A DNA stretch of 43,550 nucleotides from positions 1 through 43,550 of IMG/VR virus record IMGVR_UViG_3300038557_000049; one strand, 5' to 3'. The position numbers and the translations under genes were made by a program. Positions 1 through 43,550 of the stretch are shown here, piece by piece. Position 1 is the first letter of the stretch; each line of letters opens with the position of its first letter. This DNA comes from a virus. The notes beneath the pieces are model-generated. The model had not been told where the DNA came from and did no database searches. It saw only the letters and a list, made by a program, of their open reading frames with translations.

Positions 1-336
1 ATGAGTAAGGCCAAGCGGGAGACCGTCGCACACCTCACGTATTTCGTCGTTCAGGCCTACAAGGCCGTGAAAGGAAGGGGGAAAATCTCGGCCGATGAAG
101 CAATTCCGGCCCGCGACCACGATCACGCCATGCGGATGTTCGGGCGCTTCAAGGAGACCCGCGCCGGCGTCGTAGCATTTAGCCGGACGGGCGATCCGAC
201 CACCGGCGATTACGAGGATGCGGTCATCATCGCGCGCCACGGCATCCTTCCGGCTGAGGTCGACGGTCTCGCCGATATGAGCGAAACGGAATTCGAGAGC
301 TGGGATCTCTCGAGACACGATTTGAAAGTCGCTTGA
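1..336 (+). CDS. Small conserved-looking protein of unknown function
   Basis: A 111-residue soluble protein, acidic towards the C-terminus, without a signal peptide or membrane segment. The middle holds a compact stretch with GVVAFSRTGDPTTGDYEDA, a sequence style I associate with small proteins of alphaproteobacterial phages and prophages, but I cannot assign a function. The window begins exactly at its ATG, so neither its ribosome binding site nor a longer N-terminus can be judged. It runs opposite to the lysogeny operon on its right. Because no transposase-type left end is seen between it and the repressor, it is probably inside the prophage, left of the repressor, rather than host DNA; this is inference. 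Confidence 0.6.
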   Translation: MSKAKRETVAHLTYFVVQAYKAVKGRGKISADEAIPARDHDHAMRMFGRFKETRAGVVAFSRTGDPTTGDYEDAVIIARHGILPAEVDGLADMSETEFESWDLSRHDLKVA

Positions 337-365
337 ATTGACGGAGGGCGGCTGCAAAGCCGCCC

Positions 366-713
366 TTACGGTCTGGTCAAATCGCTTGACATCCACAGGC
401 ACGAAACGTCGCCCGTAGGGCGATAGCAGAACAGCCCGGACCAAACCGCGGTGTCCTCAATAAAGAGCATGGTGCCCTTACTCACAATTCGGCATTTTCC
501 GGCCAAAACAGCGGCTCCAGCTAGCTTTTTAAATGCTTCTTGGTCTCCGGAATTAGCAATGGTCGCAATCCGGCTCTGGAGTTCCTTGTCCGTGCAGCCG
601 AGCGCATCTCTCTGAGACGGCTTGGCCGACTGAGAAAAGGCAGCTGAGACCGATAGGCCGATCACAACGATGGCACCTGCTACCCCACGCAAGACAATGC
701 GGCTCGTCATCAT
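366..713 (-). CDS. Small exported Cys-containing protein co-transcribed with the repressor
   Basis: A 115-residue protein starting MMTSRIVLRGVAG with a classic Sec signal peptide: basic start, hydrophobic core at about residues 8-25, and a likely cleavage near AAFSQ/SAKP. The mature part of about 85 residues has four cysteines (CTDK, KCRI, FCYR, SCLW), enough for two disulfides in the periplasm. Its ATG overlaps the TGA of the repressor gene in an ATGATGA arrangement (708-713), so it should be translationally coupled to the repressor and made in the lysogen. Base composition is visibly less GC-rich than the phage core. This context fits a lysogenic-conversion or superinfection-exclusion gene, but no family is recognised and the role is inference. 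Confidence 0.72.
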   Translation of the reverse strand: MMTSRIVLRGVAGAIVVIGLSVSAAFSQSAKPSQRDALGCTDKELQSRIATIANSGDQEAFKKLAGAAVLAGKCRIVSKGTMLFIEDTAVWSGLFCYRPTGDVSCLWMSSDLTRP

Positions 714-1375
714 ATCTTTCCCCCCGCCCAGACAATCTTTCCAGCGATCCGCAGCGCCTCCGCCTCTGGCGCCGCCAGCGTCTCGGACTCATAGCGCTCG
801 TTGTCGCTGATCAGCACGATCTTGCCTTCCCATCCGCGGGCGATCCGCTTGATCCGGACATCATTGCCGTCGATCAGCGCATAGACGCCATCGATCCGCG
901 GAACCTGAAAGCGAATATCGGCCAGGCAGATCGCGCCGTCGAGAATCGTCGGCTCCATACTATCGCCGCGCGCGCCAAGAAAACGCGCATGCTTCTCCGG
1001 CAGCCCGAGTTCCTCAAGCCAGCGCTTCGGAAAAGGCAGGTGATCGATGGCCAAGGGAAAGGGGTTTTCAATTCCAGGCCCAGCCGAGGCGATAACGTCT
1101 AGGAGGGGAATCGACGCGACCTCTTCATCGTCGTTGTCAGCCGATGCAATGAGCTGCGTCCGAGTCATCGGCACAATTGGCGCAATCTCGCCACCAAAAA
1201 TGATCGAGTCGCTACTGACGTTACAGGCGCGGGCAATTTCACCCAACCGCGCCGCGGGCGGCGCTGACTGGTTGCGGCAATAGCGGTCGACTGAGCTCAA
1301 CGGTATTCCCGTTCGCTCGGAGATGACGGCCCGGCCGCCAGCGCGCTCAATTGCATCAAGCAATCTTGCCGCCAA
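710..1375 (-). CDS. S24-type (LexA/CI-like) phage repressor
   Basis: The lysogeny repressor, expected to bind operators in the divergent region at 1376-1527. The N-terminal third (about residues 1-55) carries a helix-turn-helix with ISERTGIPLSSVDRYCRN. The C-terminal half is an S24 peptidase fold: the Ser nucleophile lies in ARGDSMEPT (Ser139) and the general-base Lys in VRIKRI (Lys176). ASAGPG at 97-101 resembles the linker cleaved in self-cleaving relatives, so RecA-triggered induction is plausible, unlike classical Mu whose c repressor is not of this type. The start is uncertain: TTG at 1375 opens the frame shown, but in-frame ATT and CTG codons lie 15 to 21 nt further upstream, and a GAGAGGG sequence sits 7 nt before that CTG. 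Confidence 0.88.
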   Translation of the reverse strand: MAARLLDAIERAGGRAVISERTGIPLSSVDRYCRNQSAPPAARLGEIARACNVSSDSIIFGGEIAPIVPMTRTQLIASADNDDEEVASIPLLDVIASAGPGIENPFPLAIDHLPFPKRWLEELGLPEKHARFLGARGDSMEPTILDGAICLADIRFQVPRIDGVYALIDGNDVRIKRIARGWEGKIVLISDNERYESETLAAPEAEALRIAGKIVWAGGKI

Positions 1376-1527
1376 TTCTGCGTCATCAATCGGCAGATGA
1401 GTGCCCTCTCGCTATTCAGTCACCAGAAATGGCTTGACCACTATCCTCACATGTGATGTTCTCACCACAAGTGCCGTCTAGATGTGTGGTTAACACGCCA
1501 AATCCGGCATTGCGAGACAGGACACCT
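1376..1527. promoter_or_regulatory. Divergent control region between repressor and ner
   Basis: The only gap between the leftward lysogeny operon and the rightward early operon, so it should hold both promoters and the operators. Visible elements: a perfect palindrome TCACATGTGA at 1447-1456; a direct repeat TCACCAGAAATG (1420-1431) and TCACCACAAGTG (1462-1473), 10 of 12 identical and 42 bp apart, close to four helical turns; and a 6-bp inverted repeat ACCACA (1464-1469) / TGTGGT (1485-1490). TTGACC at 1434-1439 could be a -35 hexamer, but no good -10 is seen at the right distance. The region is less GC-rich than its surroundings. In Mu the equivalent region also holds the transpositional enhancer. 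Confidence 0.6.
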
Positions 1528-1776
1528 ATGGCGAGCAATTGGACCAAGCAGGCCATCATTTTCGCGCTACGCGAGAAGGGCATCACCGCAGCCGAGTTGG
1601 CGAGGCAGAACGACCTCAGCCGCTTCACGATCTACAGCGGGATGGAACGCCCCGCGCCCAAGGTCCAAGGCCTCATATCTGAGGCTCTGGGTGTGCCGCG
1701 ACACCACATCTGGCCGCAGTTTTACGACAAGCGCGACAACCGCATCGGTCTAATCGGCGCATCGAGGGCCGCGTGA
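1528..1776 (+). CDS. ner: Ner-like DNA-binding regulator
   Basis: An 82-residue protein of the Ner/Nlp/SfsB helix-turn-helix family. The HTH lies at about residues 19-38 (GITAAELARQNDLSRFTIYS), followed by the family's typical C-terminal helix and tail with ISEALGVPRHHIWPQ. In Mu, Ner is the first early gene and turns down both the repressor promoter and the early promoter during lytic growth. I chose the ATG at 1528 because GAGACAGG lies 6 to 7 nt upstream and family proteins begin at this point; an in-frame start at 1453 would run through the operator region. The stop overlaps the next start (TGATG at 1774-1778). Confidence 0.88.
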   Translation: MASNWTKQAIIFALREKGITAAELARQNDLSRFTIYSGMERPAPKVQGLISEALGVPRHHIWPQFYDKRDNRIGLIGASRAA

Positions 1777-2678
1777 TGCACGACGTGCTCAGCCTGACGT
1801 CCGCGGCGCCCCTCCCTGACCACGAGATCGAGATCGAGATCGCCGCGATCGATGTCGTCGACCGCCTCCGCCTCGTCGATCGCGACAAGGTCGAGATGAT
1901 CGCGGCCTCTGTTTCCGAATGCGGCTATCTGCATCAGGCCATTGCCGTGGCGGCGATCGCCGACAGCAATCGGGTGGAACTGGTCGACGGCGAGCATCGC
2001 CTCGAAGCATTCAAGCGGCTCGGTCGCGTCACGATCCCCGCCCGCATCCGCGAGATGACGGTGATCGAGCGCCGGCGGCACGAGATCCATGCGAACCTCA
2101 TCCGCAACGAGCTCAACAAGCTGCAGCGCGCCCGCTTCATCGGCCAGTTGGCCGAACTGTTTGCTGGTGAGAACGCGAACGCGCGCAACGGCGGCGACCG
2201 CAAGTCTAAGAAATGGCTCGCCCAAAACCAGTTGCTCAACTTGAGCAACTGGTCGGCCTTCAACAAGGAGGCTGCTCGCCGAACCGGGCTGTCTGAAGGC
2301 TCCATCCGCCGCGATCGCGAATTGGCAGCCGCTCTCTCCCCGGATGTCGTGGCTCTCATCGACGGCACCAAGCTCGCCGATAACCAATCACAGCTGCGGG
2401 CGCTGGCCGACCTGCCCGTCGATCAACAGCTCGCGGTGGCCAAGGCCGTCGCGGCGAAACCGAAGCTTTCCTTCGGCGCGGCCCGCGAGGCTGCGGGGCT
2501 CGTCCCGGAAGGCGGGGCCGTTCGCGAGCCGGACCGCTTCCTCACCAAAATCGAGCCGATGCTGCCGCGCATGTCAGCGCTCGATCTGGAAACGCTGATC
2601 GACATGGCGAAGGCGGAGCTCGCCGGTCGCCGCAAGCCGGCCAAGCCTTCCCGCTCGCAGAAGGGTGATGCCCTGTGA
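1776..2678 (+). CDS. ParB-like nuclease/CTPase-fold protein with HTH
   Basis: A 300-residue ParB/RepB/Spo0J-type protein. The N-terminal ParB domain shows VDGEHRLEAFKRLG (about 70-83), equivalent to the GERRxxA motif, and HANLIRNELNKLQRA (about 105-119), equivalent to the ENLQR box. A helix-turn-helix follows at about 162-182 (NKEAARRTGLSEGSIRRDREL). Family members bind DNA and, when complete, hydrolyse CTP to slide along it. No ParA partner is nearby, so plasmid-like partition is unlikely. It is wedged between ner and the transposase gene, which suggests a role in early regulation or in organising phage DNA during replicative transposition. Start ATG 1776 overlaps the ner stop; a GTG lies immediately before it. 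Confidence 0.85.
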   Translation: MHDVLSLTSAAPLPDHEIEIEIAAIDVVDRLRLVDRDKVEMIAASVSECGYLHQAIAVAAIADSNRVELVDGEHRLEAFKRLGRVTIPARIREMTVIERRRHEIHANLIRNELNKLQRARFIGQLAELFAGENANARNGGDRKSKKWLAQNQLLNLSNWSAFNKEAARRTGLSEGSIRRDRELAAALSPDVVALIDGTKLADNQSQLRALADLPVDQQLAVAKAVAAKPKLSFGAAREAAGLVPEGGAVREPDRFLTKIEPMLPRMSALDLETLIDMAKAELAGRRKPAKPSRSQKGDAL

Positions 2679-3109
2679 AGCCCGATCGGTTCGGCGATTT
2701 CCTGATGCGCTTTCTCGGGGTCAGCGAGATGCTGGACGGGGCCATCAAGCCGGTTGCGCACGGCTCGGCGCCTCCCGCGGCGGGTGCGCTTGACGAGGCG
2801 CGCCGCCATTTGTTCGAACTGCGCGGCGAGGCCCGCCAACTGATCGTCCTGCTGGGCGAGGAAACGGCGACAGAGGCAAAAGAGCCTGCTGCTCCGGCCA
2901 TGCCGATCCTCAGCCATGGGCGCAGGCCGTCCTGGTGGCAGGATGTCGAGGTCGCGCTCCTCGTCACGCGTCTCCATCGCCTCGTGGAGATCAAACAAGC
3001 TGTCGCGCTGTGTCGTGAGCGCTTTGGAAGAGCGCGCGCGCACAGCCTGTCGTCGCTGCATCGCTACTGGATGAAGCTGGACGCGGTGGCCCGGGAGAGC
3101 CGCCGGTGA
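2675..3109 (+). CDS. Hypothetical early protein upstream of the transposase
   Basis: A 144-residue soluble protein starting with GTG in a GTGA overlap with the ParB-like gene and ending in a GTGA overlap with the transposase gene, so the three are translationally coupled. The first half is Ala-rich and helical; the C-terminal 50 residues (DVEVALLVTRLHRLVEIKQA through SSLHRYWMKL) are basic and look like a small helical DNA-binding module, as if from the N-terminus of a transposase or a regulator. No family is recognised. Its position next to muA suggests an accessory transposition or regulatory role; that is inference. Confidence 0.75.
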   Translation: MKPDRFGDFLMRFLGVSEMLDGAIKPVAHGSAPPAAGALDEARRHLFELRGEARQLIVLLGEETATEAKEPAAPAMPILSHGRRPSWWQDVEVALLVTRLHRLVEIKQAVALCRERFGRARAHSLSSLHRYWMKLDAVARESRR

Positions 3110-5295
3110 AGCTCTGGCTGACCTCCTCCGAAATCGCGGATCTCGCGCTGCCCGACATGCCGACGACGCGCCAGAACGTCGTCGAACTGGCCCGGCGCGA
3201 GGACTGGGCCCGCTTCTCGGCATGGTGCCGTCAGCGCGCCGGCCGAGGCGGCGGTCAGGAATATCATATCCGCCTGCTGCCGGTGGCCGCACGCATCGCC
3301 TATCTCGGTCCGCAGGCCGGGCAGGCTGAGACGTCGGCGCCGGCGGAGGCCCTGCAGGCCGCCCCTGAGCCCCCGCCCGCTGCCACGCGCGCCTCGACGC
3401 TGCAGCTCGACGCCCGGCTCGCCGTACTCGGCGCTCTCAAGGCCTTCGTCCGCTCTTCGGAGATGAAGCAGACCCTGGCGATCAGCTATTTCGTCGACCT
3501 CTACAATCTCGGCCGCATCGAAATCCCGGCATGGGCGCATGCGGTGCTGCCGCGGCTCTCTACCCGGACTGCGCAGCGCTGGCTCTCAGCCTCCCGCGAT
3601 GGTGAAACCGATCGGCTGGCCGTGGACCGGGGAGCCGGCAGGCGCGGCCAGGGCGTGCTCGACGCCGCGTTCGATGGCGAGATCAAGCATTTCGCCATCG
3701 CGGTGCATTCGCTCAACGACCTCTACACCGCCAGCCAGATCTACAAGGCGGTAACGGGCGAGTTCGGCGCTCGACTGACCGAGGCGGGCCTGCCGCTCCC
3801 TGGCCAGCGCGCATTCGAGATCCGCCTCGGCGCCTGGAAGCAGGAATACGCCGCCGGCCTGCTCAAGATGACGGACCCAGACGGCTTCCGATCGAAGATG
3901 AAGGTCTCCGGCACCTTCGATTTCATGGCGCCGCACCTCAATGCGCTCTGGCAGATCGATGCGTCGCCGGTCGACGCCATGTGCACCGATGGCCGCCATT
4001 CCGTCTATGTCTGCATCGACTACTGGTCGCGCCGGATCATCCTGTTCATCTCTAAGACGCCGCGCTCCGAGGCCGTGCAGCTCCTCATGCGCAAGGCCAT
4101 TCTGGCCTGGGGCGTGCCGGATGCGGTCAAGACCGATAACGGCTCCGATTTCGTCGCTCGCGCCACGGTGCGTCTCTTTGCCCGCTTGCAGATCGATCCG
4201 ATCCGCTCCGCCGCCTTCTCGCCCTGGCAGAAGGGCGTGGTCGAGCGCAACATCAGGACCTTCCAGACGGATTGTGCCCGGATGCTGCCGGGGTTCGTCG
4301 GACACAACGTCGCCCAGCGCAAGAAAATCGAAGGTCGCAAGGCCTTCTCGCAGCGCCTTGGCCAGGAGAATGCCGCCTTCAACGTCACCATGACGGGAGA
4401 GGAGCTGCAACGGATCTGCGACGTCTGGGCGGCCGACATGTACGCCCATCACGAGCATCGCGGCATCCGCAACATGACGCCCTTCGCCAAGGCGGCGTCC
4501 TCGACCCATCCGATCCGCACGGTCGATGCCGACGCGCTGGCCGCGCTGCTGATGCAGGCGCCGAAGGGCGACGGATATCGCACGGTCGGCAAGCGCGGTG
4601 TCCTGGTCGACGAGTTCTACTACCAACCCATGGGCCTGCTGCCCGGCGAGCGCGTCTTCGTGACGCTCGATCCTGCGGACAAGGGCACGATCTGGCTCTT
4701 CGCCGATGAGACCATGGATCGGCCGCTCGGCCGCGCGGTCAACGGCGAGCTCGCCGGCGTCGACCCGGTCGAACTGCAGGCGCAGCGCAAGGCCATGCAG
4801 GCGCGCGTCGTCGAGGAGCAGATGGCCGAGGCGAAGGCGATGCTCCGGTCGAAACGCGTCACGGATCGCACGGTGCTCGATCATCGCATGGCCGAGGCCG
4901 CAGCCCGGGCCGGCAACCTCGTCGCCTTCCCGCCGCGCAGCGAAATCCACAGCACCCCGGCGCTCGAAGTCGGCGCGGAGCTTGCCGCTCTGCGTCGGGG
5001 CGAGGCGCCTGTCGCAGCCCCGCTGTCGGACGCCGCCGCCGCGCGACATCGCGAGCTGCTGGAGGAGGCTGCCTCTTCGGCCACCCCGGCCAAGGTCACG
5101 CCGCTGCGCCAGCAGGAAACACCGCGGCAGCGATACCGCCGCGCGCTCGACATCGAGGCAGCCATCGCCGGCAGCGAACCTGTGGAGACTGCCGATGCCG
5201 TTTGGCTCGGCTCCTACCAGACCAGTGCGGAATACCGGGCCGAGAAAGCCCTCGACCCGCTCCACCAGGAATTTGGAGAGGCGGCGTTGCGTTAG
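3106..5295 (+). CDS. A: Mu-type DDE transposase (MuA-like)
   Basis: A 729-residue transposase that nicks the phage ends and joins them to target DNA. Domains in order: an N-terminal Mu-type winged helix (about 3-66, starting LWLTSSEIADLALPDMP) for end binding; further DNA-binding helices to about 250; the RNase H-like catalytic core with Asp285 (QIDASP), Asp344 (KTDNGSDF) and Glu380 (GVVERNI), 35 residues separating the last two; the Mu-type beta-barrel domain (about 500-570); and a helical basic C-terminus (about 575-729) where MuA contacts MuB. All three catalytic residues are present, so it looks active. Start is GTG 3106 in a GTGA overlap. Its expected substrates are 22-bp sites like those at 42257-42300. 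Confidence 0.96.
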   Translation: MKLWLTSSEIADLALPDMPTTRQNVVELARREDWARFSAWCRQRAGRGGGQEYHIRLLPVAARIAYLGPQAGQAETSAPAEALQAAPEPPPAATRASTLQLDARLAVLGALKAFVRSSEMKQTLAISYFVDLYNLGRIEIPAWAHAVLPRLSTRTAQRWLSASRDGETDRLAVDRGAGRRGQGVLDAAFDGEIKHFAIAVHSLNDLYTASQIYKAVTGEFGARLTEAGLPLPGQRAFEIRLGAWKQEYAAGLLKMTDPDGFRSKMKVSGTFDFMAPHLNALWQIDASPVDAMCTDGRHSVYVCIDYWSRRIILFISKTPRSEAVQLLMRKAILAWGVPDAVKTDNGSDFVARATVRLFARLQIDPIRSAAFSPWQKGVVERNIRTFQTDCARMLPGFVGHNVAQRKKIEGRKAFSQRLGQENAAFNVTMTGEELQRICDVWAADMYAHHEHRGIRNMTPFAKAASSTHPIRTVDADALAALLMQAPKGDGYRTVGKRGVLVDEFYYQPMGLLPGERVFVTLDPADKGTIWLFADETMDRPLGRAVNGELAGVDPVELQAQRKAMQARVVEEQMAEAKAMLRSKRVTDRTVLDHRMAEAAARAGNLVAFPPRSEIHSTPALEVGAELAALRRGEAPVAAPLSDAAAARHRELLEEAASSATPAKVTPLRQQETPRQRYRRALDIEAAIAGSEPVETADAVWLGSYQTSAEYRAEKALDPLHQEFGEAALR

Positions 5296-5303
5296 GCCCC
5301 GCC

Positions 5304-5331
5304 CAAAAAAGAGCCCCGGCGAACCGGGGCT
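5304..5331 (-). terminator. Intrinsic terminator reading leftward between A and B
   Basis: The A-B gap contains a perfect 8-bp stem, AGCCCCGG (5312-5319) and CCGGGGCT (5324-5331), with a 4-nt loop. Read on the minus strand the loop is TTCG and the stem is followed directly by C and six T residues (5305-5310), which is the form of a strong Rho-independent terminator for leftward transcripts. On the plus strand the stem is preceded by the A tract and followed by GAACAGTC, so it should not stop the early operon, though it may shield the 5' end of the muB coding region. No leftward gene explains it here. Confidence 0.6.
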
Positions 5332-5356
5332 GAACAGTCTTCACGAGGAAAGATAC

Positions 5357-6109
5357 ATGAGCAACGGAACTTCGCACAAGCCCAAGGGAACATTGGCTCC
5401 GCTCAAGAACGTGGCGGCCATGCTGACCTTGGCCGAGCGGCTGATCGAGCGGCCGCCGCATCTCCCCGGCCTCGGCGTCTTCAACGGCTATTCGGGGTTC
5501 GGCAAGACCTTCGCCGCGATCTATCTGCAGAACAAGAAGGACGCGCTGCGCGTCGAGATCGGCGACAGTTGGACCCGGCTAACCCTGATCCGCGCGATCA
5601 TGAAGGAGCTTGGCGTGCACGACCCGAAGGGGACCGTGCCGAAGCTCACCGAGATGGCAATCGAGCGCCTGGCGCTGCCCGGTCACCCGCCGCTGCTGAT
5701 CGACGAGGCGGACAAGGCCGTCGACAAGGGCTTCATCGAGATCATCCGCGAGATCCACGAGGCGACGCAGGTCCCGATCATCCTGATCGGCGAGGAGGAA
5801 CTGCCGTCGAAGCTGCAGCGCTCCGAGCGGACCCATAACCGGGTGCTCGAATGGGTGGCCGCCCAGCCCTGCGATATCGAGGATACCGCCCTCCTGGCGC
5901 GGCTCTTCGTGCCCGAGACCCTGAAGTACTCAGAAGATTTCCTCGAACGCAATCGTCGCAAATCGACCGGCCGGGCTCGCCGCATCACGGTGAACCTTGA
6001 GAAGGCCATCGAATGGGCGCGCGTCCATAACCAGAGCAATCTCGATGCCTTCCCGGACAGCGATTTCTATACCGGCGAGCCCCCGGCTCGCGGCCGGAGG
6101 GCGGCATGA
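5357..6109 (+). CDS. B: MuB-like AAA ATPase, target-DNA activator
   Basis: A 250-residue AAA ATPase that in Mu coats target DNA, stimulates the transposase and gives target immunity. Walker A is GYSGFGKT (44-51), Walker B is LLIDEAD (113-119), and a sensor-1-like strand IILIGEEEL follows at 141-149, with basic residues just after it (KLQRSER) as arginine-finger candidates. The protein is shorter than Mu B (about 312 residues), mainly at the N-terminus. The frame stays open upstream through the end of the A gene, but the ATG at 5357 is preceded by GAGGAAAG at good spacing and begins the conserved part. It is followed by an ATGA overlap with the next gene. Confidence 0.93.
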   Translation: MSNGTSHKPKGTLAPLKNVAAMLTLAERLIERPPHLPGLGVFNGYSGFGKTFAAIYLQNKKDALRVEIGDSWTRLTLIRAIMKELGVHDPKGTVPKLTEMAIERLALPGHPPLLIDEADKAVDKGFIEIIREIHEATQVPIILIGEEELPSKLQRSERTHNRVLEWVAAQPCDIEDTALLARLFVPETLKYSEDFLERNRRKSTGRARRITVNLEKAIEWARVHNQSNLDAFPDSDFYTGEPPARGRRAA

Positions 6110-6726
6110 AGCGCGTCTTGCCGAGCCATGGCCTCAAGGGCCCGCAGCGCTATTGGAATGCGATGATCGCGCTCTCGGCGAAGGGCGGCTTCACCATCGC
6201 GGACGTCCATGGGCTCACGAACGGCTGCGCCCTCCGGACGGTGAAGGCCTATGTGGTGTTCTGCGCCAAGCAGGGCCACGTCCTCGCGATCGGTGAGCGG
6301 CCGACGATCAAGAACCGCACCGCGACTGTTTACAAGGTCAAGGACCGCCGCCTGCCTGCGCCGATCCAGCGGCGCGCCGGGTTCGAGAACCGTCAGGGCC
6401 GGGGCCGCCAGCAGCTCTGGACCGCGATCCGCGCGCTGAAGTTCTTCACGGTCCGCGAGATCGCGATCGCAGCGACGACGTCCGATGTCGCGGTCTCGGA
6501 GAAGCTGGCACGCGGCTATGTCGGCGTGCTGGCGAAGGCCGGCTATCTCGTCGAGATCGGGCGCCGGACCCGTTCCGGTCAGCAGGCACACTGGAAGCTG
6601 ATGCCGGCTTTCAACACCGGCCCCCTCGCACCGGCCACGGTCGAGCGCGGCGCCGTGCTGTACGATCGCAATTTGGGCCGGTCCGTTAACCTTAACGGTT
6701 CGGAAAACGTCGGGAGGGCGGCATGA
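6106..6726 (+). CDS. Tandem winged-helix protein
   Basis: A 206-residue basic protein with an apparent internal duplication. Residues about 12-65 (GPQRYWNAMIALS through KQGHVLAIG) and about 99-155 (GRQQLWTAIRALK through KAGYLVEIG) share the same pattern of helices ending in a short beta wing with matching GHVLAIG and GYLVEIG. This suggests two winged-helix modules, hence a DNA-binding protein. Similar proteins occur after muB in alphaproteobacterial Mu-like prophages as far as I know, but none has a role known to me. Start ATG 6106 overlaps the B stop; its own stop overlaps the next start (ATGA at 6723). Confidence 0.78.
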   Translation: MKRVLPSHGLKGPQRYWNAMIALSAKGGFTIADVHGLTNGCALRTVKAYVVFCAKQGHVLAIGERPTIKNRTATVYKVKDRRLPAPIQRRAGFENRQGRGRQQLWTAIRALKFFTVREIAIAATTSDVAVSEKLARGYVGVLAKAGYLVEIGRRTRSGQQAHWKLMPAFNTGPLAPATVERGAVLYDRNLGRSVNLNGSENVGRAA

Positions 6727-7097
6727 GCGCTCCCCGCGACCAGATCGCGAAGGCGCACGCCGCCTGGGGGGAGGCCATCCCGGCCGAGGTCCTCATCCTC
6801 GCCGAGGCCTGCAAGGCCAGGACCTCCCGGGCCGTCGCCCAGCAGCTCAACTACTCCGACGCGGTGATCAGCCACGTCCTGGCGAACAAGTATCCGGGCG
6901 ACCTTCCGAAGGTCTTCGCCAAGATCCGCGGCGCCCTGATGGGCGAGATGGTGATGTGCCCGATCCTCGACGCGATCGGCCGCGACCGCTGCCTGACCGA
7001 ACAGGCCAAGCCCTTCGCCGCGACCAATTCCACCCGCGCGCGGCTCTTTCACGCCTGCCGCACCTGCCCCAACCGCCAGCAGAAGGATGTCGCCTGA
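6723..7097 (+). CDS. Helix-turn-helix protein with C-terminal cysteines
   Basis: A 124-residue early protein. The N-terminal half has an HTH-like segment, ARTSRAVAQQLNYSDAVISH followed by VLANKYPG, which resembles XRE-type recognition helices. The C-terminal half carries four cysteines in MCPIL, RCL and ACRTCP, a possible metal-binding cluster. This two-part build is common in Mu-like prophages, where such genes are annotated as transcriptional regulators. The promoter it acts on cannot be told from the sequence. It overlaps the previous gene by ATGA and the next by TGATG. Confidence 0.78.
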   Translation: MSAPRDQIAKAHAAWGEAIPAEVLILAEACKARTSRAVAQQLNYSDAVISHVLANKYPGDLPKVFAKIRGALMGEMVMCPILDAIGRDRCLTEQAKPFAATNSTRARLFHACRTCPNRQQKDVA

Positions 7098-7318
7098 TGC
7101 TCTTTCAATCCGCCTTCAAACTGTTCTGCGTCGGCGCCGCCATGCTCGGCCCCTTCGCCGCCGGCGTGCTCTTCGCCTATGTCCGCGAGCCCGAGATCTA
7201 CGCTCTCTTCGCCGCCGGCGGCGGCCTGCTCGGCTTCGGCGGGCTCTGCGGCTTCGCCTCGACCGAGCGCTACGAGCGCCGCCGGCATCATGTCGCCCGC
7301 TTCGGCCGGGAGCTCTGA
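7097..7318 (+). CDS. Small two-helix membrane protein
   Basis: A 73-residue protein with two hydrophobic segments, about 6-27 (AFKLFCVGAAMLGPFAAGVL) and 36-54 (IYALFAAGGGLLGFGGLC), separated by a short charged turn and followed by a basic tail (STERYERRRHHVARFGREL). It should sit in the inner membrane as a hairpin with both ends in the cytoplasm. The position inside the early operon makes a holin role unlikely; early membrane proteins of this kind can affect host physiology or exclude other phages, but nothing here decides it. Start ATG overlaps the previous stop (TGATG). Confidence 0.72.
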   Translation: MLFQSAFKLFCVGAAMLGPFAAGVLFAYVREPEIYALFAAGGGLLGFGGLCGFASTERYERRRHHVARFGREL

Positions 7319-7320
7319 CC

Positions 7321-7740
7321 ATGGCGGCCAGCTCTCTCCCCATCGATCTGCGGCGCCTCGCGAACCATGCCCGCATCTGCGCGGTTCGCGGCATCGGCAT
7401 GACGCCCGATGAATGCGGCCGCGTCGCGGTGTTGCTCGATATCGCGGTCAAGGAGGCCGACCTCGTCGTCGGCCAGGCAGAGCTCATGCCCGAGCTCGAA
7501 GACGAGCTCCACGCCGTCGCCTGCGATCTGGATCGCGTAACGCCGGCACCGGTCGCCACCGGCTACCAGGCTGCACTCAAGGCCCAGCAGCTCCAGCTCC
7601 AGCGCGAGCTGGACGGCGAGCCGGATCATGTCTCGCGTCCCGGTCTCGCCGCCCTCGCCACGCCGGTCGGCGACACGAATGTCGTGCTCATGCCGATTGC
7701 GCCGCGGCCGCGGCCGCTCGGCGGCGGAGACGCAGCATGA
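7321..7740 (+). CDS. Hypothetical early protein
   Basis: A 139-residue acidic, mostly helical protein without cysteine clusters, signal peptide or membrane segment. The central part (about 45-105) is rich in Leu, Glu and Ala and may form a coiled coil; the C-terminus is Pro- and Arg-rich (APRPRPLGGGD). It starts 3 nt after the membrane-protein gene and ends in an ATGA overlap with the DnaA-like gene. I recognise no family. Confidence 0.7.
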   Translation: MAASSLPIDLRRLANHARICAVRGIGMTPDECGRVAVLLDIAVKEADLVVGQAELMPELEDELHAVACDLDRVTPAPVATGYQAALKAQQLQLQRELDGEPDHVSRPGLAALATPVGDTNVVLMPIAPRPRPLGGGDAA

Positions 7741-8231
7741 GCGAGCGGCACGTCACCGTCGACATGATCGTCGAGGCGGTCTGCGCCACGACGGGGCTCG
7801 CGCGCCGGGATGTCGTCTCGGACCGTCGCACCGATGACATCAGCCAGGCGCGCTTCACGGTCTTCTGGCTGGCCGGCAAGCTCACGCCGCTGTCCTCGGG
7901 GGCGCTCGGCCGCTTGGTCGGAAATCGGGATCACTCGGCTGTCCTGTTCGGTGTGAAGCGGGCCGAGGAGCTGCGGGCTTCAGACCCCGATTTCCGAGCG
8001 GCGACAGATGCGCTGCTCCACACGCTCGCCGCCCTGCAGCGTGTCGGTGTTCTGAGAATGGCCGAAGCCGCCGATCCGCTCGCCACCGCCCGTCGCGTCC
8101 TGGCGGCTCCCGAGCGCGAGGCCGTGCGCGTCGGCGTCTCCGAGATCATCGCCCTTTGCCGCTTCGTCGTCGACCATGACGCGCCGGCCCCGATCACGTC
8201 CCCCGATATGGAGAATTCCGATGCAGCCTGA
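7737..8231 (+). CDS. Orphan DnaA domain-IV-like protein
   Basis: A 164-residue protein whose first 80 residues align with the DNA-binding domain IV of the replication initiator DnaA: VVSDRRTDDISQAR at about 26-39 (compare the LLSKRR...R.R box) and LGRLVGNRDHSAVL at about 57-70, matching the signature that reads GxxFGGRDHTTVL in DnaA. In DnaA this signature helix recognises the DnaA box. The AAA ATPase domain is absent, so it cannot melt an origin. It could bind DnaA boxes as a decoy or a regulator, or use the fold at phage sites. The remaining 80 residues are helical and unassigned. Start ATG overlaps the previous stop. Confidence 0.82.
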   Translation: MSERHVTVDMIVEAVCATTGLARRDVVSDRRTDDISQARFTVFWLAGKLTPLSSGALGRLVGNRDHSAVLFGVKRAEELRASDPDFRAATDALLHTLAALQRVGVLRMAEAADPLATARRVLAAPEREAVRVGVSEIIALCRFVVDHDAPAPITSPDMENSDAA

Positions 8232-9033
8232 CCCGCAATCGCTCGCGCGCGCTGCCTACGAGGCGGCCCAGCGCCTTCCCGAACCGCTCTCGGCGGCCGT
8301 CATCCACTGGGACGAGGTCCATGACGACGAGCGCGCCGCTTGGGCCGGGGTCGCGGCAGCCATCCAGGCGGCGGCCCAGGGCACCGGTCGCGCTGCGGCT
8401 GATGCAGCCATGCACGCGGGCATCGTCGAGGTCGGCGCCGAGAAATACATGCGCGACGCCAAGGGCAACCTGATGGCGCTCGGGACGGTGAAGCCGCAGC
8501 GCCTGCTCGAAGACGAGATGGTGCGCAAGGTGATGTTCTTCGCCCGCGACCTGTCGGATCAGGTTCGGCGCTTCAAGGGCCATACCTTCGCGGATCTCGC
8601 CGCCTTCCAGTCGCTTCTCGAGCAGGAGTACAAGGTCCCGCCCAGCACGGGTAAGGGCAACTGCAGCTACACCTCCTTCGACGACACGATGAAGGTCGAG
8701 GTGAAGATCGCCGATCAGATCGCCTTCGGCCCGGAGCTGCAGGCGGCCAAACGTCTGGTCGACGAGTGCCTGAAGGAATGGGGCGCCGATAGTCACGAGG
8801 CCCTGCGCTCGCTGGTGAACCGCGTCTTCAGCGTCGAGAAGGAAGGCCAGATCAACCGCGGCGAGCTCTTCTCCATGCTCGCCATGGAGATCGCCGACGA
8901 GCGCTGGCAGCGCGCCATGGACGCGATCCGCGATAGCATCCGTGTCATCGGGACCAAGGCCTATCTCCGCTTCCGGATCCGCGAAGAGGATGGGGCCTGG
9001 TCGACGGTGACCATCGACCTCGCGGCAGCGTGA
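8221..9033 (+). CDS. DUF3164 family protein
   Basis: A 270-residue protein of the DUF3164 family, common in the early region of Mu-like phages. The family core starts near residue 78 with KYMRDAKGNLMALGTVKPQ and continues through EDEMVRKVMFFARDL and a long basic and helical stretch to DSIRVIGTKAYLRFRIR near the end. The first 75 residues are an Ala-rich helical extension. Function is unknown; the position suggests an early DNA-related role. The gene overlaps the DnaA-like gene by 11 nt. Confidence 0.88.
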   Translation: MQPDPQSLARAAYEAAQRLPEPLSAAVIHWDEVHDDERAAWAGVAAAIQAAAQGTGRAAADAAMHAGIVEVGAEKYMRDAKGNLMALGTVKPQRLLEDEMVRKVMFFARDLSDQVRRFKGHTFADLAAFQSLLEQEYKVPPSTGKGNCSYTSFDDTMKVEVKIADQIAFGPELQAAKRLVDECLKEWGADSHEALRSLVNRVFSVEKEGQINRGELFSMLAMEIADERWQRAMDAIRDSIRVIGTKAYLRFRIREEDGAWSTVTIDLAAA

Positions 9034-9040
9034 GGGCGCC

Positions 9041-9334
9041 ATGGCCGAGACCTCGCCCTCCCTGATCCCGGAAAGGCTGCCCGCTCATATGCGGGTGACC
9101 TACACCCTCTTCATGACCAGCGACGCCACCGGCCTTGAAATGGCGGTGGCGATCAAGGAACTGCCGGTCCACGTCGCGTTCGCGGATGACGCCCTGCCTG
9201 CCGCGATTGCCAAGGCGCTTGGCTTCCGCTCGGACCATTTCGAGAGCTGGCGGTTCATGACCGCCGCGGAGACCGCTGACTACCTCAAGCGTCGCGACGA
9301 GGGCGACCTCGACGATCTCGTGGAGGAGGTCTGA
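9041..9334 (+). CDS. Hypothetical early protein
   Basis: A 97-residue acidic protein, soluble, with a short beta-rich start (MRVTYTLFMTSDATGLEMAV) and a helical, very acidic C-terminus (LKRRDEGDLDDLVEEV). It begins 7 nt after DUF3164. No family recognised and no motif suggests a function. Confidence 0.68.
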   Translation: MAETSPSLIPERLPAHMRVTYTLFMTSDATGLEMAVAIKELPVHVAFADDALPAAIAKALGFRSDHFESWRFMTAAETADYLKRRDEGDLDDLVEEV

Positions 9335-9335
9335 C

Positions 9336-9530
9336 ATGGTCCCCTCCGATTTCCCCCGCGAGGCGCTCGTCCAGGTCGATACCTTCGACCATGAGCAGGG
9401 CGAGCTGCACTTCACCGCCCGCGTCGTCGGCCCGAGCTCGGAGAGCCATCTCCGGATCCGCGCCGATGACGGCCTGGTCTTCATCGTGCCGGCGGCCGAC
9501 TGCCGCGTCACCGAGGAGGCCAGCCGGTGA
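9336..9530 (+). CDS. Hypothetical small protein
   Basis: A 64-residue acidic protein that looks like a small all-beta fold (ALVQVDTFDHEQGELHFTAR, then a second half with LVFIVPAADCRV). The start ATG lies 1 nt after the previous stop and the end overlaps the next gene by GTGA. Coding is supported by this tight packing; function is unknown. Confidence 0.62.
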   Translation: MVPSDFPREALVQVDTFDHEQGELHFTARVVGPSSESHLRIRADDGLVFIVPAADCRVTEEASR

Positions 9531-9796
9531 GCATCCTCCTGTCCAGGGCCAAGGCCGGCCAGTGCCGCTGGATCGTCTGCGAGGCTGTCTCGCAGCCCTC
9601 GCTCCGCGGCGACACGTTCGGCGGCCGCCGGGTCTGCGGCGCCGTCACGTCCTGGCCGAGCAGCTTCTGCCTCGGCCACCGCCTCGTCGCCTACCAGCGC
9701 ACCGAGAAGGTCGCCGGCCCGCCGCAGGAATTCGCGGTGCTGCGCCGCCAGCCCGAGCCTGAAACCCTTCCCGAACTGACGGAGATCTTCGGATGA
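9527..9796 (+). CDS. Stand-alone GcrA C-terminal-type domain
   Basis: An 89-residue protein that keeps the conserved C-terminal pattern of the alphaproteobacterial cell-cycle regulator GcrA: C13-R-W, then RVCG (Cys37), FCLGH (Cys48, His51) and VAYQ (54-57); GcrA has CKWPIGDP, FCG, YC..H and AYQ in the same order and similar spacing. The N-terminal helix-turn-helix of GcrA, which binds methylated GANTC, is missing. In GcrA this C-terminal part contacts the housekeeping sigma factor, so the phage protein may bind sigma70 alone. Starts GTG in a GTGA overlap and ends in an ATGA overlap with the ParB-like gene. Confidence 0.75.
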   Translation: MSILLSRAKAGQCRWIVCEAVSQPSLRGDTFGGRRVCGAVTSWPSSFCLGHRLVAYQRTEKVAGPPQEFAVLRRQPEPETLPELTEIFG

Positions 9797-10647
9797 GCCT
9801 GCGCCCAATCTCGATCGATGACTTCGCCGCCGACGTCCCGCGCCGCCCCGTCGAGGAGTGCGGGCCGGCGCCTCAACTGCAATGGCTCGATATTGCCGCC
9901 CTGGTCGTCGACCCGGCTTACCAGCGCGACATCACCGCGCAGGGCAAGCGCAACGTGAAGCGCATCGCCGAGCTGTTCGACTGGCGCTATTTCTCGCCCG
10001 TCGTCGTCGCGCCGATAGCCGGAGGCCGGTATGCGGTCGTCGATGGTCAGCATCGCACCACGGCGGCGATGCTGGTCGGCCATGCCTCGGTACCATGCCA
10101 GGTCATCTTGGCGGCTCCCGGCGAGCAGGCGAAGGCCTTCACCGCAGTCAACGGGACCGTAACCCGTGTTCATACCCTCGCGATGCACAAGGCTGCCGTG
10201 GCCGCTGGCGACGCTACGGCCCGCGAGGTCGAGCGCGTGGCCAAGGCCGGCGGCGCCAAGATACTCTCCTATCCGGTACCGGAGCTGAAGCAGGCGCCGG
10301 GCCAAACTATGGCGATCGGCGCGGTCCGTGAGCTCATCCAGGAATACGGCGCCGAGGCGACGATCCTGGGCCTGCGCGCGGTGACCGAAACCAAGAATGC
10401 CGTCCGCGGCGGCCTGACCGGGCCCATCGTCAAGTCGATGGGTCGCCTCGCCGCGATGTGGCTCATCCAGGGTCGGAGCGAGACGGGCTTCATCGGCTCG
10501 GTCGGAGAACTCAACCTGATCCGCGAGGCGGACAAGGCCGCAAGGAACGATCGCGCGCCTGGCGAGGCGGTCGCGGCGGCCATCGTCCGGCGCCTGGCGC
10601 CGCGGCTAGGCTTGACCAAGCCCGAGATCATCAAGGTGCCGGCATGA
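9793..10647 (+). CDS. Second ParB-like (DGQHR-type) protein
   Basis: A 284-residue protein with a ParB/Srx-like N-terminal domain: WLDIAALVVDPAYQR (31-45) and VVDGQHRTTAAML (82-94), the equivalent of the DGxHR box. No clear helix-turn-helix follows; the C-terminal half is helical and ends with PRLGLTKPEIIKVPA. Proteins of this type (sometimes annotated DUF6551 or ParB-like) can be nucleases or nucleotide-binding regulators; the sequence alone does not settle this. It is not a close copy of the protein at 1776-2678, so the phage has two different ParB-fold genes. Confidence 0.82.
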   Translation: MSLRPISIDDFAADVPRRPVEECGPAPQLQWLDIAALVVDPAYQRDITAQGKRNVKRIAELFDWRYFSPVVVAPIAGGRYAVVDGQHRTTAAMLVGHASVPCQVILAAPGEQAKAFTAVNGTVTRVHTLAMHKAAVAAGDATAREVERVAKAGGAKILSYPVPELKQAPGQTMAIGAVRELIQEYGAEATILGLRAVTETKNAVRGGLTGPIVKSMGRLAAMWLIQGRSETGFIGSVGELNLIREADKAARNDRAPGEAVAAAIVRRLAPRLGLTKPEIIKVPA

Positions 10648-10850
10648 GTGCGCCTCGCTTCACATTTGATCAGCTTGCGGTTGCGGCCGAACGCGAGGTT
10701 CGCTTCCGCGAGCGCGTCTACGCCCGCCGGGTCCAGACCGGGAAGATGACCCGACAGAAGGCCGACGAAGAAATCGCCCTGATGAAGGCTATCGCGGAGC
10801 ATATGCGCGCCCAGGCCGATGGCGAGAGCCTCTTCGGGAGGTCCGCATGA
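10644..10850 (+). CDS. Hypothetical small helical protein
   Basis: A 68-residue charged, helical protein (FTFDQLAVAAEREVRFRERV followed by a basic middle and an acidic end). The frame is open further upstream, but the ATG at 10644 forms an ATGA overlap with the ParB-like gene as elsewhere in the operon. The pattern of alternating Glu, Arg and Ala suggests a coiled coil. Function unknown. Confidence 0.68.
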   Translation: MSAPRFTFDQLAVAAEREVRFRERVYARRVQTGKMTRQKADEEIALMKAIAEHMRAQADGESLFGRSA

Positions 10851-11059
10851 CCGATCGGACCTTCATTGTATCGGACGAGGCTATTCTTGAGGCCATCCGC
10901 GATGGCGGTCGCACCGAGCGCGTTGCCGATCGGCTCAAGCTGCTTTCGGAGCGATCGCTGATCTATCGCCGCCTCAAGCGGCTGGAGCGCATGGGCAAGG
11001 TCCGGCGCAGCGAGCGATACAGCTACGTCAACAGCATCTACTGGGAGCGCGTGGAATGA
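10847..11059 (+). CDS. Small winged-helix protein
   Basis: A 70-residue basic protein that looks like a minimal winged helix: a first helix EAILEAIRDGG, a turn and helix TERVADRLKLLSERSLIYRR, then a basic helix RRLKRLERMGKVRR and a Tyr-rich strand. It is probably a DNA-binding regulator of phage or host genes. It overlaps both neighbours by ATGA. Confidence 0.68.
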   Translation: MTDRTFIVSDEAILEAIRDGGRTERVADRLKLLSERSLIYRRLKRLERMGKVRRSERYSYVNSIYWERVE

Positions 11060-11445
11060 CCGCGCCCGCCATCCCGCTCGTCCAGCAGATCGAGGAGGTG
11101 AAGTTCGCCGTCGTGCGGCAGCGCAGCCTCATGACCGGCGCCAAGATCCGCGAGCTGCGCAAGCCGGCGATCGCCGAGCACGGGTTGCAGAAGCTGGAGA
11201 CGGCTGTTCGCACTCTCGAAACCCTCGCGGTCAACGCCGACGAGATCCGCGCCTTCCTGAAGCTCCCGGCCGAGGCGCGCCATGCCGTGCTGCGGGGACC
11301 AAAGGCGATCGACGATTGCTGGCGCGAGCTCAGCGAAATGGATGATCGTACGAGCCCAGCCGACCACCCCGAGATGTGCCTGATCACGCTCCACGAGCTA
11401 GCCGCCTTCATGGCCATGGCTGCGGTGGGAGGCTCTGTCCGCTGA
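11056..11445 (+). CDS. Hypothetical early protein
   Basis: A 129-residue helical protein with no recognised motif. The N-terminal 70 residues are basic and amphipathic (VKFAVVRQRSLMTGAKIREL), the C-terminal 40 acidic and then hydrophobic (LHELAAFMAMAAVGGSVR). It is packed between ATGA and TGATG overlaps, which supports coding. Confidence 0.68.
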   Translation: MTAPAIPLVQQIEEVKFAVVRQRSLMTGAKIRELRKPAIAEHGLQKLETAVRTLETLAVNADEIRAFLKLPAEARHAVLRGPKAIDDCWRELSEMDDRTSPADHPEMCLITLHELAAFMAMAAVGGSVR

Positions 11446-11861
11446 TGGTCGCCTATTCCTTCAACAAGCGTTTCGCCGAGCCGATTGCGAGCGGCCATCC
11501 TGCCACCGGGATCATCAAGCGTCAGACCATCAGAGCGCCGCGCAAGCGCCATGCCCAGCCGGGCGAGGCGATCCAGCTCTATCAGGGCATGCGGACGAAG
11601 CACTGCCGCAAGATCGTGGCCGACCAGATCTGCGTCGAGGTGCGGCCGATCGAGCTGTTCGTAGCACTCGGCTACGTCCGCTTCACCGATACCGGTACAG
11701 CATTCGGCATCACGACGATGCTTGACGATTTCGCGCGTGCGGACGGCTTTCTGCATTGGGCTGACCTGCAAGCCTTCTGGCAGGGCGTGCATCCCGAGGC
11801 CTCCGATGAGGAGGAGCTGGCATTTCAGGGCGTGCTCATCCGCTGGGAGCCGGCGCGATGA
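11445..11861 (+). CDS. ASCH/PUA-like domain protein
   Basis: A 138-residue protein that begins VAYSFNKRFAEPI, then KRQTIRAPRKRHAQPGEAIQLYQGMRTKHCRKI. The pattern of a KRQTIR box followed by a Gly-Asp/Glu-containing beta strand and a basic segment is that of ASCH domains, a PUA-like fold linked to RNA or modified-base binding. The C-terminal half (about 85-138) contains WADLQAFWQGVHPE. It precedes an adenine methyltransferase by one gene, so a link with modified nucleic acid is possible but unproven. Start ATG 11445 overlaps the previous stop. Confidence 0.75.
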   Translation: MVAYSFNKRFAEPIASGHPATGIIKRQTIRAPRKRHAQPGEAIQLYQGMRTKHCRKIVADQICVEVRPIELFVALGYVRFTDTGTAFGITTMLDDFARADGFLHWADLQAFWQGVHPEASDEEELAFQGVLIRWEPAR

Positions 11862-12214
11862 CCGACATGGTCCGCTACTCGCTCTGCTGGGGCAATCCCT
11901 ACACGCAGCCTCCCGGGCCCCGCGTGCTGGCGGCTGTCCTGGTGCCACGAGGCGAGCGGTGCCCGGCCGAGGTGATGACGCACTGGACGCCCGGTTGCGG
12001 CTATGCGGTCCGATGGGAGCTTGTGACGCAGAAACCTATCCGGCGCTGGAGCACCGAGGCGAAAGCCCGGGCACGCCAGCGCAACCTGCGATCTCGCCTG
12101 GAGCGACGTGTTCCACTCTTCGCCGACATCTTCATCGCCGAGGAAATGGAACGCCGTCCGAGCTATTTCGCTGGTGGCGACGAGGATTTCCGAAATCGCG
12201 AGGTGGCGGCATGA
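11858..12214 (+). CDS. Hypothetical early protein
   Basis: A 118-residue protein with an aromatic, Pro-rich N-terminal half (SLCWGNPYTQPPGPRVLAAV) and a basic helical middle (STEAKARARQRNLRSRLERR). No family recognised. It overlaps the ASCH-like gene and the MT-A70 methyltransferase gene by ATGA, so all three are translationally coupled. Confidence 0.68.
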   Translation: MTDMVRYSLCWGNPYTQPPGPRVLAAVLVPRGERCPAEVMTHWTPGCGYAVRWELVTQKPIRRWSTEAKARARQRNLRSRLERRVPLFADIFIAEEMERRPSYFAGGDEDFRNREVAA

Positions 12215-12783
12215 GCTGGCGCTTCGGCGATCTTATTCCGATGTCCTTCGACTTCGTCATGGTGGATTTCCCATGGCGGTTCGAAGCCTGGAGCGAAGCG
12301 GGCAAGCAGGAGAAGGCCCCGGAGGCGCATTACAAGACGCTCTCGATCGAGCAGTGCGCGACTTTCCCGATCGCGGATCTCGGCCGCGGCGACGCTATCT
12401 ATTGGGTCTGGGCGACGCATCCCATGATCGACCAGCAGGTCGCGCTCTGCCGTCGCCTCGGACTGAAGTTCGTCACCACCGGGGTGTGGGTAAAGACGAC
12501 GAAGAACGGCAAGCTCGGCTTCGGCACCGGCTATCGCCTGCGCTGCGCCTCCGAGCCCTTCATCATCTGCACGCTCGGCCGGCCGGAGAGCGTCCGCAAC
12601 ATCCGTACCGCCTTCCTCGCGCCGCTCGGCCGCCATTCAGAAAAGCCGGACGAGGCCTATGCCATCGCCGAACGCATGATGCCCCAGGCGCTCCGCCGTG
12701 CCGACATCTTCTCGCGACGCAACCGCGGCGGCTGGACAGCGTGGGGCGATGAGGCCGGCAAATTCGACGTGGAGGCCGCCTGA
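12211..12783 (+). CDS. MT-A70-type adenine N6-methyltransferase
   Basis: A 190-residue MT-A70-fold methyltransferase, expected to methylate adenine in DNA. The catalytic tetrad reads DFPW (VMVDFPWRF, about residues 17-24) rather than the usual DPPW, after which comes the typical HYKTLSIEQ (40-48). Further family features are DAIYWVWATHP, LGLKFVTTGVWVKT and GTGYRLRCASEPFIICTLG. The rest of the fold looks complete, so the single Pro-to-Phe change may alter activity but is not proof of loss. It probably protects phage DNA or marks regulatory sites. Start ATG at 12211. Confidence 0.88.
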   Translation: MSWRFGDLIPMSFDFVMVDFPWRFEAWSEAGKQEKAPEAHYKTLSIEQCATFPIADLGRGDAIYWVWATHPMIDQQVALCRRLGLKFVTTGVWVKTTKNGKLGFGTGYRLRCASEPFIICTLGRPESVRNIRTAFLAPLGRHSEKPDEAYAIAERMMPQALRRADIFSRRNRGGWTAWGDEAGKFDVEAA

Positions 12784-12786
12784 AGC

Positions 12787-13011
12787 ATGTCGCGCTTCTT
12801 CGCCCCGCGCCCAGCTCCCTCCGACGCCAGCGCCATCTCGGCCTTGCTGGCGAAGGACGAGCTGCGCCGGGTCGACGAGGAGCGCGCCCGTCTCTTGCAG
12901 GTCATCGCCGGCGTCGCGCCACGCCGTTCCACCATCGTTGAAGGCGCGTTGAAACGGCTGACGAAGCGCCGCGTCGCGCTGCTCGCCGCCATCGCGAGGA
13001 CTCGTCGATGA
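12787..13011 (+). CDS. Hypothetical small helical protein
   Basis: A 74-residue basic protein, almost wholly helical (SAISALLAKDELRRVDEERA, then repeated Arg- and Leu-rich segments). Such small proteins often sit just before gemA in Mu-like phages, but I cannot name a family. It ends in an ATGA overlap with gemA. Confidence 0.66.
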   Translation: MSRFFAPRPAPSDASAISALLAKDELRRVDEERARLLQVIAGVAPRRSTIVEGALKRLTKRRVALLAAIARTRR

Positions 13012-13403
13012 GCCACCCTGCCATGCTCGCCAAGATCCACATCGCCAAGAAGGAGCTCGCGCTCCAGGACGCCGAATATCGGGCGCTGCTCTCTCGCATC
13101 GCCGGCGTCGCCAGCGCGAAGGATCTCTCGGAGAAGGCGGCGATCGCCGTCATCGCCGAGTTCAGGCGCCTCGGCTGGCAACCGAAGGAATCGACCCGGC
13201 CGCGCGCCGAGCGCGACGATACCCGCAAGATCTACGCGCTCTGGGGCGCGCTTCATTCTGGCCCGCTCGATCGCGACGCGCTGCGCGCCTGGGTGCTGCG
13301 CCGGTTTCAGGTCGCCGCGCCGGAATTCCTGAAGCCCGCCCAGACGCGCGAGGCGATCGAGCAGCTCAAGGCCTGGCAGAAGCGGTTGCGGGGACAGTCA
13401 TGA
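13008..13403 (+). CDS. gemA: GemA-like regulatory protein
   Basis: A 131-residue protein of the GemA (Mu gp16, DUF1018) family. It opens with KIHIAKKELALQDAEYRALL followed by ITG-like spacing and continues with FRRLGWQP (51-58), RKIYALWGALH and the C-terminal LKAWQKRL, all family landmarks. In Mu, GemA changes host gene expression and DNA topology. It lies two genes upstream of the Mor/C activator, the same neighbourhood as in Mu. Confidence 0.9.
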   Translation: MSHPAMLAKIHIAKKELALQDAEYRALLSRIAGVASAKDLSEKAAIAVIAEFRRLGWQPKESTRPRAERDDTRKIYALWGALHSGPLDRDALRAWVLRRFQVAAPEFLKPAQTREAIEQLKAWQKRLRGQS

Positions 13404-13627
13404 TCCGCGTCACCGATCACGCCTTCGTCCGTTTCCTCGAGCGCTCCGGCGCCGCCGATGTCGAGCAGCTGCGCGCCCTGATCGCCGGCGCGCTGGAACG
13501 CGGCCGGCGCCAGGCCGAGCGGGCCGGCATCACAGACTATGCGATCGTCGCGGATGGGCTGCGCTATGTCGTGCGCGGCGGCGAGCTCGTCACCGTCCTG
13601 GACGATTCCATGCGGAGGCGCCGGTGA
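13400..13627 (+). CDS. Hypothetical small protein between gemA and mor
   Basis: A 75-residue protein starting IRVTDHAFVRFLERSG and ending with a beta strand pair GLRYVVRGGELVTVLDD. The shape (His- and Arg-containing first helix, Arg-rich second helix, beta hairpin) is similar to small RelE- or DUF4258-type folds, but no catalytic set is clear. Coding is supported by overlaps of ATGA with gemA and GTGA with the activator gene. Confidence 0.72.
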   Translation: MIRVTDHAFVRFLERSGAADVEQLRALIAGALERGRRQAERAGITDYAIVADGLRYVVRGGELVTVLDDSMRRRR

Positions 13628-14034
13628 GCCGCGCCGGCTGGCCCGATCTGCCCGAGCTGCTGCGCGAGATCGCCGAGATCGCCGGTATCGATGCGGCGCT
13701 GGCGATCGCCGATGCAAAGGGTGGGCAGGATGTCATCATCCCGACCCGGCTCCGGCCGGACCACTGGCTGGTCGTTGCGGTAGGACTGGAAAAGGCGGAG
13801 CGCATCTCGGCGCACTTCACATCCGGGCATCGCCGCCAGCGCGTGATCGTGCCGCTCGGCCCGGCAGGCAGCTTCCTCGCTGAGCGTCGCCGGCGGGCCA
13901 AGGCGCTCGCGGATGCGCAGGCGCGTGGCTCTTCCGCCAACCAGATCGCCGCGGAAGTCGGTATCACCGAACGTTCGGTGCGGCGCTTCCGATCGAAGCA
14001 GCGACAGGACAACGGGCAGGGCGACCTGTTCTGA
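13624..14034 (+). CDS. mor: Mor/C-family activator of middle or late genes
   Basis: A 136-residue activator of the Mor/C family. The N-terminal part ELLREIAEIAGIDAALAIAD and GGQDVIIPTR forms the family's dimerisation domain; the C-terminal helix-turn-helix is ARGSSANQIAAEVGITERSV (about 102-121). In Mu, Mor activates the middle promoter and C the late promoters. Only one member is seen here, so it may combine both jobs. It is the last gene before the break at 14035-14144, which contains a dyad well placed as its binding site. Start GTG 13624. Confidence 0.9.
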   Translation: MSRAGWPDLPELLREIAEIAGIDAALAIADAKGGQDVIIPTRLRPDHWLVVAVGLEKAERISAHFTSGHRRQRVIVPLGPAGSFLAERRRRAKALADAQARGSSANQIAAEVGITERSVRRFRSKQRQDNGQGDLF

Positions 14035-14038
14035 AGCC

Positions 14039-14060
14039 GCCCCGGACGCACGTCCGGGGC
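14039..14060. terminator. Hairpin at the end of the early/middle operon
   Basis: A GC-rich stem of CCCCGGAC (14040-14047) and GTCCGGGG (14052-14059) with loop GCAC starts 5 nt after the mor stop; G14039-C14060 extends it by one pair. It is followed by CCTCTATG rather than a T tract, so it is a weak intrinsic terminator or an RNA-stabilising hairpin. The same arms recur in the strong terminator at 32927. Confidence 0.5.
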
Positions 14061-14061
14061 C

Positions 14062-14144
14062 TCTATGCGCGACGATTTCGGGAATGTCGGGATCATTCCC
14101 GAGGCCGCTCCCCCAAGTCAAGAGCGCCTCTCCGGAGGCGCCTG
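14062..14144 (+). promoter_or_regulatory. Candidate late promoter region with activator dyad
   Basis: The gap between mor and the first lysis gene contains a perfect 9-bp inverted repeat, TCGGGAATG (14078-14086) and CATTCCCGA (14094-14102), with a 7-bp spacer. Mu Mor and C bind dyads centred about 43 bp upstream of the start of transcription; a centre at 14090 would put the start near 14133, just before the GGAGG at 14134-14138 that serves the GTG at 14145. No good -35 or -10 hexamers are visible, as expected for an activator-dependent promoter. Binding by the product of 13624-14034 is inference. Confidence 0.55.
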
Positions 14145-14381
14145 GTGACCTTCAAACTCGTCTGGAACTGGAAGCGCGTGCTGAAGCACGCCTGGTCAAT
14201 CCGCCTGATCGTTCTGGCGGGCGTGCTCTCGGGCGCCGAGATCGCGTTGCCACTGATCCGCGAGGCCATCGACGTGCCGGCTGGCACTTTCGCCGGTCTG
14301 TCCTTCGCGGCAACGGCGGGCGCGTTTATTGCGCGCCTGGTCGCACAGGAAACCGTTTCGGGGCCGGCCAATGGCGAGTAA
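14145..14381 (+). CDS. Putative holin-like membrane protein
   Basis: A 78-residue protein with two hydrophobic segments (about 19-38, SIRLIVLAGVLSGAEIALPL, and 46-64, GTFAGLSFAATAGAFIARLV) and a basic N-terminus containing WNWKRVLKHAW. Small size, two membrane helices and position directly before the endolysin fit a class II holin or a holin-like partner of a SAR endolysin. No family is recognised with certainty. Start is GTG 14145 with GGAGG 6 to 7 nt upstream, the best Shine-Dalgarno of this region, as expected for the first gene of the late operon. It overlaps the endolysin gene by 11 nt. Confidence 0.7.
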   Translation: MTFKLVWNWKRVLKHAWSIRLIVLAGVLSGAEIALPLIREAIDVPAGTFAGLSFAATAGAFIARLVAQETVSGPANGE

Positions 14382-14889
14382 GCGCGCCAAGGTCGCGATC
14401 GCCGGGGCGGCCACCGCCATCTCGCTGGCGACGTCGGCACTGATCATCCCCTGGGAAGGCTTGGTCACCAGCTCGCACTGGGACCGCTACGCCAAGATCT
14501 GGGACATCTGCTACGGCGAGACGCGGGTGGACGGAAAGCCTGTCCGGCCGGGCATGAGCTTCAGCCCCGCCGAGTGCAAGACGATGCTCTCGAAGCGCGT
14601 CATGAGCGACTACTACCTGCCGCTCACCCGCTGCATCGCCGGCTTCGACGACAAGCCGAAGAGCTGGCAGGCGGTCGCCATATCCGCCTCCTACAATGTC
14701 GGCGTCGGTGCCATCTGCAAATCCACCGCGGCCGATCTGGCGCGCCAGGGCCGCTATCGGGAGAGCTGCGAGGCCTTCACCCGTTTCAACCGTGCCGGCG
14801 GCCAGGTGATCGACGGCCTGAAGCGCCGCCGTGAAGACGGTGACCCCCAGCGCATCGGCGAGCGCGAGCTTTGCCTTGAGGGCCTCTAG
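14371..14889 (+). CDS. Phage lysozyme, probable SAR endolysin
   Basis: A 172-residue GH24-type muramidase. The N-terminus (about 7-27, KVAIAGAATAISLATSALIIP) is weakly hydrophobic and rich in Ala, Gly, Ser and Thr, typical of a signal-anchor-release segment that lets the enzyme leave the membrane when it is depolarised. The catalytic Glu is Glu29 in PWEGLV, with Asp38 nine residues later as in T4 lysozyme; the third catalytic position, usually Thr before CYG, seems to be Asp45 (KIWDICYGET). Further family motifs: SWQAVAISASYNVG and LKRRREDG. It acts on peptidoglycan in the periplasm. Confidence 0.9.
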   Translation: MASKRAKVAIAGAATAISLATSALIIPWEGLVTSSHWDRYAKIWDICYGETRVDGKPVRPGMSFSPAECKTMLSKRVMSDYYLPLTRCIAGFDDKPKSWQAVAISASYNVGVGAICKSTAADLARQGRYRESCEAFTRFNRAGGQVIDGLKRRREDGDPQRIGERELCLEGL

Positions 14890-15273
14890 ATGCTGGAGGC
14901 TTGGGCATTGAAGAACTGGAAGTCGATCGCCGTCATCATCGTCGTAGTGGCGCTGTTCGCCGCCGGCGGTCTCGGCTTCTGGCGCGGTCTGGTCGAAATC
15001 GGCCGCCTGCAAGACAAGGCGGCGACGCTTGCCCGGGACGCGCAGGACGCGAAATGGCAGGCGCAGATCGCCAAGGCGAATGCGGCGGTCGCGACCGCGC
15101 GGGCCGATCAGGCGATCACGGCCGCAAAGGCGGACGCGGCGGCGCGCGATGCCGAAAGCCGGTTTCAAGAGCAGTTGAACCAACTGGAGAAGAACGATGC
15201 GGCGCTTGCTGGCGGCGCTGATCTTGTGCTCCGGCGCGATCGCGTCCGGGTGCTCGACGGCGCCAGACCCTGA
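14890..15273 (+). CDS. Inner-membrane spanin (Rz-like)
   Basis: A 127-residue protein with one N-terminal membrane helix (about 13-31, AVIIVVVALFAAGGLGF), followed by a long Ala-, Lys- and Asp/Glu-rich coiled coil (about 40-110). This is the build of an i-spanin, which spans the periplasm and binds the o-spanin to fuse inner and outer membranes in the last step of lysis. The gene starts directly after the endolysin stop and its 3' end overlaps the Rz1-like gene in another frame. Confidence 0.85.
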   Translation: MLEAWALKNWKSIAVIIVVVALFAAGGLGFWRGLVEIGRLQDKAATLARDAQDAKWQAQIAKANAAVATARADQAITAAKADAAARDAESRFQEQLNQLEKNDAALAGGADLVLRRDRVRVLDGARP

Positions 15274-15475
15274 ACCGACCGTGCAGGTCGCGTTCACCAA
15301 GCCGGAGCTCCCTGCCGTCGCCCGCCAGCGCTGCGCCGAACCTGCTGCGCTGCCGGACCGCGACATGAGCGCCTCCGAGGTCACCAACAGCTGGGGCCGC
15401 GATCGCGCCTCCCTGCGCATCTGCGAAACGAGGCGGGCGGCGGCCGTCGCGGCCGTCGATGGAGCCGTGCCGTGA
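15197..15475 (+). CDS. Outer-membrane spanin lipoprotein (Rz1-like)
   Basis: A 92-residue lipoprotein with basic start MRRLL, hydrophobic core, and lipobox AIASGC with Cys19 as the lipidated residue. The mature N-terminus is Pro-rich (PDPEPT), typical of o-spanins. It begins inside the Rz-like gene and overlaps it by 77 nt in the +1 frame, the partly overlapping Rz/Rz1 layout. Its partner is the product of 14890-15273. It ends in a GTGA overlap with the next gene. Confidence 0.85.
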   Translation: MRRLLAALILCSGAIASGCSTAPDPEPTVQVAFTKPELPAVARQRCAEPAALPDRDMSASEVTNSWGRDRASLRICETRRAAAVAAVDGAVP

Positions 15476-15885
15476 CGAATCTGGACTGGCCTTCGATCCT
15501 CTCCTTCGCGAAGGACATCTGGTGGATCATCTCCGTGCCGCTGACCGTCCTGGTCGGCGTCGGCATGTTCTTCCTGCGCAGCCAGTTCCCGACCAAGGCC
15601 CAGCACGACGCTCAGACCGCAACCCTGCAGGAGTCGATCAAGAATCTGAGCGACCACGTCGCGATCAACGAGCGCGCCATCGAGCAGCGCGTCGGCAAGA
15701 TCGAGGCGGATCTGCGCCAGCTCCCTGATCGGCAGGAAGTCCAGGCGCTCGGCGAACGGATCGGCCGTGTCGAGAAGGAGGTTGCCACCTCCGTGGAAAC
15801 CATTCGCGGCGTCGAGAAGACGGTGACGAAGATCGACACGACCTTGGGCCTGATCCTCAAGCACATGTTGGAGAAGAGCGCATGA
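15472..15885 (+). CDS. DUF2730 family phage protein
   Basis: A 137-residue protein with one membrane helix near the start (about 18-35, DIWWIISVPLTVLVGVGMFF) and a long coiled coil (about 45-125) with heptad-like repeats such as IEQRVGKIEADLRQLPDRQE. This is the build of the DUF2730 family, found between the lysis and head genes of Mu-like phages. Its role is unknown. Start GTG 15472; it ends in an ATGA overlap. Confidence 0.83.
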   Translation: MTNLDWPSILSFAKDIWWIISVPLTVLVGVGMFFLRSQFPTKAQHDAQTATLQESIKNLSDHVAINERAIEQRVGKIEADLRQLPDRQEVQALGERIGRVEKEVATSVETIRGVEKTVTKIDTTLGLILKHMLEKSA

Positions 15886-16190
15886 GCTCGCTGGCAGATA
15901 CCCTCGCCAAGGATCGCCGCCTGGTCATCCTGCGCCTTCTCTCCGAGGTGCCCAACTATTCCCTGTCGGCCTCGATGCTGACCAAGGCGGTGCGCGCCAT
16001 GCGCCATGCCGTCTATGACGACACGATCGCCGCCGACCTGGTCCTGCTGGAGCAGCATGCGCTCGTCACCCGCGAGGAAGAACCGCACAACGGCAAGACG
16101 CTCGTCTTCGCCACGCTGACCCGCTTCGGCCTCGAAGTGGCGAACGGCCGGCCGCACCCGATGGTCGACCAGCCCTCACCGAAGTTCTGA
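15882..16190 (+). CDS. VpaChn25_0724-type winged-helix phage protein
   Basis: A 102-residue protein with the typical start LADTLAKDRRLVILRLLSEV, a winged helix (DDTIAADLVLLEQHALV as probable recognition helix), and the end TLTRFGLEVANGRPH. This is a conserved Mu-like phage family placed just before the gp27-like gene. Its target is not known; it may regulate late genes or help in packaging. Confidence 0.85.
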   Translation: MSSLADTLAKDRRLVILRLLSEVPNYSLSASMLTKAVRAMRHAVYDDTIAADLVLLEQHALVTREEEPHNGKTLVFATLTRFGLEVANGRPHPMVDQPSPKF

Positions 16191-16192
16191 CC

Positions 16193-16768
16193 ATGGCGAA
16201 GCGCCCGAGCTCGATCGACCGGATGCCGCCCGAGGTCCGCGACTGGATCGGGCGCCTGCGCGAGCAGGGCCGCACGCTTGACGAGATCATCGCGAAGCTG
16301 CGCGAGCTCGACGTGGCGGCGTTGCCCTCGCGCTCGGCCCTGCATCGTCATCTCCAGCAGGCTGAGGCCGTCGCCGAGCGCCTGCGCAAATCCCGCGCGA
16401 TCGCCGACGTGATCGTGCGTCGCCTGGGGGATGCCGAGCCGGACAAGACGACCCGGCTCAACATCGAGCTGATGCACCAGGCCATGTTCGACATGATGTC
16501 GGGCGTCAATTCCGAGGAAGGCGAGCCGGTCACGCTCGACCCGATGCAGGTCATGCTCCTAGCCAAGGCGCTCGACCATCTCGGCAAGGCGTCGAAGGAC
16601 GATGTCGCCCGCACCGTCGCGATCGAGAAGCGCGCGGCCGAGAAGGCTCGGACCGAGGTGCTGAAGCAGGCCGACGCAGCGATGGAGAAATCCGCGGCCT
16701 TCAAGGGGCTTTCAACCGAGGCAAAGGATGCCTTCCGCCGCGAGCTCTTCGGGGTGCGCGATGGCTGA
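16193..16768 (+). CDS. DUF3486 protein, Mu gp27-like putative small terminase
   Basis: A 191-residue protein of the DUF3486 (Mu gp27) family. Landmarks are SSIDRMPPEVRDWIGRL at the start, SRSALHRHL as HTH recognition helix (about 43-51), and a helical C-terminal half. It is thought to be the DNA-recognition subunit of the packaging motor, acting with gp28. It overlaps the large terminase gene by 8 nt. Confidence 0.87.
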   Translation: MAKRPSSIDRMPPEVRDWIGRLREQGRTLDEIIAKLRELDVAALPSRSALHRHLQQAEAVAERLRKSRAIADVIVRRLGDAEPDKTTRLNIELMHQAMFDMMSGVNSEEGEPVTLDPMQVMLLAKALDHLGKASKDDVARTVAIEKRAAEKARTEVLKQADAAMEKSAAFKGLSTEAKDAFRRELFGVRDG

Positions 16769-18416
16769 GACCGATCTCATCGAAGCGTCGATCGACGTGA
16801 CGGCTCGTCCTGAGCGGGACGAGTGGGTCAGCATCCGCACGGCGCAGGGCCGGGCCACCGCCGATACGTGGCGCGATACCGCGATCCTGCTGAACTACCA
16901 GGCCGAGGTTGCGCGCCAGTGCGACGTTCACGATGTCGTCGTCGTCGAGAAGAGCCGCCGCACCGGCGCCACCTTCGGCGCGGCGGCGGACGCCGTGCTC
17001 CGCTCGGCCAGCACCCGCGCCGACGGCGGCATGGACACGCTCTACATGGGCACGTCCCACGACATGGCGAAGGAGTTTATCGACGCCGCGGCCATGTGGT
17101 CGAAGCTCTACGAAAAGGCGATCAGCGAAACCGGCGAGGTCATTTTTGACGACGGTTCGGAGAAGGGCATCAAGGCGCTGAAGATCGATTTCGCCTCTGG
17201 CTTCTCGATCGTCGCTTTGTCCTCGAAGCCGCGCAGCCTGCGCGGCCGTCAGGGCTTCGCGATCCTCGACGAGGCCGCCTTCGTCGACAATCTGGCCGAG
17301 CTGATCAAGGCGGCCATGGCCTTCCTGATCTGGGGCGGCAAGGTGCTGATCATCTCGACGCATAACGGCGTCGACAATCCCTTCAACCAGCTCATCACCG
17401 ATATCCGGGCCGGCCGGCTGCGCTACGGGCTCGTACGCTTCGATCTGGACGAGGCGCTGCAGGACGGGCTGTTCGAGCGCATCTGCCTGATGAATGCGCA
17501 CAAGCACGGTGAATGGACGCCGGAGAAGGAGGCGGACTGGCGCGAGAAGCTGATCTCCGATTACGCCGCCGGCGCCGACGAGGAGCTCTACTGCATCCCC
17601 AGCCAGGGGGCCGGCGCCTGGTTGCCCGGCCCCCTGATCGAGGCGCGCATGCACGACGCGCCCGTGCTGTCTCTGTCCTTCCCGGAGAGCTTCAACCTCG
17701 AGCCGGAGCATCGCCGGCGGGCCGAGGTCGATCGCTGGATCGAGGACGAACTGCGACCCGTCATGCTCGCGACCCTTGACGAGAACCTGATGACGGGCTT
17801 CGGCATGGATATCGGCCGGCTGCGCGACCTGACGGTGATGTGCCCGATGCAGATCACGCGGCTGATGCGCCGGGTCATCCCGTTCATGGTCGAGCTCTTC
17901 CGCGTCCCCTTCCAGCAGCAGGAACAGATTCGCGACGCGATCGTCCCGGGCTTGCCTCGCTTCATCGGCGGTCGCACCGACGCCACTGGCATCGGCGCCA
18001 GCCTGGCCGAATCCGGGTTGCAGAAATTCGGCCCGCAGATGGTCGAGGTGAAGCTCTCGACGGAATGGTACCGAGTCGAGATGCCGCCGGTGAAGGCGGC
18101 CTTCGAAGACGACATGATCGCGATCCCGCGCAATGCCGAAGTCGGCGCCGATCTGCGCGCCTTCAAGGTGGTGAAGGGCATCGCCTGCCTGCCGCATGTT
18201 CGCACCCAGGCCGCCGCCGGCGGCATGCGCCACGGCGACGCCGGCATGGCGATCGTGCTGGCCTATTCCGCAACGCGCCAGCCGATGGACGCCTACGGCT
18301 ACCAGTCGGCTCGCAAGGGCTTCGATGAGATCACCCGTCGGGATCCCAAGCGCTGGTCGCGTCCCGACGCGCCGACCGACGTCATGATGCCGGGCCGACG
18401 CGACGGGCTCTGGTGA
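16761..18416 (+). CDS. Large terminase subunit (Mu gp28-like)
   Basis: A 551-residue packaging motor. The ATPase part has a Walker-A-like motif EKSRRTGAT (63-71), Walker B FAILDEAAF (166-174) and coupling motif VLIISTHNG (195-203). The C-terminal RNase H-like nuclease shows acidic residues in GFGMDIGR, GGRTDATGIG and FEDDMIAIP. It docks on the portal and pumps DNA into proheads; in Mu-like phages packaging starts at the left end and runs into host DNA. The start ATG at 16761 lies inside the gp27 gene. Confidence 0.94.
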   Translation: MAETDLIEASIDVTARPERDEWVSIRTAQGRATADTWRDTAILLNYQAEVARQCDVHDVVVVEKSRRTGATFGAAADAVLRSASTRADGGMDTLYMGTSHDMAKEFIDAAAMWSKLYEKAISETGEVIFDDGSEKGIKALKIDFASGFSIVALSSKPRSLRGRQGFAILDEAAFVDNLAELIKAAMAFLIWGGKVLIISTHNGVDNPFNQLITDIRAGRLRYGLVRFDLDEALQDGLFERICLMNAHKHGEWTPEKEADWREKLISDYAAGADEELYCIPSQGAGAWLPGPLIEARMHDAPVLSLSFPESFNLEPEHRRRAEVDRWIEDELRPVMLATLDENLMTGFGMDIGRLRDLTVMCPMQITRLMRRVIPFMVELFRVPFQQQEQIRDAIVPGLPRFIGGRTDATGIGASLAESGLQKFGPQMVEVKLSTEWYRVEMPPVKAAFEDDMIAIPRNAEVGADLRAFKVVKGIACLPHVRTQAAAGGMRHGDAGMAIVLAYSATRQPMDAYGYQSARKGFDEITRRDPKRWSRPDAPTDVMMPGRRDGLW

Positions 18417-18424
18417 GGTGAAAC

Positions 18425-20038
18425 ATGGCTGACGCTTTTCGCTGGCTCGATGCCTATGGCGCCCCCATGCGCATCAACCGTGCCTCGCTCTCCCAGGAGC
18501 GCGCCGTGCCGGAACTCACTGGCATCCGCCACCAGTTCGACGAGGCGATCGCGCCTGGGCTTAATCCCGGGCGCCTTGCCCGCACCTTGCGCGATGCTGC
18601 GATGGGCGAGGTCTATGATTTCCTGACGCTGGCCGAGGAGATCGAGGAGCGCGAGCCGCATTACCGCTACGTGCTCGAGACCCGGAAGAACGCGGTGACC
18701 TCGCTCAACGCCCAGGTCGATCCGGTCTCGGAGGATGACCGGGACGTCGAGATTGCCGACTTCCTGCGCGACAACGTTGTGGAGACACCGGCCTTCCAGA
18801 CCTTGCCCGACATGCTGATGGACGGGCTCTCGAAGGGCTATGCCCATGTCGAGACCATCTGGGAGACGGGATCGGCCTGGATCCCGCGCCGCTACATTTG
18901 GCGCGATCCGCGCCTCTTCCAGTTCGATCGCGAGACCCGCAGCCAGTTCCGCCTGCGCGTCCAGGGCGAGACTGATGGCGTCCCGCTCGATCCGCTGAAG
19001 TTCATCACCCACGTGCCACTTCTGAAAATGGGCCTGCCCGCCCGCAACGGCTTGGCGCGGGTCGGCGCCTGGTCGTTCATGCTGAAGAGCTTCAGCCTGC
19101 GCGACTGGGCCCAGTTCCTCGAGATCTACGGGATGCCTCTCCGGCTCGGGAAGTACTCGGCCGGTTCCTCGGCCGATGATCGCGCCGTGCTGCTCTCGGC
19201 CGTGCGCAACCTCGGCCGGGACGCCGCCGCGATCATCCCGGTCGGCATGGAAATCGACTTCATCGAAGCGAAGGGCTTCTCCGACAAGCCGTTCGAGGCC
19301 AATGTCCGCTTCATCGACGAGCAGGTCTCGAAGCTCGTTATAGGAAAGCCGGGCGATGGCACCGCCTCGAGCAAAGCCGGCGAGGAGGTGCTCGACAAGG
19401 TTCGCGCCGATATCCGCAAGTCCGATGCGCGAGACCTGCAGCTGACGCTCATGCAGCAGCTCATCCGCCCGATCGTGGATCTGAATTTCGGGCCGCAGAA
19501 AGCCTACCCTCGCGTCCACTTCCCGATCCCGGAGCGGAAGGATCTTCAGGTCTGGTCGGACGCCGTCGGCAAATTCGTCGATCGCGGCCTCGAGGTCGAG
19601 GCGAGCCAGATCTATGACCAGCTCGGCCTGAAGGAACCGGCCGCCGGTGCGCGGCTGCTCAAGACCCCAGACCAGGGCGGCCCGCAGCCGAAACCGGCGC
19701 AGGTCACGCCGGTCGAGAAAGCGGCCGCGGCTTCGGCGTATAGGATCGATCCGCGTGCCTGCCCATCATGCGGCCCGGCCCGGCTCGCAGCCGATGATCC
19801 CGATGCCGAGCCCGACGAAGTCGACGAGCTCGTCGCCGAGGCGCTCGACGGCTGGCAGCCCGACCTCTCGCCGATCGTCGCGGCGATCCGAGCGGCTGCC
19901 GACGAAGCCGGATCCTATGAGGAATTCCAGGCGGCGATCGAACGCCTGGCGCCGGACCTGCCGGTCGAGAGATTGGGCCGTCGGCTCGGCAAGCTCGGGA
20001 TGGTGGGTCGAGGGCGTGGCGATGCCGGTCTCGACTGA
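18425..20038 (+). CDS. Portal protein, DUF935 (Mu gp29-like)
   Basis: A 537-residue portal protein of the DUF935 family, the dodecamer at the head vertex through which DNA passes. Landmarks are LTLAEEIEEREPHYRYVLET near residue 65, the tail-side segment KGYAHVETIWETG, WAQFLEIYGMPLRLGKY (about 225-241), and GDGTASSKAGEEVLDKVR. The C-terminal 90 residues contain a Cys pair (CPSC) and an acidic segment followed by YEEFQAAIERLAPDLPVERL, usual in the family. It begins 8 nt after the terminase gene. Confidence 0.93.
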   Translation: MADAFRWLDAYGAPMRINRASLSQERAVPELTGIRHQFDEAIAPGLNPGRLARTLRDAAMGEVYDFLTLAEEIEEREPHYRYVLETRKNAVTSLNAQVDPVSEDDRDVEIADFLRDNVVETPAFQTLPDMLMDGLSKGYAHVETIWETGSAWIPRRYIWRDPRLFQFDRETRSQFRLRVQGETDGVPLDPLKFITHVPLLKMGLPARNGLARVGAWSFMLKSFSLRDWAQFLEIYGMPLRLGKYSAGSSADDRAVLLSAVRNLGRDAAAIIPVGMEIDFIEAKGFSDKPFEANVRFIDEQVSKLVIGKPGDGTASSKAGEEVLDKVRADIRKSDARDLQLTLMQQLIRPIVDLNFGPQKAYPRVHFPIPERKDLQVWSDAVGKFVDRGLEVEASQIYDQLGLKEPAAGARLLKTPDQGGPQPKPAQVTPVEKAAAASAYRIDPRACPSCGPARLAADDPDAEPDEVDELVAEALDGWQPDLSPIVAAIRAAADEAGSYEEFQAAIERLAPDLPVERLGRRLGKLGMVGRGRGDAGLD

Positions 20039-20160
20039 TAGACAAACCGGCCGCCAAACGGCCACAGCGCTTTCAATTTCAGTTTCAAAAGATTCTGCGG
20101 CCCGTCGGGGCGGTCGACTGCTCTCGGCCGTCCTGAGCCATCTGTGGGGCTCGCCCTTCA
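20039..20160 (+). other. Short intergenic gap before the gp30-like gene
   Basis: The 122 nt between portal and head-morphogenesis genes break the otherwise overlapping series. They contain a small hairpin (GGCCG, loop CCAAA, CGGCC, about 20049-20063) and a threefold TTTCAA/TTTCAG/TTTCAA run. No convincing promoter or Shine-Dalgarno is seen. A 49-codon open frame spans 20022-20171 but looks like chance. Confidence 0.35.
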
Positions 20161-21372
20161 ATGGCGGTTGAAGACCTCTTCGTCACGGCGCCGAAGCCCG
20201 TCGTCGAGTATTTCGACCGGCGGCCTTCGCGGCCGTCCTTCCGCTGGGACGAGGTCGCGCCGCGCGAACATGCGCTGGGCTTCACGGTCGCCCGGACAGC
20301 CGGCTTCGATGTGCTCGACGATATCCGGACCGCCACCCGGAAGGCCGTGGTCGATCGCATTCCCTTCAGCCAGTTCCGCGACGAGCTCGTGCCGGTGCTG
20401 AAGGCGAAGGGCTGGTGGGGCGAGAAGCGCGTCATCGATCCGCGCACCGGCGAGATCGCCAAGGTCCAGCTCGGCTCGCTCCGGCGGCTCGACCTGATCT
20501 ACGATGCCAATATTCGCTCGGCCGAGGCCGCCGGCGACTGGGCACGGATCCAGCGCGTCAAGGACGTGCTGCCCTATCTCGAGTATCTGACCTCGACATC
20601 GGAGCGGAAGCGGCCGCTGCATCTGTCATGGGTTGGTACGACGCTTCCGGTCGACGATAGCTGGTGGTCGACGCATTACCCGCCGAACGGCTGGCGCTGT
20701 AAGTGCCGGGTCCGCTCCCGGGCCATGCCGCGCGAAGGCGCCGGGCTCACGCGCCCGCCGCTCAATCCGCGCCCGTGGACGAATGGCACGACCGGTGAGA
20801 GCCGCCTCGTCCCGGCCGGCATCGATCCGGGCTGGGATAACAATCCGGGCAAGGCTCGCGAGCAGATGGCCGGTCGGCGTCTGGTCGAGCGCCTCGACCG
20901 CATGGGCAGCGAGGCGCGCCGCGAGGCCGTCCGCCGCCTGCGGCAGGACCCTGTCTTCAGCTATGTCACCGAGAACGGCGCGGGCTTCGACCATCGCAGG
21001 CGCCTCGATCCCGCGCAGGAAGGCGCCGGTCGCTTGCGCTGGCCGGTGGCCGTGCTTCCGGATCCGCTGGCCGCCAGGCTCAGCACGACCAGCCGGACGG
21101 TTGCGCTCTCGGTGGCGGACGCAGCCAAGATCGTTGCGAAGCATCCGGAGATCGGCGCGGACTTCTGGACAGCCCTGCAGGCGGGGCTCGATCAACCGGA
21201 GGCGGTCGAGAGCGGCGACAAGCTGCGCGTCCTGGTCAGGGTCGGCGGCAAGCCGTTCATGGTCGTGATGAAGCGAACCGCGGCCGAGGAAGTGCTGCTC
21301 AATAGTGCACACCGCGTCGAGGAATGGCAGGCCGACAGGCTGAAGAGGAAAGAGGCGGCCGGCGGGGCATAA
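20161..21372 (+). CDS. Head morphogenesis protein, SPP1 gp7 / Mu gp30 type
   Basis: A 403-residue minor head protein. Residues about 1-190 form the SPP1 gp7-like domain, with FSQFRDELVPVLKAKGWWG and RLDLIYDANIRSAEAAGDWA, and the characteristic HYPPNGWRCKCRVRSR (about 177-192). It is ejected or portal-associated and needed for head assembly. The C-terminal 110 residues (from VALSVADAAKIVAKHPEIG to LNSAHRVEEWQADRL) resemble the barnase/EndoU/ColicinE5-RelE-like nuclease modules often fused to this family; activity is not evident from the sequence. The start ATG has only a weak ribosome binding site. Confidence 0.9.
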   Translation: MAVEDLFVTAPKPVVEYFDRRPSRPSFRWDEVAPREHALGFTVARTAGFDVLDDIRTATRKAVVDRIPFSQFRDELVPVLKAKGWWGEKRVIDPRTGEIAKVQLGSLRRLDLIYDANIRSAEAAGDWARIQRVKDVLPYLEYLTSTSERKRPLHLSWVGTTLPVDDSWWSTHYPPNGWRCKCRVRSRAMPREGAGLTRPPLNPRPWTNGTTGESRLVPAGIDPGWDNNPGKAREQMAGRRLVERLDRMGSEARREAVRRLRQDPVFSYVTENGAGFDHRRRLDPAQEGAGRLRWPVAVLPDPLAARLSTTSRTVALSVADAAKIVAKHPEIGADFWTALQAGLDQPEAVESGDKLRVLVRVGGKPFMVVMKRTAAEEVLLNSAHRVEEWQADRLKRKEAAGGA

Positions 21373-21480
21373 CTCCCGCGCGTCACAGGGACGGAGGTAC
21401 TGTCTCGACCGCGACCGGAATATAGTCCATCCTGTGCTCGAAACCAAATCAAGGCCCCTGACGCCCGTCAGGGGCCTTTT
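21373..21480 (+). terminator. Strong intrinsic terminator between gp30 and protease genes
   Basis: A 12-bp stem AAGGCCCCTGAC (21451-21462) pairs with GTCAGGGGCCTT (21467-21478), with loop GCCC, followed by TTTTCGTTT. This is a good Rho-independent terminator in the rightward direction and splits the head genes into two transcripts unless antiterminated. The upstream part of the gap (21373-21450) holds TATAGT at 21421-21426, a possible -10, but no good -35. Any promoter for the protease operon must lie very close to 21480-21508 or read through this site. Confidence 0.8.
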
Positions 21481-21508
21481 CGTTTCCGCTAGTCCGCATG
21501 TTGCGGGC

Positions 21509-22492
21509 ATGAACAAGCGTCTCGCCCTCTGCAGCTCCTTGCCGGCCGGCCTCATCGCCGGCGTCGCTGCCTTCGAGGTTGTGATGGCGGCCGCTCAGGC
21601 CGGCGGCGAGCTGGTGCCGCCGGAGTGGGTCCAACTGACGCCCCGCGGCGATGTCGTCGCCCGCGACGGCCGCTCCTTCCGCTTCGATCCCGAGCGCCTG
21701 GCCGCGGTCTTCGCGGAGGGCGGCCTGAAGCTGCCGATCGACTTCGAGCACGAGAGCGAGTTCACGGTCACGCTCGGCGCCAAGCCAGCCCGCGCCTGGA
21801 TCGTCGAGACGCAGGCCCGGCCACAGGGGCTGTTCGGTCGCGTCGAATGGCTGCCTGATGCCGTCGCCGCCCTGAAGGCCAAGGCCTACCGCTACATCTC
21901 GCCGACTTTCTATCGCGACGAGGACGGCATCACGGCCAGCCTGGTCAAGGCCGCCGCTCTCGTGGCGGCCCCCGCGCTCGGCATGCCGGCGCTTGCTTCC
22001 GCAACACCCCAGAACGGAGCCACCATGCTCAAGGACATCCTGATCGCGCTCGGCCTGGCCGAGACCGCCTCCGCCGGCGACGTCGTCTCGGCGATCGCGC
22101 TGCTGAAGGCCGGCGACCCGGCGAAGTTCGTGCCGAAGGCCCAGCACGACGCGACTGTCACCGCGCTCGCCAGCGCCGAGAAGAAGCTGCAGGACGCCGA
22201 CGATGCGGCCCAGGCGGCGCGCTGCTCGACGCTGGTCGACGACGCCGTCAAGGGCGGCAAGATCGCCCCCGCCGCGAAGGATCAGTACCTCGCGCTCGCC
22301 AAGTCGAACTACGACGGCACCAAGGCGGCGATCGACGCCATGCCTGTCGTGCTGAAGGCGGGCACCGACACGGCACTCGATACGGCCGACGCGGACAAGG
22401 GCGCGGCCGGCAAGCTCTCCGAGGCGGAGAAGGCGATGGCGAAGACCCTCGGCTTGACCGAGGAGGCCTTCCTGGCCGCCCGCGCCGCCTGA
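21509..22492 (+). CDS. I: Phage head maturation protease (Mu gpI-like) with scaffold region
   Basis: A 327-residue Mu I-type protein. The N-terminal 160 residues are the protease: LVPPEWVQLTPRGDVVARDG, PIDFEHESEFTVTLG (the His in DFEHE is the likely catalytic one), GLFGRVEWLPDA and YRYISPTFYRDEDG. The C-terminal 155 residues are Ala-rich and helical, typical of scaffold. The protease cuts scaffold and other head proteins during capsid maturation. The ATG at 21509 follows the terminator; an upstream in-frame start at 21434 would run through the terminator stem and is unlikely. Confidence 0.9.
   Translation: MNKRLALCSSLPAGLIAGVAAFEVVMAAAQAGGELVPPEWVQLTPRGDVVARDGRSFRFDPERLAAVFAEGGLKLPIDFEHESEFTVTLGAKPARAWIVETQARPQGLFGRVEWLPDAVAALKAKAYRYISPTFYRDEDGITASLVKAAALVAAPALGMPALASATPQNGATMLKDILIALGLAETASAGDVVSAIALLKAGDPAKFVPKAQHDATVTALASAEKKLQDADDAAQAARCSTLVDDAVKGGKIAPAAKDQYLALAKSNYDGTKAAIDAMPVVLKAGTDTALDTADADKGAAGKLSEAEKAMAKTLGLTEEAFLAARAA
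22025..22492 (+). CDS. Z: Nested in-frame scaffold protein (Mu gpZ-like)
   Basis: An internal ATG at 22025, preceded by CGGAG at 22015-22019 with a 5-nt gap, opens the last 155 codons of the protease gene in the same frame (MLKDILIALGLAETASAGDV). The product would be the Ala-, Lys- and Asp-rich helical part alone, a typical scaffold. In Mu the scaffold gene Z is nested in the 3' part of I in just this way. Separate translation is inferred from the ribosome binding site and the Mu precedent. Confidence 0.68.
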   Translation: MLKDILIALGLAETASAGDVVSAIALLKAGDPAKFVPKAQHDATVTALASAEKKLQDADDAAQAARCSTLVDDAVKGGKIAPAAKDQYLALAKSNYDGTKAAIDAMPVVLKAGTDTALDTADADKGAAGKLSEAEKAMAKTLGLTEEAFLAARAA

Positions 22493-22525
22493 TCCATCCC
22501 GCAACATCACGAGGAGCGCGCCGCC

Positions 22526-22930
22526 ATGGCGTTGACCAAGCCCAGAGACACCATCGAGCGCGGCCGTGACCTGCTCGTCATCCCCGTCGCTGCGTCGACC
22601 ACCATCTACCAGGGCGCGCTCGTCGCCGTGAACGCCTCCGGCTATGCCGTGCCCGGTTCGGTCGCGACGACGCTGAAGGCCGCCGGCCGCGCCGAGGAGA
22701 CGATCGACAACGCATCCGGCAGTGCCGGCGCGCTCTCGGTCAAGGTCAAGCGCGGCGTCTTCAAGTTCAAGAACTACGCCTCCGATGCCTGCGTCCAGGC
22801 CAACGTCCTGGGCGACTGCTTCATCGTCGACGACGAGAGCGTGGCGAAGTCGGACGGCTCCAGCGCCCGCTCCAGGGCCGGCAAGATCCTCGAGGTCGAG
22901 GCGACCGGCGTCTGGGTCGAGATTTCCTGA
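22526..22930 (+). CDS. Probable capsid decoration protein
   Basis: A 134-residue beta-rich protein (LLVIPVAASTTIYQGALVAV, FKFKNYASDACVQANVLGDC, KILEVEATGVWVEIS). Size, composition and position between scaffold and major capsid fit a capsid cement or decoration protein of the kind seen in Mu-like phages with 120- to 140-residue beta-sandwich proteins. Family assignment is not certain. GAGGAG lies 8 nt before the ATG. The tRNA gene follows after 5 nt. Confidence 0.78.
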   Translation: MALTKPRDTIERGRDLLVIPVAASTTIYQGALVAVNASGYAVPGSVATTLKAAGRAEETIDNASGSAGALSVKVKRGVFKFKNYASDACVQANVLGDCFIVDDESVAKSDGSSARSRAGKILEVEATGVWVEIS

Positions 22931-22935
22931 CAATC

Positions 22936-23010
22936 GGTGGAGTGGCGCAGCGGTAGCGCGCCGGGCTCATAACCCGGAGGTCGGCGGTTCAAATCCGCCC
23001 TCCGCAACCA
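22936..23010 (+). tRNA. tRNA-Met (CAT), initiator-like
   Basis: A complete 75-nt cloverleaf with encoded CCA. Acceptor GGTGGAG (22936-22942) pairs with CTCCGCA (23000-23006) except at 1-72, where G faces A; T3-G70 is a wobble. D stem GCGC/GCGC (22945-22948, 22956-22959) with loop AGCGGTA; anticodon stem CCGGG/CCCGG with loop CTCATAA, anticodon CAT at 22968-22970; variable AGGTC; T arm GGCGG/CCGCC with loop TTCAAAT; discriminator A. The unpaired 1-72 position and the three GC pairs in the anticodon stem are hallmarks of bacterial initiator tRNA, whereas C11-G24 in the D stem is the elongator form. It sits between decoration and major capsid genes on the coding strand. Confidence 0.93.
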
Positions 23011-23034
23011 GAAACCTGATCGCGAGGACGGTTC

Positions 23035-23928
23035 ATGATCATCAATTCCAGCAACCTGCGGATGCTGACCACCGGCTACCGTGCCAACTTCGTGGCCGGC
23101 CTCGCCGCTGTCACGTCGATGTGGGGCCGCTTCGCCACCGAGGTCCCGTCGACCACGGCCGAGGAGCTCTATCCTTTCCTGAACCAGATTCCCGGCATGC
23201 GGAAATGGGTCGGCGAGCGCCAGCTGAAGAACGTCAGCACCGGCGACTATCGCCTGGTCAACGAGGACTGGGAGGACACCGTCAAGGTGACCCGCAATGC
23301 GATCCTCGACGATCGTTTCGGCATCTTCTCGCCGCTGATGACCATGCTCGGCGATGCGGCCGCCCGCCAGCCGGACGAGCTCATCTTCCCCGCCTTCGCC
23401 AAGGGCTTCAGCACGAACTGCTTCGACGGCCAGTACTTCTTCGACACCGACCATCCGGTGCTCGATGCCGATGGCTCGGTCATCTCGGTCTCGAACATGC
23501 AGGCCGGCGCCGGCGCGGCCTGGTACCTGCTCGACCTCACCAAGGCCGTGAAGCCGATCATCTTCCAGAACCGGCAGAAGCCGGTCTTCGCCGCCATGGA
23601 CAATCCCGACGACGAGTCGGTGTTCATGCGCAAGGAGTTCGTCTACGGCGCCGACAGCCGCAATACCGCCGGTTTCGGCTTCTGGCAGACCGCCTTCGGT
23701 TCGAAGGCGACGCTCGACGCTGCGAATTTCAAATCGGCTTACGACGCCATGACGCTGTTCAAGAAGGACTATGGCGCGCCCCTGGCGATCACGCCGAACG
23801 TTCTCCTGGTCGGCCCGACGAACCGCTCCGCAGGCGAGACCATCGTCGCGAAGGCCAATCTGGCCGGTGGCGAGTCCAACCTCGACTACAAGCGCGTCGA
23901 GCTGGTCGTCGCGCCCTGGCTCGGCTGA
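23035..23928 (+). CDS. T: Major capsid protein (Mu gpT-like)
   Basis: A 297-residue major head subunit of the Mu gpT family. Landmarks: the start MIINSSNLRMLTTGYRANF, the E-loop region LNQIPGMRKWVGERQLKNV (about 49-67), DTVKVTRNAILDDRFGIFSP, FFDTDHPVLDADGS (about 140-153) and the C-terminal VELVVAPWLG. It forms the icosahedral shell. The ATG lies 25 nt after the tRNA CCA, with GAGGAC about 6 nt upstream. Confidence 0.95.
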   Translation: MIINSSNLRMLTTGYRANFVAGLAAVTSMWGRFATEVPSTTAEELYPFLNQIPGMRKWVGERQLKNVSTGDYRLVNEDWEDTVKVTRNAILDDRFGIFSPLMTMLGDAAARQPDELIFPAFAKGFSTNCFDGQYFFDTDHPVLDADGSVISVSNMQAGAGAAWYLLDLTKAVKPIIFQNRQKPVFAAMDNPDDESVFMRKEFVYGADSRNTAGFGFWQTAFGSKATLDAANFKSAYDAMTLFKKDYGAPLAITPNVLLVGPTNRSAGETIVAKANLAGGESNLDYKRVELVVAPWLG

Positions 23929-23990
23929 TCCGCCGGGTTTGCGTCGAGCCCTCCGCCAGGAGGGCTCTGGCAAGCCCGTAGGAGATCGTC

Positions 23991-24254
23991 ATGGATCCGA
24001 AAAACAAGTCGAAGGCCGGCGCTGCCGAAGCCGCCGAGCAGGACATCGATCGCGACCGCCGGAAGCCCGGCAGCGGCCGCGTGCTCGTCGCCGCAACGGC
24101 GAAGGAAGGCCGGCGTCGCGCCAGTCTCGAATTCAGCCAGGCCGGCACCGTGATCGAGCTCGGCGAAATCAGCCAGGAGCAGTGGGAACAGATCCTCGAC
24201 GATCCGCAGCTCACGCTTCGCCCGGCGAGGGAAACGGCCGAACCGGCCGCCTGA
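23991..24254 (+). CDS. FluMu N-terminal-like (Mu gp35-like) protein
   Basis: An 87-residue protein with a charged disordered start (KNKSKAGAAEAAEQDIDRDR) and a small domain GSGRVLVAATAKEGRRRASL through EQILDDPQLTLRP. This matches the short domain called FluMu N-terminal, found in a gene after the major capsid of Mu-like phages. The role is thought to be in the head or head-tail joint. GTAGGAGA upstream is a good ribosome binding site. Confidence 0.78.
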   Translation: MDPKNKSKAGAAEAAEQDIDRDRRKPGSGRVLVAATAKEGRRRASLEFSQAGTVIELGEISQEQWEQILDDPQLTLRPARETAEPAA

Positions 24255-24383
24255 CGAGATACCCCCGGAAGGGTCCGGCTCCGCTCGCATGCTGCGCCGC
24301 CGGTTAGGTCCAGCGGACCCGGACATCCCAAGCGATAGATCGGCCGCCGGCATGCGGGGCGGCCGATCGCCGTGGAAGTGATC
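24255..24383 (+). promoter_or_regulatory. Intergenic region with an 11-bp hairpin before gp36
   Basis: A gap of 129 nt in an otherwise packed operon. It holds a perfect 11-bp stem, GATCGGCCGCC (24338-24348) and GGCGGCCGATC (24358-24368), with a 9-nt loop, ending 4 nt before the GGAAG that serves the ATG at 24384. No T tract follows, so it is not a terminator; it could slow decay or modulate translation of the connector genes. Confidence 0.5.
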
Positions 24384-24809
24384 ATGGCCTACGCCACCCG
24401 CACCGATATCGAGGCGATCTACGGCGCGCGTCACCTGGAGACGCTCGTGCCGGCCGATGTCGACATGGACGTCGCCGTCGCCAACGCGATCGAGTCGGCG
24501 CAGGCGATGATCGACCCCTATCTTCGCAAGCGCTACGTTCTGCCGATCGTGGTGGCGACGCCCCCGATCCTGAAGCAATGCGCCATCGATATCGCCTGCT
24601 GGCAGCTCGCGCCGGCGGCCGACCGCATGTCGGAGGAGATCGAGAAGCGCGCCAAGCTGCGGCTGGCCTTCCTCCTGGATGTGTCGAAGGGCAATGCCGA
24701 AATCGTCGAGTTGACGCCGGTCGCCGGTTCGGACGGCGGTGGCGTCGTCTCCGGCGGCGGCGCCTTCTTCTCGGCCGAGCCGCGGCGCTGGTCGGGAGAG
24801 CTCGAATGA
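24384..24809 (+). CDS. DUF1320 family connector protein (Mu gp36-like)
   Basis: A 141-residue head-completion protein of the DUF1320 family: it starts with AYATRTDIEAIYGARHLETL and shows the family helices AMIDPYLRKRYVLPI (about 43-57) and CAIDIACWQLAP. The C-terminus is a Gly-rich loop and FFSAEPRRWSGELE. It probably forms the ring between portal and tail. ATG 24384 is preferred over GTG 24372 because GGAAG precedes it at 6 nt. It overlaps the next gene by ATGA. Confidence 0.87.
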   Translation: MAYATRTDIEAIYGARHLETLVPADVDMDVAVANAIESAQAMIDPYLRKRYVLPIVVATPPILKQCAIDIACWQLAPAADRMSEEIEKRAKLRLAFLLDVSKGNAEIVELTPVAGSDGGGVVSGGGAFFSAEPRRWSGELE

Positions 24810-25288
24810 GCATCCTCGCCATCCACGTCCAGCTCTCGGGATTCGAGACGGTCGAGCAGGCGCTGGCGCGCCTCAACCCGTTCCAGGGCGAGCAGCTTCT
24901 CGAGGCGCTGGCCCGGCTCATTCAGCAGTCGGTTCGCGAGCGGCTGATCGCCGGCGGCCCGGCGCCAGATGGCGCGGCCTGGGCTCCGAACATCGAGGGC
25001 CGCCGGCCGATCCTACACCGCTCAGGCGCGCTCGCCCGTTCGATCGATTACGCCGTCAGCGGCATGCAGGCGGTGATCGGTTCCGGGCTGATCTATGCCG
25101 CCATCCATCAGTTCGGTGGGGTCATTCTGCCAAAGAAGGGCGACAGGCTCTCCTTCCAGGTCGGCAATCGCCACGTCTTCGCACGCAAGGTCACCATGCC
25201 GGCGCGGCCCTATATCGGCCTTTCGGGTGAGGATCGGGCCGAGCTCGTCCAGGCGGCCGCCACCTATCTGCGGAGCCTCTTCCCATGA
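24806..25288 (+). CDS. Virion morphogenesis / tail completion protein (Mu gpG, P2 gpS type)
   Basis: A 160-residue protein of the phage virion morphogenesis family. Landmarks: LLEALARLIQQSVRERL near 30-46, PDGAAWAPNIEGRRPILHRSGALARSI in sequence (given here as two pieces PDGAAWAPN and ILHRSGALARSI), YAAIHQFGGVI and MPARPYIGLS near the C-terminus. It is needed to join or complete head and tail. It lies at the border of the Mu-like head block and the P2-like tail block. Confidence 0.9.
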   Translation: MSILAIHVQLSGFETVEQALARLNPFQGEQLLEALARLIQQSVRERLIAGGPAPDGAAWAPNIEGRRPILHRSGALARSIDYAVSGMQAVIGSGLIYAAIHQFGGVILPKKGDRLSFQVGNRHVFARKVTMPARPYIGLSGEDRAELVQAAATYLRSLFP

Positions 25289-25884
25289 ACCGGCTCGCGG
25301 AACTCCTGTCGGCCGCCGCGGATGTCATGCGCTCCGCCGAATCTGCCCCATCCCGCAAGATGTTCGCGGATGTACGGGTCGAGCTCGATCGTTTCGACCT
25401 GGCCGACCTGATCAACGAAAGCACGAAGACCCCGGCTTGCCGCGTGTGCTTCCTCGCCGGCAAGCCAGTCCCGCGCACCGATGGCGGCGATGACGTGGAC
25501 GTCTCGGTCGCGTTCGTGGTCGTTGCCGGCCGCGAGGGCCGGGCCAATCCGAACTTCGCCTCGGCCGACATGGCCGCGCTCGACCTCATGATCGGCGTCG
25601 GACAGATGCTGAAGGCGCAGCCCTCGCTCGGGCTCGGTAGCATCGCGGACGCCAGCATAGGCCAGAGCCTGGTCGCGGTTTCGGAGGCGACCAGCAAGAA
25701 GGGCGTCGCGATCGCCTTGGTCGAGGCCAAGTGGCGTCTCCTCGAGGTGCAGATCGCGCGACCCAACACCCAGCGCGCCATCGAGACCGGCCGTAATCCT
25801 TGGGTCCCCGATGGCGTTTCGATCAATGGCAGCGACCCGCTGCCGCGGCCGATCGGCGTGCCCGAGCCGGAGGATTCACCATGA
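25285..25884 (+). CDS. Mu gp37-like neck or tail-terminator protein (probable)
   Basis: A 199-residue protein starting with a short helix (RLAELLSAAADVMRSAE) and followed by alternating beta strands (ACRVCFLAGKPVPRTD, VDVSVAFVVVAGREG, ALVEAKWRLLEVQIARP). Length, fold and position between the morphogenesis and baseplate V genes fit a Mu gp37-type neck or tail-terminator protein, but the match is by context more than by motif. It overlaps both neighbours by ATGA. Confidence 0.65.
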   Translation: MNRLAELLSAAADVMRSAESAPSRKMFADVRVELDRFDLADLINESTKTPACRVCFLAGKPVPRTDGGDDVDVSVAFVVVAGREGRANPNFASADMAALDLMIGVGQMLKAQPSLGLGSIADASIGQSLVAVSEATSKKGVAIALVEAKWRLLEVQIARPNTQRAIETGRNPWVPDGVSINGSDPLPRPIGVPEPEDSP

Positions 25885-26354
25885 ACCTCCGGGAATTCGC
25901 CAAGCGCCTGGCTGCGCTCGAGCGCCGCGTCTCGACCATGATCATGCTCGGCACAGCGAAGAGCAGCGAGGGCAGCAAGACCATCGCACGGTTTGACGAC
26001 AAGGGCGCGGACGGCCAGCCCTTCGAGTCGCCGGCCCTCTCCCATGTCGCAAGCTCGGGCAAGACGGGCGGCGGCGTCTCCCGTTTCAGCAAGATCGGCG
26101 ACGGCGAGCCCGTCATCGTGATCTCGCCGGGCGGCGAGCTGGGCAAACACTCCCGCATCATGCCGGCCGGGCCGGTCGACGATCATCCCTCGCCCGGCAC
26201 GGCCGAGCAGGATGGCGTCATGGAGCAGGTCGGCAACGCGGCCTGGTCAATCAAGAACGGTGAGATCAAGGCCGTGGTTGGCTCCTCGAGCATCACCATC
26301 ACGGACGGCGGGGTCGTGATCCGTTCGCCGCGCATCGAGATGGAGCAGGGTTGA
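25881..26354 (+). CDS. V: Baseplate spike protein gpV
   Basis: A 157-residue baseplate assembly protein V (Mu gp45/P2 V type), which forms the trimeric membrane-piercing spike. An N-terminal helix (REFAKRLAALERRVSTM) is followed by the OB-fold part with KTIARFDDKGADGQ and DGEPVIVISPGGELGKH, and the beta-helical tip ends with SITITDGGVVIRSPRIEMEQ, where the repeated short strands are visible. It overlaps the PAAR gene. Confidence 0.87.
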   Translation: MNLREFAKRLAALERRVSTMIMLGTAKSSEGSKTIARFDDKGADGQPFESPALSHVASSGKTGGGVSRFSKIGDGEPVIVISPGGELGKHSRIMPAGPVDDHPSPGTAEQDGVMEQVGNAAWSIKNGEIKAVVGSSSITITDGGVVIRSPRIEMEQG

Positions 26355-26623
26355 TGCCCGGGATCGCGGTCAAAGGTCTCGACAGCGCCGGTGGCACCCA
26401 ACTCGCGGGAGGCCAGGGCTTCGTCTTCGTTGGCGGCGCGCTTGTCGTCGTCAAGGGCGATCCGGTCACCCCGCACGGTATCCCGCCGCATTCGCCCAAC
26501 CCGATCATGGCCGAGGGCTGTGACTGGCTCACCATCAACGGAATCCCGGTCTGCCGCGAAGGCCATGTCGCCAGCTGCGGCCACCCCACCACCGGCCGAG
26601 GCTGGGTCCAGGTCATCGGCTGA
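26354..26623 (+). CDS. PAAR-domain spike tip protein
   Basis: An 89-residue protein with the build of a PAAR protein: GLDSAGGTQLAGGQGFVFVG, then VTPHGIPPHSPNP and the C-terminal metal-binding set PVCREGHVASCGHPTTG with Cys and His residues positioned for one metal ion. It caps the gpV spike and sharpens it for membrane penetration. The start is ATG 26354 in a TGATG overlap (a TTG precedes it). Confidence 0.87.
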   Translation: MPGIAVKGLDSAGGTQLAGGQGFVFVGGALVVVKGDPVTPHGIPPHSPNPIMAEGCDWLTINGIPVCREGHVASCGHPTTGRGWVQVIG

Positions 26624-26635
26624 AAGGAGCTTTCA

Positions 26636-26887
26636 ATGTCGGTTGAAGAGAAGAAACCCTATGCCATCACCGATCGCGCCGGCTGGTTCGTCGCCGGGCG
26701 CAAGGTACCGTCCCGCCGCGACGAGGATGGCAATTTGGTCCCGCTCGTCGGTCACGTCTTCTACCTGACCGATGCCGAGGCGAAGTATGAGCTGCTCAAT
26801 CTGACGATCGAGCCGGTCGGACAGCCGTCGACCGAGGATCCCCAGGCCACGGACGCCGGCGGCAAGCGCAAGAAGAAGGTGGCCTGA
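26636..26887 (+). CDS. Small tail-region protein of unknown function
   Basis: An 83-residue protein with a compact centre (DRAGWFVAGRKVPSRRD, then VFYLTDAEAKYELLNLTIE) and a charged C-terminal tail ending GKRKKKVA. Nothing identifies a family. The segment LTDAEAKYELLNLTI resembles LTPEQAAYEVAQGTI in the protein at 39560, which may point to a shared small virion domain. AAAGGAG lies 7 nt upstream of the ATG. Confidence 0.68.
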   Translation: MSVEEKKPYAITDRAGWFVAGRKVPSRRDEDGNLVPLVGHVFYLTDAEAKYELLNLTIEPVGQPSTEDPQATDAGGKRKKKVA

Positions 26888-26890
26888 GGC

Positions 26891-27283
26891 ATGCGCGTCG
26901 GGCTGAACAGGCGCACGGGCGAGGTGCTGACGGGCTGGGATCATTGCGTCCAGTCGATCAGCTTCATCATCCGCACTCGCGTGGCGAGCCTCGTCATGCT
27001 GCGCGCCTTCGGCTCGCTCGTGCCTGAATTGCAGGACGCCAACGCGACTTCGCGCACGATCATGCAGGTCTATGCCGCGATCGCCGCGGCGCTGAAGGCC
27101 TGGGAACCCGGCTTCCGCCTGACCAAGATCCAGCTCACGCGTTACGGCGCGGACGGCGTCTTCGCCTTCGTCATCGAGGGCCGCTTCTACCCGAACGGCC
27201 ATCTCGGCGATTACTCGGTCATGGAGGCGAAGCGGGCGGTCCTAGCCGCCAATGACAACGGCCTGAAGGTGCTGGCGGCATGA
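26891..27283 (+). CDS. W: Baseplate wedge protein gpW (gp25-like)
   Basis: A 130-residue protein of the gpW/gp25 baseplate wedge family. It begins with LNRRTGEVLTGWDHCVQSIS, continues with IIRTRVASLVMLRAFGSLVP (the family's R-x-G-S box: MLRAFGS) and ends in beta strands RYGADGVFAFVIEGRFYPNG. It links wedge parts and sheath in the contractile tail. It overlaps gene J by ATGA. Confidence 0.88.
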   Translation: MRVGLNRRTGEVLTGWDHCVQSISFIIRTRVASLVMLRAFGSLVPELQDANATSRTIMQVYAAIAAALKAWEPGFRLTKIQLTRYGADGVFAFVIEGRFYPNGHLGDYSVMEAKRAVLAANDNGLKVLAA

Positions 27284-28185
27284 GAGCGAGCTCCCCCGTC
27301 GCCATCGACCTGTCGCGGCTGCCGGCGCCGAACGCGATCGCGCCGCTCGACCATGCGATCCTTCTCACCGAGTTCATCGTCGGCTTCCTCGCCTATTGGG
27401 ACGAGCTCCGGGCCACCCGCCCGGATCTTCCGGGTTTCACGGCGGAGACGCTGGCCAGCGAGCCGGCGATCGTCATCGGCCGCATCACGGCCTTCCTGCG
27501 CCTCCTCGACCGCGCCATGGTCAACGACGCCGTCCGGGCAGTGCTGGCGCCGCTGGCGAAGAAGGCGGATCTCGACAATGTCGTCGCGCGCCAGGGCGTT
27601 CTCCGCCTCGAGACGGCGCCCGGCGTGATGGAAACCGACGAGCAACTGCTCAAGCGCTATCTTCTCAGCTTCGGCCGGGCCAGCGCCGGCAGCATCGACC
27701 GGATCCTGTTCGACGCCTACACGGCCTGGCCGGCGATGTGGGACGCTCGCGTCAACGGCTTCGCTGTCCACGGCCGGCGCGGCGAAACCGATCTGGTCAT
27801 CTCCGGCACGGCCGGCGTAACGCCGGCCGAGAAGCTCGCGCTCGTCCGGTCTGCGGTGACGGCGCCGTCCGCCAAGCCGGAAGCGATCGGCATCTTCGTG
27901 CTGGCAGCCGCCCCGCTGGGCTATGCCGTGGCGCAGACGGTCGCTGTTCCGGTCGGTCCCGATGCGGAGCTCGTCCGCCTCGAGGCAGTGGCGCGCGTCG
28001 CGGCCGCCACTGACGAGCGCCATCTGATCGGCGGCACGATCCAGCGCGACCTGGTCGCCGGTGCCGCCTATGGAGCTTCCATCGCCAGCGTTGCCCATGT
28101 CGCGCCGCCGGTGGACGTCGTCGCGACGCCCTATCAGATCCCGGTGCGCACCGGCATCGCCATCGCCGTCGAGGTGCTCGGATGA
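27280..28185 (+). CDS. J: Baseplate protein gpJ
   Basis: A 301-residue baseplate J-like protein. Landmarks: SRLPAPNAIAPLDHAILLTE at the start, ERDE-like early helices FVVGF-type replaced here by FIVGFLAYWDELRA, and GSIDRILFDAYTAWPAMWDA (about 130-150), followed by repeated Ala-rich alpha/beta modules. It forms the outer wedge around the hub. It overlaps both neighbours by ATGA. Confidence 0.88.
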   Translation: MRASSPVAIDLSRLPAPNAIAPLDHAILLTEFIVGFLAYWDELRATRPDLPGFTAETLASEPAIVIGRITAFLRLLDRAMVNDAVRAVLAPLAKKADLDNVVARQGVLRLETAPGVMETDEQLLKRYLLSFGRASAGSIDRILFDAYTAWPAMWDARVNGFAVHGRRGETDLVISGTAGVTPAEKLALVRSAVTAPSAKPEAIGIFVLAAAPLGYAVAQTVAVPVGPDAELVRLEAVARVAAATDERHLIGGTIQRDLVAGAAYGASIASVAHVAPPVDVVATPYQIPVRTGIAIAVEVLG

Positions 28186-28802
28186 AGTGGTCGGAACTCC
28201 TTCCCGACACGGCCGACCATTATGAGCGCGTCAGCATGGACGCTGCCCAAGCCGAGCTGCCGATCCCGATCCGCCAGCTGGTCGCCCCTGAAACGACGAC
28301 GCTGGCCTTCCTGCCCATTCTGGCCGTCCACGAGGGCGTGAAGCTCTGGTTCGACGACTGGAGCGAGGTGCGCAAGCGCCAGATGACGGCCGATTGGGAA
28401 CTGCCGGACCTGATCGGCACCCGGCCCGGGCTGAGGCGGTTCCTCGCCTATGTCGACGCCGAGCCGATCTCCTCCGTCGCACATCCGCGGCGCTTCGTTG
28501 CCGGACTGTCGGCTGTCGGCGTCCAGCCGCTCCAATTCCCGATATTCACGGCGCGCTATCTGATTAAGGTCGGCCTGCGCCGGCATATTCGGAGTGGCGT
28601 CGCCAGCCGCGGCGCGCTCGGCAAGCATGCCTTGGTGCCAGTCAACCTCGAACCGATCCGGCGGGCCAAGATCGCCGCCACGGTCTCGAAGGGGCCGGGC
28701 ACGCAATACACCGCCACCTTCGCCCATCGCCGCCGCCCGCGTTTCGACGAAATGCAGTTCGGCATGGGCTTCGACGAATTCATCGACCGCACGAGCTTGT
28801 AG
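28182..28802 (+). CDS. I: Tail protein gpI
   Basis: A 206-residue protein of the P2 gpI family, directly after J as in P2. It begins SELLPDTADHYERVSMDAAQ and shows KLWFDDWSEVRKRQMTAD (about 62-79, the family's IDxWSxxxKR box) and GTRPGLRRFLAYVDAE. It connects the baseplate wedge with tail fibres. The remaining part carries RFDEMQFGMGFDEFIDR at the end. Here the gene symbol follows P2, not the Mu protease I. Confidence 0.85.
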   Translation: MKWSELLPDTADHYERVSMDAAQAELPIPIRQLVAPETTTLAFLPILAVHEGVKLWFDDWSEVRKRQMTADWELPDLIGTRPGLRRFLAYVDAEPISSVAHPRRFVAGLSAVGVQPLQFPIFTARYLIKVGLRRHIRSGVASRGALGKHALVPVNLEPIRRAKIAATVSKGPGTQYTATFAHRRRPRFDEMQFGMGFDEFIDRTSL

Positions 28803-28810
28803 GAGCGATC

Positions 28811-31081
28811 ATGTCGCAGCGCATGCTGTTCAACGACGCCGAGGTGATCGAGGCCGAGGATCTGACCGCCATCGGCGAGGCGGTCCAGGCCGCCACCGAT
28901 AGCCTGGTCTCCGACGCGATCGGTTATCCGGCACATTGGTCCGGCTTTACCGCGACCCAGCAGTCGGCCCAGATCGTTCGCCTGACGCCCGGCCGCTACT
29001 ACACCGCTGACATGGTCTTTGCGGCCGACGCGCAAACCGACATCAACCTGCAGGTCCATATCCCGCTTGCCGCCTCGGATCAGCGATGGGTCGCGATCAT
29101 CATGCGCGGCAGCATCGAGGAAGAGACGGCGCTGAGAATCTTCGAGACCTCGACCGATGTCGAGACCTCGGAGCCGGTCCAGCAGACGGCGCCGAAGCGC
29201 GAGGTGCGCGAGGCTTCCTTCACCATCCAGCAGGGCGCGGCCTCGCCGGCGCCGGCCCTGCGGCCGACCATCGCCGCCACCGACGCGGTGGTTGCCTGGG
29301 TGTTGCTGAGCTCGGAGGGTATCGCGTCGATCGAGCCCGGCGAGGGCTCGCGCGTGAAGTCGCTTTACGAAGTCGAGCAGCGCGTTTCGACGGCCGAGAC
29401 AGACCTGTCGAACATCACCCGCCGCACCACGACGATCGAGACGCAGATCGTCAACATCACGCAGCGCCTGACCGACATCCCGCATCCGACGATCATTCGC
29501 CAGCTCAAGCGCGATGTCGCGGCCACCCGCCGCCTGATCGCGCTGCCGGACGAGGCCCGCGCCTACTGGTACGACCCCGGCCTGCTTCAGACCGAGTGGG
29601 ACAAGACGCATGCGAGCTGGCTCGCCCGGGTGCGTGAGGGCGTCCGCTTCCCCTGGGCGGGCGAGCGCGACGCGCAGCTCGCGCTGCTCGATGCCGGCTC
29701 TTCAGCGATCCGCATGTCTGGCTCGCTGCTCATGCCGGCCTGGACCGAGGTCGCGCGCCTCGAAATCGCCAGCGATGGCTCGAACATCAACATCTCGCAG
29801 ACGACACATACCGTCGTCACGGCGATCCGCCGTGAGATCGCCCGGCAGGTCATCGAATACGGCCCGACCGTCACCGTCTGCGAGAATAGTGCGGAATGGG
29901 CGAACACCCACTACCTGTCGGTCGGCGAGTTGTTCACCAACAACGGCGAGACCTTCGAGGTCGTCGGTATCGCCGGAAACGTCGAATGGGCGGGCCACGT
30001 CCTGCGCGCGGTGCGGCAGGTCATCAGCCGCACCGTCACCGATGTCTATTGGGACTATGTCACCGAAGAGATCGGCGTGAACGGCTCGGTGCATGGCCAG
30101 ACCTGGCTGTGCTCGCAGCCGATGATCCTGACCTCGATCGATCTCGATTTCGACAAGGTCGGTTCGACCGGCGACGTGCATCTCTTCGTCTGCGAATGCG
30201 ACGAGTCGGGCGCTCCGGACTTCGGCACTGTCGTGGTCGCGACCGTGAAGGCGCCGGCAGAGATCGGCCTCGGCTGGGTGAACTTCACGCTGCGTCCGAC
30301 CCTGCTCGAATCCGGCAAGCGCTACGCCTGGTTCACCGTCACCACCGGCAACCACGCCCTCGGCACCGTCTCCGGCAACAGCTTCACGCAGGGCTCGCGC
30401 TTCGTCTGCACGGATGGCGCCTGGTCGCAGGTCGTGACCGACAGCGACTTCGCGATGCGGCTCAATGTGGCTTCCTTCGCCTCGACTCGCACCGTCGTCG
30501 AGATGGACGCGCTGACGCTCGATAGCGGCATGACCGAGATCCGGCTCCTTCATGGTGGCTGGGTGCCGGGCGGCACCTCGTTGATCTGGGAAATCCAGCC
30601 ATCCGGATCCGAGGACTGGCAGGCGCTGACGCTCAACAATGCGGAGGGCGCCGATAGTCTCGTTGGCCTTCCGGCGCTTGTGCGCTTGCGGGCCGTCTTC
30701 GTCGGCACCACGGACCTCGCGCCGGCGATCGTCATGGACGCGACCGCCCGCGGCTACACCTTCCGCCCGCGCGGAGACATGGTTGCCGTCTCGGTCGACC
30801 ACGCTTTCGGGCTCTCGACCACCTCGATCCAGATCGAGGCCGTGCTCGACAACTATGACCCGGCCAAGCACACGGCCGCGCCGAAGATCATCGTCGGGGC
30901 CACGGTCTACACGCCCTCGGCGACGGTGGTGACGCCCGATCTGATCAATCCGCTGAAGCGGACCTTGCTGGCGAGCTTCACCGTGCCGGCGACCACCTCG
31001 GCGCGCGCCCGGATCGACATGACCTCGACCGAGGTCACGGACGAGCCCTTCGTCCAGAACATCGCGATGTACGCACTCTGA
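28811..31081 (+). CDS. Large tail fibre or baseplate-attached structural protein
   Basis: A 756-residue protein after gpI, where P2-like phages carry fibre genes. The start MLFNDAEVIEAEDLTAIGEA and the following beta-rich 190 residues look like a baseplate-anchoring domain; a coiled-coil stretch follows (about 190-230, VEQRVSTAETDLSNITRRTT). The rest (about 240-756) is almost all beta with repeated modules such as GWVNFTLRPTLLESGKRYAW, typical of fibre or carbohydrate-binding domains. No chaperone-type cleavage motif is seen. Function is inferred from position and structure. Confidence 0.8.
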   Translation: MSQRMLFNDAEVIEAEDLTAIGEAVQAATDSLVSDAIGYPAHWSGFTATQQSAQIVRLTPGRYYTADMVFAADAQTDINLQVHIPLAASDQRWVAIIMRGSIEEETALRIFETSTDVETSEPVQQTAPKREVREASFTIQQGAASPAPALRPTIAATDAVVAWVLLSSEGIASIEPGEGSRVKSLYEVEQRVSTAETDLSNITRRTTTIETQIVNITQRLTDIPHPTIIRQLKRDVAATRRLIALPDEARAYWYDPGLLQTEWDKTHASWLARVREGVRFPWAGERDAQLALLDAGSSAIRMSGSLLMPAWTEVARLEIASDGSNINISQTTHTVVTAIRREIARQVIEYGPTVTVCENSAEWANTHYLSVGELFTNNGETFEVVGIAGNVEWAGHVLRAVRQVISRTVTDVYWDYVTEEIGVNGSVHGQTWLCSQPMILTSIDLDFDKVGSTGDVHLFVCECDESGAPDFGTVVVATVKAPAEIGLGWVNFTLRPTLLESGKRYAWFTVTTGNHALGTVSGNSFTQGSRFVCTDGAWSQVVTDSDFAMRLNVASFASTRTVVEMDALTLDSGMTEIRLLHGGWVPGGTSLIWEIQPSGSEDWQALTLNNAEGADSLVGLPALVRLRAVFVGTTDLAPAIVMDATARGYTFRPRGDMVAVSVDHAFGLSTTSIQIEAVLDNYDPAKHTAAPKIIVGATVYTPSATVVTPDLINPLKRTLLASFTVPATTSARARIDMTSTEVTDEPFVQNIAMYAL

Positions 31082-31091
31082 GGAGGCCACC

Positions 31092-31274
31092 ATGGCAAAG
31101 CAGACCACCGCGGCGGGCTATGAGCCCGCCTCCGAATACCGGGTCGAGCTCGGGCGCGTCGTCAAGTTCGACGGGCTGCGCCTGCGCGGCGAGATCACCC
31201 TCACCGGCGAGGCGATCGAGCGCCTGATCGCCCAGGAAGGCGCCGATATCATCCTGTCGGCCGAGAAGCTCTGA
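31092..31274 (+). CDS. Small protein between fibre genes
   Basis: A 60-residue protein (AKQTTAAGYEPASEYRVELG followed by FDGLRLRGEITLTGEAIERL). GAGGAGG precedes the ATG, so it is well translated. It may be a small virion or fibre-attachment domain; no family is recognised. Confidence 0.66.
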   Translation: MAKQTTAAGYEPASEYRVELGRVVKFDGLRLRGEITLTGEAIERLIAQEGADIILSAEKL

Positions 31275-31284
31275 GGAGGCGGCC

Positions 31285-32502
31285 GTGGCCGACGTCGAAC
31301 CGGGTCCGGACAACGACTATCAGGTCAGCCCGACGCTGACCTTCAGCCGCGCGCGCTGGAATGCAGTGATGGCATCGATCGCCGCCCGCCTGAAGGCGCG
31401 CGAACTGCTCGAAGCAACGTTCGAGACGCTGATCACGGACGGCACGCAAGCCGCTCTGGATATGATCAGCGTGAACGTCGCGCCCCAGCTCGAAAGCCTG
31501 ATCGAGCAGATCAACACGCTCGAAGAGCAGCTTGAAGACATCATCAGCGGAGGCGTCGCTCCGGACTCGCTTCAGCTTGGCGGGAAGAACCCGAGCTTTT
31601 ACCTCGCTCTCGCCAACGCGACCGGGGCGCTTCCGGTCGCCCAGGTGACGGGCGTCGACGCCATGATCGCCGCGGCTGTCGCCGCGCTCGTGAACGGATC
31701 GCCGGCGACCCTCGACACGTTGAAAGAGCTGTCCGACGCGCTCGGAGGGGATGCAAACTTCGCGGCCTCGGTGGCCGCTTCTCTCGGCAGCAAGGTCGCG
31801 AAGGCCTCGAACCTCTCCGATCTGACCGACAAGGACACTGCACTTGGCAACTTGCTCGGCGGCGCGATTGGCATCGCCGTCTTCAAGGCCGCGACCAAAG
31901 CGGCAGCCCGCGCTGCGATCGACGCCGTCTCTAAGGTTGGCGGCGACACGATGACCGGCGACTACGCCACTGATGGCTCGCTTACGGCGGCCACGGACAG
32001 GGTTGAAGTTGGGTCGGAAGGCCTAACGAAAATAATGCTCTACAACCCGGCTGCCGGAACGAACCTGAAAAGGTCGTACATCTACAACAGCGGCGGGAAG
32101 ACCACTTTTGGCAGTCATGATGATGCTGTCACGACAGCGAATGGGATCATCGAGTTAGATCACGCGACCGGGGCAGCGATTTTCTCTGGAAGTATTCGAC
32201 ATATCGGCGAATCGCAGACTACCTATGCCCTAGACACGTCGAGCCGCTCGATCACAGCCGCCAACAACGCGGCTGTTATGATCGCAACCAATTTCTCCGG
32301 TCGCATCATGGTTTGCGAGACGACCGGAGGGAAAATGGCTGATTTTTTGTGTAGCGGTGGCGTAATCAAAGCGAGCGCAGGCGATACCACTCTCATCGAA
32401 TGCGTCTACGCGGCCCCGCAGAATGGCTATGCCATCTTCAACAAGACGGGAGCTACCGGGACTTTCACTGTCATGACACTCCGCTTGAGGGACGCAGCAT
32501 GA
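31285..32502 (+). CDS. Tail fibre protein with host-range-type C-terminus
   Basis: A 405-residue fibre protein starting GTG with GAGGAGG upstream. The N-terminal 90 residues are helical and probably attach to the tail; about 91-225 show the familiar fibre repeat region with LGGKNPSFYLALANATG, VNGSPATLDTLKELSDALGG, NFAASVAASLGSKV and KASNLSDLTDKDTALGNL. The C-terminal 180 residues are beta-rich and encoded by DNA (about 31980-32500) visibly less GC-rich and with different codon use (AAA, ATA, TTT runs). That part probably contacts the receptor and was exchanged horizontally. Confidence 0.85.
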   Translation: MADVEPGPDNDYQVSPTLTFSRARWNAVMASIAARLKARELLEATFETLITDGTQAALDMISVNVAPQLESLIEQINTLEEQLEDIISGGVAPDSLQLGGKNPSFYLALANATGALPVAQVTGVDAMIAAAVAALVNGSPATLDTLKELSDALGGDANFAASVAASLGSKVAKASNLSDLTDKDTALGNLLGGAIGIAVFKAATKAAARAAIDAVSKVGGDTMTGDYATDGSLTAATDRVEVGSEGLTKIMLYNPAAGTNLKRSYIYNSGGKTTFGSHDDAVTTANGIIELDHATGAAIFSGSIRHIGESQTTYALDTSSRSITAANNAAVMIATNFSGRIMVCETTGGKMADFLCSGGVIKASAGDTTLIECVYAAPQNGYAIFNKTGATGTFTVMTLRLRDAA

Positions 32503-32897
32503 GCTTTACTGCCACTCCATATCCGGCTGACCCGAAGCGGTTCCGCGTCGTCACGGAAGACGAGCGCGATTTCGATATATCTGTGGCCGTCGATGAGAGC
32601 GAAATTCCGGCTCTCGTGGATTTCCACCTCAACCCGCCGCCCTATGTCGTGCCCGAAGCTCCCGCTCCGGCGATCACGGCGCGGCAGCTCCGGCTCTGGC
32701 TTGTGCGGAACGGCTATACCCTGGCTCAGGTCGAGGCGGTGATCGACGGCCTGCCCGAACCGGCCCGTACCGAAGCGAAGATCGAGTGGGAGTTCGCCTC
32801 GGAGTTTCAGCCTGGCCACCCGACGCTGCTCGCCGTGGCGGCCGCGCTCGGCATCGCTGATATCGCGCAGGCCGCCAGCGAGGCGGCGCTGATCTGA
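32499..32897 (+). CDS. Tail fibre-associated protein (probable assembly chaperone)
   Basis: A 132-residue protein directly downstream of the fibre gene, overlapping it by ATGA. N-terminal beta part (YPADPKRFRVVTEDERDFDI) and a helical C-terminal half with ITARQLRLWLVRNGYTLAQV and ARTEAKIEWEFASEFQPGHP, a pattern I associate with alphaproteobacterial fibre-linked proteins. Position suggests a chaperone or fibre-tip component. It is the last gene before the terminator. Confidence 0.72.
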   Translation: MSFTATPYPADPKRFRVVTEDERDFDISVAVDESEIPALVDFHLNPPPYVVPEAPAPAITARQLRLWLVRNGYTLAQVEAVIDGLPEPARTEAKIEWEFASEFQPGHPTLLAVAAALGIADIAQAASEAALI

Positions 32898-32926
32898 TCC
32901 AGCGGCCCTAACAGCGGCATGAAAAG

Positions 32927-32956
32927 AAGGCCCCGGACGCGCGTCCGGGGCCTTTT
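32927..32956 (+). terminator. Strong terminator after the fibre genes
   Basis: A 12-bp stem AAGGCCCCGGAC (32927-32938) and GTCCGGGGCCTT (32943-32954), loop GCGC, followed by TT (TTTT in total at 32953-32956). On the opposite strand the stem is followed by CTTTTC (32921-32926), so it may work both ways. It separates the baseplate/fibre genes from the sheath operon. Confidence 0.8.
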
Positions 32957-33023
32957 GCATGGGTCTCGCACCTAGCCTCGGCTCCGATCCCAGCGATGTC
33001 AAGCGCCGGCGCCGGAGCAGCAG
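32957..33023 (+). promoter_or_regulatory. Likely promoter stretch for the sheath operon
   Basis: The 67 nt between terminator and sheath gene must hold the promoter if the terminator is efficient. No clear -35/-10 hexamers or copy of the 14078-14102 dyad is visible. CCGGAGCAG before the ATG provides the ribosome binding site. Confidence 0.3.
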
Positions 33024-34241
33024 ATGGCCACCACAGAACGGTTTCACGGTACGCGCGTCTTCAAGGAAGGCCAGACGGCGCGGCCGGTCGAGGTCACGGA
33101 TTATTCCACCCTCGGCACGGTCATGATCGCGCCGAACGCCGATCCCGACGTCTATCCGCTCAACACGCTCGTCACGGTCTTCACCAACGACACCGCCGCC
33201 ATCACGGCGGCCGGAGCCGGTGGCAACGTCGATGCCATCTTCGATGCCGTCAACGACCAGGGCGTCACCGCGGAGCTGCAGGTGGTGCGGGTCGAGGAAG
33301 GCGTCTCGGCCGTGCCGCAGACCAAGCTCGAGCAGACGATCGCCAACATCGTCGGCTCCGGCGCGAACAATTCTGGCGTCCACGCCTTCAAGGAGGCTTC
33401 AAAGCCCGCGAAGCTGATCTTCGTGCCGGGCTATGACAGCCAGCGCATCGCGAACGCGAAGAACCCGGTGGCGGCCGAGCTCGTCGGCATCTGCGATCGC
33501 CTGCGCGCCATCAAGATCCTGAACACGCCCGATGCCTCGAAGGAGGCGGCGCAGGAATATCGCGAGGATTTTGCCGACGATCCGCGCGCCTATCTCTTCC
33601 ATCCCTCGGTCAAGGTGTTCCGGTCGGTCACGGTGACGGAGCCGGCCTCGGGCCGCGTCGCAGGCCTCTTCGTCAAGCGCGACAAGGAGGTCGGCGGCCC
33701 GCATCGCAGCCCGTCCAACCAGACCATGGGCGGCATCACCGGCCCGTCGCGGCCGATCCCCTATTACGATGGCGAGCCGGACAGCGAGGCCAACTGGCTC
33801 AACCAGAACGAGATCGCGACGCTGCGGGCCGGCTCCATCCTGTGGGGCAACCGGACCTGCGCGGCCGATCCGCTCGACGCCTTCGTCAACGTCGTGCGCA
33901 TGCAGGACATGATCGACGATGCGGTCATGAAGGCCTTCTACTGGGCGATCGACGACAACCAGTCGGTACCGCTCGCCCAGGCGGTCCTCGAGACGCTCGA
34001 TCAGTTCGGCGACGAGCTCGTCGGCAAAGGTGGTGTGCTCGGCTTCCGCGCCTGGTTCGACCGCAGCCAGAACACCAATGCCGCGCTCGCCGGCGGCATC
34101 CTGCGCCTGACCTATGACCGCGAGCCGGCGGCGCCGCTCGAGGATCTGCAGTTCGGCGCCCGCCGCAACGTCGAGTACTACGCCACCCTCGCGGACGGCA
34201 TCCTCAACATCTCCAGCAACATCACCGCCGCCGCGGCCTGA
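33024..34241 (+). CDS. FI: Contractile tail sheath protein (P2 FI-like)
   Basis: A 405-residue sheath protein. Landmarks: FHGTRVFKEGQTARPVEVTD, GTVMIAPNADPDVYPLNTLV at the start, KLIFVPGYDSQRIANAK (about 130-146), SPSNQTMGGITGPSRPIPYY (about 230-249), GSILWGNRTCAADPL and the C-terminal QFGARRNVEYYATLADGILN. Sheath subunits surround the tube and contract. With FII downstream the order is that of P2. Confidence 0.93.
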   Translation: MATTERFHGTRVFKEGQTARPVEVTDYSTLGTVMIAPNADPDVYPLNTLVTVFTNDTAAITAAGAGGNVDAIFDAVNDQGVTAELQVVRVEEGVSAVPQTKLEQTIANIVGSGANNSGVHAFKEASKPAKLIFVPGYDSQRIANAKNPVAAELVGICDRLRAIKILNTPDASKEAAQEYREDFADDPRAYLFHPSVKVFRSVTVTEPASGRVAGLFVKRDKEVGGPHRSPSNQTMGGITGPSRPIPYYDGEPDSEANWLNQNEIATLRAGSILWGNRTCAADPLDAFVNVVRMQDMIDDAVMKAFYWAIDDNQSVPLAQAVLETLDQFGDELVGKGGVLGFRAWFDRSQNTNAALAGGILRLTYDREPAAPLEDLQFGARRNVEYYATLADGILNISSNITAAAA

Positions 34242-34267
34242 CGGCGGACGGACGGCCGGAGGCCTCC

Positions 34268-34813
34268 ATGACCAAGCTTTCGCTCCTCAACGTCCGCGGC
34301 ATGAACTGGTACGCCGAGGACGCCGCCGGGACGGCACTCAACACCCATCTCGCCACCGAGAGCTCGAAGCTTCCGGCGATGTCGGAGAACTTCGACACCT
34401 TCGTGCCGGCGGCGGCCAATGGCGCGATCGACGTGCCATTGAACCGCGAGGCTTTGGAGATCAGCCTCGCGACGAAGGGTTTGCAGCCCGAGCTGCTGCG
34501 GCTGTTCTCCACGCCTTTCGGGACGCGCCGGAAGTTCACGGGCTTCGGCGCCCTGGTGAACGAATACGGCTCCAACGACGCGGAGCGTCTGATCCAGGTG
34601 GTCGCGACCGCCTATGGTCGCCTCGGCGCCGAACCCGATGAGCACAACGGCACGGCGCTGATGGGGACCTCCTACACCATCAAGTCGATCTCGAAATACG
34701 TGCTGACCATCGGCAACACCGAGATCTGCCGCTTCAACATCGAGCTTGGTGGTTGGGTCGATTACGAGGGCCAGCAGGCCCAGATCGCCACCATGCTCGG
34801 CCTCAACGGCTGA
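34268..34813 (+). CDS. FII: Major tail tube protein (P2 FII-like)
   Basis: A 181-residue tube protein with LNVRGMNWYAEDAAGTALNT at the start, KLPAMSENFDTFVPAAANGAI through ALEISLATKGLQPELLRLFS, and the C-terminal IGNTEICRFNIELGGWVDYE. Hexameric rings form the inner tube. GGAGGCC lies directly before the ATG. FII-type rather than Mu gpM-type supports a P2-like tail. Confidence 0.92.
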   Translation: MTKLSLLNVRGMNWYAEDAAGTALNTHLATESSKLPAMSENFDTFVPAAANGAIDVPLNREALEISLATKGLQPELLRLFSTPFGTRRKFTGFGALVNEYGSNDAERLIQVVATAYGRLGAEPDEHNGTALMGTSYTIKSISKYVLTIGNTEICRFNIELGGWVDYEGQQAQIATMLGLNG

Positions 34814-34817
34814 CGCC

Positions 34818-35273
34818 ATGGACCGCCAGCCGCACGATCCCGATTTCGATCCGATCCGCCCGCAGGCCGGCGCGCCCGATCAACTGGGCGTGGTGCGCGG
34901 GCAGGCTCCGGAGCCGGCCGCCGGCACGATCGACTGGTCTGTACCCGCGCCGGAGATCCGCCCGGCCGATCCGGCGGCCTGGTCAATCACCGTGCCGCTG
35001 GATTTCCCGCTTGTCGTCGATGGCGTGCGGCTCGCCGAGATCACGGTCCGGCGGCCGACCGGCGCCGATATCGCCGAGCTGATGGAGGAGAGCCCGGACG
35101 AGGCCAGCCTGCCGGGGCGGCTGCGCGTCCGGATCTGCAGCATCCACCCGGCCGTATTAGCCGCGATGTGGCCGGACGATTCGGAGCGGGTGGCCGAAGC
35201 CTCTCGCCCTTTCTTACCCCGCGCCATCCTCGACATCGAGGCGGCGCTGGAGGCGGAAAGCGGGAGCGCCTGA
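34818..35273 (+). CDS. E: Tail assembly chaperone E (P2 gpE-like, short frame-0 product)
   Basis: A 151-residue protein between tube and tape measure, the position of P2 E. The N-terminal half is Pro-rich and disordered; the folded part has LDFPLVVDGVRLAEITVRRP, GADIAELMEESPDEASLPGR and LRVRICSIHPAVLAAMWPDD. Tail assembly chaperones bind the tape measure and guide tube polymerisation. A -1 frameshift signal at 35207-35247 should divert some ribosomes to the E' frame. Confidence 0.83.
   Translation: MDRQPHDPDFDPIRPQAGAPDQLGVVRGQAPEPAAGTIDWSVPAPEIRPADPAAWSITVPLDFPLVVDGVRLAEITVRRPTGADIAELMEESPDEASLPGRLRVRICSIHPAVLAAMWPDDSERVAEASRPFLPRAILDIEAALEAESGSA
35207..35247 (+). promoter_or_regulatory. 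Programmed -1 ribosomal frameshift signal
   Basis: The heptamer C CCT TTC (35207-35213) is in the XXXYYYZ register with gene E: CCT and TTC can re-pair as CCC and TTT after a -1 slip. A 7-nt spacer (35214-35220) follows, then a 10-bp stem-loop: GCGCC (35221-35225) with GGCGC (35243-35247) and CCTCG (35228-35232) with CGAGG (35237-35241), loop ACAT. These three parts make up a textbook -1 signal. Confidence 0.7.
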
Positions 35274-35419
35274 TCCATCGCACGCCGCTCGCCCTCGTGC
35301 CGCTGATGGCGATCGAGGTGGCGCGCGGCACCGGCACGCCGCTGCCGACCGTGCTCGCCTGGCACGTCGACAGGATCCTGTTCTGGCATGGCGAGATCTC
35401 AACTCTCGCCGGCGCATAG
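35213..35419 (+). CDS. E' extension reached by -1 frameshift
   Basis: After the slip at 35207-35213, 68 codons follow in the -1 frame to TAG at 35417-35419, giving an E-E' product of about 200 residues. The first 25 are basic and low in complexity; the remainder (TPLALVPLMAIEVARGTGTP, then VLAWHVDRILFWHGEISTL) looks like a folded helical extension. E' lies just before the tape measure gene as in P2 (E/E') and lambda (G/GT). Translation from an internal start (for example ATG at about 35306) cannot be excluded. Confidence 0.68.
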   Translation, partial: LTPRHPRHRGGAGGGKRERLIHRTPLALVPLMAIEVARGTGTPLPTVLAWHVDRILFWHGEISTLAGA

Positions 35420-35429
35420 GAGCCGACGC

Positions 35430-37862
35430 ATGCGCGTCAAGATGATTCTCGACCTGATCGCGAACACCAAGGGCGCGAAACAGGCTCAAAAGGACGTGAA
35501 AGGCGTCAAGGACGCGGCCAAAAGCCTGGACGGCACCCGTGCCGGTGGGCGCATCAGCCGTGATTTCCTCAATCTCACGTCTTCGTCCAAACAGGCAGTT
35601 CGTTATCTGCGCGAGACGAAGACTGCCGCCAACCAGCTCGGGACGAGCACCGGGCCGAAGAAACTCAGCCGGGATTTCCTCGACCTGTCGCGGAACGCCA
35701 AGACGGCAGGGCGAGAGATCGACCAGGTCGGCCGCAAAGCCGCGCGAGCGCAGGCGCGGACACAACGGTCGCAGGGGCGCAAGGAAGCCGCGCCGGGTGG
35801 TCGGGAGAGCGGCAAGGACGGCGGTTCCACGCTCTTTGCCGGGACGAAGGCGATGGTCGGCGGCTATCTGGGCATTCAGGGCGTGCGCATGGCCGGGCGC
35901 GCCACGGTCGGCAAATCTATCTCCTTCGAAAAGGCGATGGCAGATGTAATCAAGAAGGTGGACCTGCCTGAGGGACAGTCCCAAGGTGACTTGGAGAGGA
36001 TGATCACCGGCTCGGCGATCAAGTTCGGACGCTCGCGAGAGCAAATCGCCGGCTTGGCTGCCGAACTGGGAGCTGCCGGTGTTGCCTACACCGATCTGGC
36101 ACGGGCAATCGCCCAGGCCACACGAGCATCGGTCGCATGGGATGTTACGCCGAGCGAAACCGGCGAGAAGCTGGCGAAGATCCGTACTCAGCACGGCATG
36201 TCCCTCAATGAGCTCGATGACTTCGTCGACAAGGTCAACTCGCTCGCGGACACGACCGCCTCGAAGGAAAGCGACATTGTCGAGATGTTCCAGCGGGCAG
36301 CTGCCGGCGCGAAGGTCGCGGATGTCGATCGAGATGCATCGCTCGCATTTCTGACTGCGATGAATGCCGGCGGGATGCAGCCGGAGATCGCCGCACGTGG
36401 TTTTGGCGCAATGGTGTCGAAGCTGCGCACCGCCAAATCCAACGGCGGGAAGAAAATGGCCGAAGGCCTCAAGATGCTCGATTTGACGCCTGGTCAGGTC
36501 GAGAAGGGCATGAAAACCGACTCGTTGAAGACGCTGATCGACCTCATGGCTCGATTCGAGAAGTCCTCGGATAAGGCGGCCGTAGCGGTGAAGATGTTCG
36601 GCGAGGGCTGGTGGGACGAATTCTCCCGCATGGTGCAAGGAGCGCCCGAAATCCTCAAGAACCTCAGGCTGCTCAATGATCCCAAGAACTGGAGAGGCTC
36701 TTCGGACAAAACCTTGAATATCGAACTGGCGACGACGGCCAACCATTTCGAACGGTTGAAGGCATTGGCCTCGGACGTAGGCGACAAGCTCGGCCGCTGG
36801 GCGCTGCCGGCGATCAATGAGGGCATCGAGAAGATCATTGCGGGCTTCGATGCACTGGACAAGCGCGCCGCCGACCGGGCCCAGGCTCGTGCCGATCGCG
36901 CGATGGAGGACACCACCGCCGGGCGGGTCGCCAGCGACCAGCCGCTGACGCCCGAAGAACGCGAGCGAATGGCGACCGATGCCGCCTATCGCAAGCGGAT
37001 TCAGCAGGGCGCTGCCGACAAGCGCACGGACAAGGCCAATCTCGGCCTGACCAACAGCTCCCGCTTGATCGATCTTGAGCAGGAGCGTGCCTCTCTGGGC
37101 ACGTCGATCGAGAACCGGCGCCGCGCCGGCGCGACCGAAGAGCAGCTCGCCTATTCGGTCAATCGGCTCGCGGCGATCGTCGAGGAAATCCGGGCCATCG
37201 ATCCGAGCCGCGTGCCGGCAGCCTTGGATCCGCGCCGGCCGGCTGACCAGGACGATCGCGCCAACCCGGGACGCGGTGAGGCCGTTGCCTTGCTTGAGCG
37301 CGTTAAGCGGTTAGAGGCGAAACTAGCCGCCACCGAGGAACTCGCCGCCACCTCGTCCAACCCGGCTGACCGGGCCGGTTTCCAAGCCGACGCCGTGCGC
37401 GCGGGCACCAGGCTGGGCTCGGCACGGCGCCCCGGCGGTCAATTCGGCTTCGGGCCCGGCGGGGCTCCGACCTCGGCCGAGCCGAAGGGGGCTGGCCCGG
37501 GAATCCAGTCCTTCCGCCCGTCCATGAAGAACTGGGCGAGCAGCGTGCTCGGCGCCCAGGACATCGACCTGAGCGGCATCGGCATCACGCTCGCCGAGAG
37601 CTTGGCCCAGGGTCTGAAGAGCGGCGGCTCCCAAGCCGAGATGGCAGCCGGCGGCATCCGCAACGGGATCACCGGGGCGTTTTCCGGCGCGGACCTCTCG
37701 GCCGCCGGCGCCCAGATGATGGCGACGCTGGAGCAGGGCATCACGGCGGGCGGCGACCGCGTCGTCGCGGCCGCGCAGCGCGTCGCCGGCCGAGCCAGGG
37801 GTGCGCTCGCCGCCGGCGGCCGCCAGTCGCTTTCCGGCGCCCTACATGACGGGGTCGAGTGA
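35430..37862 (+). CDS. T: Tail tape measure protein (P2 T-like)
   Basis: An 810-residue tape measure of the TP901 type. The N-terminal 130 residues are basic and helical; about 140-400 hold the conserved core with FEKAMADVIKKVDLPEG, GSAIKFGRSREQIAGLAAEL, VAWDVTPSETGEKLAKIRTQ, and FLTAMNAGGMQPEIAARGFG; the C-terminal half is rich in Ala, Arg and Gln. The protein sets tail length. TAGGAG, which includes the stop of E', provides the ribosome binding site for ATG 35430. It ends in a TGATG overlap with U. Confidence 0.92.
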   Translation: MRVKMILDLIANTKGAKQAQKDVKGVKDAAKSLDGTRAGGRISRDFLNLTSSSKQAVRYLRETKTAANQLGTSTGPKKLSRDFLDLSRNAKTAGREIDQVGRKAARAQARTQRSQGRKEAAPGGRESGKDGGSTLFAGTKAMVGGYLGIQGVRMAGRATVGKSISFEKAMADVIKKVDLPEGQSQGDLERMITGSAIKFGRSREQIAGLAAELGAAGVAYTDLARAIAQATRASVAWDVTPSETGEKLAKIRTQHGMSLNELDDFVDKVNSLADTTASKESDIVEMFQRAAAGAKVADVDRDASLAFLTAMNAGGMQPEIAARGFGAMVSKLRTAKSNGGKKMAEGLKMLDLTPGQVEKGMKTDSLKTLIDLMARFEKSSDKAAVAVKMFGEGWWDEFSRMVQGAPEILKNLRLLNDPKNWRGSSDKTLNIELATTANHFERLKALASDVGDKLGRWALPAINEGIEKIIAGFDALDKRAADRAQARADRAMEDTTAGRVASDQPLTPEERERMATDAAYRKRIQQGAADKRTDKANLGLTNSSRLIDLEQERASLGTSIENRRRAGATEEQLAYSVNRLAAIVEEIRAIDPSRVPAALDPRRPADQDDRANPGRGEAVALLERVKRLEAKLAATEELAATSSNPADRAGFQADAVRAGTRLGSARRPGGQFGFGPGGAPTSAEPKGAGPGIQSFRPSMKNWASSVLGAQDIDLSGIGITLAESLAQGLKSGGSQAEMAAGGIRNGITGAFSGADLSAAGAQMMATLEQGITAGGDRVVAAAQRVAGRARGALAAGGRQSLSGALHDGVE

Positions 37863-38287
37863 TGGCCGGCGTTCCCATCCTCGCCATCGGCCCGCATCTC
37901 TTCGCCGCGCTGCCGCTCTCGCTCCAGAAGATCGAGGAGCGCACGAAGATGAACTGGCCGGCGATCAAGCGCTTCGGCGTCGGGCCCGCCCGCCAGAACA
38001 CCGGCCGCGACGAGGACGAATTCGCCGTCGAGGGGCTGTATTTCGACGATGAATGGGGCGGTCATGCCGAGTATCTAGCGCTGAAGGCGGCGCAGCGCGC
38101 CGGCCAGCCGGTCGAGCTGCTCGGTGCGGCGGCCGGCGGCGGGGCCTCCGTCTTCGGTACCGTCGTCATCCTCGAGGTCGGCGCGACGCACTCGACGCTT
38201 CGGCCGAGCGGTCTTGGCGCGAAGACGGAATTCGACGTGAAGCTGGCGCCGTTCGGCGGCGAGCTCTCCTTCGGAGGGCTGCTTTGA
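37862..38287 (+). CDS. U: Tail protein gpU
   Basis: A 141-residue protein of the P2 gpU family with IEERTKMNWPAIKRFGVGPA (about 25-44), EGLYFDDEWGGHAEYLAL and the C-terminal DVKLAPFGGELSFGGLL. It is part of the tail tip or terminator assembly. Start is ATG 37862 in a TGATG overlap and it ends in TGATG with X. Confidence 0.9.
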   Translation: MAGVPILAIGPHLFAALPLSLQKIEERTKMNWPAIKRFGVGPARQNTGRDEDEFAVEGLYFDDEWGGHAEYLALKAAQRAGQPVELLGAAAGGGASVFGTVVILEVGATHSTLRPSGLGAKTEFDVKLAPFGGELSFGGLL

Positions 38288-38502
38288 TGCGCGTCCAGAT
38301 CACCCGGGAGAACATGACGTTCGATCTCATCGTCTGGCAGGCCTTCGGGCGGCAAGACAGCGGCGTCATTGAGCAGGCGCTCGCGCTCAACCCGGGTATC
38401 GCGGCTCTCGGTGCCTTCCTGCCTGTTGGAACCACCATCGAGCTGCCCGAACCGCAGGCGCCAAAGCCGACTCTCCTTGAAACCGTGACGCTCTGGAGCT
38501 GA
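38287..38502 (+). CDS. X: Tail protein gpX (LysM-like)
   Basis: A 71-residue protein of the P2 gpX family, a LysM-like fold: MTFDLIVWQAFGRQDSGVIE, the turn ALNPGIAALGAFLPVGTTI and the end LPEPQAPKPTLLETVTLWS. It is thought to help attach the tail hub to peptidoglycan or to the tube. It lies between U and D as in P2. Confidence 0.9.
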   Translation: MRVQITRENMTFDLIVWQAFGRQDSGVIEQALALNPGIAALGAFLPVGTTIELPEPQAPKPTLLETVTLWS

Positions 38503-38507
38503 CGGCG

Positions 38508-39557
38508 ATGGCCTTCGCCCTCAGCCAGCCCAACGCCCTCGGCTACACGCCGATGATCTCGATCGAGGTCAACGGCAAGGAAGTCGCGGCGGGTTTCTAC
38601 GGGCGGCTGATCAAGGCCACGCTGACCGACCAGGCCGGGCAGGAATCGGACAAGCTCACTTTCGACCTGGATGACGCCGACAACGCGATCATCGTGCCGC
38701 CTCCGAAGGCAACGATCGTGGTGAAGCTCGGATTTAAGGAAACCGGGCTCGTGCCGAAGGGCACCTTCGAGATGCAGCCGATCGCCTTCAAGGGGGAGGT
38801 CGACGAGGGCGAGACGCTGACGATCCAGGCCAATGCGGCCGATCTCAAGCGCAAGCTGAAGGGTAAAGGGCGGGAAAGCTTCAGCAACAAGTCGGTGAAG
38901 GAGATCGCCGATACGATTGCCGGCCGAAACGGGATGACCGCCCATGTCGATCCGGCGATCGCCAACTTCAAGTTCGATTTCCGGGCGCGCGTCGATGTCA
39001 GCGAGATCGACTTCCTGACCACGCTCGGCGACGAGCTCGACGCCGTCGTGAAGCCGATGGGCGACAAGCTCGTGATCTCGAAGAAGGGCGCTGCATCCTC
39101 GGTCAGCGGCCAGGCTCTGCCGCAGATCCTGATCGAGAAGGCGGATTGCGCCAGCTGGGAGGTCACGCCGGACGGCCGAGTCGAATACGGCACAGTGAAA
39201 GCCGCCTGGATCGACCAGAAGACCGGCAAGCGCCAGACATCAGAGGCCAAGACCGGGCTCGAAGGCCCCGAAACCGTGCTTCGCTCGCCTTATCCGACGA
39301 AGGAGCTCGCTGAGAAGGCCGCCATGGCCGAGGCCCGGCGTCTGACCAGGCGCAGCGGCAGCGGCAACTTCAAGCTCTACGGGCGGCCGCAGGCCCAGGC
39401 GGAAGCCGATGTCGTCGCCGGCGCGAGCTTCCGCCGGGAAATCGCCGGCACATGGCGCGCCGATTCCGTCGAGCACGAATTCGATGCCTCCGGCTTTACG
39501 ACCACCGTCAACATCGCCGCGAAAGAGGACGGTTCGTCCTCGAAAGAAAAGGACTGA
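38508..39557 (+). CDS. D: Tail hub protein gpD (late control D family)
   Basis: A 349-residue baseplate hub protein of the P2 gpD family. Landmarks: YTPMISIEVNGKEVAAGFYG, LTDQAGQESDKLTFDLDD (about 40-57), SNKSVKEIADTIAGRNG (about 126-142) and FKLYGRPQAQAEADVVAGAS near the C-terminus. It forms the central trimer joining tube and spike. In Mu the equivalent is gp44. Confidence 0.92.
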   Translation: MAFALSQPNALGYTPMISIEVNGKEVAAGFYGRLIKATLTDQAGQESDKLTFDLDDADNAIIVPPPKATIVVKLGFKETGLVPKGTFEMQPIAFKGEVDEGETLTIQANAADLKRKLKGKGRESFSNKSVKEIADTIAGRNGMTAHVDPAIANFKFDFRARVDVSEIDFLTTLGDELDAVVKPMGDKLVISKKGAASSVSGQALPQILIEKADCASWEVTPDGRVEYGTVKAAWIDQKTGKRQTSEAKTGLEGPETVLRSPYPTKELAEKAAMAEARRLTRRSGSGNFKLYGRPQAQAEADVVAGASFRREIAGTWRADSVEHEFDASGFTTTVNIAAKEDGSSSKEKD

Positions 39558-39559
39558 CC

Positions 39560-40141
39560 ATGGCGACGCAGATCTACACCATCACCGAAAAGGCCGGGAA
39601 ATACATCGCCGGCATCCGCCTTGAGCCCGGCCAGGAGACGATCGAGCTCACGCCGGAACAGGCGGCCTACGAGGTTGCTCAAGGCACGATCATCGGGACG
39701 GGCGAGCCGGGCTCGGCCGTTCCCGACGCTGCGCCGGTGTTGAAAGCCGATACCGTGCAGCTGTTGCGCGGCGGCCTCGCGACCCGGCCGACCGCCGCGG
39801 AGCTCGCGAGTTTCGTCCAGCAAAGCGGCGCCCGGATCAACCGCTATGCCGCCGACGTTGCCTTGTCGGCCGACGACAAGGGCGCGATCGCCATCCTCTC
39901 CAACGCCGCTGCCCGCGTTGTGACGCTGCCAGCCGATTGGGCTGAAGGCGAGACCGTCACGGTGCGGCGCGGTGGTGCCGGCGCTGTGACCTGGGCGCTC
40001 GAGGCCGGTGCCACGCTCGCGCTGCCCGCGTCGAAGGCCGAGCATGTTGGTGTCGCCGAGCAGCATGCCGAGGTGATGTTCATGGTGCTTTCAAACGCCG
40101 GTGAAGCGGCTGTTTGGGGCGTGTCGGGAGCGACGGCATGA
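39560..40141 (+). CDS. Probable virion protein of unknown function
   Basis: A 193-residue protein. The N-terminal 45 residues contain GIRLEPGQETIELTPEQAAY, similar in style to other small virion domains of this phage; the C-terminal 100 residues are beta-rich (AARVVTLPADWAEGETVTVR, AVTWALEAGATLALP, VAEQHAEVMFMVLSN) and resemble a tip or decoration domain, often at the end of fibre proteins. It follows D and is coupled to the membrane-protein gene by ATGA. Family is not recognised. Confidence 0.7.
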   Translation: MATQIYTITEKAGKYIAGIRLEPGQETIELTPEQAAYEVAQGTIIGTGEPGSAVPDAAPVLKADTVQLLRGGLATRPTAAELASFVQQSGARINRYAADVALSADDKGAIAILSNAAARVVTLPADWAEGETVTVRRGGAGAVTWALEAGATLALPASKAEHVGVAEQHAEVMFMVLSNAGEAAVWGVSGATA

Positions 40142-40755
40142 TCGCCGCTTTCATTATTGTATTGGCCTGCGCGATCCTGAACCGGATGCGGGGCGACGAT
40201 CGCTGGATGCCGACCTGGTTGCCGGGCCGCTCTTTATACTATGTGGCGCCGGCGATCGGCGCGGTGGCACTGCTCGTGGATACGTGGTCCGTCGCTCTGG
40301 CGGCCGCCGCAGCTTATTTCTTCTGGGCCGTCTGGCCCTGGGGGCGTTGGTTCGACCTCGGGCGGCTTCTAGCGCCGGCTTCCGCCTCCAACGGCAACTT
40401 CGAGTCGATCATCGAGCAACTGGCCGGTGGCAGCGATCACCGGGCGCTTTTTCTCCGCCATCTCATGGCAACACCGGGCCTCTGGCTACTCGGAGTGTTG
40501 AGCGGCTGGCCGGCTGATCTCGCTCTCGTTGCGCCGTTGCTGTTCGCCGGGGTCGTCACCCTGGCCTACGAGCTCGCATGGCGCTCCGACCCTTCGAATC
40601 CGATCTGGCTCGCCGAGCTCACAGCCGGAGCCATCTGGGCAGGAGTCATCCTCGCATGTTCCGCTTCATTCTCCTCTTCGTCGCCGGCCTCGTCCTGGCG
40701 GACTGCACCGGTCGCTCACACGACGGCGACGACTTCATGGACGGAGCCGGCGTAG
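40138..40755 (+). CDS. Multi-pass membrane protein at the end of the tail operon
   Basis: A 205-residue protein with hydrophobic segments at about 1-14, 33-48, 51-68, 110-140 and 155-172 (for example IAAFIIVLACAIL and LWLLGVLSGWPADLALVAPL), so about five membrane helices. The C-terminal 30 residues are Ser- and Thr-rich and coincide with an overlapping lipoprotein frame, so they may be a by-product of that gene. No family is recognised; possible roles are superinfection exclusion or host lysis control. Confidence 0.65.
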   Translation: MIAAFIIVLACAILNRMRGDDRWMPTWLPGRSLYYVAPAIGAVALLVDTWSVALAAAAAYFFWAVWPWGRWFDLGRLLAPASASNGNFESIIEQLAGGSDHRALFLRHLMATPGLWLLGVLSGWPADLALVAPLLFAGVVTLAYELAWRSDPSNPIWLAELTAGAIWAGVILACSASFSSSSPASSWRTAPVAHTTATTSWTEPA

Positions 40756-40796
40756 TGGCCGGACTCCGACAGGAGCTCCAGCGAAACGATCGGTGA
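40656..40796 (+). CDS. Small lipoprotein overlapping the membrane-protein gene
   Basis: A 46-residue ORF, MFRFILLFVAGLVLADCTGR followed by a short acidic mature part. It has a lipoprotein-type signal with Cys17; the residue before it is Asp, which is unusual. AGGAG lies about 11 nt upstream (40640-40644). It starts inside the preceding gene in another frame, a layout like Rz/Rz1. It may be a real second spanin-like or exclusion lipoprotein. Confidence 0.55.
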   Translation: MFRFILLFVAGLVLADCTGRSHDGDDFMDGAGVVAGLRQELQRNDR

Positions 40797-40932
40797 CGTG
40801 ACAGGGGAGCCTTACGGCTCCGGCGGCAGTTCCCGGGAAGGTCTTAGCCGCCCGACGAGAGTTGAATCACATCGCCCGCCACGACGGCCGTGAGGCCGCG
40901 CCACAGCGGGCGCTATCAGGTTCTAAAATCCC
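40797..40932 (+). other. Gap with small hairpin before the Dam-type gene
   Basis: A 136-nt gap. It holds a short hairpin GGAGCC (40806-40811), loop TTAC, GGCTCC (40816-40821), without a T tract. The TAAAAT at 40924-40929 lies too close to the GTG at 40933 to serve as a -10 for a normal leader. No clear promoter is seen. Confidence 0.35.
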
Positions 40933-41736
40933 GTGAACGAAGTTCGCCCCATCTCGCCTGTCGCCGGCTATATCGGCGGCAAGAAGCAACTCGCGCGCAC
41001 GATCGTCGAGCAGATTGGCTCGATTGAGCACACCACCTACGCAGAGGCCTTCGTCGGCATGGGCGGCGTGTTCCTGCGCCGGCCTATGAAGCCGAAGGCT
41101 GAGGTCATCAACGACGCCTCGCGTGATGTCGCCACGTTCTTCCGCGTCCTACAGCGGCACTATCAGGCCTTCCTGGACATGCTGCGTTGGCAGCTCGCCA
41201 GCCGAGCCGAGTTCGAGCGGCTGAACGCCCAGGATCCGGAGACCTTGACCGACCTCGAGCGCGCCGCCCGATTCCTCTATCTCCAGAAGCTGTCATTCGG
41301 CGGGAAGGTCGCCAGCCGCAGCTTCGGCATCGACACGAAGGGGCCGGCCCGCTTCGACATTACGCGGCTTCAGCCACTGCTGGAGGCGGTTCACGATCGT
41401 CTTGCCGGCGTCTGGATCGAATGCCTGCCTTGGCAGGAGTTCATCCGGCGGTGGGACCGGCCAGGCACGCTGTTCTATCTTGACCCGCCCTATTGGGGCA
41501 CCGAGCACTTCTACGGTCGTGGATTATTCGGCCGAGAGGAGTTCGAGCAGCTCAGCGTAGCTTTACAGGGCCTTCAAGGCCGCTTCATCCTCTCGTTGAA
41601 CGACGTGCCCGAGGTGCGCGAGCTGTTCGCCTGGGCGACGATCGACACGGTCGAGCTGAGCTACCAGGCGGGCGGTGGCGACAAAACCAAGCGGGTGCGT
41701 GAGGTGATCATCTCAGACAGTGGGTGCCGATTGTGA
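40933..41736 (+). CDS. Dam-type (D12 class) adenine N6 DNA methyltransferase
   Basis: A 267-residue methylase. SAM-binding FxGxG region YAEAFVGMGGVFLRR (36-50) after PVAGYIGGKKQLA at the N-terminus (family start SPLRYPGGK-like), and catalytic YLDPPYWG (182-189). C-terminal FILSLNDVPEVRELF is also family typical. It methylates adenine in a site that cannot be told from the sequence, probably to guard phage DNA from restriction. It sits near the right end where Mu has its own DNA-modification gene mom. Start GTG 40933; it ends in a GTGA overlap. Confidence 0.9.
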   Translation: MNEVRPISPVAGYIGGKKQLARTIVEQIGSIEHTTYAEAFVGMGGVFLRRPMKPKAEVINDASRDVATFFRVLQRHYQAFLDMLRWQLASRAEFERLNAQDPETLTDLERAARFLYLQKLSFGGKVASRSFGIDTKGPARFDITRLQPLLEAVHDRLAGVWIECLPWQEFIRRWDRPGTLFYLDPPYWGTEHFYGRGLFGREEFEQLSVALQGLQGRFILSLNDVPEVRELFAWATIDTVELSYQAGGGDKTKRVREVIISDSGCRL

Positions 41737-42233
41737 GTGAGCAGGTTTGGACCGCATTCGTCATGGCTTTCCCCTGGAGCGCGCTTATCACCGCGCTCAG
41801 CACGATTGCCGCAGTCTTTGCCACTAGCTTTCTTACAGAGCGCCGCTCAAGGAGAGAACGACTCTGGGAGATACAGCGCGAGGCCTTCGGCGAGATCATA
41901 AGCAGCGTGCGCGAAGGCGAGCGCATGGTACTTCGGCTTTCAGAGCTCGCTGAGGTATCAAAAACCAATGTATCGCTCAGAGCGTCTCTTGCTGAACTCA
42001 ATAAGGAGTGGTTGGAGACGGGCGCAGTTGGCCGTCGACGCGCGACCCGTGATGGCCTCATTTTGCCCGACGCGTTCAACGACGCCTATCAGCGGATGTC
42101 CCAGAAATTGAGCGCACTCGACGGCGGTGACGAGTCTCACCCCGAGCGAGGGCGACGCGCGATGTCCATTATGGAGACATCGCGGAGGGAGCTCGAGCAG
42201 ATCGCTCGGAAGCATCTCAAGCGACGAGTCTAG
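41733..42233 (+). CDS. Membrane-anchored coiled-coil protein
   Basis: A 166-residue protein with one membrane helix (about 11-31, AFPWSALITALSTIAAVFAT) and then a long charged helical region (about 37-166, SRRERLWEIQREAFGEIISS onwards). DNA is less GC-rich than the tail genes. It is coupled to the Dam-type gene by GTGA and is the last gene before the right end, where transposable phages carry cargo. Function unknown; exclusion or defence-related cargo is possible. Confidence 0.66.
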   Translation: MSEQVWTAFVMAFPWSALITALSTIAAVFATSFLTERRSRRERLWEIQREAFGEIISSVREGERMVLRLSELAEVSKTNVSLRASLAELNKEWLETGAVGRRRATRDGLILPDAFNDAYQRMSQKLSALDGGDESHPERGRRAMSIMETSRRELEQIARKHLKRRV

Positions 42234-42256
42234 CAGGACGGTTAGAAACGCGACCT

Positions 42257-42300
42257 GTTGCCATTTGATTGTTCGCGCGTTGCCATTTGAAAGTTCGCGC
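42257..42300 (+). repeat. Two abutting 22-bp repeats: probable right-end transposase sites
   Basis: The first copy (42257-42278) and the second (42279-42300) both read GTTGCCATTTGA, two variable bases (TT or AA), GTTCGCGC; 20 of 22 positions agree. MuA sites are also 22 bp, contain a CGAA-type core when read inward (here GCGCGAAC), and R1 and R2 of Mu likewise sit next to each other at the right end. No third copy is clear further inside. Confidence 0.8.
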
Positions 42301-42302
42301 TA

Positions 42303-42304
42303 CA
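42303..42304. mobile_element. Probable prophage right terminus (CA)
   Basis: Mu-type elements end in CA. TACA follows directly after the second repeat and puts the terminus 4 bp from the outer site, close to Mu where R1 starts about 5 bp from the end. The next 5 bp, TTTCC (42305-42309), would be the target duplication. An alternative CA at 42316-42317 would put part of the sleB stop codon in phage DNA and lie too far from the repeats. Confidence 0.6.
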
Positions 42305-42314
42305 TTTCCAGCGC

Positions 42315-43550
42315 TCAGGTCTGGCCGGGCCGGAGCTGGTAGAAGACGTGCTGGCCGATGGTGTCCATCTTCTTCAGCCGCTTCGCCCAGTAGGGGCTGA
42401 CGTAGCGCGCATGGTAATGCGTCGAGGCGCCGACCTCGGCGAGATAGGTCGTGCCCTCATAGACCTCGCGTGCGATCCGCACCGCATCGCGCCACGGCCC
42501 CGGCTCGGTGATGCGCAGCGACTTGCCTTCGCAGGTGAAGGTGAACTGGCAGGAGAGGTAGCGGTTGCTGTTCTGGTAGACGGTGCCGCAGACGCTGTTC
42601 GGATAGAGCCCGCTCTTCACCCGGTTGAGCACGACCTGCGCGACGGCGGCCTGACCCTCCGGCGATTCCGAACGGGCCTCGAAATAGACCGCCTCGGCCA
42701 GGCAGCGCTGCTCGCGCGCCATGTTTTCCGGCACGATCAGCCCGGCATAGCTCTGCCGCTCGCCCGGCGTCGCGAGGCGCAGGTCTCGGGTCGCCGGCGC
42801 GGAGGCGAGCGCAATCCGCGACTCCGGCTGCTGCGCGCCATGCGCGGGCAGGGCGGGGGGCGTCAGCTCCGCCATGGCGATCGCCGAGCGGGGCGTCGAC
42901 GAGCTGCGCTGGCTGGGCGAGGGCACCGCAGGCGAGGAGCCGTCGATGCTCTCGAGATAGAGCTCGGCTTGGCGCGCCGAAGTGATCTTGGGCTTCAGCG
43001 AGACCGGCGAGGAATCGGACAGGGCCGGGTCGGTCAGGCCCTCGTCGATCGCGTAGGGCTCGAAACCGCTCGGCGGACCCTCGACCTCTCCCGCTGCGCG
43101 CATCGCATCGAGCGAGAAGCCGCCCGAGATCAGCCTGGGCTGGGTGTCGCCGAAGACGACGCGCTCGAGCTCGACGGAGGGGTGCTGGGACAGGCCGGGC
43201 CGCAGGCTCGGCAGCATGTCGCCCTTGGCCGTGCGGTCGACCTCCGGGAAGCTCGCTGCCGTGCGCTTCATGTCCTCGCGCGGCTGGCGCGGATCGACGA
43301 CGATGCGCCGCTCCGGATCCTCGAAGGAGAGGCTGGCCTGCACGATGGCCGAGGACAGGGCAAGTCCCGGCAGCCGGAAGGCGCTCTCCGCCACCAGCAT
43401 CGAGGGGCCTTCCGCCAATGCGGAGGCGGGGCCGGGATCGATGCGTGGGATCGCGCTGGAGGGCAGGCCGGTCGGTCCGAAATTCTGTCCGGCCGAGGCG
43501 GTGAAGGAGACCAGCAATCCGACCGACAGGGCCCAGGGCGCAGCCGTCAC
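42315..43550 (-). CDS. Host cell wall hydrolase, SleB type (5' end off window)
   Basis: A protein of at least 411 residues whose open frame reaches the window edge. The GTG at the edge gives TAAPWALSVGLLVSFTASAG, a hydrophobic segment like a signal peptide, so the true start is probably just outside. The middle is Pro- and Ser-rich linker; the C-terminal 120 residues form the SleB/hydrolase-2 domain with CLAEAVYFEARSESPEGQAA, where the Glu in FEAR is the catalytic residue, and VGASTHYHARYVSPYWAKRL. It cleaves peptidoglycan. It ends about 10 bp from the phage terminus and appears intact at its 3' end, so the insertion is just downstream. Confidence 0.9.
   Translation of the reverse strand: MTAAPWALSVGLLVSFTASAGQNFGPTGLPSSAIPRIDPGPASALAEGPSMLVAESAFRLPGLALSSAIVQASLSFEDPERRIVVDPRQPREDMKRTAASFPEVDRTAKGDMLPSLRPGLSQHPSVELERVVFGDTQPRLISGGFSLDAMRAAGEVEGPPSGFEPYAIDEGLTDPALSDSSPVSLKPKITSARQAELYLESIDGSSPAVPSPSQRSSSTPRSAIAMAELTPPALPAHGAQQPESRIALASAPATRDLRLATPGERQSYAGLIVPENMAREQRCLAEAVYFEARSESPEGQAAVAQVVLNRVKSGLYPNSVCGTVYQNSNRYLSCQFTFTCEGKSLRITEPGPWRDAVRIAREVYEGTTYLAEVGASTHYHARYVSPYWAKRLKKMDTIGQHVFYQLRPGQT

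Follow-up and report, generated by a model that had tools for sequence, protein, structure and literature searches.

The stretch of DNA analysed here (the window, 43,550 nt) is an IMG/VR virus contig, and a single tRNA gene was located in it by ARAGORN, a Met(CAT) tRNA that occupies exactly positions 22936-23010 on the plus strand. The gene lies among head genes of the same orientation. Upstream, a gene for a decoration, or virion structural, protein (22526..22930, +; phrog_1731, E 4e-44) ends with a stop codon at 22928-22930, 5 nt before the tRNA. Downstream, a 24-nt leader (23011..23034, +) with a Shine-Dalgarno-like GAGGAC at 23024-23029, an element also present in relatives that lack the tRNA (for example, L003 and L046), precedes the gene for a Mu gpT-like major capsid protein (MCP; 23035..23928, +; phrog_371, E 3e-113). 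The MCP gene is followed by a small gene with a weak match to FluMu_N (23991..24254, +; Pfam PF17891, 23.7 bits, just below the cut-off of 25.8) and by a Mu Gp36-like gene (24372..24809, +; PF07030, E 2e-20); the interval between these two (24255..24371, +), an alternative slot for the tRNA, is free of tRNA in the window. Outside this region, a Mu-type transposase A gene is found at 3106..5295 (+; phrog_310, E 7e-100), and a gene for a ParB-like protein (1773-2678) directly precedes the transposase genes. Besides the transposase, decoration and capsid genes, the window codes for a DNA transposition protein, a portal, a minor head protein and a protease, and GemA, Mu Gp27 and Mu Gp36 were recognized by Pfam. 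The Mu-type transposase, transposition protein B, GemA and Mu-type head genes are thus all present, and the virus, which the preliminary description had taken for a transposable phage, is a Mu/D3112-like transposable phage of alphaproteobacteria. Among 20 window proteins scanned with Pfam, no phage-coded formylase or deformylase was found.

The RNA at 22936-23010 matches Rfam RF00005 over its full length with 63.8 bits (cut-off 29, E 1e-11) and scores 97 bits with covariance model R1. It is 75 nt long, and direct reading of the sequence reveals an acceptor stem (GGTGGAG/CTCCGCA) with an unpaired G1.A72 and a U3.G70 wobble, a D stem (GCGC/GCGC) with C11:G24, an anticodon stem (CCGGG/CCCGG) that closes a CUCAUAA loop, a T stem (GGCGG/CCGCC), A73 and an encoded CCA. 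The preliminary description, which had proposed a complete cloverleaf with CCA on the coding strand, 5 and 24 nt away from the decoration and capsid genes, was therefore accurate, and its concern that a covariance model might score poorly is answered by the Rfam match. The unconstrained minimum-energy fold of the single strand is not a cloverleaf, so the cloverleaf was judged on covariation instead (see below).

Two features, a mismatch at 1:72 and three G-C pairs in the anticodon stem, are the major marks of a bacterial initiator tRNA, and elongators initiate once they are given both; G2:C71, C3:G70 and A11:U24 assist formylation but are not major features (PMC7949028). The window tRNA has the CAU anticodon, no Watson-Crick pair at 1:72 and three G-C pairs at G29-G31:C39-C41 (GGG/CCC), as expected for tRNA-fMet and as initially proposed. 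Of the formylation helpers, G2:C71 is present, while C3:G70 and A11:U24 are absent and replaced by U3.G70 and C11:G24. Since both of the missing pairs assist formylation, formylation of this tRNA may be weaker.

To see how the tRNA is distributed, relatives of the MCP were drawn from viral contigs, GTDB genomes and GenBank phages, which yielded 223 loci with distinct MCP centres, and tRNAs at these loci were detected with ARAGORN and with a covariance model derived from 13 of the copies. An intact tRNA lies beside the MCP gene in 17 of the 223 loci and a relic in five; all 22 are initiator-type and on the coding strand, and every intact copy was called Met(CAT). The figure of 17 in 223, which agrees with the earlier statement that transposable phages rarely carry tRNAs, is a lower bound because some loci stop short of a slot, and it applies to loci selected by MCP similarity. 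Because all MCP-side tRNAs in the relatives are of this type, the initiator reading is stronger than when it was first proposed. Scans of about 135 whole viral contigs revealed no intact tRNA of any other type in the interior; tRNAs for Arg (L009 contig), Gln (L214), Ser (L206) and one extra Met (L238) occur at contig ends and are probably host flank. The GenBank phages RC1, RS1, ThpS-P1, PeaS-P1 and RhkS_P1 encode MCP relatives but have no nearby tRNA.

All of the tRNAs are within about 25-800 nt of the MCP gene and use only two slots. In slot A, between the decoration and MCP genes, three intact copies were found: that of the window, that of L023 (also L004-L006 and L047; Chelatococcus) and that of L066/L034. 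Slot B, between the FluMu_N gene and gp36, one gene past the MCP, harbours 14 (L007, L014, L112, L118, L122, L185, L197, L217, L224, L236, L317, L331, L335 and L344). The gene order at slot B was read for viral contigs from open reading frames and their starting residues; for the four intact copies from bacterial genomes, which are outside the model-building set, strand and position past the MCP (about 260-550 nt) were read. Many slot B copies begin 5-21 nt past a stop codon, and those of L118, L185, L217 and L224 are further off.

These positions bear on the proposal that the tRNA serves as punctuation, in which cutting at the cloverleaf would split the head mRNAs and leave the capsid message with a new 5' end at 23011. 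Such a role would fit the 5-nt and 24-nt gaps, the Shine-Dalgarno-like element of the MCP gene downstream of the tRNA, and the short distances from stop codons at slot B, and in the window the 24-nt leader would form the 5' end of an mRNA freed at the tRNA 3' end. However, 14 of the 17 intact copies lie 3' of the MCP gene and would not free its 5' end, and any tRNA would serve as punctuation, yet the initiator type alone is found. Because the isotype is fixed and the position is not, release of a capsid mRNA, as put forward in the preliminary description, is very improbable as the main role.

Comparison of the 17 intact copies revealed that 13 of 21 stem pairs are altered on both sides. Covariation scored 0.457, compared with a mean of 0.137 for shuffled alignments (none of 500 shuffles scored as high), and the score collapses once the partner column is slid by 1-3 positions. 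The cloverleaf of the window is thus not a product of chance. Position 1:72 is unpaired in 13 copies and A-U or U-A in four, and is never G-C. G2:C71 and G30:C40 are found in all 17, G31:C39 in 16 with one G-U, while position 29 varies. Among the lesser features, C3:G70 is present in 16 of the 17 copies, A11:U24 in five and C11:G24 in eight. The last pair, which had been noted as an elongator trait, is indeed present in the window but is not odd within this group. Judging from the alignment, the stems accumulate compensated changes, whereas the initiator signature is maintained; as natural variants, the copies indicate that evolution keeps 1:72, 2:71, 30:40 and 31:39, and gives up 11:24 and 29:41.

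The tRNA is absent in about 90% of the surveyed relatives, and its presence or absence requires at least 13 state changes on an MCP tree (FastTree). The two nearest relatives of the window, viral contig L002 (MCP identity of 95%) and the Bosea sp. BK604 prophage L022 (89%), both hold broken slot A copies. In L002, a hairpin-bearing insert replaces the 5' side of the anticodon stem, and in L022 the T loop is lost. The slot B relics comprise L113, with an insert close to the T arm, L251, with a shortened anticodon loop, and L199, of which only the 3' part remains. In the L002 and L113 relics (L002:3923-4033 and L113:4411-4520), the inserts are some 35 nt long, lie at different sites of the tRNA and each include a perfect hairpin (GATCCGG..CCGGATC and AACGAT..ATCGTT, respectively). 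L251:4676-4750 is an initiator body whose anticodon loop is cut to CTTGG, for which reason ARAGORN names it Gln; it is either a relic or a copy put to an altered use. A putative slot A relic in L007 is weak (25 of 500 shuffles were equally good) and was left out of the counts. The absence and decay in close relatives that the preliminary description had named as evidence against its proposal were thus found in part: the nearest two copies are broken and several other relatives lack the tRNA, but more distant phages (77%, 51%, 46% MCP identity and below) keep intact copies. The gene can evidently be lost and, being patchy and broken in the nearest two relatives, is dispensable.

Five relics against 17 intact genes, the decay next to the window and the repeated state changes would also be expected of a passenger, that is, a captured host initiator tRNA of little effect, tolerated where late transcription is undisturbed and now decaying. 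Random capture, though, should have brought in many isotypes, and the compensatory stem changes together with the protected 1:72 mismatch demonstrate that selection has acted on tRNA function, so that we regard a passenger as improbable.

The likely hosts provide a reference for the initiator features. Of the 39 Chelatococcus host tRNAs, only the two tRNA-fMet have a 1:72 mismatch and G30G31:C39C40. The other CAU tRNAs of the host have a paired 1:72 and no G30G31:C39C40, and an elongator Met or Ile2 identity for the window tRNA was rejected on these grounds. As the proposed comparison with host fMet genes bore out, these genes, which the hosts possess themselves, are the host tRNAs nearest to the window tRNA (81-84% identity). 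That the window tRNA is a recent copy of a host gene was likewise rejected, since GGGCTCATAMCCCG occurs in Bosea and Chelatococcus genomes only within prophage and identity to host fMet is at most 84%. The anticodon stem of the Chelatococcus tRNA-fMet is AGG/CCU (A29:U41), so that at 29:41 the window copy resembles the textbook initiator more closely than the tRNA-fMet of its likely hosts does.

Differences from the host in the D and anticodon stems would also be expected if the tRNA replaced host initiator tRNA that is cut or modified by toxins such as VapC or AtaT, for both of which initiator tRNA is a documented target (PMC7180214). According to one proposal, phage tRNAs escape host tRNases through changes in the anticodon loop (PMC10264068), and position 38 is C rather than A in four of the 17 copies (L023, L236, L197 and L317). 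An arms race is consistent with patchy gain and loss, which would arise because the tRNA is retained only where such toxin systems are met. On the other hand, the CUCAUAA loop of the window tRNA is identical to that of host fMet and carries no change at a cleavage site, phages are reported generally to avoid tRNA-fMet where VapC targets it (PMC10264068), and no such nuclease was tied to these hosts in this analysis. We therefore consider counter-defence rather unlikely, though less so than a passenger.

The presence of a single kind of tRNA in two slots by the MCP gene suggests that additional or substitute initiation capacity is selected for late in infection, in line with the original argument that placement in a structural operon points to more than decoding. 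On the sequence evidence, the reading that we favour (probability of about 0.52) is that the gene encodes a working phage initiator tRNA, made with the late head transcripts and adding to or replacing the host initiator tRNA. Its patchy distribution, the possibly weaker formylation and the fMet genes that the hosts already possess weigh against this reading. The sequences themselves establish the cloverleaf, the initiator features with their conservation, the single isotype and the two slots; from these, we infer a route of transcription, processing, charging and formylation that would benefit the phage. No promoter or terminator of its own was found near the tRNA (sigma-70 consensus only), and for this reason it is taken to be co-transcribed within the late head transcript. 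RNase P and 3' nucleases would excise it, MetRS would charge it via CAU and A73, the unpaired 1:72 with G2:C71 would allow the host formylase to accept it and keep EF-Tu away, and the G30-G31:C39-C40 pairs would adapt it to the P site of the ribosome. Because rate and fidelity of initiation depend on initiator abundance (PMC7949028), the phage tRNA could raise or restore initiation at the peak of capsid protein synthesis. A wider proposition, that alphaproteobacterial transposable phages repeatedly took up initiator tRNA alone, at two capsid-side slots, as a late initiation device that boosts initiation or outlasts attack on initiator tRNA, has in our estimate an even chance of being correct. 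Codon supply is the usual explanation for tRNAs in phages. Since scarce elongation codons are not read by an initiator, phages with an initiator only, at the capsid side, need another reason; late-infection initiation capacity and defence against toxins that hit tRNA-fMet are the candidates. Intact copies reside in prophages of strains with known genome sequences, among them Chelatococcus caeni DSM 103737 (prophage L023), which makes direct testing possible.

A different, tRNA-like element was met in other contigs (L364, L231, L365, L366 (=L196), L367 (=L207) and L368-L375; for example, L231:236-321 and L367:1569-1656, both on the minus strand). It combines a fixed D arm (GGTGTACCCCGATGGGYAAGGGG), a T arm and an acceptor stem of 8-9 bp with a hairpin of variable length, and lacks a normal anticodon loop. 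Most contigs have it in antisense orientation between a gpF-like gene and the next head gene; in L368, L371, L372 and L375, it is close to the MCP gene. Compensatory changes were seen in 17 of 25 consensus pairs, and Rfam matches only one copy, weakly, as tRNA. It may be an RNA element of transposable phages that has not been described before; it is absent from the window. In L224, which also has an intact initiator tRNA 3' of the MCP gene, two to three tandem degenerate tRNA-like units lie between the protease gene and the next head gene (2450-2700).

Phage initiator-type tRNAs as such are already known. What appears to be new is their recurrent and exclusive capsid-side placement in transposable phages, since no description of initiator tRNAs beside the MCP gene in Mu-like phages was found in the open-access papers searched. 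Pattern searches revealed similar tRNAs in further phages, including initiator-like tRNAs with a D stem of the GCGCAG..GTAGCGC type in L029, L031, L036, L038, L040 and others; that of L036 is upstream of the terminase gene, and that of L038 adjoins a head maturation protease gene. The tRNA-fMet of Bosea, Chelatococcus and Camelimonas (L139, L280, L281 and L140; 81-84% identity) share with the window tRNA the CAU anticodon, the CUCAUAA loop, a mismatched 1:72, G30G31:C39C40, A73 and a near-identical 3' half. They differ in having C1.A72, A11:U24, A29:U41, C3:G70 and 77 nt, where the phage tRNA has G1.A72, C11:G24, G29:C41, U3.G70, a shorter D loop and 75 nt. Bosea sp. ANAM02 plasmid pANAM02 carries a cluster of four tRNAs (L305:5696-6068; Ala, Asn, Ile and an initiator-like Met), missing from the plasmid gene table used, in which the Met tRNA has the same odd C11:G24 D stem and an initiator-like anticodon stem, but it has C1.A72 and lies among other tRNAs, outside any phage head operon. 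Among the single tRNAs carried by phiLM21-like prophages of Sinorhizobium meliloti, tRNA-fMet(CAU) accounts for four and Met(CAU) for ten (PMC12429752; KJ743987). These prophages, too, are temperate phages of alphaproteobacteria that have one Met or fMet(CAU) tRNA, but they are tyrosine-integrase phages, and the phiLM21 tRNA, encoded on the opposite strand, is flanked by an HNH gene and the terminase genes and does not adjoin the MCP gene. Finally, the phage tRNAs proposed to evade tRNases (PMC10264068) resemble the present one in being phage-borne and possibly restoring translation under attack; there, however, fMet is generally avoided where it is targeted by VapC, whereas no type other than the initiator was found beside the MCP gene in the phages described here.
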